Of a stretch of DNA of 38,606 nucleotides, positions 1-38,606 are shown one piece after another. The translations under genes were made by a program, and so were the position numbers. The first letter of the stretch is position 1; each line of letters starts with the position of its first letter. Source of the stretch: a virus; IMG/VR virus record IMGVR_UViG_3300032893_002505, positions 1 to 38,606 of that record. One strand, 5' to 3'. The notes under the pieces were generated by a model. It searched no databases, was not told the origin of the DNA, and saw only the letters and a list, made by a program, of their open reading frames with translations.

Positions 1-186
1 TTTGCCACGAAAGGACACGGGCATGGTGTTCTTCCAAAGCAAACGGCACCTGGCGTGAATAGAACACAAACTATTCAAAAAGACATTAATAAATCTATGC
101 CAGTTCCAAAAGGTTTTACCAAGGGACACATGACAAATGTCAAGGCAGCATCTGCTCATATGCAGGCTAGGAAAGGCATTAACTAA
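1..186 (+). CDS. Small basic head-module protein, C-terminal part (cut by the window edge)
   Basis: The frame is open from the first base and stops at 184-186, four bases before the next ATG, which is the tight spacing of a real gene. The visible 61 residues are rich in Lys, His, Gly and Gln. No family is recognised. The gene beginning at 38491 is cut at the other edge and would continue into this frame if the junction held four or seven T bases (for example GAT TTT GCC), giving one protein of about 99 residues. With the edges joined exactly as written the frame is off and the upstream gene would end at 56-58. I favour one split gene, which places it between the portal and scaffold genes. Confidence 0.6.
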   Translation, partial: FATKGHGHGVLPKQTAPGVNRTQTIQKDINKSMPVPKGFTKGHMTNVKAASAHMQARKGIN

Positions 187-189
187 CCT

Positions 190-423
190 ATGGCGAAATT
201 ACGAGCAGCACAACGCAAGAGATTGAAGTCGTCAACATTTGGTCTCCCAGCTGAGAGAAAATATCCTATGCCTGACAAGTCACACGCAATAAATGCGAAA
301 GCACGCGCGACACAACAGGAAAAAGCTGGCAGATTATCGCCAGCGCAAAAAGCAACTATCGATAGGAAAGCTAACCGTGTCCTGGGACTACGAGACATGT
401 TAGCTTCCGTACAGCCAAAATAG
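190..423 (+). CDS. Small basic phage protein with an ERKYP-x2-D-x-SHA motif
   Basis: 77 residues, strongly basic, with a purine-rich AGGAAAGG about 12 bases before the ATG. Residues 19-40 carry LPAERKYPMPDKSHA followed by an Ala/Arg helix, then a short linker and a second helix. This motif is familiar from a small domain found in phage head and tail modules, either alone or fused to other structural proteins (the type annotated as DUF6582). Its biochemical role is not established to my knowledge. It lies between the portal and the scaffold gene, so a minor virion or assembly role is the natural inference. Confidence 0.75.
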   Translation: MAKLRAAQRKRLKSSTFGLPAERKYPMPDKSHAINAKARATQQEKAGRLSPAQKATIDRKANRVLGLRDMLASVQPK

Positions 424-424
424 T

Positions 425-745
425 ATGGATGACGACGCAATCATCACAACTGCCGAAACCGAAGAGGTGCCGGAATGGGAAGAACACAGGGGCTCGGGCA
501 GCCAGGTGATCCCACCGGCACTTCCGCCATCTTCAGACAAAGAGTTCTGGGGAGATTCTTTTCATGCAGAAAGAAAGACCGAAGACATAAAACGCGAAAC
601 AGTTATTCCGAGCAAACATGGTATCCAAATGGTAGGACGTGAGTTTATCTGTACTACCTGTCCGCATACACATTCTCTCTCTATCGACCCCGACAAATAT
701 ACCCTAGATCATAGCGGACAAATCATTGCTATTGACAAGAAATGA
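425..745 (+). CDS. Acidic small protein with one CxxC pair, unknown function
   Basis: 106 residues, starting one base after the previous stop codon. The N-terminal half is acidic and Pro-rich and probably disordered. The C-terminal third is more ordered, with an FICTTCPHTH segment that could bind a metal through two Cys and two His. No family is recognised. It is the last gene before the promoter and hairpin that begin the scaffold-capsid unit, and that promoter overlaps its last few codons. It stops on TGA. Confidence 0.75.
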   Translation: MDDDAIITTAETEEVPEWEEHRGSGSQVIPPALPPSSDKEFWGDSFHAERKTEDIKRETVIPSKHGIQMVGREFICTTCPHTHSLSIDPDKYTLDHSGQIIAIDKK

Positions 746-761
746 TAATTGTCTTTATGAT
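732..761 (+). promoter_or_regulatory. Promoter of the scaffold-capsid operon
   Basis: TTGACA at 732-737 (perfect -35), an 18-base spacer, and TATGAT at 756-761 (5 of 6 matches to TATAAT). The predicted start of transcription is about 768, giving a leader of roughly 80 bases before the scaffold gene. The -35 box overlaps the end of the preceding gene. This is a sigma70-type assignment from sequence only. Confidence 0.7.
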
Positions 762-769
762 GAATAAGT

Positions 770-792
770 AAAGGTTGGTGCAAACCAACTTT
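770..792 (+). promoter_or_regulatory. Hairpin with a GNRA tetraloop at the 5' end of the scaffold-capsid message
   Basis: AAAG/CTTT and TTGGT/ACCAA pair around a GCAA tetraloop, with a single bulged G at 774. The hairpin starts within a few bases of the predicted transcription start (about 768). That placement is typical of a 5' stem that protects an abundant message from decay. No U-run follows, so it is not a terminator. Confidence 0.55.
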
Positions 793-850
793 CTGAGCAG
801 CACCCTGGCTCCAATGTGGGTTGTACAAACTAAAGAAAGGAGGTGAACCA

Positions 851-1843
851 ATGCTACATCCAATAAAAACGAATGAAAACTCTCAAACGCCAGTTCTTAC
901 AGCAGATGAACAACTTGCCCAGCTAGAAGCTGAGACGATGAAGGCACTCGGTAAGAAACCTGACGCTACCGCTTCAGAAGAAACACCAGAGACCCCATCA
1001 ACCGAACAGACTGAGCAACCAGGTGAAGAGACACCTGAAGACAAGCAACCAGAGGAAACTCCGGAAGCTGAAGAAACAACAACGCCAGACTCAGACGCAG
1101 ACGAAGAAATTGATCTTTCACAATTCAAGGCAAAAGGACAAGAGCGGATCAAAGACCTTGCTGATAAAGCAAGTAAGGTTCCGCAGCTAGAAAAGGAGGT
1201 CCAACGCCTACAGAAGTTACTTGGTTTAGGTCCAACGGAAAAGCCTCAGGCACAACCAGCGCAACCGCGCCAGGCGCCCCAGAAACCCGTTACTCCTCTA
1301 CCATGGGCAAAGCCTGCGACTGAAGAGACGCCAGCTGATGAGCAAAACCTTACTGAGGAAGAGCTTAACCAGCGCATTCAAGACGAGAGTCAACGCAGTA
1401 TTCGGAATGATCGAATATTGAGAACTCTTGACTACGATATATCTGCAGCCGAAGACAAGTACCCCGAACTTCGCAAGCCAAAAACTCATTTTGAAAAAGG
1501 TGAGGACGGTAAGCAAGTAGAAGTTGTTGACGAACCAAATCCAGCCTTCGATCAGAAGTTGACCGAGAATATAGCCAAATGGTATCAGACTCTTTTCAAA
1601 GAGGATAATACCCTTCGTTTTGGTGAATTCGTCGATCAAGTCATGTCCTTAAAAGCAAAAGGTACGGAAGAAGGAAAGAAAGCAAAAGTCAAAATCTTGC
1701 AAAAACAAGCCGATGAGCAAGCGATTGATCCTTCTGGGACTCCAACAAACTCAGGAACTGATAATCTTGAGTCCAAGGTTCGTGGCGCAAAGTCTGCATC
1801 AGACCTAGCGGAGATCGAAAAACTTTTGCCCCATGCCGAGTGA
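851..1843 (+). CDS. Probable capsid scaffolding protein
   Basis: 330 residues. The start at 851 is fixed by a strong AGGAGGTG site seven bases upstream; an in-frame ATG at 821 lies before that site and is rejected. Residues 20-90 are very rich in Glu, Pro and Thr. A predicted coiled coil lies around residues 98-122, followed by a Pro/Gln linker and a more ordered C-terminal half with charged helices. An acidic, low-complexity, coiled-coil protein immediately before the major capsid gene is the usual form and position of a scaffolding protein. No catalytic motif of a head protease is visible. Assignment rests on position and composition. Confidence 0.75.
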   Translation: MLHPIKTNENSQTPVLTADEQLAQLEAETMKALGKKPDATASEETPETPSTEQTEQPGEETPEDKQPEETPEAEETTTPDSDADEEIDLSQFKAKGQERIKDLADKASKVPQLEKEVQRLQKLLGLGPTEKPQAQPAQPRQAPQKPVTPLPWAKPATEETPADEQNLTEEELNQRIQDESQRSIRNDRILRTLDYDISAAEDKYPELRKPKTHFEKGEDGKQVEVVDEPNPAFDQKLTENIAKWYQTLFKEDNTLRFGEFVDQVMSLKAKGTEEGKKAKVKILQKQADEQAIDPSGTPTNSGTDNLESKVRGAKSASDLAEIEKLLPHAE

Positions 1844-1871
1844 ATTGAAAGAGAAAGGGGGTGAAAACTGA

Positions 1872-2786
1872 ATGGCATTAACAACAACAGGTACATTACC
1901 AGGTCCAATACAGGCGTTTTATGAACAACAATTCTTAATTCGTTCTGAGGAAAATTTTGTTTGGGATCAACTTGGAAAACAAGGAAGAATTCCAAAAGGG
2001 CAAGGAAAGACGGTGGTATGGAACAGGATGACAAATCCGACGGCCAAAACATCGGCTCTTACTGAAGGCACAGATCCAACTCCTTCAGGACTTTCTGCAA
2101 CTCTACTCTCTGCGACTTTATCACAGTACGGTAACTATGAGCAGGTAACTGATCTCGTAGAAATGACCGCCATCGACCAAACCGTTAAGGAGGCAATCGA
2201 TGTTCTCGCATACGAAGCAGCTGTGACAATTGATACAACGATTAAAAACGTTGTAGACACAGGTGGTACAGCATTGTACGCATCTGCAGCAGCAAACCGA
2301 ACGTCCATCACTTCCACAAGTGTTGTGACTGTAGCTGATTTGCGAAAAGCAAAGAGAGCATTGAACCGTTTTGCAGCACGACCTCATACCGGAGATAAAT
2401 ACCTCGCTGTTGCCCACCCTGACGTTATTTACGACTTGGAGGGAGACAGTAACTGGGTAAACGCTCATATCTACACAACGGTAGGTGTGGACAATATCTA
2501 CAATGGTGAGGCTGGAGAGCTTTACGGTACACGATGGATCATGACACAAATCTCAACGAAACTGATTAACTCAGGTTCTGCGAGTACCAACGTGTACTTG
2601 ACACATATCATGGGTCAAGACTTCTTTGGCGTTTCTAAATTGCAATATTTGGAGACATACGTCGATAGTCCATCTCCTCGATCTGCACTGCGTTTATACA
2701 GTGATATCGGGTGGAAGTCGTCATACGCTGTTAAGGTGTTAAATGACTCTTTCGACATCCGTCTTGAGAGTGCTGCTACTCCTTAG
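1872..2786 (+). CDS. Major capsid protein, N4-gp56 family
   Basis: 304 residues. It begins with an LTTTG...PIQAFYEQQFL segment, followed by IPKGQGKTVVW at 40-50 and LTEG at 63-66, then the long helix with DxxEMTAIDQTVKEA. This order is the hallmark of the N4-gp56 major capsid family, an HK97-fold protein common in environmental phages. The AAAGGGGGTGA ribosome site before the ATG is strong, as expected for the most abundant virion protein. It shares a promoter with the scaffold gene and is followed by its own terminator. Confidence 0.93.
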   Translation: MALTTTGTLPGPIQAFYEQQFLIRSEENFVWDQLGKQGRIPKGQGKTVVWNRMTNPTAKTSALTEGTDPTPSGLSATLLSATLSQYGNYEQVTDLVEMTAIDQTVKEAIDVLAYEAAVTIDTTIKNVVDTGGTALYASAAANRTSITSTSVVTVADLRKAKRALNRFAARPHTGDKYLAVAHPDVIYDLEGDSNWVNAHIYTTVGVDNIYNGEAGELYGTRWIMTQISTKLINSGSASTNVYLTHIMGQDFFGVSKLQYLETYVDSPSPRSALRLYSDIGWKSSYAVKVLNDSFDIRLESAATP

Positions 2787-2788
2787 TG

Positions 2789-2845
2789 AATTCTTTCAGG
2801 CGGGCTCTGTGTGTCCCAGCATATCTTGCCTGAAGAATTTTCCTT
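2789..2845 (+). terminator. Terminator after the major capsid gene
   Basis: AATTCTT(T)CAGGC at 2789-2801 pairs with GCCTGAAGAATT at 2828-2839 (12 pairs with one bulged T), followed by a T-rich stretch TTTTCCTT. The 26-base loop contains GGG and CCC that can pair further. It closes the capsid transcription unit three bases after the stop codon, just before a new promoter. Confidence 0.6.
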
Positions 2846-2846
2846 A

Positions 2847-2876
2847 TTGACAAGCAATTGGCTTCTTGTTTATTCT
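2847..2876 (+). promoter_or_regulatory. Promoter of the GroES-like gene, predicted leaderless
   Basis: TTGACA at 2847-2852, an 18-base spacer, and TATTCT at 2871-2876. The expected transcription start, seven bases after the -10 box, is 2883, which is the first base of the ATG. There is no Shine-Dalgarno sequence. This decides the start of the next gene, because an upstream in-frame start would lie inside the capsid terminator. Confidence 0.7.
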
Positions 2877-2882
2877 GTATGT

Positions 2883-3308
2883 ATGACCCAGACGCAAACG
2901 AAAACGAAAAAGTCTCTTGTTGTTCCAAATATTGAGAGAGTTATCTGCAAAATAGTCAACATTTCCTCTTCCCTACGTACTTCCCAAAACAATATTCTTG
3001 TCCCAGGACAATTAAAAGCAGGAGAAAACCTTTTGGCAGCAGTTATTGTTTCAGGTGGTGCTACAAAGTTTAAGGAAGGCCAGCTTATTTACTATTCAGA
3101 ATACTCAGCAAGTAGATTGGTTGATGTTGGCGCAATTATTCGCGACCAAGCAGGGTTTAAGGGCATTGCTGATGAGAAATATGAGTACATTATCATTGCC
3201 GAAGACGACATCATGGCCTATGAAGAAGAAATCGACCCCGAATTGTTACTCAATACGCAAAAGGCTGATGTATGGAGCGCACCAACCCCATCATCTATCA
3301 TCAAATGA
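2883..3308 (+). CDS. GroES/Cpn10-like co-chaperonin
   Basis: 141 residues. After a Thr/Lys-rich tail the protein follows the Cpn10 pattern. An ERV strand at 18-20 comes first, then a flexible polar loop ending in ILV at 38-40, which is the position of the GroEL-binding mobile-loop tripeptide. A GG turn, EGQLIYYSEYSAS (compare VGDxVLFGKYAGTEV in GroES), and YEYIIIAEDDIMAYEE (compare EYLIxxEDDILAV) follow. It is longer than host GroES (about 95-100) because of an insertion before the last strands and a C-terminal tail. Position directly after the capsid gene suggests it helps host GroEL fold the capsid protein, as gp31 does in T4. The match is by eye. Confidence 0.72.
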   Translation: MTQTQTKTKKSLVVPNIERVICKIVNISSSLRTSQNNILVPGQLKAGENLLAAVIVSGGATKFKEGQLIYYSEYSASRLVDVGAIIRDQAGFKGIADEKYEYIIIAEDDIMAYEEEIDPELLLNTQKADVWSAPTPSSIIK

Positions 3309-3311
3309 AAC

Positions 3312-3629
3312 ATGACACTCAGACGATTTCAAAAATATCTCAAGCAAGTCAACCCAAAACTGCGAATACGGCAGCGAGGATATGGGGATATTGTCGGGCT
3401 ATTTGCAGGACTCTCGGGCAAGTCAGGATATATCTGTCGTATGAGCAAGGGGGAACTGCATTTATCTGGTTGGCGACAAGAGATAGTCGATCCAGAGCAT
3501 CCAATGTTAACGACGCGGGGCAACATAGCCAAGCGCGGGCGTAAAACAGTAATTATGTTACTGAAAGATTGGAGGTGGGTGAAAACTCACAAGCAAAAGA
3601 GTTTACTTTTATGGGGACTGAAAAATTAA
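3312..3629 (+). CDS. Basic small protein, unknown function
   Basis: 105 residues, starting three bases after the GroES-like gene. It is basic, with a FQKYLKQVNPKLRIRQRGYG opening, a Gly-rich middle with alternating hydrophobic residues, and a Lys/Trp-rich end. No family is recognised. A competing overlapping frame at 3272-3544 begins inside the GroES-like gene and is less likely. Position suggests a minor assembly or virion role, which is inference only. Confidence 0.6.
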   Translation: MTLRRFQKYLKQVNPKLRIRQRGYGDIVGLFAGLSGKSGYICRMSKGELHLSGWRQEIVDPEHPMLTTRGNIAKRGRKTVIMLLKDWRWVKTHKQKSLLLWGLKN

Positions 3630-3724
3630 TCAAAGCATTTCTTATGTTACTGGATATTCTCGCAAAAAGACGAGAGTTAACTAACGATGAGAAAGAACAA
3701 ATAAAACGAGTGCTAAAAGACTAA
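3611..3724 (+). CDS. 37-residue charged protein
   Basis: ATG at 3611 overlaps the end of the previous gene by 19 bases, and the stop lies one base before the next ATG. The product is a short amphipathic helix followed by a charged Arg/Lys/Glu helix. A second in-frame ATG at 3644 would give 26 residues. No ribosome site is obvious, so translation would be coupled. Its place in an unbroken chain of close-set genes supports it, but its size keeps confidence low. Confidence 0.4.
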   Translation: MGTEKLIKAFLMLLDILAKRRELTNDEKEQIKRVLKD

Positions 3725-3725
3725 T

Positions 3726-5219
3726 ATGGAAAAGCTGCCAGTAGTATCTATTATAATGAGCACGTACAATCGTGCAGATCATTTTCTTCCAAAAGCGATT
3801 GCGTCTGTGTTAAAACAGTCATTCACCGATTTTGAGCTTATTATTGTTGACGATCACTCCACAGATAACACCGCTGAGGTTGTTGACTCATTTGCCAAGA
3901 CTGATAGTCGCATTGTCTACTTCCCTCTTCCGAAAAACTCAGGCTCTGACACCTACCCAAAGAATATGGGAGTTGCACTCTCTCGAGGCAAATACATTGC
4001 ATACTTGGATGATGACTGTGAGTTTACTGGCTACCACTTGGAAGTGCTTCTTAAAGCATTCGAAGAAGATCCAACGCTGGATGTTGCCTTTTGTGAGTCA
4101 CTCATGTACAAAGACGGTAAGCAAATCGGAAAATCTATTTGTCAGTGTTCTATTCCAAACGGCATGAATGGTTTTAATGCACAGTTTCTTTTGAATAGAA
4201 ACTACATTGACACCTCTCAGGTGATGCATACAAAAGAAGCAATTGTCCATGTCGGTGGATGGGATCAGCAACTTAAAAAGTTTGTTGACTGGAACCTCTG
4301 GGTACGAATGGTAAAATGGGGATGCAAATTCCAGCACGTTCCAATCCCTGCAACCTATTATCATGTCCATGAAGACACAAAATCCAAGCGAGTTGAGACA
4401 GAGTCTTGGTATGACGAGGACTTAGGAATGTACATGTTTGCTCCAACATTCAGTCCATCAGGATGCTACGTGCATCTTCCCTATTTAGGCGCAATCGACA
4501 AGCAATACTTTAGAGCTGAGGAGATATTGCCAAAGGTTGCCATCTTTACTATTACCCATGACCGCATTGAGTACACCAAGCGCATGTATGCAAGTCTTAT
4601 GAAGTCAACCAAATATAAATTCGATTGGTTAGTCTTTGACAATGGCAGCACTGATGAAACAGTCCAGTTTGTGAAAGAACTGACGCCTTATTACAGTGGC
4701 TCTTCTGAGAATAAAGGACTCTCCTTTGCATCAAATTATCTGTTGGATAAAGCAATCGAGTATGGGAAAAATTACGACATTATTATTAAAGCAGACAATG
4801 ACTGTGAGTTTCGGACAATAGGCTGGCTTGAGATCCAAATTGACCTGTGGAAGCGAAATCACATGCTCTATATGTCTCCCTACGTTGAGGGGTTGGTTGA
4901 TAATCCAGGCGGCGCACCACGTGTGGGACAATCTTTTATTGGCCCCTACTATGTAGAAGTAACTGCACACATTGGGGGTATTTGTGCAATGGTTGACGCA
5001 AAAGCATACAAGCATTTTCGCTGGAAAGATGAGTGGATGCATGGCAATCAAGACCGCGAAGCAAGTGTTGAATTTGGCAAGATGGGTTATATGCCAATGT
5101 ATGTACCAATGCATAGAGTAATGCACATGGACTCAACAGAGGGACAAAAAGCAAAGTACCCAGACTATTTTGAAAGGAGAAAGCTGGAAAAATCCACTAA
5201 GGTTCCAGCATTTTTATGA
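3726..5219 (+). CDS. Tandem family-2 glycosyltransferase (two GT-A domains)
   Basis: 497 residues with two GT2-type domains. Domain 1 (about 5-235) opens with VVSIIMSTYNR, has the nucleotide-binding DDHSTD near residue 41 and a metal-binding YLDDDCEF near 93. Domain 2 (about 269-490) opens with VAIFTITHDR, has FDNGSTDET near 303 and KADNDCEF near 355. Both keep the acidic metal motif, so both may be active. The family moves a sugar from a nucleotide-sugar to an acceptor glycan or protein. It heads an operon whose genes overlap by ATGA junctions. Possible targets are the capsid or fibres, or the host surface; the sequence does not decide. Confidence 0.9.
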   Translation: MEKLPVVSIIMSTYNRADHFLPKAIASVLKQSFTDFELIIVDDHSTDNTAEVVDSFAKTDSRIVYFPLPKNSGSDTYPKNMGVALSRGKYIAYLDDDCEFTGYHLEVLLKAFEEDPTLDVAFCESLMYKDGKQIGKSICQCSIPNGMNGFNAQFLLNRNYIDTSQVMHTKEAIVHVGGWDQQLKKFVDWNLWVRMVKWGCKFQHVPIPATYYHVHEDTKSKRVETESWYDEDLGMYMFAPTFSPSGCYVHLPYLGAIDKQYFRAEEILPKVAIFTITHDRIEYTKRMYASLMKSTKYKFDWLVFDNGSTDETVQFVKELTPYYSGSSENKGLSFASNYLLDKAIEYGKNYDIIIKADNDCEFRTIGWLEIQIDLWKRNHMLYMSPYVEGLVDNPGGAPRVGQSFIGPYYVEVTAHIGGICAMVDAKAYKHFRWKDEWMHGNQDREASVEFGKMGYMPMYVPMHRVMHMDSTEGQKAKYPDYFERRKLEKSTKVPAFL

Positions 5220-5467
5220 AGACATTTGATAAGCGCCAGCAAGAAAGAGTTGCTAAAAGAAATCGTCACCAACGTGCACAGAATAAATTGATGCACAAAC
5301 TGGGTGGCAGATTTTCTCATGAGTGGGCAATAAAACGTCACCAAATAGAAATGCGAGTAAGTCTTGTCCGCTACCATCAGTTTAATCGAAAGATGAAATA
5401 TCTGTTGTCTATTGGCGATATGCCTGGAGTTGAAAAGCTCAAGGCGAAATGGGGGTTACAAAAATGA
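5216..5467 (+). CDS. Very basic small protein in the glycan operon
   Basis: 83 residues, joined to the previous gene by an ATGA overlap and to the next gene in the same way. It is rich in Arg, Lys and His throughout with no Cys pair, signal peptide or membrane segment. Composition resembles a nucleic-acid-binding or packing protein, but no family is recognised. The double overlap shows it is translated with the sugar enzymes. Confidence 0.65.
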   Translation: MKTFDKRQQERVAKRNRHQRAQNKLMHKLGGRFSHEWAIKRHQIEMRVSLVRYHQFNRKMKYLLSIGDMPGVEKLKAKWGLQK

Positions 5468-5943
5468 AATTACATTTAGGATGCGGTGGCATTTATAAAG
5501 AAGGGTACGTCAATATTGATCGTGATGAGTACGAGGGAAAAGTGGATCGAAAATTTGACCTCTCTCAACCACTTGATTATGAAGACAATAGCGTCGAAGT
5601 TATCGAAGCATACCATTTATTCGAGCATCTCCCCTTCAGTACCATTGAAGCGGTTGTCACTTCATGGTATCGAGTGCTAAAACCAGGGGGAAAGCTCATC
5701 ATGGAAATGCCAGACTTTGACGGGGTTATCGCTCTGGTAAATCAACGTCCGAACGATAACTCTGTCTTAGCCAGTATCTTTGGAAGTCAAGCGCGCGAGG
5801 GACAATTTCATCATTGGGGATGGAATAAAACACGTCTCAAATTTGCGCTGGAAGGCACAGGATTTAAGGATGTTATCTTCCCTGCGCCAACTGACTATCA
5901 CAAAAACCTTGAGCCCTGTCTCAGAGTGGAGGCAACCAAATGA
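5464..5943 (+). CDS. SAM-dependent methyltransferase (class I)
   Basis: 159 residues from the ATG at 5464, which overlaps the previous stop as ATGA and has a GGGGGT site upstream; an in-frame ATG five codons earlier is less likely. KLHLGCGG at 2-9 is the glycine-rich SAM-binding motif I, followed by YVNIDRDEY (acidic residue after strand 2). DNSVEVIEAYHLFEHL and the VLKPGGKLIMEMPDF segment are typical of small Methyltransf_11-type enzymes that sit in polysaccharide clusters. It probably methylates a sugar or a glycan end. It is short (many relatives exceed 180 residues) but the core fold is complete. Confidence 0.88.
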   Translation: MKLHLGCGGIYKEGYVNIDRDEYEGKVDRKFDLSQPLDYEDNSVEVIEAYHLFEHLPFSTIEAVVTSWYRVLKPGGKLIMEMPDFDGVIALVNQRPNDNSVLASIFGSQAREGQFHHWGWNKTRLKFALEGTGFKDVIFPAPTDYHKNLEPCLRVEATK

Positions 5944-6353
5944 TCTCTGGAGTAAAGCTAACAGATTATCCAGACGTTGTCTTTCATGAGCCGCTGGATA
6001 TCGATGTTGGCCCTGGTGCACGTCTCGAAATTGGCAAGGACTGTAATATCAGGCCCTTCGTTTCAATCATTGCGAAGTGTCGTATTATTATTGGCAAGAA
6101 ATGTCAAATAGCAGCTGGTGCGCGAATTGTTGACTTTGATCATGACCTGCGAGAGGAATATGTTGAGCGCGTAGGAGTAGAATTACCTGTTGTTATTGGC
6201 GACAATTGCTGGATAGGGGCAAACGCTGTCATTCTAAAAGGAGTAAAGCTCGGAAATCATGTTATCGTTGGAGCTGGCTCAGTTGTTACACAATCTTTTC
6301 ATGACAACGTAGTAATTGCTGGTAATCCAGCAAAAATAATTAAAACACTATGA
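5940..6353 (+). CDS. Left-handed beta-helix (hexapeptide) acyltransferase
   Basis: 137 residues, overlapping the methyltransferase by four bases. Hexapeptide-repeat turns run through most of the chain (IGKDCNIRPF, IGKKCQIAAGARI, IGDNCWIGANAVI, VIVGAGSVVT), with DFDHD near residue 62 in the place of the catalytic His and a GNPAKIIK end. This is the pattern of NodL/WbbJ-type sugar O-acetyltransferases, which transfer acetyl groups from acetyl-CoA. Within this operon it likely acetylates the same glycan that the neighbouring transferases build. Confidence 0.88.
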   Translation: MISGVKLTDYPDVVFHEPLDIDVGPGARLEIGKDCNIRPFVSIIAKCRIIIGKKCQIAAGARIVDFDHDLREEYVERVGVELPVVIGDNCWIGANAVILKGVKLGNHVIVGAGSVVTQSFHDNVVIAGNPAKIIKTL

Positions 6354-6508
6354 TGCTCGATTTACTAAAATCACTTTTATATGCAGCTGACTATGGAATA
6401 ATAAGCCGTAAGCAAGCACAGCAAGAATTTATGAATACTGTCAAGGCAATGCAGCGAGGCCTTGAGGTTGGTCTCTTTGTTGCAGAATTGGAGAAGAAAA
6501 AGAAATGA
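6353..6508 (+). CDS. 51-residue helical protein between the sugar enzymes
   Basis: The ATG at 6353 shares a base with the previous stop codon, and the stop at 6506-6508 overlaps the next ATG. The product is predicted fully helical, beginning MLDLLKSLLYAADYG and ending in a run of Lys. Overlaps on both sides argue that it is a real translated gene. No family is recognised. Confidence 0.55.
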   Translation: MLDLLKSLLYAADYGIISRKQAQQEFMNTVKAMQRGLEVGLFVAELEKKKK

Positions 6509-7362
6509 AAATATCAGTAATTACCAGCGCATACAACCAAGCACACCTTATACAAAAGACTCTCATCGGTCTTGAAATGCAAACCTTCACTGATTTCGAA
6601 TGGATCATTGCTGACGATGGGTCTGTGGATGGTCTCAAACAATGGGTCAGTACAAAATTTGACGGCATAGAGGGTAAATTCCCTGTCAAATATGTTGCCC
6701 ATGAGAAAAACATTGGCTATCGTTATGGACAGATTATCAATAAAGCAGTCGAGGTGGCCGAGGGCGAATATCTTGTTATTATTAATGCCGATAGCTACCC
6801 TGCTCCCGACTTTCTCGAGCAACTATTAAAAGTGCTTGAGCCAAATAGATTGGTTGCTGGTGTTCGAATGAATGTCAATGATGAGGGTACAGTTGTTTCA
6901 GAAGACTGGCGACTCTCAACCGTTTTCTATGATGAGAAAGCAACTAAATTAAACGTTGGTATCTATCCAAATGTGTGGACGAAAATGACCCTTAACTCTA
7001 TGGGAATTTCTCGAGAGCTTTTCAAAAATCTTGGTGGCATGTATGATGGGTATCTTGGGTATGGCAAAGAAGACTGGGATTTATGCATGCGTGCATATTT
7101 TGCAGGAGCAGAATGTTGGTGGGCACTCACCGCTATTTTATATACAGAAAATCATCCAGGACGAGAAGACACACCTGCAAACACTGCCATATTTGAAAAA
7201 CGCCTTGAGGAATTTAGGGCAAAAAGCAGTAGTAGTGAGAAGGAAAAGCTGATGAGACAGAAGCTCAACGACCCAGCGGCAATACAACGTTCCAAAGACA
7301 ATTTAGAGCAGAAGAAGAAAATCCTAGAGTCAGATTCTTACGAAGAAGAGGAGGACTTATAG
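6505..7362 (+). CDS. Family-2 glycosyltransferase (GT-A fold)
   Basis: 285 residues. It opens with ISVITSAYNQ, has the ADDGSVDG nucleotide-binding segment near residue 36, an INADSYP metal motif near 92 and a later GKEDWDLCMR segment near 184, which carries the acidic pair expected near the acceptor site. This is a complete single-domain GT2 enzyme. The C-terminal 50 residues are a highly charged Lys/Glu tail not needed for catalysis. It is translated by a four-base overlap with the 51-residue gene. Confidence 0.9.
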   Translation: MKISVITSAYNQAHLIQKTLIGLEMQTFTDFEWIIADDGSVDGLKQWVSTKFDGIEGKFPVKYVAHEKNIGYRYGQIINKAVEVAEGEYLVIINADSYPAPDFLEQLLKVLEPNRLVAGVRMNVNDEGTVVSEDWRLSTVFYDEKATKLNVGIYPNVWTKMTLNSMGISRELFKNLGGMYDGYLGYGKEDWDLCMRAYFAGAECWWALTAILYTENHPGREDTPANTAIFEKRLEEFRAKSSSSEKEKLMRQKLNDPAAIQRSKDNLEQKKKILESDSYEEEEDL

Positions 7363-7377
7363 CTTTTTTCAAGGCTA

Positions 7378-7408
7378 TTGTCCACAGTTGTGGACAATAT
7401 GTGGATAA
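7378..7408 (+). repeat. Cluster of three DnaA-box-like 9-mers, possible replication origin element
   Basis: TTGTCCACA at 7378-7386 and TGTGGACAA at 7389-7397 form an inverted pair (each one mismatch from the DnaA box TTATCCACA), and TGTGGATAA at 7400-7408 is a perfect box on the opposite strand. All three lie in 31 bases in the gap between two genes, next to a short T-run (TTTTTT). The phage carries no recognisable replication initiator, so host DnaA binding here is plausible. It could also titrate DnaA or be coincidence. Confidence 0.5.
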
Positions 7409-7410
7409 CT

Positions 7411-7635
7411 ATGTCAAACGAAGACGCACTGAAAGAGTTGGAAGAAATTACGCAGCGACTAAATATGCTCGTTAAAGCAAAGGTTCTAGGAGGGTTTGCT
7501 CTTATTCCATTTGGTGTAGGAGTTATCAAGAAAATTAAGAAAGGAAAAACATATTGGATTATCGACAGAGAGCTTGAGCAACTCACTACCGGTATAAATG
7601 TTATAGAAATTGGTAATCCAAATAAAAGAAATTAA
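7411..7635 (+). CDS. 74-residue protein, unknown function
   Basis: The start at 7411 is chosen because upstream in-frame starts (TTG 7378, ATG 7399) would place the DnaA-box cluster inside the gene. No ribosome site is visible. The product has an acidic N-terminal helix (NEDALKELEEITQRLNML), a short hydrophobic Gly-rich stretch, a basic KKIKKGK turn and a beta-like end. It is not a membrane protein with confidence. No family is recognised. It precedes the deacetylase-like gene by two bases, so the two are co-translated. Confidence 0.6.
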   Translation: MSNEDALKELEEITQRLNMLVKAKVLGGFALIPFGVGVIKKIKKGKTYWIIDRELEQLTTGINVIEIGNPNKRN

Positions 7636-7637
7636 TT

Positions 7638-8384
7638 ATGAAAGTAATTTTAGACTTTGACGATTTCTCGCCTCGCAACACAAGTTTCAACTTGCTTGAG
7701 GAAATAAAGGGTCACTACCCAAACTTTAAGGTGACTCTTTTTATGGTGCCTTATGAAATTCGATTTAGTACGCCAACTCCAATTACCGAGTATGCACAAT
7801 TGCAAGACGGTACTCACGAGAGACGTTGGAAAGCATTCATCGAAGCATGTCAGCTTGACTGGGTCGAGATTGCCCTTCATGGTCTGACACATAATCCACA
7901 AAACAATGCAACCAATACACCTGCAGAGTTTGAAGACATTTCCTATGAGGAAGCACGCAAGAGACTTTTGGTTGGAGAAAAAATGATGCTTAATACCGGT
8001 ATTCCCTATGCAAAACTATTTAAGGCACCGTTCTGGTTACTTTCTCCTGCAGCAAAGAAAGCAGCTGAGGATTTAGGATGGAAAGTCTCAGAGGATGGAT
8101 ACTACAACTGGAACCTCAAAGACGACATGCCACATGACTCAACAGTCACTTCTCCTTTCAATGGCAAAGAGTTTCTTATTGGTCATGGCCATATTCAAAT
8201 TACCATGGGCAATGGACTTGAAGAGTCACTGCATAGAATTTATCAACTCCCAACCGACTCCGAATTTCACTTTCTCTCCGAATATTACGACGCGGAGAAA
8301 ATCGATCCAGCAAAGGTCGACTTTCGAGACCCGCTGGAGCAATATAAGATAGTGAGTCGTGACACAGGAAAGGAGCTGAAATAA
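7638..8384 (+). CDS. Polysaccharide-deacetylase-like enzyme (NodB-type fold)
   Basis: 248 residues. The N-terminal VILDFDDFSP gives the Asp pair expected in motif 1. HGLTH at 81-85 is the H-x3-H zinc motif 2, KAPFW near 130 resembles the RxPYG-like motif 3, and IGHGHI near 182 supplies the late His. This order fits the carbohydrate esterase 4 / DUF2334 group, which remove acetyl or other acyl groups from sugars in a metal-dependent way. Placed beside an acetyltransferase and glycosyltransferases it may trim the glycan the operon makes, or modify host wall sugar. Family fit is by motif only. Confidence 0.75.
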   Translation: MKVILDFDDFSPRNTSFNLLEEIKGHYPNFKVTLFMVPYEIRFSTPTPITEYAQLQDGTHERRWKAFIEACQLDWVEIALHGLTHNPQNNATNTPAEFEDISYEEARKRLLVGEKMMLNTGIPYAKLFKAPFWLLSPAAKKAAEDLGWKVSEDGYYNWNLKDDMPHDSTVTSPFNGKEFLIGHGHIQITMGNGLEESLHRIYQLPTDSEFHFLSEYYDAEKIDPAKVDFRDPLEQYKIVSRDTGKELK

Positions 8385-8551
8385 TGGATAAGACAATTAC
8401 CTGCGTAGATTGTAGTAAACAATTTACTATGACACCAGCTGAGCAAGAATGGTTTAAGAAGAAAGGATTGTTGCTTCCCAAGCGATGCCGCGATTGCCGC
8501 GTCGCAAAACGAGCAAAGTTTTATGCAAGCCCAGACAACGCCAGACACTAA
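8384..8551 (+). CDS. Zinc-ribbon miniprotein (zf-trcl type)
   Basis: 55 residues starting inside the previous stop codon, with AGGAG eight bases upstream. ITCVDCSKQF followed by EQEWFKKKG and PKRCRDCRVAKR is the classic order of the probable zinc-ribbon family zf-trcl, with one CxxC pair at each end. Its function is unknown in general. It overlaps the next glycosyltransferase by 29 bases. Confidence 0.8.
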   Translation: MDKTITCVDCSKQFTMTPAEQEWFKKKGLLLPKRCRDCRVAKRAKFYASPDNARH

Positions 8552-9635
8552 ATTAAAAGTCTTAGCATTTACCAACAACACCGCATCCGAGTGGTGGAGA
8601 TTTAACGGTATTGCAGACCGAATGAATAAAAATACTGAGCATCGTATGATGGTTGCTCCCTACTTTGCATGGGATGATGACATTGCCGAGGCAAACCTTG
8701 TAGTGCTCGAGCAGCTCTCAAACCCAGAGATTGTGAAGTTTTGTCATGAGCGTGGAGTAAAAGTGATTTTTGAGTCAGATGATGCAATGATTGACTCTTA
8801 TTCCAGAGAAAGAAAAAACCTCATGGATTTAGGACCAGCATTTCGGGGCCATGCAATAGAAACCATTGCTGCTTGTGACGCACTTACTGTTACCAACAAA
8901 CTCCTCGCTGAGAATTATGCAAGGTTTACCAAAAAACCTATTTATGTACTTCCCAACTATATTGACTACAATTGGTATAAGCCAAAAGACTTCATTATTG
9001 GCAGAACCACTGATGAAATTCGCATTGGATGGCAAGGATCAAAGTCTCACTTTGAGGATCTTCGCATGTTGGTGCCAGTGCTCGATCGCATACTCAAGAA
9101 ATATCCCAATGTCCGCTTTATCTATTGTGGGTATGGTGGCATGAGCTCTGATAAAAAGGCAACAGAAATTGGTTGGGGCGAGGATGTTTTCAAAGAACTT
9201 ACCCGCTCACAGCGAGAGTTTGTCTCTGCAACAAAACCAGACTATTGGCCAGCAAAACACGCAACGCTTGATTTAGATATTGGTATGTGTCCTTTGGTTG
9301 ATGACTATTTTAATAAGTGCAAGACTCCTATTAAGTGGCTTGAGTACGGCATCGAAGGCACCCCAGCTGTGGTGAGCGATGTGTTATATGGTGAGTATGT
9401 AAAAGATGGCAAAGATGCTCTTGTTGCCAGAACGCCCGAAGAATGGGAAAAACAACTCACTTATCTTATTGAAAATGTTGCAGCCAGACGAAAAATGGGT
9501 AAGGAGGCAAAACGACGTGGCGACAAGGACTTTAATCTGGACAAGCATTGGTACAAGTGGATCGCTACCTATCAGGAGGTCACTTTTGGAATACCACTTG
9601 ACAATAATCTTTCCGGTATATTACGCTATCAATAG
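8523..9635 (+). CDS. GT-B-fold glycosyltransferase (GT4/GT1-like)
   Basis: 370 residues starting inside the zinc-ribbon gene. It begins LKVLAFTNNTASEWWRFNGIADRMN, where the Rossmann N-domain binds the acceptor. The middle has VTNKLLAENY and VLPNYIDYNWYKP, the usual linker, and IRIGWQGSKSHFEDL opens the second Rossmann domain. CPLVDDYFNKCKTPIKWLEYGIEGTPAVVSD is where the nucleotide-sugar-binding E-x7-E-type region normally sits, although the sequence is shorter. It resembles family-4 transferases found in phage and capsule loci. It ends the sugar operon, followed by a strong hairpin with a T-run. Confidence 0.87.
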   Translation: MQAQTTPDTKLKVLAFTNNTASEWWRFNGIADRMNKNTEHRMMVAPYFAWDDDIAEANLVVLEQLSNPEIVKFCHERGVKVIFESDDAMIDSYSRERKNLMDLGPAFRGHAIETIAACDALTVTNKLLAENYARFTKKPIYVLPNYIDYNWYKPKDFIIGRTTDEIRIGWQGSKSHFEDLRMLVPVLDRILKKYPNVRFIYCGYGGMSSDKKATEIGWGEDVFKELTRSQREFVSATKPDYWPAKHATLDLDIGMCPLVDDYFNKCKTPIKWLEYGIEGTPAVVSDVLYGEYVKDGKDALVARTPEEWEKQLTYLIENVAARRKMGKEAKRRGDKDFNLDKHWYKWIATYQEVTFGIPLDNNLSGILRYQ

Positions 9636-9657
9636 TTGGCACGCCCACCATAGTATT

Positions 9658-9692
9658 CCAGCGGTAGAATTATTCTGTCGTTGGATTTTTTT
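9658..9692 (+). terminator. Strong hairpin with T7 tail ending the sugar operon
   Basis: CCAGCGGTAGAA (9658-9669) pairs with TTCTGTCGTTGG (9673-9684), 12 pairs with three G-T wobbles around a three-base loop, followed by A and seven T bases. This is a textbook intrinsic terminator. Its T-run touches the ATG of the next gene, and the only purine-rich element (GGA) lies in the 3' arm, so it may also hide the ribosome site. Confidence 0.8.
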
Positions 9693-10001
9693 ATGATTAA
9701 ACCAGTATCTACAGCAACACCCGCAAAAAAGGGTAAAGGCAAAAAAGACCTTACTATTCGCATCGAAATGTCAGACAACGGTGGCGTTATTTGCACGGTT
9801 ATGGACATGGACGAACCGATGGAAGACAAGAAATATGTGTACTCCTCAGCTGAAGAAGCCCTCAATAAGGTAAAAGAAGTTTTAATGAAAGAGTCCTCAG
9901 AAAAAGACGAGGTTCCCACAAGTGCTGAAGATGTTAAAAAAGAGCTTCATAAGCCTAATATTGGCACAACTGCCAAGGAGATGAAGCAGAAAGGATACTA
10001 A
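9693..10001 (+). CDS. 102-residue Lys/Glu-rich protein, unknown function
   Basis: The ATG at 9693 directly follows the seven-T tail; a TTG at 9681 inside the hairpin would add four residues and is less likely. The protein has a Lys/Gly N-terminal tail, a beta-rich middle (LTIRIEMSDNGGVICTVMD) with an acidic turn, a helix, and a charged C-terminus. No family is recognised. It stands alone between the sugar operon and the ejection-protein genes. Confidence 0.65.
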   Translation: MIKPVSTATPAKKGKGKKDLTIRIEMSDNGGVICTVMDMDEPMEDKKYVYSSAEEALNKVKEVLMKESSEKDEVPTSAEDVKKELHKPNIGTTAKEMKQKGY

Positions 10002-10168
10002 CTAGATATGTAGCAAAGTGTGGAGGTAATGCAGAATTTATGGTCAAATATGATAAACTGCAATGCTAAAAACACCACGATAAGAGCAAGGATAAAAAGG
10101 ATTGTTTTGTATATAATTCTCATTATCACATCTTATCATATCTGCTCACAAGTGTCAAGTAACAAAAT
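10002..10168 (+). other. A/T-rich gap before the ejection-protein genes
   Basis: No convincing gene. A TATAAT hexamer at 10112-10117 could be a -10 box but no -35 box is spaced correctly. A frame of 74 codons beginning at 10020 overlaps the next gene by 75 bases and has poor composition, so I do not call it. The promoter for the following genes is probably here but I cannot place it with confidence. Confidence 0.4.
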
Positions 10169-11434
10169 ATGGCTGATGTACACGCAGGATCATGGTTCGG
10201 ACTTCCCGATCTCGGAATTACTGAGGCAATTGGAAAGGTTTTAGGAGCTCCGACTACTTCTCAAAACGGCTCTAATCTTTCAGCACTTGTTGGAGGACAA
10301 AACCAAGCAGCAGCCCCTCAAAAAGCAGTACAAGGCGCAAGTAGTGTTGTAAGCACTGTTGCTGGTCCCCCATCCGGTGGAACTCCTTCTACAACCCAAA
10401 GCCAACCTTCTTCTACATTTAATGTCGACCAAGCTGCAAAAACTGTCTCTGACAATGCTGCAGCACGACAAGCAGCACAAGAAGCACAAATAAGAGGCAA
10501 TATTTCAAGCGCATACCAACCTATTTTCGATGAGCTCGATAGACAAATTGGTGCCCTCCCAGGACAAGAATCTGATCTTGAAACCCAGGTTGGGACACTT
10601 GGTGACCAACAGGAAGCAACAGTAAATAGTCAGGCTGCTTCCCAAAAAGCTGATCTTGATGCATCTGCGGACCAGGAAAAAAGCGATAACAAAAGTGCTC
10701 TCAACGATTTATCAGACAATGTTCGTCACATTCTGCAAGGTGCACAATTCTATTTGGGTGGTCTTGGTGCTGGCGACTCTTCCGCTGTTACTGATGCTGC
10801 AGGCGCTATTGGCTCAACCGCTGAAAAAGCTCGAGGAGGTTTACTTAATACACTTAATCAAGGATTACAAAAAATCCAACAAGCAAAAAATGATGTTGAT
10901 ACTGTTGCTAACCAAAACCTCCAACAGATCGAAAACTGGAAGACCAATGAATTGGCAACAATTAAGTCTCAGTTCCAAGATCAATTGAACCAACTTTACA
11001 CAGCAAAGGCAAACGCTCAGGGACAAGAAGGTACTGCGATTGCACAGCTTATTACTGGTACAGAGCAGCAATTCAACCAGGTGCTTACCAATTTGGATAG
11101 TGCAGTATTTAATTACAAGACCGCAGTTGCTCAATGGGCAGACCAGAGACAGGCAACGCTTGATGACAATTTGAAGCTCCTTGCAGCAACTGGTCAATAT
11201 AGCTCCACAAGTGCTGGAGATTATGCAACGCAATTAGCAAAAGTAGGCAATTCTTTTGTCCCAGTTGTAACAAATAAAGCAACTGGCGAGGTGACCCAGG
11301 GACAGCCAGTTGGGTTAGGAAATGTACAGGATCAATCAAATCCATTGCAGTCATTATTCTCTAACATTGGTGGTTTGCTGGGAAATGGCAACAACACTGG
11401 TGCAACGCAAATAGACACTGGTGCATTACAATAA
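10169..11434 (+). CDS. Ala/Gln-rich internal virion (ejection-type) protein
   Basis: 421 residues, extremely rich in Ala, Gln, Ser and Thr, with almost no Cys. Residues 1-90 are low-complexity, and 90-370 form long coiled-coil helices with heptad-like spacing. The C-terminus is Gly/Asn-rich. Composition and its place just before a 1223-residue Ala-rich protein, upstream of the tail genes, match the internal core or DNA-ejection proteins of short-tailed phages (T7 gp14-16, P22 gp7/16/20). There is no family motif I can name. Confidence 0.65.
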   Translation: MADVHAGSWFGLPDLGITEAIGKVLGAPTTSQNGSNLSALVGGQNQAAAPQKAVQGASSVVSTVAGPPSGGTPSTTQSQPSSTFNVDQAAKTVSDNAAARQAAQEAQIRGNISSAYQPIFDELDRQIGALPGQESDLETQVGTLGDQQEATVNSQAASQKADLDASADQEKSDNKSALNDLSDNVRHILQGAQFYLGGLGAGDSSAVTDAAGAIGSTAEKARGGLLNTLNQGLQKIQQAKNDVDTVANQNLQQIENWKTNELATIKSQFQDQLNQLYTAKANAQGQEGTAIAQLITGTEQQFNQVLTNLDSAVFNYKTAVAQWADQRQATLDDNLKLLAATGQYSSTSAGDYATQLAKVGNSFVPVVTNKATGEVTQGQPVGLGNVQDQSNPLQSLFSNIGGLLGNGNNTGATQIDTGALQ

Positions 11435-11439
11435 TATGT

Positions 11440-14400
11440 ATGAACGGATTATTGGACAAATTAAAGCAGCTCTTAGGTGGGGCGGCGCAGTCTGCAGGAA
11501 ATGCTATACAGCAGGACGTAATAAAGCCAGCAGCTTCAGGCTTGGGACAAGTAAGAACGGGAATAAGTAATTTCCTCACACAAGCAAACAATGCAGGTGC
11601 TATCGGTGTTACCAATCCTATTCAACCAACATTTGTCCAAACAGCTCTTGCAAAAATCCCTCAGATAAATTTCACTGACCAGATTAAAAATCCTGTGTTG
11701 AAATTTGCAGCGAGTATTCCCCAGTCAATTATTAATGCTCCTCATGATTTAGGAGTGGCATCTGTTAAAACACAAAAAGACTTAAAAGCTGGATTTAAGT
11801 CACCACAGCAGGTTATTGGAGATATTGCAGGCGAGGCTCTTCCTGTAGCAACAGTGGCAACGCTTCCAATGGGTGGAGACGCAGCACTTCTTGAAAATGG
11901 TGGAAAAGAGGGATTGCTCCAAATTCTAAAAAATGGTGCGACCACTGGTGCAAAATACGGTTTAGGTTTTGGAGCACTGCAGGGTGCAAAGGATACAGCA
12001 GACGCGCCAACTTTTAAGGACCAAGCAATTCAAGAACTCAGGGACTCACTTCTTGGCGGGGCAACTGGTTTGGTGGGGGGAGCAGCAATTGCAGGAGTAG
12101 CGCATGGAGCAACCACTGCAGCTAATAAAATTGCAAGCACATTTATAGAAGATGAAATTAAAAATCTTAACCCCTCGAAAGCTGCAGAGCTGAATATTGT
12201 CAACATAAAGCCTGCATATGAGGCAATTAATAAAGACGAGACAATGATCCAGTCAGTTGTCCAAAACTTCAAAGATAATCCATCCAATGGCGGTGCAGCC
12301 AGTGACATTGAAAACCTCACCAGCAAATATCTTCCTGAGTTTAAGGGGAAAACCACCATGCAGCAAGCAGATATATGGGATACTATTCTCGGACTCAAGA
12401 ATAACCCAGAGTATGTGTCTCAAAATAAAGAGCTTATTAATCCCGCATTATCAGATACAGTCAACTATATTTTTGGGCAAGCAAAACAACAACGTCAAGC
12501 AGGGTTTATCAAGCCAAGTGAGTTTTTCCCTGGGAAAAAGAGCATAAAAGACGAATTGACTGAGCCCCCTCTTCCACCAAAAATGAGTTCTCAAGCAATT
12601 CGAGAAGGTATTACCACTCCCCGCTCAGGTGCAGATATTTCTGTTAATCCCGACGCGACCCAGCGTTTTGGCGATACTCCTATTCAAGGCGAAGGCTTTA
12701 CTGCTCGGCCACAAACATTTGAAGAAGAGATGGATCAAATGAGTAAAGAGTTCCCTGGTGAGGAAAACTTCTCTACAAAAGAGCAGCTGGGCCCACAAAT
12801 GGCAGAAAGATCGGAGTCTGCACAGAAAAACGCAGAAACTCAAGTCTTATCAGAAATAAACGGCGGCAACTGGTTGCAACACAATATTTCTATGTTGAAG
12901 GGACTGCCCGATGACTTTAAGAGCAAATTCCAGGAATGGGTTGGAGGGAGACAAGCAGCACCTTACGAAGGACTCTACCAAAGACAGCCATTTCAAGAAA
13001 TCGATGCTGCAGGCAATGACATTATCTCTCAGTTAAAAAATGCCGATCCAAAACTCCTAGATAACGTTCGTGCATACTTTGACTCTAAATATGGTAATCT
13101 CACTGAAAGTGGTCTTGATTTGAATTATAAAGAGACATATTTCCCACAGCTCTGGAAAGAAACGCAAAAAGTGGTTGATGAAAAAATGGGAAAGCAATTG
13201 TCCATGAACCCATCATTCACCTTTGACTCAGTGATTAAAAACTATGAAGAAGGAGTTGCCAAAGGACTCACGCCACGATTTAATAATGTCTCTGATTTAG
13301 TTGGATGGTATGAAATGACAGCTAATAAAGCAATGGCAGACAGAAACTTCTTCAACTGGGCAATTCAAAGTGGGTATGTGACGAAAAACCAAGGAGATGG
13401 TATGGTGGCTATCCAAAACTTTCCAAAGACCCTGTCTCATACTGGGGATAATTCAACGTATGCTGGTAACTATTATGCGCCAAAACCAATTGCAGATGTG
13501 CTCAATAACTTTATGACCCACGATGACGGAGCTCTAGCAAATGTTGCCAATGCATTCTCCAAGATGAAACGTATGGCACTTTCTACCGGTATTCCAGGGA
13601 CTGCTATTGGTCCTCATGGTTTCAATGAATTTGCACGTTCTGCACAGTCTGGCCAAAACCCACTCACAACTGCCTGGATGATGATCCATCCATCAAGTGG
13701 GGGCAAGTTTGTCAATGAAAACCTAGACCAAGCAATTCCTCTTATCAAAGCAGGACTGACCCTCAAAACAACAGAGGCAGGAGATTTTAGGCCAGCTGAG
13801 GAAGAGCAAGCAGGAAATTTGATGACATCGGGGTTAAAAGGAATTACCGACATACAACGCAAGTTTTTTGAAGACCCAGTCTTTTCTAACTTCGCACCAG
13901 CTCTCAAATTAAAGTTTGCCATAGCGCAGCGGGATGCACTACTCAAAGCAGGGCTTCCAGAAGACCAAGCCCTCAAGACCGCTGCCTCACAGGCAAACAC
14001 TCGTTTTGGCGGCATCAACTATGACTATCAGGCAACAAATAAACAATTCTTTAATATGCTTCGTACGACAGTCCTGGCGCCTGATTGGCTGGCAACAAAC
14101 CTGGGTATAGGAAAAGGCATCGTAAAAGCACTCTTAAATCCGAGTAATCCAGCGGGTAAGACGTACCTCAATTATTTGAAAAACTTTGCTGGTGCATATG
14201 TGGCGGCAAATGTCGTCAACTATGCCCTTTCTGGCCACACAATGCTTCAGAATGGTCCAACAAATATGTTTAATATCGATACTGGCACCTATACAAGTGA
14301 TGGACAAAAACGCTATGTTCGTATCTTTGGCACAGCCGATGACTTCTTGCGTATTCCTGTTGAAATTGCAGCAGGACTCCTTTCTGGGCAATCAGACGTT

Positions 14401-15111
14401 ATTGCTAAAGATATCCGCAACAGAGTCTCAACTCCGGCTGGCGCAGCACTCACCCTTCTTTCAGGGCAAGACTATGCTGGAAATGGTATCTATAAAGGGC
14501 CATTTGGTCAGAAATATTCTCCAGCTCAAGTGATGGGAAATGTTGTAAACACACTTTTAGGTGGCGTTGGGTTGCCTCCACAGATTGCTGCTGCAGGGAA
14601 ATTCCTTACCGGTCAAACAAGCCCAGAAGAGTTTGCGGTACAAGAGACTGGTGCTCCAGTGCGTTATATGGGGGGGGCGTATTCTCCAGCACAACAAAAA
14701 TTAGCAGACTTGTACAAAGGACTTGGCTATAATGGTGAGCAAATTGCACAGCAGTTAGCAATCCAAAAACAGACAAATAGTAAAACTTCTAGTGGTGGTA
14801 CAACAGTTGCGCCAGCAGCTCCCGCCAGTGCGCCAACAATTGTTTCTCCTGCTCTTCAGGCACCAAAACTGAAAAATACTGCTGCTTCTCGTATACGATC
14901 TTCTATTAAAAGTAGTGCAAAAAAGGCAGCTCCAAAACTGAAGATTAAAAAAAGCAATCTGAGTAGTGGTTTCAAGCCAGTAAAAATAACACAAGTGAAA
15001 GCACCAGTGGTCGCAGCCAAGGCGTCGTCTCTTCATTTGCCAAAACCACCAAAGCTCGCTCTACATTTGACCTTGCCAAAACCAAAGAAAATGCTTAGGA
15101 TTAAAGTATAG
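11440..15111 (+). CDS. Giant internal virion / DNA-ejection protein
   Basis: 1223 residues, the largest gene here. The N-terminus holds Gly/Ala-rich hydrophobic stretches (for example around residues 165-220) that could insert in a membrane. The middle is Asn/Gln-rich with mixed helices. Around 850-890 is a TRFGGINYDYQA...LAPDWLATN pattern that recurs in very large phage polyvalent and ejection proteins. The C-terminal 100 residues are Lys-rich and Pro-rich, ending in repeats of PKPPKL and LPKPKK, suited to binding DNA. I infer a role in moving DNA into the cell. No lytic-transglycosylase motif is visible. Confidence 0.65.
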   Translation: MNGLLDKLKQLLGGAAQSAGNAIQQDVIKPAASGLGQVRTGISNFLTQANNAGAIGVTNPIQPTFVQTALAKIPQINFTDQIKNPVLKFAASIPQSIINAPHDLGVASVKTQKDLKAGFKSPQQVIGDIAGEALPVATVATLPMGGDAALLENGGKEGLLQILKNGATTGAKYGLGFGALQGAKDTADAPTFKDQAIQELRDSLLGGATGLVGGAAIAGVAHGATTAANKIASTFIEDEIKNLNPSKAAELNIVNIKPAYEAINKDETMIQSVVQNFKDNPSNGGAASDIENLTSKYLPEFKGKTTMQQADIWDTILGLKNNPEYVSQNKELINPALSDTVNYIFGQAKQQRQAGFIKPSEFFPGKKSIKDELTEPPLPPKMSSQAIREGITTPRSGADISVNPDATQRFGDTPIQGEGFTARPQTFEEEMDQMSKEFPGEENFSTKEQLGPQMAERSESAQKNAETQVLSEINGGNWLQHNISMLKGLPDDFKSKFQEWVGGRQAAPYEGLYQRQPFQEIDAAGNDIISQLKNADPKLLDNVRAYFDSKYGNLTESGLDLNYKETYFPQLWKETQKVVDEKMGKQLSMNPSFTFDSVIKNYEEGVAKGLTPRFNNVSDLVGWYEMTANKAMADRNFFNWAIQSGYVTKNQGDGMVAIQNFPKTLSHTGDNSTYAGNYYAPKPIADVLNNFMTHDDGALANVANAFSKMKRMALSTGIPGTAIGPHGFNEFARSAQSGQNPLTTAWMMIHPSSGGKFVNENLDQAIPLIKAGLTLKTTEAGDFRPAEEEQAGNLMTSGLKGITDIQRKFFEDPVFSNFAPALKLKFAIAQRDALLKAGLPEDQALKTAASQANTRFGGINYDYQATNKQFFNMLRTTVLAPDWLATNLGIGKGIVKALLNPSNPAGKTYLNYLKNFAGAYVAANVVNYALSGHTMLQNGPTNMFNIDTGTYTSDGQKRYVRIFGTADDFLRIPVEIAAGLLSGQSDVIAKDIRNRVSTPAGAALTLLSGQDYAGNGIYKGPFGQKYSPAQVMGNVVNTLLGGVGLPPQIAAAGKFLTGQTSPEEFAVQETGAPVRYMGGAYSPAQQKLADLYKGLGYNGEQIAQQLAIQKQTNSKTSSGGTTVAPAAPASAPTIVSPALQAPKLKNTAASRIRSSIKSSAKKAAPKLKIKKSNLSSGFKPVKITQVKAPVVAAKASSLHLPKPPKLALHLTLPKPKKMLRIKV

Positions 15112-15114
15112 CCT

Positions 15115-15801
15115 ATGTTATTATCAGAATTTCAAACCAAACTACACGAACTCTACCAGCTGGACACGTCAGTTCCTGCATCCACTGAAGAGGACTACAC
15201 CATTCGTACAAATTTACTCGAGACTGCTATTAATCTCTGGGCGCATGAAGAAGGCGTTACGTGGAGAGAATTGTGGACCACTGCATCAGGGACAACTGGT
15301 GCTGGTAGTACCATTCCCCTCTCCTCTTTTACTGACTTTATCTTCCCTGGTGGATTTTTACGAATAAAACTTGACGGTACAAACTGGACATACGTTCCTA
15401 TTGTTGATCAAGCAAAATCTGAACTCTTCAAAAACATGCCCTCTGGTAACAATGCAAATGCTGCCTGGATTACTGGCAACAAAAAAACTGGCTTTACGGT
15501 CAATCTTACCTTTACCGTTTCGTCAGGACTCAGTTGGGAATTGCCATATTACAAAGATCCATTTATCCCCTCTTCTGCAAGTGATGTTATTGAGATGTCA
15601 GATCCTTTCTTTGCTATCTATTATGCATTATCAAAGCTCCATGAAAATGATGGTGAAGGAGATCGTGCCACTCTTGCATTGCAACTTGCAGACAGCAGAC
15701 TTAAAGGAATGAAATTCCTCAACGGCAAGGCACCCAACTATCAGGAAAACTATGTGCCAGATCGTGACCTCGAGCTGGGTACACCTGGGTTTGGGCTCTA
15801 A
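15115..15801 (+). CDS. Head-tail adaptor, T7 gp11-like (tail tubular A type)
   Basis: 228 residues starting four bases after the ejection gene. The N-terminus is a helical bundle (FQTKLHELYQLDTS, LLETAINLWAHEEG). The end has the ELPYYKDPFIPSSASDVIEMSDPFFAIYYALSKL pattern followed by D-x5-LALQLADSRLKGMK, which is characteristic of adaptor proteins that sit under the portal in short-tailed phages. Position immediately before a beta-propeller-type nozzle gene supports it. Confidence 0.7.
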   Translation: MLLSEFQTKLHELYQLDTSVPASTEEDYTIRTNLLETAINLWAHEEGVTWRELWTTASGTTGAGSTIPLSSFTDFIFPGGFLRIKLDGTNWTYVPIVDQAKSELFKNMPSGNNANAAWITGNKKTGFTVNLTFTVSSGLSWELPYYKDPFIPSSASDVIEMSDPFFAIYYALSKLHENDGEGDRATLALQLADSRLKGMKFLNGKAPNYQENYVPDRDLELGTPGFGL

Positions 15802-15803
15802 GT

Positions 15804-17768
15804 ATGTTAGTTGCAAGTACGCATAACTCCCTAAAGAGCAAGAAGCAAAACTCAATTCAGATTGATACCTTTCAAGGTGTCAATGTGCTCTTGTCTGTTA
15901 CCCGCTTAAAAAAAGAAGAAGCCCGCGAAGCCCAAAACATGATGCTTATTGAAGACGGCGTGTGGGATAAACGCTGGGGCACAAAAACACTTATTACCAT
16001 GAGCGCCAATATCGATGGCTTCGTGGAGTATATCAAGTCAGATTTAACTCGTGTACAAATTATTGTCGCAGGAGGCACGATTTATAAATCCACTGACCTT
16101 TCTTCCACAAACGCGCTATCCATGTCAGGGATTACTCTGACTGCAGGCAAGAAATGCTACTTTGCTCAGATTGGCTCGTATCTGTGGATTACCAATGGAT
16201 ACGACCCTATTATTCGTTTTGATGGGACTTCCCTCGCCCAGTACACAGGGCTCTCTGCAATGGGTACTGTGACTCCAAGTAGAGGCGCAGGACTGTCTTC
16301 TGGGAGTATCAACGTATATTACAAGGTGACGGCAATCAATGCAGTTGGAGAAACCGCGCCGTGTACCGAGGCAACTATTACTGTTGATCATGACCGCGAT
16401 CTATGGACCACGCTCACCAACGGCTATGTGGATCTTAACTGGACAGCAATCACGGGGGCAATAAAATACAATATTTATTATGGTGATACGTCAGGGTATG
16501 AAACGCTTCTTGACCAGGCAACAACCAATACTTATCGAGACGATGGATCACTTTCCCCAAATCCTTATATTGCTCCCCCAACCGCCGACTCTACTGTTGG
16601 TCCGAAACTTGGCCAAACCTGGATTTCAAACAACAGACTCTGGGGAGTTGACCCAAACAATCCATACAGAATTTGGTACTCAGGAACTGGCGTTTTTATC
16701 GGAAATTTCACCAGTGGCTATGGCGGTGGATGGATTGAAATAGAAAAAGGAGGCCGTGCAACAACGACGGCAGGAGTGGACTTTCAGGACAAATCGCATG
16801 TTGTCTTCCAGACTCCCGATGGACGTGGAACACTGTGGGCTTTGGAATTTCAGACAATAAATATAACAAGCGACCAATCAATCACTATTCCTGTGCCATC
16901 AAAAATTATTGGCCAAACTGGAGGAAATGCGCCACGATCTCTGCTTCCTGTTGAAAATGACATCATGTGGGCAAATAAGCTGGGTATTGAAGTTGCTGGA
17001 AATGAGCCACAGTTTTTCAATGTTATTCGTGCAAATGAGGTATCCACAAAACTTCGACCATATTTTATTGCTCTCGCACAAGACTCTATCAATCTTATCT
17101 GTGCATATTATTTCCAGGGAAAAGTCTTTTTTGCTGTACCAACTGCCTCTGGCGATCCAAACCAAATTGTTGTCTATGATAGAGAGCGTTTGCAATGGTA
17201 TGAGCCATGGACTATCGGTGTATCTCAGTTTGGCCAATTTACCACAACAGACAACACCACTCACTTTTTAGGATGCAATGGCCATAAGCTCATTGAATTC
17301 TCGAGTGCCTACGGAGACGATGACGGTGTTGCCTTCACGTGGAGATACACCAGCCCACAGATCCCAATTGACAAAAACTGGACGCAGTTTGGAAAAATTA
17401 AAAAAGCATACATTCGTTTAAGAAACTTGTCTGGTAACATTAGCTTCTCTTTCTTTGGCACAAGAAAAACTAAGTCGTTTGGTACCCTTGCTGCAGCAAC
17501 CATTACTCAGGGAAGCTCTGACACTGGTATTGGCTGGGACCCCATTGGAAGCGTTGCTATGGGGTCGACTGTTGGAAAACCAACCACGTTTGCCGTGGAG
17601 TCACTTATTAAGTTTATCAAGGTCAACAAGCTCCTTCGAGATTTTCAATTCCAACTCCAAGGAATTTCTTCTGCAGATCGTGCAACCATTACTGGACTTA
17701 TGATTAAAGGGTTCTTGATTAGTGCAGGAGATCCATCAAGCTGGAAGTTATCAGCAAGTCAGTCCTAA
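15804..17768 (+). CDS. Tail nozzle / tubular protein B-like (T7 gp12 type)
   Basis: 654 residues. The opening FQGVNVLLSVTRLKKEEAREAQNMMLIEDG...RWGTKTL is the typical start of nozzle proteins (a FxGLN...P-x-EA..xNxxL-x-DG...RxG pattern), followed by beta-rich blocks with GGTIYKS and DPIIRFDG that fit propeller blades. Residues about 165-250 look like a fibronectin-III-type insertion (VYYKVTAINAVGETAPC...VDLNWTAITGAIKYNIYY). With the adaptor gene just before it this forms a tail tube. Length is a little below T7 gp12 (794). Confidence 0.72.
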   Translation: MLVASTHNSLKSKKQNSIQIDTFQGVNVLLSVTRLKKEEAREAQNMMLIEDGVWDKRWGTKTLITMSANIDGFVEYIKSDLTRVQIIVAGGTIYKSTDLSSTNALSMSGITLTAGKKCYFAQIGSYLWITNGYDPIIRFDGTSLAQYTGLSAMGTVTPSRGAGLSSGSINVYYKVTAINAVGETAPCTEATITVDHDRDLWTTLTNGYVDLNWTAITGAIKYNIYYGDTSGYETLLDQATTNTYRDDGSLSPNPYIAPPTADSTVGPKLGQTWISNNRLWGVDPNNPYRIWYSGTGVFIGNFTSGYGGGWIEIEKGGRATTTAGVDFQDKSHVVFQTPDGRGTLWALEFQTINITSDQSITIPVPSKIIGQTGGNAPRSLLPVENDIMWANKLGIEVAGNEPQFFNVIRANEVSTKLRPYFIALAQDSINLICAYYFQGKVFFAVPTASGDPNQIVVYDRERLQWYEPWTIGVSQFGQFTTTDNTTHFLGCNGHKLIEFSSAYGDDDGVAFTWRYTSPQIPIDKNWTQFGKIKKAYIRLRNLSGNISFSFFGTRKTKSFGTLAAATITQGSSDTGIGWDPIGSVAMGSTVGKPTTFAVESLIKFIKVNKLLRDFQFQLQGISSADRATITGLMIKGFLISAGDPSSWKLSASQS

Positions 17769-17770
17769 TA

Positions 17771-17800
17771 TTGCTTTTTATAAGCAATTGTGGATACACT
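17771..17800 (+). promoter_or_regulatory. Weak promoter candidate before the fibre gene
   Basis: TTGCTT at 17771-17776, an 18-base spacer and TACACT at 17795-17800. The -35 half also forms a TTGCTT/AAGCAA six-base-pair hairpin. A short AGGA site lies five bases before the ATG. The -35 box is a poor match, so this is only a candidate, though spacing and -10 type match the other promoters of this genome. Confidence 0.35.
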
Positions 17801-17814
17801 AAGAATAGGAATAT

Positions 17815-18840
17815 ATGTCAGCAGCAAATACCGACAAATTCAAGAAAAAGCGCTCGAATTTCTCCACTACCCTTAACGGGTCTATAGGCTCAGGCGACAC
17901 GACAATTGCCCTCAATTCTACCTCTGGCCTCCCAACTGACACTGCAGTTCTTTTGACTATTGACCGTGTGGATGCCAACGGGGTATCAACACCTACCAAA
18001 ATGGAACGCGTTATTGGCGTTGTTTCAAGCAATAATTTGACCAATTGTACTCGTGGGGTGGACAACTCCCCTTCTGCACAGGCACATTCATCTGGGGCAG
18101 TTGTTGAAGATATTTGGGATGCAAAATCATGGGGAGACGCGATTGATGGAATTCTCGCAGAACATACCCAAGCAGGCCTTCATAATATCAACACAACAAG
18201 TCTTGTTACCGACTATGTTGCAGACAGTGGCTCAGCAAATGCATACGCTGCTACCCTTTCTCCTGCAGCAGCATCATACGTAGCTGGTATGTTAGTAAAA
18301 CTTAAGGCAGCAAACGCAAACACAACTGCATCGACCTTAAATGTTAATGGCCTTGGTGCTAAAACAATTAAAAAAGCAGATGGATCAACTGACCTAGCGG
18401 CAAACGACATAGTTGCGGGACAGCTTTGCCTATTCGTATATGATGGCACCTATTTTCAACTTATATCTACAGGGTCAAGTGTTGTAACAACCGCTGGAAC
18501 CCAAACATTAAGCAATAAGAGGCGTACAAGACGAGCTGTTCCTGTTACGCAATCTGCAACGCCGACAATTAATTCAGACAATATGGATATTGCACAAATA
18601 ACGGGGCTTGCTCAGGCCATTACCTCTATGTCAACAAATCTAAGTGGTACTCCTAACGCTGGCGATTTATTGGAAATTCAAATCACTGATAACGGTACCG
18701 CTCGCGCGATTACGTGGGGAACTAGCTTTGCCTCAACAACTGTTTCCCTCCCCACGACAACGGTAATAAGCACACGCTTGCGAGTGCTTCTTGAATGGAA
18801 CGCTACATCCTCAACATGGGATTGCGTTGCGGTAGCATAG
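17815..18840 (+). CDS. Tail fibre / receptor-binding protein
   Basis: 341 residues, rich in Thr, Ser, Ala and Asn with little charge. The C-terminal half carries the well-known module TLSNKR...VVPVTQSATPTINSDNMD...AQIT, ending LEIQITDNGTARAITW...TVVISTRLRVLL and WDCVAVA. I know this as a common C-terminal fibre or tail domain of environmental phages (TLTNKxIxxRV...DNGTARALTW). Residues 20-100 form a beta-rich virion-attachment domain with DTTIALNSTSGLP. It probably recognises host surface sugar. The next gene is a second virion appendage protein. Confidence 0.82.
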   Translation: MSAANTDKFKKKRSNFSTTLNGSIGSGDTTIALNSTSGLPTDTAVLLTIDRVDANGVSTPTKMERVIGVVSSNNLTNCTRGVDNSPSAQAHSSGAVVEDIWDAKSWGDAIDGILAEHTQAGLHNINTTSLVTDYVADSGSANAYAATLSPAAASYVAGMLVKLKAANANTTASTLNVNGLGAKTIKKADGSTDLAANDIVAGQLCLFVYDGTYFQLISTGSSVVTTAGTQTLSNKRRTRRAVPVTQSATPTINSDNMDIAQITGLAQAITSMSTNLSGTPNAGDLLEIQITDNGTARAITWGTSFASTTVSLPTTTVISTRLRVLLEWNATSSTWDCVAVA

Positions 18841-18843
18841 CTT

Positions 18844-19800
18844 ATGATAGATAAATCTCAATTTACTCCCCTCGCCTGGGATCTTCGAAAGCTCTTCTAT
18901 TGGAGACAAAAAGACCTTTTATGGATGATAAACACAGATGCTGGACGTTCGTTATTGGGAATAAAAGATGAAAGACGCATTGCGCGCGTTGTGCCAAATG
19001 GATATCATTTTGCAAATGGACTTTGGTTAAAAGAAAAAGATTTTATTGCCAATTTTTATACATGGGATAAAGTAGCATTCACTCTTCTTCCATTACTTGA
19101 AACATTAGATATATTAAAAGAGCTGCATAAATTAGATAACCCGTATAAAGCGCTTCTACACTATGCTGGACTTGAACGATATAACTATCCCTTTATTTTA
19201 CACACAACTACCACTTTTTCACCAGCAGCTGGTAAAGGATCTGTCCATAATGATAGTTTTTCTCCTTATGCGACTGGACAGGCAGCGGGGACAGGTACAG
19301 GCACAAATCAGGGAGAAGCTGGTAATGAAAAATCTGGATCTAACTTCTTTATTTACCGAGGCGCGTGGCCATATGACTCGAGCTCTCTCACTGCTGCAGC
19401 AACCATTAAGGCAACTTCAAATACGTTTAAAAGACTTGTTGGAGCTGGGACTATTTTTAACACAGACAGTGATAGTGTTAGCATTGTTTCTTCTGGACAG
19501 GCATCAACGTCTTCTTTGGCTGCCTCAGATTTTGGAAGTTTTGGCATAACAAAATTTGCAAGCGATATTGCACTCGGAAGTTTCAATAATGCTGGAAATA
19601 ATGACTTTGTTTTGAACACTTCAGGAATAGCAAATATAAATAAAACGGGTTTTTCAAAGTTTGCAGCTCGTCTTGCAAAAGACATTTCAGCAACGCAGCC
19701 AAGCGGACGCAATACCTGTGGAGTTATTACCGATGCTTCCTGTATTTTGTCCGTTGAATATACTACTCCTTCTGGTGGCTTTTTTATTGCCGCACAATAA
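18844..19800 (+). CDS. Second tail appendage protein, DNRLRE-like beta domain
   Basis: 318 residues. Residues 1-110 are helical and mixed, possibly the virion anchor. From 125 on the composition shifts to Thr/Ser/Gly/Asn with a jelly-roll pattern: FFIYRGAWPYDSSSLTAAATIKAT, strands with SDSVSIVSSG, FGSFGITKFASDIALGSF, DFVLNTSGIANINKTG and ARLAKDI. This order resembles the DNRLRE-type module found in phage appendages and surface proteins. The 3' end meets a convergent minus-strand gene in a 17-base overlap. Confidence 0.62.
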   Translation: MIDKSQFTPLAWDLRKLFYWRQKDLLWMINTDAGRSLLGIKDERRIARVVPNGYHFANGLWLKEKDFIANFYTWDKVAFTLLPLLETLDILKELHKLDNPYKALLHYAGLERYNYPFILHTTTTFSPAAGKGSVHNDSFSPYATGQAAGTGTGTNQGEAGNEKSGSNFFIYRGAWPYDSSSLTAAATIKATSNTFKRLVGAGTIFNTDSDSVSIVSSGQASTSSLAASDFGSFGITKFASDIALGSFNNAGNNDFVLNTSGIANINKTGFSKFAARLAKDISATQPSGRNTCGVITDASCILSVEYTTPSGGFFIAAQ

Positions 19801-20044
19801 TATAGTCCTGTGCTGGCACAAATCCCCTTTCTTTCGCAGATTGTGCGACGTGAGTTAAAGACGACTCCTCGTAAATCTTGTTTTGTAATATAAGGTTCTC
19901 TCGTCTAATCTCGTCTAATTGATTTTGCAAACTTTCGAGGCTATACCCTGCAGTCGTCAAACTCTGCTTAAGCAAAAAGTCCCATATATATAGTATGCTG
20001 GCAATCGCCAAAAGCACCCCTATTGCAATATTCGCGCGTTTCAT
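19784..20044 (-). CDS. FtsL/FtsB-like division-type membrane protein
   Basis: 86 residues from the ATG at 20044-20042. Residues 4-25 form a single membrane helix after a KR pair, and 34-62 form a coiled coil (YSLESLQNQLDEIRRENL). The C-terminal AKERGFVPA at 70-78 matches the ALxxLGMxxP-type end of FtsL/FtsB/DivIC proteins, which hold the FtsQ-FtsL-FtsB complex together in cell division. Start at 20044 fits a TATAAT box six bases before the ATG. It is the only such gene here and lies on the opposite strand to its virion neighbours. A phage copy might compete with or block division; a small spanin-like protein is the alternative. Confidence 0.6.
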   Translation of the reverse strand: MKRANIAIGVLLAIASILYIWDFLLKQSLTTAGYSLESLQNQLDEIRRENLILQNKIYEESSLTHVAQSAKERGFVPAQDYIIVRQ

Positions 20045-20050
20045 ATTACT

Positions 20051-20056
20051 ATTATA
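20051..20056 (-). promoter_or_regulatory. Perfect -10 box before the FtsL-like gene
   Basis: TATAAT on the minus strand (20056-20051) ends six bases before the ATG at 20044, implying transcription starts at the start codon. No -35 box has ideal spacing (the closest TTGTCC lies 21 bases upstream). No ribosome site is present. Confidence 0.5.
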
Positions 20057-20182
20057 TAAGCAGGTAGCTGAGAAGCGGGACAAGCATTTTTCCCGTTGCC
20101 ACCGGCTGCAGGTACCTTCCGGATTATTATAAGGGTTTGCAACTGCATGAAAGACGATGGAAATGGTGGTACCATCCCTGTA

Positions 20183-20208
20183 AAAACTATTGCCTAAGCA
20201 AGAGTTTT
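20183..20208 (-). terminator. Hairpin after the HNH-type gene
   Basis: AAAACT (20183-20188) pairs with AGTTTT (20203-20208) and TTGC with GCAA around a four-base loop, with one A-G mismatch. On the minus strand the stem runs into TTTTT, as expected for an intrinsic terminator 50 bases after the stop of the HNH-type gene. The A/T arms make it usable in both directions. Confidence 0.5.
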
Positions 20209-20257
20209 GAGCCGTTAACCAATACGGTCCGCAAGGATCTATAATGGGACGGCCTTT

Positions 20258-20545
20258 TTAGTGGGTGTACCAGTGGATCACCTGAGAGATGGCAAGTGAG
20301 GGACGAAAACGTTTGAATTTATACCAGAAGCTATTGATCTCTTTCCACCTGGCGCGTAGTGCCTCTTCAGTGAGTGGCACTTTCCTACCGTCTTCATAGA
20401 AATGACACAGATCATTACAAGGAAAACACACCCCCACTACGTCTTTTTTCGTTTCTCTCCCAAGGGTTTTATATGTCAAATGATGTGGCACACGAACCAA
20501 GCGTTGATGGCAACGCTGGCATTTTTTCCTACTTTTTCCTACCAT
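20258..20545 (-). CDS. HNH-type zinc-binding protein, possible endonuclease
   Basis: 95 residues. CQRC near residue 9 is followed by an HHLTYKTLGRE block, then DVVGVCFPCNDLCHF. CxxC, HH-x-TY, and CxxCND-x-CH in this order is the form of small HNH nucleases, with the first HH supplying the catalytic region and the two CxxC pairs holding structural zinc. The spacing is compact and the C-terminus helical (LTEEALRARWKEINSFWYKF). It could be a free-standing homing-type nuclease carried by the phage, or an inactive DNA-binding relative. The intergenic terminator downstream suggests it is its own unit. Confidence 0.6.
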   Translation of the reverse strand: MVGKSRKKCQRCHQRLVRVPHHLTYKTLGRETKKDVVGVCFPCNDLCHFYEDGRKVPLTEEALRARWKEINSFWYKFKRFRPSLAISQVIHWYTH

Positions 20546-20634
20546 GACCCTTAACCTGGCAAAATACGGAGAGAGTTTGTATGCTTCATAATCTTTTAAG
20601 TCTAGTGCTCTAAATCCATACTACTATCAGTATA

Positions 20635-20664
20635 TTGACTAATTGCTAAAATTGGTACTACACT
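20635..20664 (+). promoter_or_regulatory. Promoter of the lysis operon, predicted leaderless
   Basis: TTGACT at 20635-20640, an 18-base spacer, TACACT at 20659-20664. The start of transcription expected seven bases later is 20671, the first base of the peptidase ATG. No ribosome site precedes the ATG. Confidence 0.65.
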
Positions 20665-20670
20665 AAAATC

Positions 20671-21543
20671 ATGGCATACGAACTTTCTGATGTGTTTATT
20701 GGGAACTTCCCTGTGACACAAGATTTCGGGGCTAACCCTGATGTATATGCTGCTAGATATGGACTACGAGGACATAATGGGACAGACTTTGGTTGTCCAT
20801 CTCTAACACCTGTCTTGGCGGCAGCTGATGGGTTTGTCAGTGAGTCTGGGTTCGATGCGGGAGGATATGGTAATTATGTTAAAATCGTACACAACGGCTA
20901 TCTCACGCTCTATGGCCACCTTAATGACATCGCGGTCAAACTTGGTGATAAACTTATTAAGGGGCAACTTATCGGACATTCCAATAATACGGGATTTTCG
21001 AGTGGTCCTCACCTCCACTTTGGAGTAGCACCATGCGATGCAAAAGGAGTTAAAACACAACCTGACAATGGTTTCTCTGGCTATATCGATCCACAAGGCC
21101 CTGACTGCCACTGGACAATTTCTAACCCAACTGCTCCAGTTTTGCCATCAGACAACATTCCTTCAGAAATCCCTGTGCCAACTGACGACTTTAATCGGGC
21201 AGTTGCTCAAGGGACTAATTACAAAGTAATTGCACAATATGCACTCCAAAACGGAGCAAATGACTTTTTGGAAAACTCTGGCCAAGGCATGATCGATTTA
21301 ACCAATAACCCCAACGATCCAAAAGGTGGAGAAAAAGTCGCTATGTGGATTGGAGACTTACTCGGACAAATTCGAGCGCTCAACACTGCCACTCAAAAAG
21401 CACCTGACACTTCCCTAACGCCAGCGGTTGATGCATATGCAAAAATCCAACAAGCCACCGCAGCTCTCCCCACCGAAACGAAACAGAATATTTTCCAAGC
21501 AATTGGAAATATGTTTGCGAACTTATTTTTTACACAACAATGA
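20671..21543 (+). CDS. M23-family (LytM) peptidoglycan peptidase, lysin
   Basis: 290 residues without a signal peptide. The metallopeptidase domain occupies about 10-140: GLRGHNGTDFGCPS with the H-x3-D zinc pair near residues 34-38, ALADG-like VLAAADGFV, and HLHFG near 114-118, which supplies the catalytic and third zinc histidines. M23 enzymes cut the cross-bridges of peptidoglycan. The C-terminal 110 residues are Ala/Asn-rich with helices and may bind the wall or dimerise. It heads a lysis cassette with a membrane/coiled-coil protein and a holin that overlap by four bases each. Confidence 0.9.
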   Translation: MAYELSDVFIGNFPVTQDFGANPDVYAARYGLRGHNGTDFGCPSLTPVLAAADGFVSESGFDAGGYGNYVKIVHNGYLTLYGHLNDIAVKLGDKLIKGQLIGHSNNTGFSSGPHLHFGVAPCDAKGVKTQPDNGFSGYIDPQGPDCHWTISNPTAPVLPSDNIPSEIPVPTDDFNRAVAQGTNYKVIAQYALQNGANDFLENSGQGMIDLTNNPNDPKGGEKVAMWIGDLLGQIRALNTATQKAPDTSLTPAVDAYAKIQQATAALPTETKQNIFQAIGNMFANLFFTQQ

Positions 21544-21893
21544 TACATGATCCAATTTCAATCCTCGGAGGGATTTTTGTAGTTATAACAGGTGTTTGGT
21601 CACTACTTTCTTCGCACGGCAAAGTTGATAAAACAACCTTTGAAGCACTCATAAAAGAAATCGAGAAAAAAGACAAAATGCTTGAAGAGCAGAAGAAAGT
21701 TGACGACCGTCTGCAAATGCAAATTTCCGAGCAAACAAAAAGAATTTATCAACTGCAAAAAGAAAATGATTTGGAAGACGCTATTCTTGAAAACCGAAAC
21801 CCAAAACTCGAGCAAGCACTTACTGCACTAACAGCCGGAATGACAAGAACTCTTGAAATTCTCGGGGATGCGGAGGTGACAACAAAAGAATGA
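21540..21893 (+). CDS. Membrane-anchored coiled-coil protein in the lysis cassette
   Basis: 117 residues, overlapping the peptidase stop by four bases. Residues 4-24 form one membrane helix (ISILGGIFVVITGVWSLLSS), and 30-80 form a charged coiled coil rich in Glu, Lys and Gln. This layout fits an inner-membrane spanin-like or holin-partner protein. No Rz1-like lipoprotein is nested in another frame that I can see. Confidence 0.65.
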   Translation: MIHDPISILGGIFVVITGVWSLLSSHGKVDKTTFEALIKEIEKKDKMLEEQKKVDDRLQMQISEQTKRIYQLQKENDLEDAILENRNPKLEQALTALTAGMTRTLEILGDAEVTTKE

Positions 21894-22225
21894 AACCAGG
21901 GTATCAAACAACAGAATTTTGGTCAGTAGTTATTAGTTATGTCTTAGGTTTTTTTGTGATGGGCGGGACAATAACACAACAACAAGCCAATGATTTAATC
22001 CAACCAATTGCGCAAATCGCAGTGGCAATAGTTATCATTGTTGCTCAGGTGTATTACTTGAAGAGTCGAACTGTTTTGAAGAAAGCACTTATCGAAAACG
22101 GTCAACCAGTAGCGCCAGCACCAACACAAACAGTAGAGCAAAACCCATTACTAGAGCAGCCAATTACACTAGGAGGGCCAGGACCATCCCAACAACCATC
22201 GGTGGAGACAAACCCTTTATTATAG
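21890..22225 (+). CDS. Holin-like protein with a C-terminal NPxL motif tail
   Basis: 111 residues. KPGYQTTEFWSVVISYVLGF is the start typical of a phage holin family with two membrane helices (about 10-30 and 45-65). The Pro-rich tail after residue 72 is unusual: it carries TVEQNPLLEQP at 81-91 and ends in SVETNPLL (104-111). The same motif recurs in the disordered protein at 31.5-32.4 kb and, in weaker form, in the portal. It probably makes the lesion that lets the M23 peptidase reach the wall. Confidence 0.75.
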   Translation: MKPGYQTTEFWSVVISYVLGFFVMGGTITQQQANDLIQPIAQIAVAIVIIVAQVYYLKSRTVLKKALIENGQPVAPAPTQTVEQNPLLEQPITLGGPGPSQQPSVETNPLL

Positions 22226-22322
22226 GTGATACAGTTGCGTCTAGAATGATATAGTTACTAGGCACGGATTTTATATTTATCGTTCGTCTTAAATTTTTGT
22301 TTTCTTTGTATTATTTTTCGCT
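22226..22322 (+). other. T-rich spacer between the lysis cassette and the control region
   Basis: No gene is seen. The stretch is A/T-rich with long T-runs and a weak CTAG...CTAG pairing just after the holin stop. It may end the lysis message, but no hairpin with a tight T-tail is clear. Confidence 0.3.
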
Positions 22323-22361
22323 GTGAAAACTATTTTTTAGACTTTTCACAGAAACTTTCAC
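22323..22361. repeat. GTGAAAA inverted operator repeats upstream of the leader promoter
   Basis: GTGAAAA at 22323-22329 faces TTTTCAC at 22343-22349, and a further TTTCAC at 22356-22361 lies exactly 12 bases after the second. The same heptamer with the same 12-base period occurs at 23495-23542. The cluster lies 20-60 bases upstream of the -35 box at 22382, a place where a repressor or activator could act. Confidence 0.55.
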
Positions 22362-22381
22362 AACTGATACCATTTGTCATA

Positions 22382-22410
22382 TTGACAGCGTTTTGTCTTT
22401 ATTCTATAAA
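22382..22410 (+). promoter_or_regulatory. Strong promoter of the riboswitch-like leader
   Basis: TTGACA at 22382-22387, a 17-base spacer and TATAAA at 22405-22410 (5 of 6 matches). Transcription should start at about 22417, which is where the closing stem of the leader begins. It is one of the best promoters in the window. Confidence 0.75.
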
Positions 22411-22415
22411 TATAG

Positions 22416-22556
22416 TCCGTCACCATTAACTGGTGCGCCCCTACGCCAAGCGGGGTTAGTAAAACACTTACACAAACGTTAAAACCTATTGTTATATCCG
22501 CCAAGTTGGCTTGGCAAAAGCGTTTGTGCTTGACGGATTTAATAGTAGGTTTTTTT
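22416..22556 (+). ncRNA. Riboswitch-like leader with mutually exclusive helices
   Basis: The transcript begins with TCCGTCA (22416-22422), which pairs with TGACGGA (22531-22537) to close the element. Inside are CACCA/TGGTG around 22421-22435, CCCC/GGGG at 22438-22455, CACAAACG with CGTTTGTG (22471-22478, 22521-22528) and GCCAAG/CTTGGC (22500-22515). A rival helix pairs AAAACCTATTGTTA (22481-22494) with TAATAGTAGGTTTT (22540-22553), 14 pairs with two wobbles, next to seven T bases touching the ATG. The rival helix crosses the closing stem and the CACAAACG stem, so the two states exclude each other. No known class is recognised; ligand unknown. Confidence 0.6.
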
Positions 22557-22952
22557 ATGGAGACAACACAATTATTACAACCAAAAGCAATCCCTATTTT
22601 CGGAGGAAGTGTTTTACTTACTAACGACATGCGATGTGCATGGTGCAACAAAAAAGCCGAGGGACTGAAAATAGAACACTTCGAAGAACATCGTTACTAC
22701 GACCAACTTCATGAATTATTAGCAGAAAAATATTTTACAACCCCAGAAATTATTGCAGCAATTCGCGGGACAGCAATTCCTAACGGAATGAGACGCGAGC
22801 ATTTGATGGACTATTTTATAGAAAAGATGAAGACAAAAAAGTCAGAGAAAAAACTTGCACGCTATAAAGAAATTCTTGTAATGCTTGGACGTTTTACTAA
22901 TGACGAGTTTGAGGATATTTGTACTTTTGAGTTGGAAGAAGAGGGAAGTTAG
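22557..22952 (+). CDS. 131-residue protein downstream of the riboswitch-like leader
   Basis: The ATG at 22557 directly follows the seven-T run; a TTG at 22506 lies inside the leader stems and is rejected. Residues 25-32 hold MRCAWCNKKA with a CxxC pair, and IEHFEEHRYYD follows. The rest is helical, with a Lys-rich segment near 95-110 and an acidic end. No family is recognised. Control by the leader suggests that its product matters in a condition-dependent way. A narrow AGG element before the T-run is its only possible ribosome site. Confidence 0.7.
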   Translation: METTQLLQPKAIPIFGGSVLLTNDMRCAWCNKKAEGLKIEHFEEHRYYDQLHELLAEKYFTTPEIIAAIRGTAIPNGMRREHLMDYFIEKMKTKKSEKKLARYKEILVMLGRFTNDEFEDICTFELEEEGS

Positions 22953-22957
22953 ATAAC

Positions 22958-23064
22958 AAAAAGCGCCTCTGGATCAAAGTAGACGCATTTTGTTTTGCAA
23001 TCACAGAAACATTCCTTTCGGGACTAGCTCCGCTTTGTGCGGTTTACGGCTCCGTCTGTAATTA
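22958..23064 (-). ncRNA. Minus-strand small RNA of about 107 bases
   Basis: On the minus strand, transcription should start near 23064. AATTACAG (23063-23056) pairs with CTGTGATT (23006-22999), eight pairs with one wobble, so the 5' end is closed. Inside, CCGC/GCGG and TCC/GGA hairpins form, with AAAC/GTTT. A terminator, GCGTCT/AGGCGC with a 12-base loop and then TTTTT, ends the RNA near 22958. It ends beside the 3' end of the convergent gene at 22557-22952. No start codon with a good frame is visible. Confidence 0.6.
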
Positions 23065-23066
23065 GG

Positions 23067-23294
23067 CTACATAGTATACCTTTTCTGTCGATTTGTCAAT
23101 CTCTCTTGCAGAGTGCTAACAATATCCTTACCAAACTCTTTGATAGTTGAAACCAATCCGTTGACACCAACGAAATGGTTTGAGCCCTCAAAAGCTCCAC
23201 GGGCCAATGTATGATATTTTCGTACGGTTGGATAGGAAACCTCTTCTAGAGGGGACTGAGTTACTAAGGCGAAAATCGAGTTGTCTTGAAAAAT
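23067..23294 (-). pseudogene. Open frame without a start codon, possibly a decayed gene
   Basis: 75 codons are open from 23294 down to a TAG at 23067, reading ...LVTQSPLEEVSYPTV...FEGSNHFVGVNGLVSTIKEFGKDIVSTLQERL. The composition looks like real protein, but there is no ATG and no ribosome site; a TTG in the middle would give about 46 residues. It lies between the small-membrane gene and the small RNA, and the small-RNA promoter is nested in its last codons. A remnant of a deleted gene is the best guess. The family is unknown. Confidence 0.3.
23071..23099 (-). promoter_or_regulatory. Promoter of the minus-strand small RNA
   Basis: On the minus strand TTGACA (23099-23094) is followed by a 17-base spacer and TACTAT (23076-23071). 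The predicted start at about 23064 matches the first pairing base of the small RNA. Confidence 0.65.
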
Positions 23295-23387
23295 TTATTT
23301 TCGAGCGCAGCTCGCCTAGCTAAACGTAAAGGATACCCAACGAAAGCCCGGGGGTTTAAGGGGGTGGGCTTACGCGTGGAAAAGTCA

Positions 23388-23480
23388 CTAAAAAGTAAGC
23401 GGTCTTTTTTTCTTGCGTTTTTCGCGAGGAAAAGCCCACAACACAATCAATAATGCAATGATAAGGTAAAGCAAAAACAT
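23388..23480 (-). CDS. 30-residue single-span membrane protein
   Basis: The ATG at 23480-23478 is preceded by GAGGAG eight bases upstream, a strong ribosome site. Residues 2-16 (FLLYLIIALLIVLWA) form a membrane helix and the tail is Lys/Arg-rich (PREKRKKKRP), so the basic end should face the cytoplasm. Upstream lie the minus-strand promoter and the GTGAAAA operator array. Its size is typical of phage membrane miniproteins such as antiholins or host-affecting peptides, but function cannot be told. Confidence 0.6.
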   Translation of the reverse strand: MFLLYLIIALLIVLWAFPREKRKKKRPLTF

Positions 23481-23494
23481 ATCGATTTCTCCTC

Positions 23495-23542
23495 GTGAAA
23501 ATTATCGTGAAAAGTGGTGTGAAAATCAAGAGGTGTTTTCAC
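23495..23542. repeat. Three GTGAAAA repeats on a 12-base period plus one inverted copy
   Basis: GTGAAAA occurs at 23495-23501, 23507-23513 and 23519-23525, each exactly 12 bases apart and each preceded by C or T, and TTTTCAC lies at 23536-23542. The copies surround the minus-strand promoter of the small membrane gene: two lie in or at the edge of the spacer and one just beyond the -10 box. This is the arrangement of operator sites for a repressor, and the same motif flanks the leader promoter at 22323-22361. Confidence 0.65.
23501..23529 (-). promoter_or_regulatory. Promoter of the 30-residue membrane gene
   Basis: On the minus strand TTGATT (23529-23524), a 17-base spacer and GATAAT (23506-23501) are found. 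The GTGAAAA repeat at 23507-23513 lies in its spacer and that at 23495-23501 overlaps the end of the -10 box, so a protein bound there would block RNA polymerase. Confidence 0.55.
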
Positions 23543-23564
23543 GGAGGCTAAAGAGGGGATTTTG

Positions 23565-23635
23565 AGCGAGATACCGGTAACGATCCGGTGATAACAGTTT
23601 GGAAAACTGATGTGTTGCCATTACACCAATCTCGC
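23565..23635 (-). tRNA. tRNA-Gly (anticodon UCC)
   Basis: Read on the minus strand, GCGAGAT pairs perfectly with ATCTCGC in the acceptor stem, and the discriminator base is U, as in bacterial glycine tRNAs. The D arm is GTGT/ACAC with A14, GG and A21. The anticodon arm is CAGT/ACTG around TTTCCAA, giving UCC. The T stem is ACCGG/CCGGT. The T loop is AUCGUUA, so the usual T54-A58 pair appears as A54-U58. CCA is not encoded. It would read GGA glycine codons. Total length is 71 bases. Confidence 0.7.
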
Positions 23636-23639
23636 TTAA

Positions 23640-23676
23640 ACAGAGGCTTAAAGCGACGTATACATCTAGCCTCTGT
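23640..23676 (-). promoter_or_regulatory. Hairpin leading into the tRNA
   Basis: ACAGAGGCT pairs with AGCCTCTGT (nine perfect pairs, 19-base loop) at 23668-23676 and 23640-23648. On the minus strand it starts at the predicted transcription start (about 23676) and ends four bases before the tRNA. It could guide 5' processing of the tRNA or protect the transcript. Confidence 0.55.
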
Positions 23677-23682
23677 ATATAT

Positions 23683-23711
23683 AGTATAGTGCAAAAATAG
23701 GGTCTTGACAA
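23683..23711 (-). promoter_or_regulatory. Leftward promoter for the tRNA
   Basis: On the minus strand TTGTCA (23711-23706), a 17-base spacer and TATACT (23688-23683). The -35 box overlaps the -35 box of the rightward promoter at 23705-23733, so the two promoters are back-to-back and may compete. Confidence 0.6.
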
Positions 23712-23733
23712 GCCCTGATAGATATGATAAGAT
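23705..23733 (+). promoter_or_regulatory. Rightward early promoter, predicted leaderless
   Basis: TTGACA at 23705-23710, a 17-base spacer and TAAGAT at 23728-23733, with an extended -10 TG two bases before it. The predicted start is 23740, the A of the excisionase-type ATG, and no ribosome site precedes it. It drives the operon of early or replication-type genes. Confidence 0.7.
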
Positions 23734-23739
23734 TTGATA

Positions 23740-23940
23740 ATGACTGACCAAGAAGACTCTAAATACTATTCACTCGGAGAAGCCTCAAAAATCCTTGAAA
23801 TTTCAGATCAAACACTGAGACGTTGGGCTAAAAAGGGCAGAGTGCCACACTTGTTAAAACCCTCTGGACACTTCCTTTTTTTACGTGAAGACATCGATAC
23901 ATTTTATACAAAAAGAAAAGCAATCCTTAAGAAGTCATGA
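23740..23940 (+). CDS. MerR/excisionase-type helix-turn-helix protein
   Basis: 66 residues. YSLGEASKILEISDQTLRRW is a winged-helix HTH of the type used by excisionases and the N-terminus of MerR proteins (motif SxxEAAxxLGVSxxTLRRW). KGRVPHLLKPSGHFLFLREDI carries the wing. It starts at the ATG at 23740 rather than the TTG at 23734, because the promoter predicts transcription beginning there. No integrase is found in the window, so it more likely acts as a transcription regulator at the divergent promoters than as an excision factor. Confidence 0.8.
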   Translation: MTDQEDSKYYSLGEASKILEISDQTLRRWAKKGRVPHLLKPSGHFLFLREDIDTFYTKRKAILKKS

Positions 23941-24167
23941 AGATAAATAAAATTACCGTCTCCTATTCCACCACAGTCCAAATGCGACAATTTGAGCCAG
24001 TCTCGATTTATGCCTCTGCTGAGGTACAGCTTGACCCAGGTGACCATTTAGACACTGTTTTTCGAAAAACATACAACGAGCTCCACCAGGAAATAGAAGC
24101 ACAAGCAGAAAAAAAGAAAATCGAACGCCGCGACAACTATGATAAAGAAACGGAGAAAACAGTATGA
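23937..24167 (+). CDS. 76-residue protein, unknown function
   Basis: Overlaps the HTH gene by four bases. It has beta-like strands at the start (MKINKITVSYSTTVQMRQFEPVSIYASAEVQLDPGD) and a highly charged helix at the end. Similar short proteins with a QxEPVSIYASAExxLxPGD pattern occur in phage early operons, but I know no function. It is translated with the HTH protein and the next gene. Confidence 0.65.
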   Translation: MKINKITVSYSTTVQMRQFEPVSIYASAEVQLDPGDHLDTVFRKTYNELHQEIEAQAEKKKIERRDNYDKETEKTV

Positions 24168-25147
24168 CAACCGAAGAAAATTCTCTGGTTGTTGTTAACC
24201 AAGAGCTCACCACTCCTGAATTTAAGAAGCTCCATACAAATCTTGCATCTTTTGTTAAAAAGCAACTTCGTCAAGCAAATAACATTGCTGGGGGCGACTC
24301 AGGGGATTATGGCATTATTCCATACACAAAGAAAATGTCGCTCTTGAAACCAGGCGCCGAGAAGCTCCTGAAACTTTTTGGCTTTGCTGCAGACAATCAG
24401 CTGGTAGACCGCGTGGAGGATTGGGAAAAAAGATTTGTGATGTATCGATATAAATGTGTCATTACCCACATTGCATCGGGAAAAATTATTGCATCCGCAA
24501 CACGTACCTGTAATAGTAAAGAGAAAAAACACGCTGGAAAAGATGTGTATGACGTTGCCAATACTATTGAGTCAGTGGCACAAAAGCGCGCACTTGTTGC
24601 AGCAACAGTGCAGGCAACCATGGCTTCTGAAATATTTGATGCAGATGTGAGCGAACACGATGACGAAGCCCCTCACAAACCAATTACTGCAGATGAAGAT
24701 CCACACCGTATGCGTGTCTTTGGCGATTACTTCCAGTCAGCAGCTGACAGAGGATTTACTCAGGACCAAGCAAAAAAAACAGCATACAGAAAACTCAATG
24801 TGACAAGTCTCAAAGATGTTACGACCCAACAGGTGGAAGGACTCATTGTAGAACTTGAGAAAACCTTCCGATTTGTTGGCAAAGGAAATAAGCCAGAAAG
24901 GATGGTCCCTGAAAAGGAGAACCAAGTAGTTGATGGCACTATTGTCTTTCACTGCTATAATGAGAAAAAGCATGGACCAATTCTGGAGAAGCGACCACTC
25001 GTGAAGCATTTGCAAAACGAGATATACCAAAATCCAACGTTTTGTACAAAAGAGTGTGAAGACGAATGGCTGGGACCCAAGAAAGATCCAAACAACAGAG
25101 ATTGGTCAAAACTCGGCAAAGCAGGGTATACAACAGAACCAATATGA
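24164..25147 (+). CDS. Possible single-strand annealing protein (GDYGIIPxTKKxSLLKPGAEKL family)
   Basis: 327 residues. DYGIIPYTKKMSLLKPGAEKLLKLFGF is the signature of a phage family often called recombination or annealing proteins, with a YRYKCVITHIASGKII strand pair and NSKEKKH...DVANTIESVAQKRALVAATVQATMASEIFDAD, the latter helix typical of the family. The C-terminal third carries a Cys/His-rich zinc-binding end (FHCYNEKKH...FCTKECEDEW). With a RusA-type nuclease nearby this fits DNA recombination or repair of replicating phage DNA. The assignment is by pattern and I am moderately sure. Confidence 0.55.
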   Translation: MTTEENSLVVVNQELTTPEFKKLHTNLASFVKKQLRQANNIAGGDSGDYGIIPYTKKMSLLKPGAEKLLKLFGFAADNQLVDRVEDWEKRFVMYRYKCVITHIASGKIIASATRTCNSKEKKHAGKDVYDVANTIESVAQKRALVAATVQATMASEIFDADVSEHDDEAPHKPITADEDPHRMRVFGDYFQSAADRGFTQDQAKKTAYRKLNVTSLKDVTTQQVEGLIVELEKTFRFVGKGNKPERMVPEKENQVVDGTIVFHCYNEKKHGPILEKRPLVKHLQNEIYQNPTFCTKECEDEWLGPKKDPNNRDWSKLGKAGYTTEPI

Positions 25148-25278
25148 TAGAAGCAAAATTATTCGCAGTAGCAGCAATTTGGATTGGTGTTGGCATTGGG
25201 TCTTTTGGGACAAAAGAAAATACACCAGCAGTCGCGTTTTTTGCCATGATCGCAACGTTTTTTGTTGTCAGTCACTAA
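25144..25278 (+). CDS. 44-residue two-span membrane protein
   Basis: ATG at 25144 overlaps the previous stop. Two hydrophobic stretches (IEAKLFAVAAIWIGVGIGSF and AVAFFAMIATFFVVS) are joined by a short charged turn. It may sit in the inner membrane. No ribosome site is visible, so translation is coupled. Function unknown. Confidence 0.6.
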   Translation: MIEAKLFAVAAIWIGVGIGSFGTKENTPAVAFFAMIATFFVVSH

Positions 25279-25279
25279 T

Positions 25280-25648
25280 ATGAGAAAATCTGCCAAATTT
25301 GTATTTCTTGGACGACCTATTTCCAAGAAGAATAGTAAACGTCTTTTCATGCGAGGAAGTCGACCCATTGCATTGCCCTCAGCTGCATACGAGAAATTCA
25401 AAAAGGAAGTCGGCCAACAAATGCTCAAATACAAAAGGGAGCGTTTTACTGGCAAGCTATATATAGACTACTTCTTTTTTATCAAAGGGAAAATGCGACA
25501 GGACGCAGATAACGCAATGGCAAGTATTAACGATTTACTGCAAGAGTTTGGTATCATAGAGGATGACAATAATATAGAAGGCGGGACTTTTGGGAAGATC
25601 CATGACTGTAAAGAATGGAAGACGGAGGTTATAATATATTATGAATGA
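25280..25648 (+). CDS. RusA-family Holliday junction resolvase
   Basis: 122 residues from the ATG at 25280. KFVFLGRPISKKN begins the fold, and MRQDADNAMASINDLLQEFGIIEDDNNI (residues 72-98) carries the conserved Asp residues (D75, D77, D85, D95/96) of RusA nucleases, which cut four-way DNA junctions with Mg2+. The KKNSKR basic patch helps bind DNA. Length matches RusA (about 120). It lies in the DNA-processing operon downstream of a possible annealing protein. Confidence 0.87.
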   Translation: MRKSAKFVFLGRPISKKNSKRLFMRGSRPIALPSAAYEKFKKEVGQQMLKYKRERFTGKLYIDYFFFIKGKMRQDADNAMASINDLLQEFGIIEDDNNIEGGTFGKIHDCKEWKTEVIIYYE

Positions 25649-25970
25649 TTTGCAAACATTACGTACACAGGCAGCAAAGCTCATGAAATTTAAGCAGGAC
25701 GCCAAAATAGCCTTGGCGTGGCTTATTATTTTCATAGAAATTTGCGGATATATTTCATTTTTCATTTTTGTATTCACTCGCAACGATTTAGCATTATTTA
25801 TTGGTATATGGGGAATTACAACCAGTTTTATCAAAGCGCGTTTGTGGGACTTTTACGATAGTCGCGAGAGAAAAATACAAATTCCAAAGCCCATTAGTCT
25901 TCATCTCGGGAACCCCTGGAACCTGCCTGATTTGCCAGATGCAGGCGATAACTTTGAAAGAGTAAAATAA
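25641..25970 (+). CDS. Two-span membrane protein, unknown function
   Basis: 109 residues overlapping the resolvase by eight bases. Residues 21-45 (AKIALAWLIIFIEICGYISFFIFVFT) and 50-66 (LALFIGIWGITTSFIKA) are membrane helices; the tail is polar with Pro-rich segments. It is probably an inner-membrane protein affecting the host. No family recognised. Confidence 0.65.
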   Translation: MNDLQTLRTQAAKLMKFKQDAKIALAWLIIFIEICGYISFFIFVFTRNDLALFIGIWGITTSFIKARLWDFYDSRERKIQIPKPISLHLGNPWNLPDLPDAGDNFERVK

Positions 25971-25985
25971 GAGGGAGGTGATTAT

Positions 25986-26258
25986 ATGTCTGGAATTAAA
26001 GACTTTCCGGAAGCCCTCAAGGATGGCTTTCAACACATCTTATCGATAAGTGACCCAGCTCAAGTGCGCAAAATGCGTGACGAAGGAATTCTCGTGGATG
26101 GGGAAGGATATTGGTCTTTCTCGTTTGGGGAAAAAGGGGAGTACGAACTTTGTATAGAACCGATACTTGAAGAAGGGATGTTCTACGTGTCATTATATAA
26201 ACAGAGAGTTTTACTGACCGAAAGACTACCAGTGAAGGCTCTCGTTAAGGAGACATAA
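25986..26258 (+). CDS. 90-residue acidic protein, unknown function
   Basis: A strong GGGAGGTG site precedes the ATG. The product has an amphipathic start (IKDFPEALKDGFQHIL), a short beta-sheet with GYWSFSFGEKGEYELCIEPI, and a tail of mixed strands. It looks like a small globular protein. No family recognised. Its good ribosome site suggests it is made in quantity. Confidence 0.65.
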   Translation: MSGIKDFPEALKDGFQHILSISDPAQVRKMRDEGILVDGEGYWSFSFGEKGEYELCIEPILEEGMFYVSLYKQRVLLTERLPVKALVKET

Positions 26259-26470
26259 TGGCAACATATATTACATGCGATCGCTGCAAAAAAGACCTCA
26301 GCGAAGGATCTGTGCGTTACCAACTGACAAACAGTTTTAACAAGAAATCCTTCGATCTCTGCAAAGAATGTTATGACGCGTTTCTTGATTTTATAGGTGA
26401 GAAAAGAGTCGACCCCGCAGCTGTGCCTTTTTCTCCTGGGGGCAAAACGAATATAAAACCAGAACTATGA
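26258..26470 (+). CDS. Zinc-ribbon miniprotein
   Basis: 70 residues, starting inside the previous stop. TCDRCKKDLSEG (CxxC) and DLCKECYDAF (CxxC) bracket a beta turn, a classic four-Cys zinc ribbon. It is similar in form to the FYVE-unrelated small zinc proteins of phages, whose role is rarely known. It is one of several such proteins in this operon. Confidence 0.75.
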   Translation: MATYITCDRCKKDLSEGSVRYQLTNSFNKKSFDLCKECYDAFLDFIGEKRVDPAAVPFSPGGKTNIKPEL

Positions 26471-26784
26471 AACAAGAAATAACAGAGACCCAATGGGCAG
26501 AGATGAGTAAATCAGGACAAGACCTTATTTCCGCATGGAAGCACAACAAAGGGTATACCTCACCACTTTTGACCCTTGGCCAATGTATCGAATTCATGGT
26601 TGCCATTTCCTACAATCTTCACTTTGATAATTCCGATGGCCGCTTTTTCAATAAGATCCTGATTAATAACGAGTCAGTCATTGCCTGGGAAGGGGACGAG
26701 CTTATCGACATCCTCTGGTTTGAAATAACAAAGATACTCCAATTTCGACTCTCCAGAACCTTTAGCGAACCCCTTCCAGCATAG
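26467..26784 (+). CDS. 105-residue protein, unknown function
   Basis: Overlaps the zinc-ribbon gene by four bases. It is mostly helical with aromatic residues (SGQDLISAWKHNKG, YTSPLLTLGQCIEFMVAIS), no membrane span and no Cys pair. No family recognised. A promoter follows, so it ends the transcription block. Confidence 0.6.
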   Translation: MKQEITETQWAEMSKSGQDLISAWKHNKGYTSPLLTLGQCIEFMVAISYNLHFDNSDGRFFNKILINNESVIAWEGDELIDILWFEITKILQFRLSRTFSEPLPA

Positions 26785-26805
26785 TATTAGCCTCACTTTT
26801 GCCTA

Positions 26806-26834
26806 TTGACAAGTCATGATACTTATGATAAGTT
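26806..26834 (+). promoter_or_regulatory. Internal promoter of the small-protein operon
   Basis: TTGACA at 26806-26811, a 17-base spacer and TAAGTT at 26829-26834 with an extended TG. The pattern TTGACAA..TGATA..TATGATAAG is nearly the same as at 23705-23733. The first usable downstream ATG is at 26879, so here there is a leader of about 38 bases. Confidence 0.6.
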
Positions 26835-26878
26835 ATGTATAGAGTTGATAATAAACATCAACCAAGACTTAGACGAAT

Positions 26879-27133
26879 ATGCCATACGAAGAAGAAAAAA
26901 ATACAAGAAGAGAAGACTCACTTATCCCCAATACGCAAATAGAGTCAATGTTTATGCGTATCTGCTCAGACGAAGAAATGGCACAATACCTCAAATTAGT
27001 AGAGCAGGGACACATCTCTTTAGCAACCGCATACGCATCAAACAGTGTTTACAAATTGTTTTATAAACTTGTTGAATATTATGATAGACGTGGTGGTAAT
27101 TTAGAAATGCTCAAGGAGGGCAAAACAAAATGA
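26879..27133 (+). CDS. 84-residue helical protein, unknown function
   Basis: The product begins MPYEEEKNTRRED, then has helices with the SDEEMAQYLKLVEQGHISLATAYASNSVYKLFYKL segment. No family recognised. It starts 44 bases after the -10 box. A competing frame from 26806 has poor composition. The stop overlaps the next ATG. Confidence 0.6.
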   Translation: MPYEEEKNTRREDSLIPNTQIESMFMRICSDEEMAQYLKLVEQGHISLATAYASNSVYKLFYKLVEYYDRRGGNLEMLKEGKTK

Positions 27134-27297
27134 AAGAACGTCGAGGGTTAGCTCTCTCATCCAAAGAAACTCGTGTACGTGTAGGCCGATCTGGTGGCTT
27201 GTCTCCTCACAGAGTGAGGGGTCTTGCTGCTGCATCGCCAGAAGTTCGGTCGCGGGTTGCTCAGCTGGGAGGAAGGACACCAAAAGCGCGTCACTAA
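27130..27297 (+). CDS. 55-residue basic KGG-repeat-like protein
   Basis: ATG overlaps the previous stop. It is very basic and has RVRGLAAASPEVRSRVAQLGGRTP, which resembles the KGG/stress-repeat pattern RGFAxMDxxxxREIASKGG seen in small bacterial stress and conidiation-type proteins. The GG pair recurs at SGG and LGG. It may bind nucleic acid, but no function is known for this small family in phages. Confidence 0.6.
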   Translation: MKERRGLALSSKETRVRVGRSGGLSPHRVRGLAAASPEVRSRVAQLGGRTPKARH

Positions 27298-27336
27298 TTT
27301 TTGACGGCACGGCGTCCTTCCATCCCGTATAAAACT

Positions 27337-27513
27337 ATGTTATTAATTTTATTACTAAAAATACTTGCCTTTATTTTACTTGCTATAGGCATACTTGTTA
27401 TAATCATACTCGGCGTATTATTTTTGCTTGGATACACTCGATATAAGATAGAGGAAAAAGATCGCGATATTGCGATCTTGAAGAAAGCAAAAAAAAACAA
27501 AATCAAAAACTAA
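27337..27513 (+). CDS. 58-residue single-span membrane protein
   Basis: Starting at the ATG at 27337 the protein is nearly all Leu, Ile and Val for 33 residues, followed by a basic/acidic charged tail (KIEEKDRDIAILKKAKKNK). A TTG start at 27301 would add 12 charged residues and is less likely. It is a small bitopic membrane protein of unknown role. Confidence 0.6.
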   Translation: MLLILLLKILAFILLAIGILVIIILGVLFLLGYTRYKIEEKDRDIAILKKAKKNKIKN

Positions 27514-27515
27514 CT

Positions 27516-27605
27516 ATGACACCAGTTTGTATTTTATGCGCCAAAATATTAAAGAAAGGACACCTATGCCAACAGTGCAAAAAAAGCCTCGAAAAAAACA
27601 AATAG
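27516..27605 (+). CDS. 29-residue miniature zinc ribbon
   Basis: MTPVCILCAKILKKGHLCQQCKKSL contains two CxxC pairs separated by ten residues, the smallest possible zinc ribbon. It starts two bases after the previous stop and overlaps the next gene by 40 bases in another frame. The overlap could mean translational coupling. It is small enough that it might be chance, though four well-placed Cys are unlikely by luck. Confidence 0.45.
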   Translation: MTPVCILCAKILKKGHLCQQCKKSLEKNK

Positions 27606-27817
27606 GATATTTTTACTTCAAAGTATTTTCTGATGGTTCTGTGCATTCATCAATAAAAGGAAGTAAGGTACACATGATCGCAGCTCTTGCCGATTTACTC
27701 AAAGAGCCACAGGTCTCAGAAATGGTCAGCTCTGCAATGGCAGCAAAAGTTTTTAGTCACCTCAACGAGCACCTGTTGGATGCAAAGCTCAAGCAAAAAG
27801 GAAAGGCGGTTGGATAG
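27566..27817 (+). CDS. 83-residue protein, unknown function
   Basis: The start at 27566 has a strong AAAGGA site; an in-frame ATG at 27527 is preceded by no such site. The basic N-terminus is followed by beta strands (YFYFKVFSDGSVHSSIKGSK) and amphipathic helices. No family recognised. Confidence 0.65.
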   Translation: MPTVQKKPRKKQIGYFYFKVFSDGSVHSSIKGSKVHMIAALADLLKEPQVSEMVSSAMAAKVFSHLNEHLLDAKLKQKGKAVG

Positions 27818-27818
27818 T

Positions 27819-28220
27819 ATGTCTATGGTCACCTCCGTCACGATGACTCTTAATGATCTGATAAAAAGAATGGATAAAGAGGGAACGATTGAGACAAATG
27901 GCATTAGCGATGGTTACCATACTTTTGGAGAACTTTATGACCATAGGATTGCTTTATTTATCGCGTTGTGCAAGTTATATCAAACACTATGTGCCACTTA
28001 TCATAAAAATCCTGTGTGGAAAAGTAAAAAACACCATGACGGGACATCCTTTGACGGTTGGTTTATTATGGGTATTAACTGGGAAAAAGGAAAGCAGATT
28101 AGTTATCATCTTCCAATGAAATATTGGAATAAAACTAAGTTTGCTGACGAATTAACAGAAGCGCCTTTGTGGGATGGCCACACGCCAGCTGATGTAGTAA
28201 AGAGACTTTTGAAACTATGA
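27819..28220 (+). CDS. WDGH-domain protein
   Basis: 133 residues. The first ATG after the previous stop (27819) is chosen. It has the pattern FGELYDHRIALFIALCKLY, then KKHHDGTSFDGWFIMG and KQISYHLPMKYW, ending LWDGHTPADVVKRL, which is the pattern of the widespread phage WDGH domain. Its biochemical role is not known. It overlaps the next gene by four bases. Confidence 0.8.
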   Translation: MSMVTSVTMTLNDLIKRMDKEGTIETNGISDGYHTFGELYDHRIALFIALCKLYQTLCATYHKNPVWKSKKHHDGTSFDGWFIMGINWEKGKQISYHLPMKYWNKTKFADELTEAPLWDGHTPADVVKRLLKL

Positions 28221-28741
28221 CCGATACAAAATACATCGAACTCGGGAAAAAACTCCAAGCACTTGTCAGGCGCGGAAAGGGTGGGGAAGCCATCAATGCA
28301 AAACGTCAGTTGGATCGCCTCATGGCAAAATATGGCATAACTCCAGAAGAGCTCGAAGACGAAATCTACCAAGAAGTTGAATTTAAGGTAAAAGGTAAAG
28401 ATCGAAAACTTTTCATGCATGTGGCAATTTCTGTTACTGGTATTAATAGGCCATGGAAGTTTCTCAAAAAGAATAAAACACGTTTTTATGGAGAAGTGAC
28501 AAAAGTTGAAGAAGTAGAGATCCGCGCAAAATTCGACTTTTATTTGCGATTTTATAAAGAAGAGGCAGATGTGTTTCTTTCAGCATTTATTCATGCAAAC
28601 CATCTCTATGCAAAAGATATGCCACCCTCTGACGGAAGCGATTTGACTGCAGCAGAAATAATGAGAGCACGACGCATGCTTGATTTAGCAGAGGGGATTG
28701 AGCCAAAAGAATTTATTAGACAAATTGGGAAAGGGAAGTGA
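28217..28741 (+). CDS. DUF2786-type N-terminal protein
   Basis: 174 residues. LGKKLQALVRRGKGGEAINAKRQLDRLMAKYGI at the start fits the DUF2786 pattern (a short helical pair with EA-x-NA-x-x-x-DxLMAKYGI). The rest is a mixed domain with beta strands (EFKVKGKDRKLF) and helices rich in charged residues. No enzyme motif is seen. Function unknown, possibly nucleic-acid related. Confidence 0.65.
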   Translation: MTDTKYIELGKKLQALVRRGKGGEAINAKRQLDRLMAKYGITPEELEDEIYQEVEFKVKGKDRKLFMHVAISVTGINRPWKFLKKNKTRFYGEVTKVEEVEIRAKFDFYLRFYKEEADVFLSAFIHANHLYAKDMPPSDGSDLTAAEIMRARRMLDLAEGIEPKEFIRQIGKGK

Positions 28742-29025
28742 TGCAAAACGAGCAAATTTTCAAACAAGCAGTTGAAAAAGCCCACTACGTTGGAGGATAT
28801 AACTATCCTTACTCAAACCCAGTGAGTATGGATAAAGCAGCGGAAGTCATCTTTTCTCACGAATTTGCAGAAGCATTCTTTGGTGGTAATTGGGAAACGC
28901 GTCTTTGCTTATTGGTCCTTTCTAGCGACCGTTATGCATATTTGGCCAAGTTTTTACCAAAACCTCAGAAGATATATTGTAGCGATCCAACATGCCAGGA
29001 CTGTTATCCAGGCGAACAACTATGA
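28741..29025 (+). CDS. 94-residue protein with a C-terminal CxxC pair
   Basis: The ATG at 28741 shares a base with the previous stop. The helical N-terminus (IFKQAVEKAHYVGGYNYPYS) is followed by aromatic-rich segments, and the end carries CSDPTCQDCYPG, which could bind zinc. No family recognised. Confidence 0.6.
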   Translation: MQNEQIFKQAVEKAHYVGGYNYPYSNPVSMDKAAEVIFSHEFAEAFFGGNWETRLCLLVLSSDRYAYLAKFLPKPQKIYCSDPTCQDCYPGEQL

Positions 29026-29159
29026 CAAAAGAATTTGACTTACTATTTTCAGGATTTTTACTTGGCTCTTTTATCACTTTCTGGTGTTGGTACTGGTTTT
29101 TTACTGCATTCAAAAAGACTGTGCAAAAACGTCTGAGAAAGTTTATAAATAAAAAGTAG
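29022..29159 (+). CDS. 45-residue single-span membrane protein
   Basis: ATG overlaps the previous stop as ATGA. Residues 7-29 (LLFSGFLLGSFITFWCWYWFF) are hydrophobic and aromatic, and the end is Lys/Arg-rich (KKTVQKRLRKF). This is a small bitopic membrane protein with a basic cytoplasmic tail. Function unknown. Confidence 0.6.
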   Translation: MTKEFDLLFSGFLLGSFITFWCWYWFFTAFKKTVQKRLRKFINKK

Positions 29160-29161
29160 CA

Positions 29162-29392
29162 ATGAAAAAGACGGATGCATTATCTTTCACCCAAGCAATC
29201 GACATGTACTATGGTGGCGTCCATAACATCAATAGAATGCCGCTACCTTTTACTTGCAAGTGTGGAGGAAAAACATACACAGAGCATCCCAAAAACGATG
29301 TGCCAGTTACTTTTCCAGTCATGACAATAGAAGACTGTTTTGCTCACATACGAAAAGATCATAAGGAAAGGATTAAAAGAGGGAAAGTATGA
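29162..29392 (+). CDS. 76-residue Cys/His-rich protein
   Basis: FTCKCGGKTY has a CxC pair and the end DCFAHIRKDHKERIKR has C...H...H, so it could hold one zinc ion as in a divergent zinc finger. No family recognised. It is one of the chain of close-packed small genes. Confidence 0.6.
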   Translation: MKKTDALSFTQAIDMYYGGVHNINRMPLPFTCKCGGKTYTEHPKNDVPVTFPVMTIEDCFAHIRKDHKERIKRGKV

Positions 29393-29595
29393 TTTTACAA
29401 GTAATTAAAAAGAAAGATGATCCAATAGCACTGCGAATTTCTATCGGGGGTAACCACAAAAACGCGTATTTAGTTTATCGGGGTGATTTGGCAAAAATAA
29501 AACTTCTGCTGGACCAAGTTAATGAAAATCTTAAAAAGCTCCAAAGTAGTGAGGAGCCAGCAGTTTCTCCTGACGATGGGAAACAATACGCATGA
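29389..29595 (+). CDS. 68-residue protein, unknown function
   Basis: Overlaps the previous gene by four bases. Strand-rich start (MILQVIKKKDDPIALRISIGG), then a long helix (LAKIKLLLDQVNENLKKLQSS) and a polar acidic end. No family recognised. Confidence 0.6.
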   Translation: MILQVIKKKDDPIALRISIGGNHKNAYLVYRGDLAKIKLLLDQVNENLKKLQSSEEPAVSPDDGKQYA

Positions 29596-29807
29596 ATTGG
29601 AAAAATCTACGAATAAATAAGTGTCCAGCCTGTGATAAAGACTTCGTTGAAGGCCTCTCTTATTTACCTGGTGGCCAAATGCAGCATGATTGTGGTTTTA
29701 CAATAACAGAAGGGAAGTATCGCGGTATTGTTTCAAACCAAACTACAACCATGCTTAACTCAACCGACTCCGAAGCTCAATTACAAGCTCAAGAAGATAA
29801 TTTGTGA
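29592..29807 (+). CDS. 71-residue zinc-ribbon-like protein
   Basis: NKCPACDKDFVEG carries CxxC near residue 11 and a later MQHDCGFTI has one more Cys, so the second half of the ribbon is incomplete (CxxC...HxC). It may be degenerate or use His. Function unknown. Confidence 0.65.
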   Translation: MNWKNLRINKCPACDKDFVEGLSYLPGGQMQHDCGFTITEGKYRGIVSNQTTTMLNSTDSEAQLQAQEDNL

Positions 29808-29824
29808 AAGGGGGTGAAAAAAAT

Positions 29825-30049
29825 ATGGAAGAAGATAAAAGAGTAGTAGATTTACACGAAGAAAGAAAAAATATCGATGCTCGAATTCAGGCAGTTTTAG
29901 CTCTCAAAAACAGAGATGATCTTAAGGGCGCAGGTCGAGAAATTGCACTTGCGTACACGCATTTGCAAGAAGCTAAAATGTGGTTAGGTCAAGCACTTGG
30001 TGCTATTGGCACGCCGTTTCCTGCAGAGTTGGCAGATAAGGCTGAATAA
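29825..30049 (+). CDS. Acb2/Tad1 hairpin-like protein, possible anti-defence protein
   Basis: 74 residues from the ATG at 29825, preceded by AAAGGGGGTGA; an upstream in-frame GTG at 29804 precedes this site and is rejected. The protein is two helices, and the second, REIALAYTHLQEAKMWLGQAL (38-58), resembles the small helical-hairpin domain of Acb2 and Tad1-associated proteins, which bind cyclic nucleotides and blunt CBASS or Thoeris defence. Many phage proteins of this shape exist whose function was never tested, so the call is provisional. Confidence 0.5.
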   Translation: MEEDKRVVDLHEERKNIDARIQAVLALKNRDDLKGAGREIALAYTHLQEAKMWLGQALGAIGTPFPAELADKAE

Positions 30050-30055
30050 TTTTTG

Positions 30056-30084
30056 CCAGTTGTCCCGTTTCAGAGGACAACTGG
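30056..30084. promoter_or_regulatory. Perfect 10-base-pair hairpin without a T-tail
   Basis: CCAGTTGTCC pairs with GGACAACTGG around a nine-base loop. A T-run lies before it (TTTTT at 30050-30054) but none follows on either strand, so it is not a good terminator. It may be an operator, an RNA processing site or an mRNA-stability stem between the Acb2-like gene and the next. Confidence 0.45.
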
Positions 30085-30138
30085 GAGAAAATTAGCGCAG
30101 CGTAAAATGAAAGTTGTGCGACGTGAGGCACGAAAAAT

Positions 30139-30507
30139 ATGAAATACATTAAAGACAAAAATAAAATAACAGCAAATTACTTGGGTGAATTACGAGTATG
30201 GATAAAAGAACATCAAAAAGAGTTTTTTGCAATAGAAAATGAGGCAGATAGTTGGTTTGATTTTATCGCATGGCCAGATAAGACAACTGATAGAAATCAT
30301 CTAATTATGCTAGGAGAAATTTGTATTATTGACCGATTGTATGAAGGTAAGCATGCGTACATGATTTGCCAATTCTATGGAGAAAGAAAAGCAAGGGATT
30401 TATTCTTTGTGTGCTGGGTAGATGACCTTGATAGAGCATATTGGAGAAACGGATATTTTCTTATACCTGATTTACCTAGTCCCCAACAGAAGAAAGAGGA
30501 GAGATGA
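30139..30507 (+). CDS. 122-residue aromatic-rich protein, unknown function
   Basis: Charged helical start (KYIKDKNKITANYLGELRVWIKEH), then segments rich in Trp, Phe and Tyr (SWFDFIAWPDKTTD, FFVCWVDDLDRAYW). No family recognised. A weak GAGGCACG precedes the start. Its stop overlaps the next ATG by four bases. Confidence 0.6.
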   Translation: MKYIKDKNKITANYLGELRVWIKEHQKEFFAIENEADSWFDFIAWPDKTTDRNHLIMLGEICIIDRLYEGKHAYMICQFYGERKARDLFFVCWVDDLDRAYWRNGYFLIPDLPSPQQKKEER

Positions 30508-30767
30508 AAAAGAAAATTGAAATGCAAATTTTAGATCCAATAGACTCTTACCCAAGAGAAGAAAAAGATTGTTCGCATCAGACATTTGAGCAACATGAGA
30601 AGTGGGTTGGGAATGTTTGCACAACGTCGCCATTGAAATGTGTGGATTGTGGATATACCTATGGAAAAGAAAAAACTGAAATTAAAGAAAGACCATTCCA
30701 TATTTTAAAAGGTAGAGTTGAACTCAAGGAAATGTCCACGTCGCAAAAGCAACCTTCTGGGACGTGA
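30504..30767 (+). CDS. 87-residue Cys/His-containing protein
   Basis: Contains DCSHQTFEQHEKW and CTTSPLKCVDCGYTYG, which together could form a zinc site (C-x-H ... C-x6-C-x2-C). The end is basic. No family recognised. It is followed by a short frameshifted gene. Confidence 0.55.
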   Translation: MKKKIEMQILDPIDSYPREEKDCSHQTFEQHEKWVGNVCTTSPLKCVDCGYTYGKEKTEIKERPFHILKGRVELKEMSTSQKQPSGT

Positions 30768-30795
30768 TAGCGAAATAGATTTCGGGGTCAAAAAT

Positions 30796-30949
30796 ATGAG
30801 AAATTATAAATTAATAAGTGAAGAAAAATTAACAGATACAGAAAGAAAGTGGAGAGATAGAAATGCCAGAATTATTTCTTTAATTTAATGAGATGGTATC
30901 TACTCAGAGACTAGCAGAAATAGTTGAATTAAACGCTGGACAAAAATAA
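30796..30949 (+). pseudogene. Small helical gene with a one-base frameshift
   Basis: A frame from ATG 30796 gives 30 residues (MRNYKLISEEKLTDTERKW... ending in IISLI) and stops at 30886-30888. In the next frame, NEMVSTQRLAEIVELNAGQK continues and stops at 30947-30949. Removing one T from the TTT at 30884-30886 joins them as IISLINEMVSTQRL, giving about 50 residues. This may be a true mutation, programmed shifting or a sequencing error. Confidence 0.4.
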
Positions 30950-30950
30950 T

Positions 30951-31094
30951 ATGCCGAAGAATAAAAAGAAAAAAGACTGCAAACATAATTGGCAGGCCTT
31001 GCCTTCTCTTGATGCTGCAGCCTATAGAAATCAGGATCTTATTGGAAAACATCTCATATTTTGTAAAAAATGCTTAGAGAAGAGAGCTATATAA
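30951..31094 (+). CDS. 47-residue Cys/His-rich miniprotein
   Basis: Starts one base after the previous stop. DCKHNW and LIFCKKCLEK give a C-x-H and CxxC pair around a 28-residue linker, consistent with a small zinc ribbon. It is Lys-rich at the start. Function unknown. Confidence 0.6.
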   Translation: MPKNKKKKDCKHNWQALPSLDAAAYRNQDLIGKHLIFCKKCLEKRAI

Positions 31095-31117
31095 AGCAAT
31101 CAAATAATACCCGAGAT

Positions 31118-31146
31118 TTGACTCCCTTCTTTTACTCTGCTACTCT
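31118..31146 (+). promoter_or_regulatory. Promoter of the 77-residue membrane gene
   Basis: TTGACT at 31118-31123, a 17-base spacer and TACTCT at 31141-31146. The predicted start is about 31153, giving a leader of 44 bases that includes a strong AAAGGAGGTGA site. Confidence 0.6.
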
Positions 31147-31196
31147 AGTTGTGGTTACCCATCGATCAATTGGTATCTCTGAAAGGAGGTGAATAT

Positions 31197-31430
31197 ATGA
31201 AACTTCGACCAGAAATAAAGGTATTCGCTAGTCTTGTTGGATTTATCATTTTAGTTGCACTCGGCCTTTTCACCTACTTTAGTGTGCAAGGGTTACGAAA
31301 AGAGGTTATGCGACCTGTTACTGTTCGACTTGCACCATCGCCAGTCGCGACTGCAACGCCATCGGCAACACCAACCGTAAGCCTAAAATCAGTAAAAACA
31401 ATAGTTAGTCCAACTGCAGCCGTAAAATAG
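31197..31430 (+). CDS. 77-residue single-span membrane protein with a Pro/Thr tail
   Basis: The ATG at 31197 sits eight bases after AAAGGAGGTGA; an in-frame ATG at 31149 precedes that site. A KLRPEIKVF start, a membrane helix (ASLVGFIILVALGLFTYFSV, residues 11-30), a short basic turn and a Pro/Thr/Ser-rich tail follow. It could be an outer-facing anchored protein. Function unknown. The strong ribosome site suggests good expression. Confidence 0.7.
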   Translation: MKLRPEIKVFASLVGFIILVALGLFTYFSVQGLRKEVMRPVTVRLAPSPVATATPSATPTVSLKSVKTIVSPTAAVK

Positions 31431-31433
31431 GTA

Positions 31434-31463
31434 TTGACAACGGTTTGATACTTATGTCATAGT
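31434..31463 (+). promoter_or_regulatory. Promoter of the disordered motif-repeat gene, near-leaderless
   Basis: TTGACA at 31434-31439, an 18-base spacer and CATAGT at 31458-31463, with an extended TG. It shares the TGATACTTATG stretch with the promoter at 26806. The predicted start (about 31470) is three bases before the ATG at 31473, and there is no ribosome site. Confidence 0.6.
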
Positions 31464-31472
31464 TTTCTTGAT

Positions 31473-32447
31473 ATGGGAAAACTCGAGGAATTAGCAAGAG
31501 AAATCGAAAGCATTCACGACAGGAAAGAAGAGCTTGCTCCTCTTGCTGCACATGCTCGAGACGACTCTTATCCTCGCGCAAATTTACTCCAAGAACTTCT
31601 TGACGCACGACTTGGTTTCTTCGGTCATAAACTTGCAACAGGGTATTATGATGACAATGCTGCAAACTTTGAAAAACACATGCAACAAGCTGAAGCCGAT
31701 AAACAAGCAGCAGAGCTTGTTAAAGATGCAGTAAAAGAACCAGCTGACCAACCAACGCCACCCGCAGTCGATCCAGTACAAGCAGCACCAAAAGGTCCAG
31801 AGGATTTGTGTGAGGTGTGTCAAATGAGACTTGATAGTGAATATCACCGCATGCAATGTGAAGCAGGTCCACACGAAGTCCCACCTCAACCAAGTGTTGA
31901 AAGTAATCCAAATCTTGAGCAACCAGCAGAAGTACCAGCTGAAGAAGTTGGGAAAAACGAAGGCACTGAAGATCGTCCGGTTACTCCGCCACCAGCTGAT
32001 CCAAGCGCACCAGCCCCAACAGTATCTGATGGCAATGAGGCACCAGTCGCAGAGGCAGCAATGAGTGATGAAGAACTGATGACAGATACTCCAGCGCCTG
32101 CCCAGCCATCAGTAGAGCATAATCCAAACCTTGAACAACCAAGTGCTGATTTAACACCTGATGATGCAGCGCTCTTGGATACACCAAGCGATGGCAAAAC
32201 AACCACTGATAGCATGCAGTTTGCAGAAAATCCAAACGAGAATGCAGATCAAGCAAGATCAGTAGAAAGTAATCCTAACCTCGAGGCACCAGTTGGAGGA
32301 ACTGAGTCAGCCCCTGCAGGGACACCAGAAAACGCTGATCAAGATGCACCAGAAGAAAATCAACCAGCAGCTACACCAAATGTAGATACACGATCAGTTG
32401 GCGAGAGAAATCCTCTTTTGGAAAATCCTCAGCCACAAGAAGAATAG
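31473..32447 (+). CDS. Disordered protein with four SVExNPxLExP motif repeats
   Basis: 324 residues. The helical N-terminus (LEELAREIESIHDRKEELAPL, up to about 85) is followed by a CEVCQMRLDSEYHRMQC zinc-knuckle-like patch near residue 115 and a long Pro/Glu/Ala-rich tail. The tail carries SVESNPNLEQP (141), SVEHNPNLEQP (213), SVESNPNLEAP (263) and SVGERNPLLENP (308). Such spaced short motifs suggest multivalent binding to a common partner. The same motif is on the holin and weakly on the portal. Composition resembles a scaffold or adaptor, but it is not next to the capsid gene. No family recognised. Confidence 0.6.
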   Translation: MGKLEELAREIESIHDRKEELAPLAAHARDDSYPRANLLQELLDARLGFFGHKLATGYYDDNAANFEKHMQQAEADKQAAELVKDAVKEPADQPTPPAVDPVQAAPKGPEDLCEVCQMRLDSEYHRMQCEAGPHEVPPQPSVESNPNLEQPAEVPAEEVGKNEGTEDRPVTPPPADPSAPAPTVSDGNEAPVAEAAMSDEELMTDTPAPAQPSVEHNPNLEQPSADLTPDDAALLDTPSDGKTTTDSMQFAENPNENADQARSVESNPNLEAPVGGTESAPAGTPENADQDAPEENQPAATPNVDTRSVGERNPLLENPQPQEE

Positions 32448-32449
32448 TG

Positions 32450-32455
32450 TATACT
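32450..32455 (+). promoter_or_regulatory. -10 box before the ParB-like gene
   Basis: TATACT at 32450-32455 lies seven bases before the ATG at 32463, in the same position as in other predicted leaderless genes. No -35 box is correctly spaced, so this may be weak or need an activator. Confidence 0.4.
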
Positions 32456-32462
32456 AATTGAC

Positions 32463-33065
32463 ATGGACGCAAAAGACTTACTGCCTCGTCGCATAGACGA
32501 TCAACTTCACTTTCACTACTCACAGCTCACCAATTGGGAAAAGAATAATAAAGCCCGCGAAATCTCAGAAGAAAACTGGAAGAAACTCATTGACGATGTT
32601 AAGCTCAATGGTATAGAGGATGCATTCAAAATAGGAGAAGACGGCGTGGTGTATGACGGGAACAATAGACTCAAAGCAGTTAAGTATTTGATAGAAGAAG
32701 AGGGGATGGAGAATACGTTTAATGGTCGACCGCTTGCCTGGATACCAGTTGTTGTCAAGCATCCAAAAAGCGAAGCAGAGAAGTGGCGATATGCATTTAC
32801 TAGAAACGAGCAGTTTGCTAATTGGAATAAAGACGAGCTTCTTAATTTCCAGACAGACTTTGAAGAATTGGATATGGCACTCGTAAATATAGATTTCGAT
32901 GCACAAGAAAGCGTTGAAGAGCAACTTAGCAGTCTTGAGAAGACACTGCCAAAAGAAAAAAAAGAATACGGAGTTACTATTGAAGCAGAGGATGCAATAG
33001 AAGAAAATCTTATTTATGAAAGGATGGTCGAGCAAGGCTTCAAAGGCAAAAAGCTCAGCAAGTAG
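32463..33065 (+). CDS. ParB/Srx-type nuclease-domain protein
   Basis: 200 residues. ENWKKLIDDVKLNGIEDAFKIGEDGVVYDGNNRLKAVKYL fits the ParB N-terminal pattern (a helix, then a strand with GxxVIxDGNxRLxA), the CTP- or nuclease-type box where GNNR replaces GERR. The rest is helical with an EEWxYAFTRNEQF segment. The protein lies just upstream of the terminase small subunit. In phages such ParB-like proteins sit before the terminase and may regulate or process packaging DNA. It is not the full centromere-binding ParB. Confidence 0.8.
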   Translation: MDAKDLLPRRIDDQLHFHYSQLTNWEKNNKAREISEENWKKLIDDVKLNGIEDAFKIGEDGVVYDGNNRLKAVKYLIEEEGMENTFNGRPLAWIPVVVKHPKSEAEKWRYAFTRNEQFANWNKDELLNFQTDFEELDMALVNIDFDAQESVEEQLSSLEKTLPKEKKEYGVTIEAEDAIEENLIYERMVEQGFKGKKLSK

Positions 33066-33066
33066 T

Positions 33067-33282
33067 ATGCCAGTAAATGTCACGCTTCTGAATGCACTGA
33101 TAAATAAACATGGTGAAGAAAAAGGCAAAGAAATCTACGCCGCTATGGAAAATGACAATAAGCCATCATTCCAGAAAGCACTACATACAGCAATATCACA
33201 AGGTCACACAATAGAACACCTCAAAGACTGGAAGCCACAAAAGCCAAGTGGTGTTAGAATAGACTATGTTAGGAGAAAATAA
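33067..33282 (+). CDS. 71-residue protein before the terminase, unknown function
   Basis: The ATG at 33067 follows the previous stop by one base. It is helical with mixed charge (LLNALINKHGEEKGKEIYAAMEND) and ends with a Lys/Arg cluster (VRRK). No family recognised. Its stop overlaps the terminase small-subunit ATG, so it is co-translated with it. Confidence 0.65.
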   Translation: MPVNVTLLNALINKHGEEKGKEIYAAMENDNKPSFQKALHTAISQGHTIEHLKDWKPQKPSGVRIDYVRRK

Positions 33283-33800
33283 TGGCACACGATTGGTTAA
33301 AAATTCGCACAGATTATTTCGGCAACCGCTCACTCACGCTCTTTAAGTTAGCTGAAAAATACAATATTCCGCTACAAGTTCTGAAGAACAAATGTGCTGA
33401 AGAAAAGTGGGTGGATAAGAAAAAGGAAGTGTGGGCAAAAGCTGAACAAAAAGTTACAGAAGCATTACCAGAGTCTATTGCACAAGTAAAGATACGACAC
33501 GTGCGTATTGCAAGAGCCATGCAAGCCCGTGCAATAGAAAAGATAAAAAGTGATAAGATAGTTAGTAAGAGCACATACACAGACCTGGCAACAGCAATAG
33601 AAATAGAACGCGATGCCCTCGGCCTGAACGACAAGAAGCAGTCAGACGAGCAAGTGCAAAAGTTGATGCAGTTTAATTTTATATTTTCACTAAAACCAGA
33701 TGAATTACGACGATTTATTAAATCAGCTATCACCAGAGGAGTGTCTGCAGGTAGCGGCAATGGGAACACATTACCTGCTCCAGCAGGAGAAACAAAGTGA
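33282..33800 (+). CDS. Terminase small subunit
   Basis: 172 residues. LTLFKLAEKYNIPLQVLKNKCAEEKW (residues 18-43) is a helix-turn-helix of the terminase small-subunit type, followed by a long charged helical middle and the LKPDELRRFIKSAI end. It precedes and overlaps the large subunit by 101 bases. The small subunit selects the phage DNA to be packaged and hands it to the motor. The family assignment is by form and position. Confidence 0.75.
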   Translation: MAHDWLKIRTDYFGNRSLTLFKLAEKYNIPLQVLKNKCAEEKWVDKKKEVWAKAEQKVTEALPESIAQVKIRHVRIARAMQARAIEKIKSDKIVSKSTYTDLATAIEIERDALGLNDKKQSDEQVQKLMQFNFIFSLKPDELRRFIKSAITRGVSAGSGNGNTLPAPAGETK

Positions 33801-35169
33801 AGTCTCGCAGTGGAAAGCACTACCATACCAGGACGCACTTTCCCGATCCTTATCGGCAATTCGTGGTATCATTGGGGGAAATCGTACTGGAAAGACCGAG
33901 TGGGGTGCTAAAGAAGTCTATTATTATCTTACCGGCACACATCCTTTTAAATCTATTACACCTCCTGTGGAATTGTGGATTGGAACTCCTTCTTTTGATA
34001 CGCAACTTGAGTCTGCACAGCCGAAACTCCTTAAATTCATGGGAGACGATCTCCTTAAAAGATGCCATATCGAATACTATCAAGGGCGTAAGATCAAAAC
34101 AATTTATACACCATGGGGGTCAAACGTTACTTTCAAATCCTATGAGCAGTCAGTGGACAAATGGGCAGGAGCAGAGAAGCGACTCATCTGGTTTGATGAA
34201 GAGCCACCACATGACATCTGGACAGAAGCGTCGGTCCGTCAAGGACGAAACGTCCAGCTAGACATCATCTTCACCATGACCCCAATCAAAGGTATGACCT
34301 GGTTCTATGATGATATCTGGCAAAAGGCACAAGCCAATGGCTATGACATTAAGACTCCTCGCTGGGAAGATAACCCATACCTCACTGCACAACAGATCCA
34401 TCAAATGGAGATTATGTTGTCACCAGAAGAGCTGGAAGTCAGACGGTTTGGAAGATTTGTCCGCTCAGTGGGACTTGTCTGCCACTGGTGGAGACGAGAC
34501 ATCCATGTCCAAGACCTCACACTCTTTAATCCAAAAGGTGGGACTATTTGGGTTGGCATTGACTTTGGATTTACCACAAGACCAACAGCAGTTGTTTTCC
34601 TTTGTATCAAAGACGACACGCTTTACATCTTTGATGGTATCTATGAACGTGGCCTGACAACACCAATGCTTGTCCAAAGAATAAAAGAGAAGCTCGGCGG
34701 ACTCTATGTCACAGGGTGGGTTGCAGACTCTGAAGCACCAAGTGATATTACTGAAATAAATAGATACGGCATCCCTGTGCACGGCGTCAAGAAAGAGTCA
34801 GGCGGACAAAAAGGGAACTGGGATGAGTTTAGAGCACGAAAGATGATGGAAGTTGGTCGTATCAGTGCAATAACAGGAAAGTCACGTCTTGTTGTTGCAT
34901 CCCACCTCCTTGCTAATATCGATGGTCAAGAGAAGAATTGGTTTGTGAGTGAAGTCGAAGGACTCTTCTGGAAGACCACTAGAACGGCCGACGGCACACA
35001 ATCACGTCGAGAATGGGGAGATCAGCCTAAAGACTCTATTGATGCGTTCTCATACATCCTAGCGAGTCTACCAAGCGTTATAGAAGAGCCAGCCAAATAC
35101 CAAAACATCTATCAAAGAAAAGCAATGGTACCACGCGAAGATGATATTAAAGGAAGGTATGACATCTGA
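33700..35169 (+). CDS. Terminase large subunit (ATPase and nuclease)
   Basis: 489 residues. Residues 59-66 carry GGNRTGKT (Walker A), 162-169 LIWFDEEP (Walker B), and the C-terminal nuclease domain shows VGIDFGF near 286 and DSIDAF near 447, the acidic residues that hold two metals. The N-terminal 34 residues share 101 bases with the end of the small subunit in another frame; a later in-frame ATG at 33760 is possible, but the MNYDDLLNQLSPEE start looks natural. It powers DNA packaging through the portal. Confidence 0.95.
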   Translation: MNYDDLLNQLSPEECLQVAAMGTHYLLQQEKQSEVSQWKALPYQDALSRSLSAIRGIIGGNRTGKTEWGAKEVYYYLTGTHPFKSITPPVELWIGTPSFDTQLESAQPKLLKFMGDDLLKRCHIEYYQGRKIKTIYTPWGSNVTFKSYEQSVDKWAGAEKRLIWFDEEPPHDIWTEASVRQGRNVQLDIIFTMTPIKGMTWFYDDIWQKAQANGYDIKTPRWEDNPYLTAQQIHQMEIMLSPEELEVRRFGRFVRSVGLVCHWWRRDIHVQDLTLFNPKGGTIWVGIDFGFTTRPTAVVFLCIKDDTLYIFDGIYERGLTTPMLVQRIKEKLGGLYVTGWVADSEAPSDITEINRYGIPVHGVKKESGGQKGNWDEFRARKMMEVGRISAITGKSRLVVASHLLANIDGQEKNWFVSEVEGLFWKTTRTADGTQSRREWGDQPKDSIDAFSYILASLPSVIEEPAKYQNIYQRKAMVPREDDIKGRYDI

Positions 35170-35347
35170 TAAACCAACCATGGAAGACTATCGAACGCTT
35201 TGCTGTAATGCACAGCCATACAGACAATCGCGTGCACTCTACCTGTGTGGTAAGTGTAGCAAAGACGTAACGTTGGAAGCAGTACTGTGGTACGAAGCAT
35301 GTGTCCAAGAGCAATCCTATGAGCACACTGGAAGAAAAAGCAATTGA
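35159..35347 (+). CDS. 62-residue zinc-ribbon protein
   Basis: AAGGAAGGT precedes the ATG, which overlaps the terminase end. LCCNAQPY and YLCGKCSKDV give CC ... CxxC, a zinc ribbon that may use a first pair of adjacent Cys. It is another of the small zinc proteins. Function unknown. Confidence 0.65.
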   Translation: MTSDKPTMEDYRTLCCNAQPYRQSRALYLCGKCSKDVTLEAVLWYEACVQEQSYEHTGRKSN

Positions 35348-35537
35348 AATTGCCAAAAGACAAATCCTTGAAAAGCTCGCTGCAGAAGAGCCGTGGATAT
35401 TTGGTGAGCATGGTATCTATCACGTAGCAAAGACAATGAAGAATGGTGAGTTGCAGTTTACTGTCCGCGTGTATGAAGGCTCAGTCACCGATCTTGTAAC
35501 CACTGAGGTCAAACGATATACCTACAAGAAGAAATGA
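35319..35537 (+). CDS. 72-residue protein, unknown function
   Basis: Overlaps the zinc-ribbon gene by 29 bases. A helix (LEEKAIEIAKRQILEKLAAEE) is followed by beta strands (ELQFTVRVYEG, DLVTTEVKRYTY). No family recognised. It ends one base before the promoter of the portal. Confidence 0.65.
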   Translation: MSTLEEKAIEIAKRQILEKLAAEEPWIFGEHGIYHVAKTMKNGELQFTVRVYEGSVTDLVTTEVKRYTYKKK

Positions 35538-35567
35538 TTGACAATAACCAGAAAGGTAATACATACT
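35538..35567 (+). promoter_or_regulatory. Promoter of the portal gene, near-leaderless
   Basis: TTGACA at 35538-35543, an 18-base spacer and CATACT at 35562-35567. The predicted start (about 35574) is three bases before the ATG at 35577, and no ribosome site is seen. Confidence 0.6.
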
Positions 35568-35576
35568 AAATAAGTT

Positions 35577-37871
35577 ATGGCAACAACCAGTAATACCACT
35601 CAGCCCTTAGAGAAAGTGGATGCCAGCGCTTCAACACAGAATGCGCTTCTTGCCGAAGCCCAACAGCATGAGGCTGACTCCTATTCCTACCTCTCAACCA
35701 TGCGTAAAGACCTCGACAACAAAGAGTCTATTCTTCTTGGTGCACGTCCTGAAGACGCACTCTCAGCAAAAGCAAAGTCTAAAATAGTCGACCAATCCTT
35801 AGCATCCATGATTATGGAAAGATCCAGTCGCGTGGTCGCCCAGCTCCCAAGCGTTGAGGCATTCGCCGAGTCTAAAAACTCAGTTGGCAAGTCGATGCTT
35901 ATGAACATCGCGCTTAACTATTTTGAGAACCATGCTGACGAAGAAGGCTCACTCTTACTAAAGTTTCGACACATGAATATTTACTCTCATGTGTATGGGT
36001 CTATGTTTGGTTTAGTCCCATGGCGAGTGAATACACGCACTGGCTACGTTGGTCCAGAACTGTTACCTATTCCAATTCGAGACTGCAGACCGCAACCAGG
36101 ACGCTTCACTATTGATAAGATGGAGTGGTTTACGGTCAGATCCACTGTCTCACTTGATTGGCTTAAGAGTCTTTCCAAAGAGCACTGGATGAATATCGAC
36201 GAGCTTATTAGTGACTACAAATCTCGCAAAGACCCAGGAGCTTCCGCACGTGGCAGCTCACAACAAAACCAGTCATACATCGAACGTCTTCGCTACCCAA
36301 CCAAAAAAGGTGATCAAGTCTTCCCAGACATTGAAATCTTTACTGAGTACCGCTATGACCAGTGGATCACCTGGGCACCTAGAAACGTGCAGAATAAGAA
36401 TAGTAAGCCATACATTCTTCGTATTGTGAAAAACCCATATCCAGAGAATATGCTTCCTATTATCGTCAAACACGCCTTCCCACTTCTTAATTCTATTATT
36501 GGCCTTGGAGATGTAGAGCGAGGAAAGACACTCCAGTTTGCTAAAAACGCGCTTATCAATTTGTACTTTGACGGAGTGAAGATGGCTATCTTCCCACCAC
36601 TGCATATCAACCTTAATGAAGTCGACCCAACCTCTATCAAATGGGGCGAGGCAGAAAAATGGTACATGAACCATCCAAATGCAGATGTACAGATTATGGA
36701 AATGCGAACCACTGAATGGCTCAACACCTTCCAGTCTACCTTTGGTTTTCTTACCACAGCTATTCAAAACCTGTCTGGGTCCACAAGCATCACAGAGACT
36801 CCTGGTGCAACCCCAACCCTTGGACGAACACCTGATGCTATCAATCAATACTCACAGAACCAATCAGCAAGGGACGCATGGGATACCTTCATGCAAGAAG
36901 ACATGGCAAAGCAACTCTACAGACGATGGATCGCACTCATTGGAGACAAGATGGAAGTCGAGCAAGCATTCAAAATCTTTGGTGCAGATATTAAAGAGAT
37001 CCAACAAGAATTCCCTGGCGAGAAGATGGTTGAGCTATTCAATACTCGAAACGGCCAACAACGCGGTACTGTCTCGTTTAGTAAAAAGCAGCTGCAAGAC
37101 GAAAATGGTGACCCAATTGAATACTCCTTTGATTTGGAACCTGGCTCAATGCAAGCACCAAACAAAGAGAACGAGTCCCAACTGGCAACAGATGTCTTAA
37201 AAGACTTTGTTGGTCCATCAGGACAATTCCTTCTTGCACAAATCCAGAAGAAAGGCAAAGACATCGACTTTGCTGAACTCTATAAGAGAAAGCTCGTTGG
37301 TGGTGGTATGAAAGACTGGGACAAAGTTATTATCGATCCACAGGCAAATGCTGGCACTGACCAAACCCTCAATGCTGGTACCCCTGCACAACCAGTTGAC
37401 CCAACAACAGGACAGCCAATCGCAGTTACTCCACAAGCAGGCGCACCTGGCGCACCCGCACTACAACAACCTGTCACCCCACAAGTGCCACAACCTGGGG
37501 CGACACCAGCTGCATCTCCCCAAGTTGTACAACCTACAGCAGGAATGCCTGGACAACAACCAGTTAATCCAGCTCAACCTGCACAACCGTCAGGTCCTAT
37601 GCCAACAGCCAAGCCTATGGTCAACTACAAAGATGCACCTGATGATATTAAACGTCAGATGGAAGCAGCCGATGGCTATGTCCCAAGCAAACAGGTAACG
37701 CCACAGCAAGTCATAGATAACGTAGCACAGACACAAGGGATGCAGCCAACTGTTGAGACAGATCCTGAACTTCCTGTTGCACCAAACGGCATTCGTGATC
37801 CGCACATTGCACAACTCCAAAAAGAAGTGTTAGGTGGTACAGGAGGGATACCGCCTACACCAGGGCAATAA
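35577..37871 (+). CDS. Portal protein (head-tail connector, large form)
   Basis: 764 residues. The core (about 50-620) has mixed helices with the usual portal features: a helical YSYLSTMRKD start, NIYSHVYGSMFGLVPWRVN, PIPIRDCRPQPG (the wing region) and a long GDVERGKTLQFAKNALINLYFDG helix. SGSTSITETPGATPTLGRTPDAIN is a tunnel-loop-like stretch. The last 140 residues are Pro/Gln/Ala-rich and end with TVETDPELPVAP (725-736), a variant of the holin motif. It sits between the terminase and the scaffold genes. Confidence 0.85.
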   Translation: MATTSNTTQPLEKVDASASTQNALLAEAQQHEADSYSYLSTMRKDLDNKESILLGARPEDALSAKAKSKIVDQSLASMIMERSSRVVAQLPSVEAFAESKNSVGKSMLMNIALNYFENHADEEGSLLLKFRHMNIYSHVYGSMFGLVPWRVNTRTGYVGPELLPIPIRDCRPQPGRFTIDKMEWFTVRSTVSLDWLKSLSKEHWMNIDELISDYKSRKDPGASARGSSQQNQSYIERLRYPTKKGDQVFPDIEIFTEYRYDQWITWAPRNVQNKNSKPYILRIVKNPYPENMLPIIVKHAFPLLNSIIGLGDVERGKTLQFAKNALINLYFDGVKMAIFPPLHINLNEVDPTSIKWGEAEKWYMNHPNADVQIMEMRTTEWLNTFQSTFGFLTTAIQNLSGSTSITETPGATPTLGRTPDAINQYSQNQSARDAWDTFMQEDMAKQLYRRWIALIGDKMEVEQAFKIFGADIKEIQQEFPGEKMVELFNTRNGQQRGTVSFSKKQLQDENGDPIEYSFDLEPGSMQAPNKENESQLATDVLKDFVGPSGQFLLAQIQKKGKDIDFAELYKRKLVGGGMKDWDKVIIDPQANAGTDQTLNAGTPAQPVDPTTGQPIAVTPQAGAPGAPALQQPVTPQVPQPGATPAASPQVVQPTAGMPGQQPVNPAQPAQPSGPMPTAKPMVNYKDAPDDIKRQMEAADGYVPSKQVTPQQVIDNVAQTQGMQPTVETDPELPVAPNGIRDPHIAQLQKEVLGGTGGIPPTPGQ

Positions 37872-37874
37872 CCT

Positions 37875-38294
37875 ATGGATAATGCAAAGACAAAAGATCA
37901 GATACTTGCCGAGCAAGCGGCTCAGCAAGCCCCACCAGTTACTCCACACATTGATGTTACTACTATTGTGGAAGATGTTAAGCACACGGCAGATGAGAAA
38001 ACGCTTCTTGTTGAGAAAGAAAAGAAAGCAATTGCAGAAGGAGTGGAGACCGAATTTTGGCAAATCATTAAAAAGACCTTACTAGAACGTGTTGAAAAAC
38101 TCAGAGGAGCTGGCGCACTCAGGCTTGGCAATGGTCCACTGGATTTGCAGTCGGTAGGACTTCGTGCCATCATAGTAAATGAAATAGCAGATGGGTTTGA
38201 GAGCTTTATCAAAGATGTTGAGACGGTGCATAAAATGAAAAAACAACAGGCACAAGATGCCGCAGACAAGAAAAAAGAGGAGGTGAACACATGA
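37875..38294 (+). CDS. 139-residue head protein, unknown function
   Basis: Starts three bases after the portal stop. It is a charged helical protein with a Pro-rich segment near 18-25 and a Lys/Glu tail. LRGAGALRLGNGPLDLQSVGLRAIIVNEIADGF is the most structured part. No family recognised. Position suggests a portal-associated or assembly role. Confidence 0.65.
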   Translation: MDNAKTKDQILAEQAAQQAPPVTPHIDVTTIVEDVKHTADEKTLLVEKEKKAIAEGVETEFWQIIKKTLLERVEKLRGAGALRLGNGPLDLQSVGLRAIIVNEIADGFESFIKDVETVHKMKKQQAQDAADKKKEEVNT

Positions 38295-38461
38295 ACAACA
38301 GAAGATATCATCAAAATCTAATGCAGCAAGCACACAAGAAACGACAACTTGCAGCAAAAATTCGTGTGGGTGCCAAGAAAACAAATGGCACAGAGAATAA
38401 TGACACATGGGACGGTCCTGAATTAGACAGTATTAAAAATGGAGGCAAAAACTCCAAATAA
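38291..38461 (+). CDS. 56-residue basic protein
   Basis: A perfect GAGGAGGTGA precedes the ATG, which overlaps the previous stop. It is Lys/Arg/Gln/Asn-rich (MNNRRYHQNLMQQAHKKRQL) with a short acidic patch (WDGPELDSI). No family recognised. A basic miniprotein of this type is common in head modules. Confidence 0.65.
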   Translation: MNNRRYHQNLMQQAHKKRQLAAKIRVGAKKTNGTENNDTWDGPELDSIKNGGKNSK

Positions 38462-38490
38462 CATACTGTGTTGAAAGGGGGTGAAAGAAT

Positions 38491-38606
38491 ATGGCTTTTA
38501 AGCACAACGCATCGGACATGATGAACCGATACAACAAACATCAAGACATTGCGAAATCACGTGTTGCCAGAAAAAATGGTGTCTCTGGTATTCCTACCAA
38601 AGATTT
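38491..38606 (+). CDS. Small basic head-module protein, N-terminal part (cut by the window edge)
   Basis: GAAAGGGGGTGA lies before the ATG at 38491. The visible 38 residues (MAFKHNASDMMNRYNKHQDI...SGIPTKD) are basic. It very likely continues into the frame open at position 1; see that entry. No family recognised. Confidence 0.6.
   Translation, partial: MAFKHNASDMMNRYNKHQDIAKSRVARKNGVSGIPTKD

Follow-up and report, generated by a model that had tools for sequence, protein, structure and literature searches.

In terminator/antiterminator attenuators of the type of the B. subtilis rplJL leader, a strong intrinsic terminator is placed before the gene and an upstream fold shares part of its sequence (PMC4538822). 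The put RNA of phage HK022, of about 70 nt, forms two long stem-loops where a phage transcript begins, upstream of a terminator, and it binds RNA polymerase (zinc-binding domain) and suppresses distant terminators (PMC9378689). Also, terminator-type orphan riboswitch candidates combine a conserved loop and hairpins with an expression platform, and they are found in front of unrelated genes.

Here we describe a leader of ~140 nt in a virus record of 38,606 bases, analyzed over its whole length (hereafter, the window), which contains genes for a major capsid protein, a terminase and a glycosyltransferase. Given that a distant relative of this uncultured phage preserves both of its alternative folds by matched base changes, the leader appears to be a genuine gene switch outside the catalogued types, an attenuator-like element with two incompatible folds. 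It shares with the rplJL-type attenuators the strong terminator before the gene and the overlapping upstream fold, but in addition its terminator includes the ribosome site and the U-tract runs up to the AUG, and two GSCAAG and two CUUGNC strands offer a two-by-two choice of partners. As in HK022 put, two hairpins are located at the beginning of the transcript before a terminator; however, they are short and directly followed by a dedicated competing terminator, which they would have to suppress. The conserved loop, the hairpins, the expression platform and the unrelated downstream genes recall the orphan riboswitch candidates, although this leader is known from two members only.

Genomic setting of the leader

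The leader lies between the lysis cassette (M23 peptidase at 20671, holin-like protein at 21890) and the early genes. A sigma70-type promoter, TTGACA-17-TATAAA, is found on the plus strand at 22382-22410 (-35 at 22382-22387, a spacer of 17 nt and -10 at 22405-22410), with a predicted transcription start at ~22416-22418. The preliminary description of this DNA had placed a strong promoter before the leader; this and the other sequence elements that it listed are present, with coordinates that were off by at most 1. A 9-bp perfect inverted repeat without assigned strand, CTGTGAAAA/TTTTCACAG (22321-22351), is located 30 bp upstream of the -35 and is a possible operator, judging by its sequence.

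The downstream gene, on the plus strand (22557-22952, ATG at 22557), encodes a protein of 131 aa with a CxxC near its N terminus. No family match was found for this protein, and its single-sequence AlphaFold2 model (pLDDT 43) was too poor for use. Since the gene is followed by a predicted bidirectional terminator, which is the likely role of the inverted repeat AACAAAAAGCGCCT/AGACGCATTTTGTT at 22955-22994 (no strand assigned), the unit looks monocistronic. On the minus strand, the same hairpin and a promoter-like TTGACA-17-TACTAT frame a possible small RNA of ~110 nt (22955-23099), convergent with the 131-aa gene. Additionally, a lone tRNA-Gly (TCC) is encoded on the minus strand at 23564-23635, inside a noncoding gap of ~780 bp ahead of the early genes. 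A peptide, (S/T)VExNP(N/L)LE(Q)P, recurs in the holin-like protein (21890-22225) and in several copies in a 324-aa protein, and a looser copy is present at the portal end; the window positions listed for this peptide are 21890-22225, 31473-32447 and 35577-37871.

Terminator hairpin and competing fold

At the end of the leader there is an inverted repeat, 22481-22505/22529-22553, with a T7 tract (22550-22556, plus strand), and the ATG follows at once; the contact between this tract and the ATG at 22557, noted from the start, was confirmed in the sequence. The last six nucleotides of the 5' arm (22481-22505, plus strand) are a copy of GSCAAG (a2, 22500-22505), and the 3' arm (22529-22553, plus strand) begins with a copy of CTTGNC (b2) and contains a Shine-Dalgarno (SD)-like AGG at 22547-22549. 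The rival helix of the preliminary description, 22481-22494 with 22540-22553, is present, but 14 pairs proved too short an extent: the hairpin spans 25 positions, 23 of them standard pairs, with -31 kcal/mol. None of 1000 dinucleotide shuffles was equally stable (z -5.9). No other strong hairpin of the terminator type exists on the plus strand of the window, where the other runs of five or more Ts have no preceding hairpin below -11 kcal/mol. The minimum free energy (MFE) fold of the full leader, which had been suggested as a check, is the terminator, that is, the rival state.

Upstream of the terminator, on the plus strand, we found hairpin 1 (CG-u-CACCA/TGGTG-CG, 22418-22437), hairpin 3 (CCCC, loop TACGCCAAGC, GGGG; 22438-22455), whose loop holds another copy of GSCAAG (a1, 22445-22450), and a GTAA/TTAC hairpin (22459-22471). 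The 5' strand of a putative antiterminator stem, the CACAAACG stem, is located at 22471-22480 and its partner at 22519-22528, both on the plus strand; their core strands are CACAAACG (22471-22478) and CGTTTGTG (22521-22528). As the 3' strand of this stem lies within the terminator loop and its 5' strand adjoins the base of the 25-bp helix, the two folds cannot fully coexist. A CTTGGC (b1, 22510-22515, plus strand) can pair with a1 or a2, which bears out the earlier statement that GCCAAG occurs twice (22445 and 22500) and that either copy is able to pair with the CTTGGC at 22510.

On the window sequence alone, only the terminator is beyond doubt, because the other parts were marginal or ordinary in comparison with shuffles. 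The closing-stem element of the preliminary description, taken alone, was marginal (z -1.84; 43 of 1000 shuffles as stable), and the 5' half of the leader was ordinary (z -0.4). Watson-Crick runs of seven pairs from the 5' half to the terminator 3' arm occur in 6% of shuffles, and runs of eight pairs of the CACAAACG type in 4%. With the terminator arms held fixed, 3.9% of shuffles matched the stability of the observed pre-terminator state, and the pre-terminator fold was weak in the window (z -1.6) and better in the homologue (z -2.7). In the folding of growing transcripts, the pre-terminator fold with the CACAAACG stem was the MFE structure up to ~22544 and the terminator from 22548, while the closing-stem state was the MFE solely for transcripts with a 3' end at ~22536-22544.

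A homologous leader and its compensatory changes

No Rfam family reached its gathering score and relaxed thresholds gave only implausible weak matches, in agreement with the first impression that the leader belongs to no known riboswitch class. By blastn and tblastn, neither the leader nor the 131-aa protein had a credible match in 50,697 phage records, and IMG/VR scans with the 131-aa protein, TerL, a 1223-aa protein and the 327-aa early protein found no relatives. The scan with the capsid protein returned 11 relatives at 64-72% identity and two distant ones at 24%; only one of them, G005, was seen to reach the corresponding region, and it lacks the leader. In the same place, on the reverse strand at ~10385-10530, G005 (L057/L058) shows a promoter and an ORF of 21 codons, as well as an ATG preceded by a strong terminator. 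The pattern GCCAAGTTGGCTTGGC gave 38 matches that were judged to be chance, and a consensus pattern of both leaders gave 16 matches in IMG/VR, none with the structure.

Because related leaders were not detected by protein, DNA and pattern searches, we built a covariance model from the one leader sequence and ran it on 380 genomes, all from the phylum of a MAG in which a related capsid gene is found. One true homologue was obtained (E 2e-12, covering the full model length), in a related phage on a contig of the same capsid-bearing MAG. Covariance models run across ~780 genomes of this phylum found no third full member, so the known members are two. The sampled genomes of the phylum are nearly all of 0.5-2 Mb, which fits Patescibacteria; with one of the two phage contigs binned in a MAG of small genome size, ultra-small bacteria are possible hosts, bearing in mind that phage contigs can be misbinned. 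Other covariance matches (L067-L069 and L090-L092) look like chance, and L089, which shares the terminator arms only, was rejected as a third member. L089 (1463-1656) is a chromosomal locus flanked by a trigger factor gene and a vanW-like gene. It has a promoter of its own and a hairpin RNA of ~155 nt that is not in Rfam, and AAACCTGTTTTT and AAGAGCAGGTTTTTTT occur both in the terminator arms of this RNA and in the homologous phage leader.

On the homologue contig, a terminase-like gene, a portal with 50% identity to that of the window and the gene after it are arranged as in the window, and the leader is likewise located between the lysis end and the early genes. Its promoter, TTGACA-18-TATATT, predicts a start in the same register as in the window. 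A stable hairpin followed by a U-rich tract, as in intrinsic terminators, is found in both leaders (U7 in the window, U8 in the homologue), the ATG follows with a gap of 0 nt in each, and the homologue contig too has one outstanding hairpin with a T-run. When the two loci are compared as DNA, clear similarity is limited to the leader (22435-22556, 69%, E 6.5e-8). The gene after the homologous leader encodes a different protein, zinc-ribbon-like and of 61 aa, and the two downstream proteins show no significant similarity (E 0.38). A different dyad, TACCAGAAATTTTGGTA, lies just before the -35 of the homologue (L066), and may be an operator.

Four elements are borne out when these two sequences, the window and one homologue, are compared: hairpin 1, the terminator, the stem that competes with it, and the concerted change of CUUGSC and both GSCAAG copies. 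In the terminator, each arm carries six substitutions and all of them (6+6) fall at mutually paired positions (P 5.6e-6); among the six pair changes, four are double changes from one standard pair to another and one mends a mismatch. The CACAAACG stem retains 9 of 10 pairs, four of them compensatory, with a modest coincidence for this stem alone (P 0.07) and a 5' strand that was aligned in the homologue so as to fit. Hairpin 1 has three double, compensatory changes among its five pairs, and hairpin 3 retains its stem with a loop identical at 9 of 10 positions. Both GCCAAG copies, at 22445 and 22500, become GGCAAG in the homologue, while CTTGGC becomes CTTGCC.

The pair changes that the preliminary description proposed to look for in both states were thus provided by an independent homologue, in the CACAAACG stem and in the rival hairpin. 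The CACAAACG stem, hairpin 1 and hairpin 3 are kept in the homologue, but the GTAA/TTAC hairpin is absent from it. The closing stem fared worse: TCCGTCA (22416-22422) and TGACGGA (22531-22537) are present in the window, but a run of this kind is expected by chance in 6% of cases, and in the homologue 3 of 7 pairs survive with no coincident changes, so it was rejected as a conserved element. Its 3' strand changes in step with the terminator 5' arm. In this sense, the mutually exclusive folds initially described hold as two incompatible folds, with the CACAAACG stem instead of the closing-stem element as the competitor; the pair changes indicate that both folds are conserved and that the CACAAACG stem, rather than TCCGTCA/TGACGGA, holds the open one. 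This stem is thus a second structure that is conserved, among n=2 sequences, and that is incompatible with the terminator.

Proposed switch and alternative explanations

The best explanation, with a probability that we set at roughly 0.58, is a cis-acting attenuator leader in which a terminator that holds the SD would compete with the CACAAACG stem and with the pairings of two GSCAAG and two CUUGNC strands. Transcription from the strong promoter would yield hairpins 1 and 3 first and then the CACAAACG stem (22471-22480/22519-22528), the earliest available fold, which would enclose the terminator 5' arm and a GCCAAG/CTTGGC hairpin. The emerging terminator 3' arm would displace this fold and form the 25-position hairpin with U7. 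In the OFF state, the terminator would stop transcription at the start codon and, by hiding the ribosome-site AGG ahead of the AUG, would shut off translation at the same time. In the ON state, a signal acting on the conserved part made of hairpin 1 and hairpin 3 would hold the first fold, for example if the GSCAAG loop captures the CUUGNC at the start of the terminator 3' arm. The choice would be between a1 (hairpin 3 loop) and a2 (terminator top) on one side and b1 (CUUGSC) and b2 (start of the 3' arm) on the other: a2:b1 and a1:b2 would go with the open fold, and a2:b2 would be the terminator top. The a1:b2 pairing comprises seven pairs in the homologue, where it is seen in the predicted fold at 114 nt, and has one mismatch in the window. 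We infer four points of this scheme: that RNA polymerase would stop at this site, which way the switch works, that the loop pairs as described, and that a signal exists.

Part of these features would suit a stand-alone phage small RNA of ~140 nt with an ordinary constitutive terminator, the gene being expressed by read-through and the GSCAAG loop acting in trans, as both phages provide the leader with a promoter of its own and with a very strong terminator, and it is conserved while the downstream genes are unrelated. We find it unlikely, considering that in both phages the U-tract abuts the start codon and the terminator 3' arm contains the SD-like AGG, and that the covariation of the CACAAACG stem is not explained if the RNA has just a terminator. 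Hairpins 1 and 3 could also be the aptamer of a true metabolite or ion riboswitch, which would be a special case of the attenuator with a small-molecule signal. The loop TACGSCAAGC hardly varies, and the leader has an expression platform and precedes unrelated genes, as riboswitch classes do; nevertheless, it has no ligand candidate and no Rfam class, many shuffles fold as well as its part outside the terminator, and we consider this identity rather unlikely.

Autogenous control, where the small cysteine-rich downstream protein would bind the leader and set termination, has a model in ribosomal protein L10(L12)4 at the B. subtilis rplJL leader (PMC4538822). That both downstream genes encode small CxxC proteins and that each unit looks monocistronic would agree with it; the lack of significant similarity between the two proteins (E 0.38), when the would-be binding parts of the leader are alike, makes it very unlikely. 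The inverted repeat is also long, intergenic and located between lysis and early genes, as could be expected if it worked at the DNA level as a replication or packaging signal with incidental RNA folding, but the promoter register, the U-tract, the abutting ATG and the covarying second, incompatible stem are RNA features, and to this explanation we give hardly any weight.

Returning to the attenuator, we tentatively propose that it might represent a new sensory leader RNA class in phages of ultra-small bacteria, whose TACGSCAAGC loop would pick between two near-identical partner strands, and thus between a start-hiding terminator and the open fold, and would in this way adjust a small zinc-ribbon-type protein to the host state. 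A structured RNA is kept at the late/early junction although the portals share only about half of their residues, which suggests that an early infection step is controlled at the RNA level. Furthermore, the attenuator makes a concrete prediction, with two named folds, named strands and a defined stop point at the start codon.

As a separate observation, positions 22455-22469 of the leader and 22607-22621 at the start of the 131-aa gene are complementary at 14 of 15 positions, which was attained in 1 of 200 shuffles.
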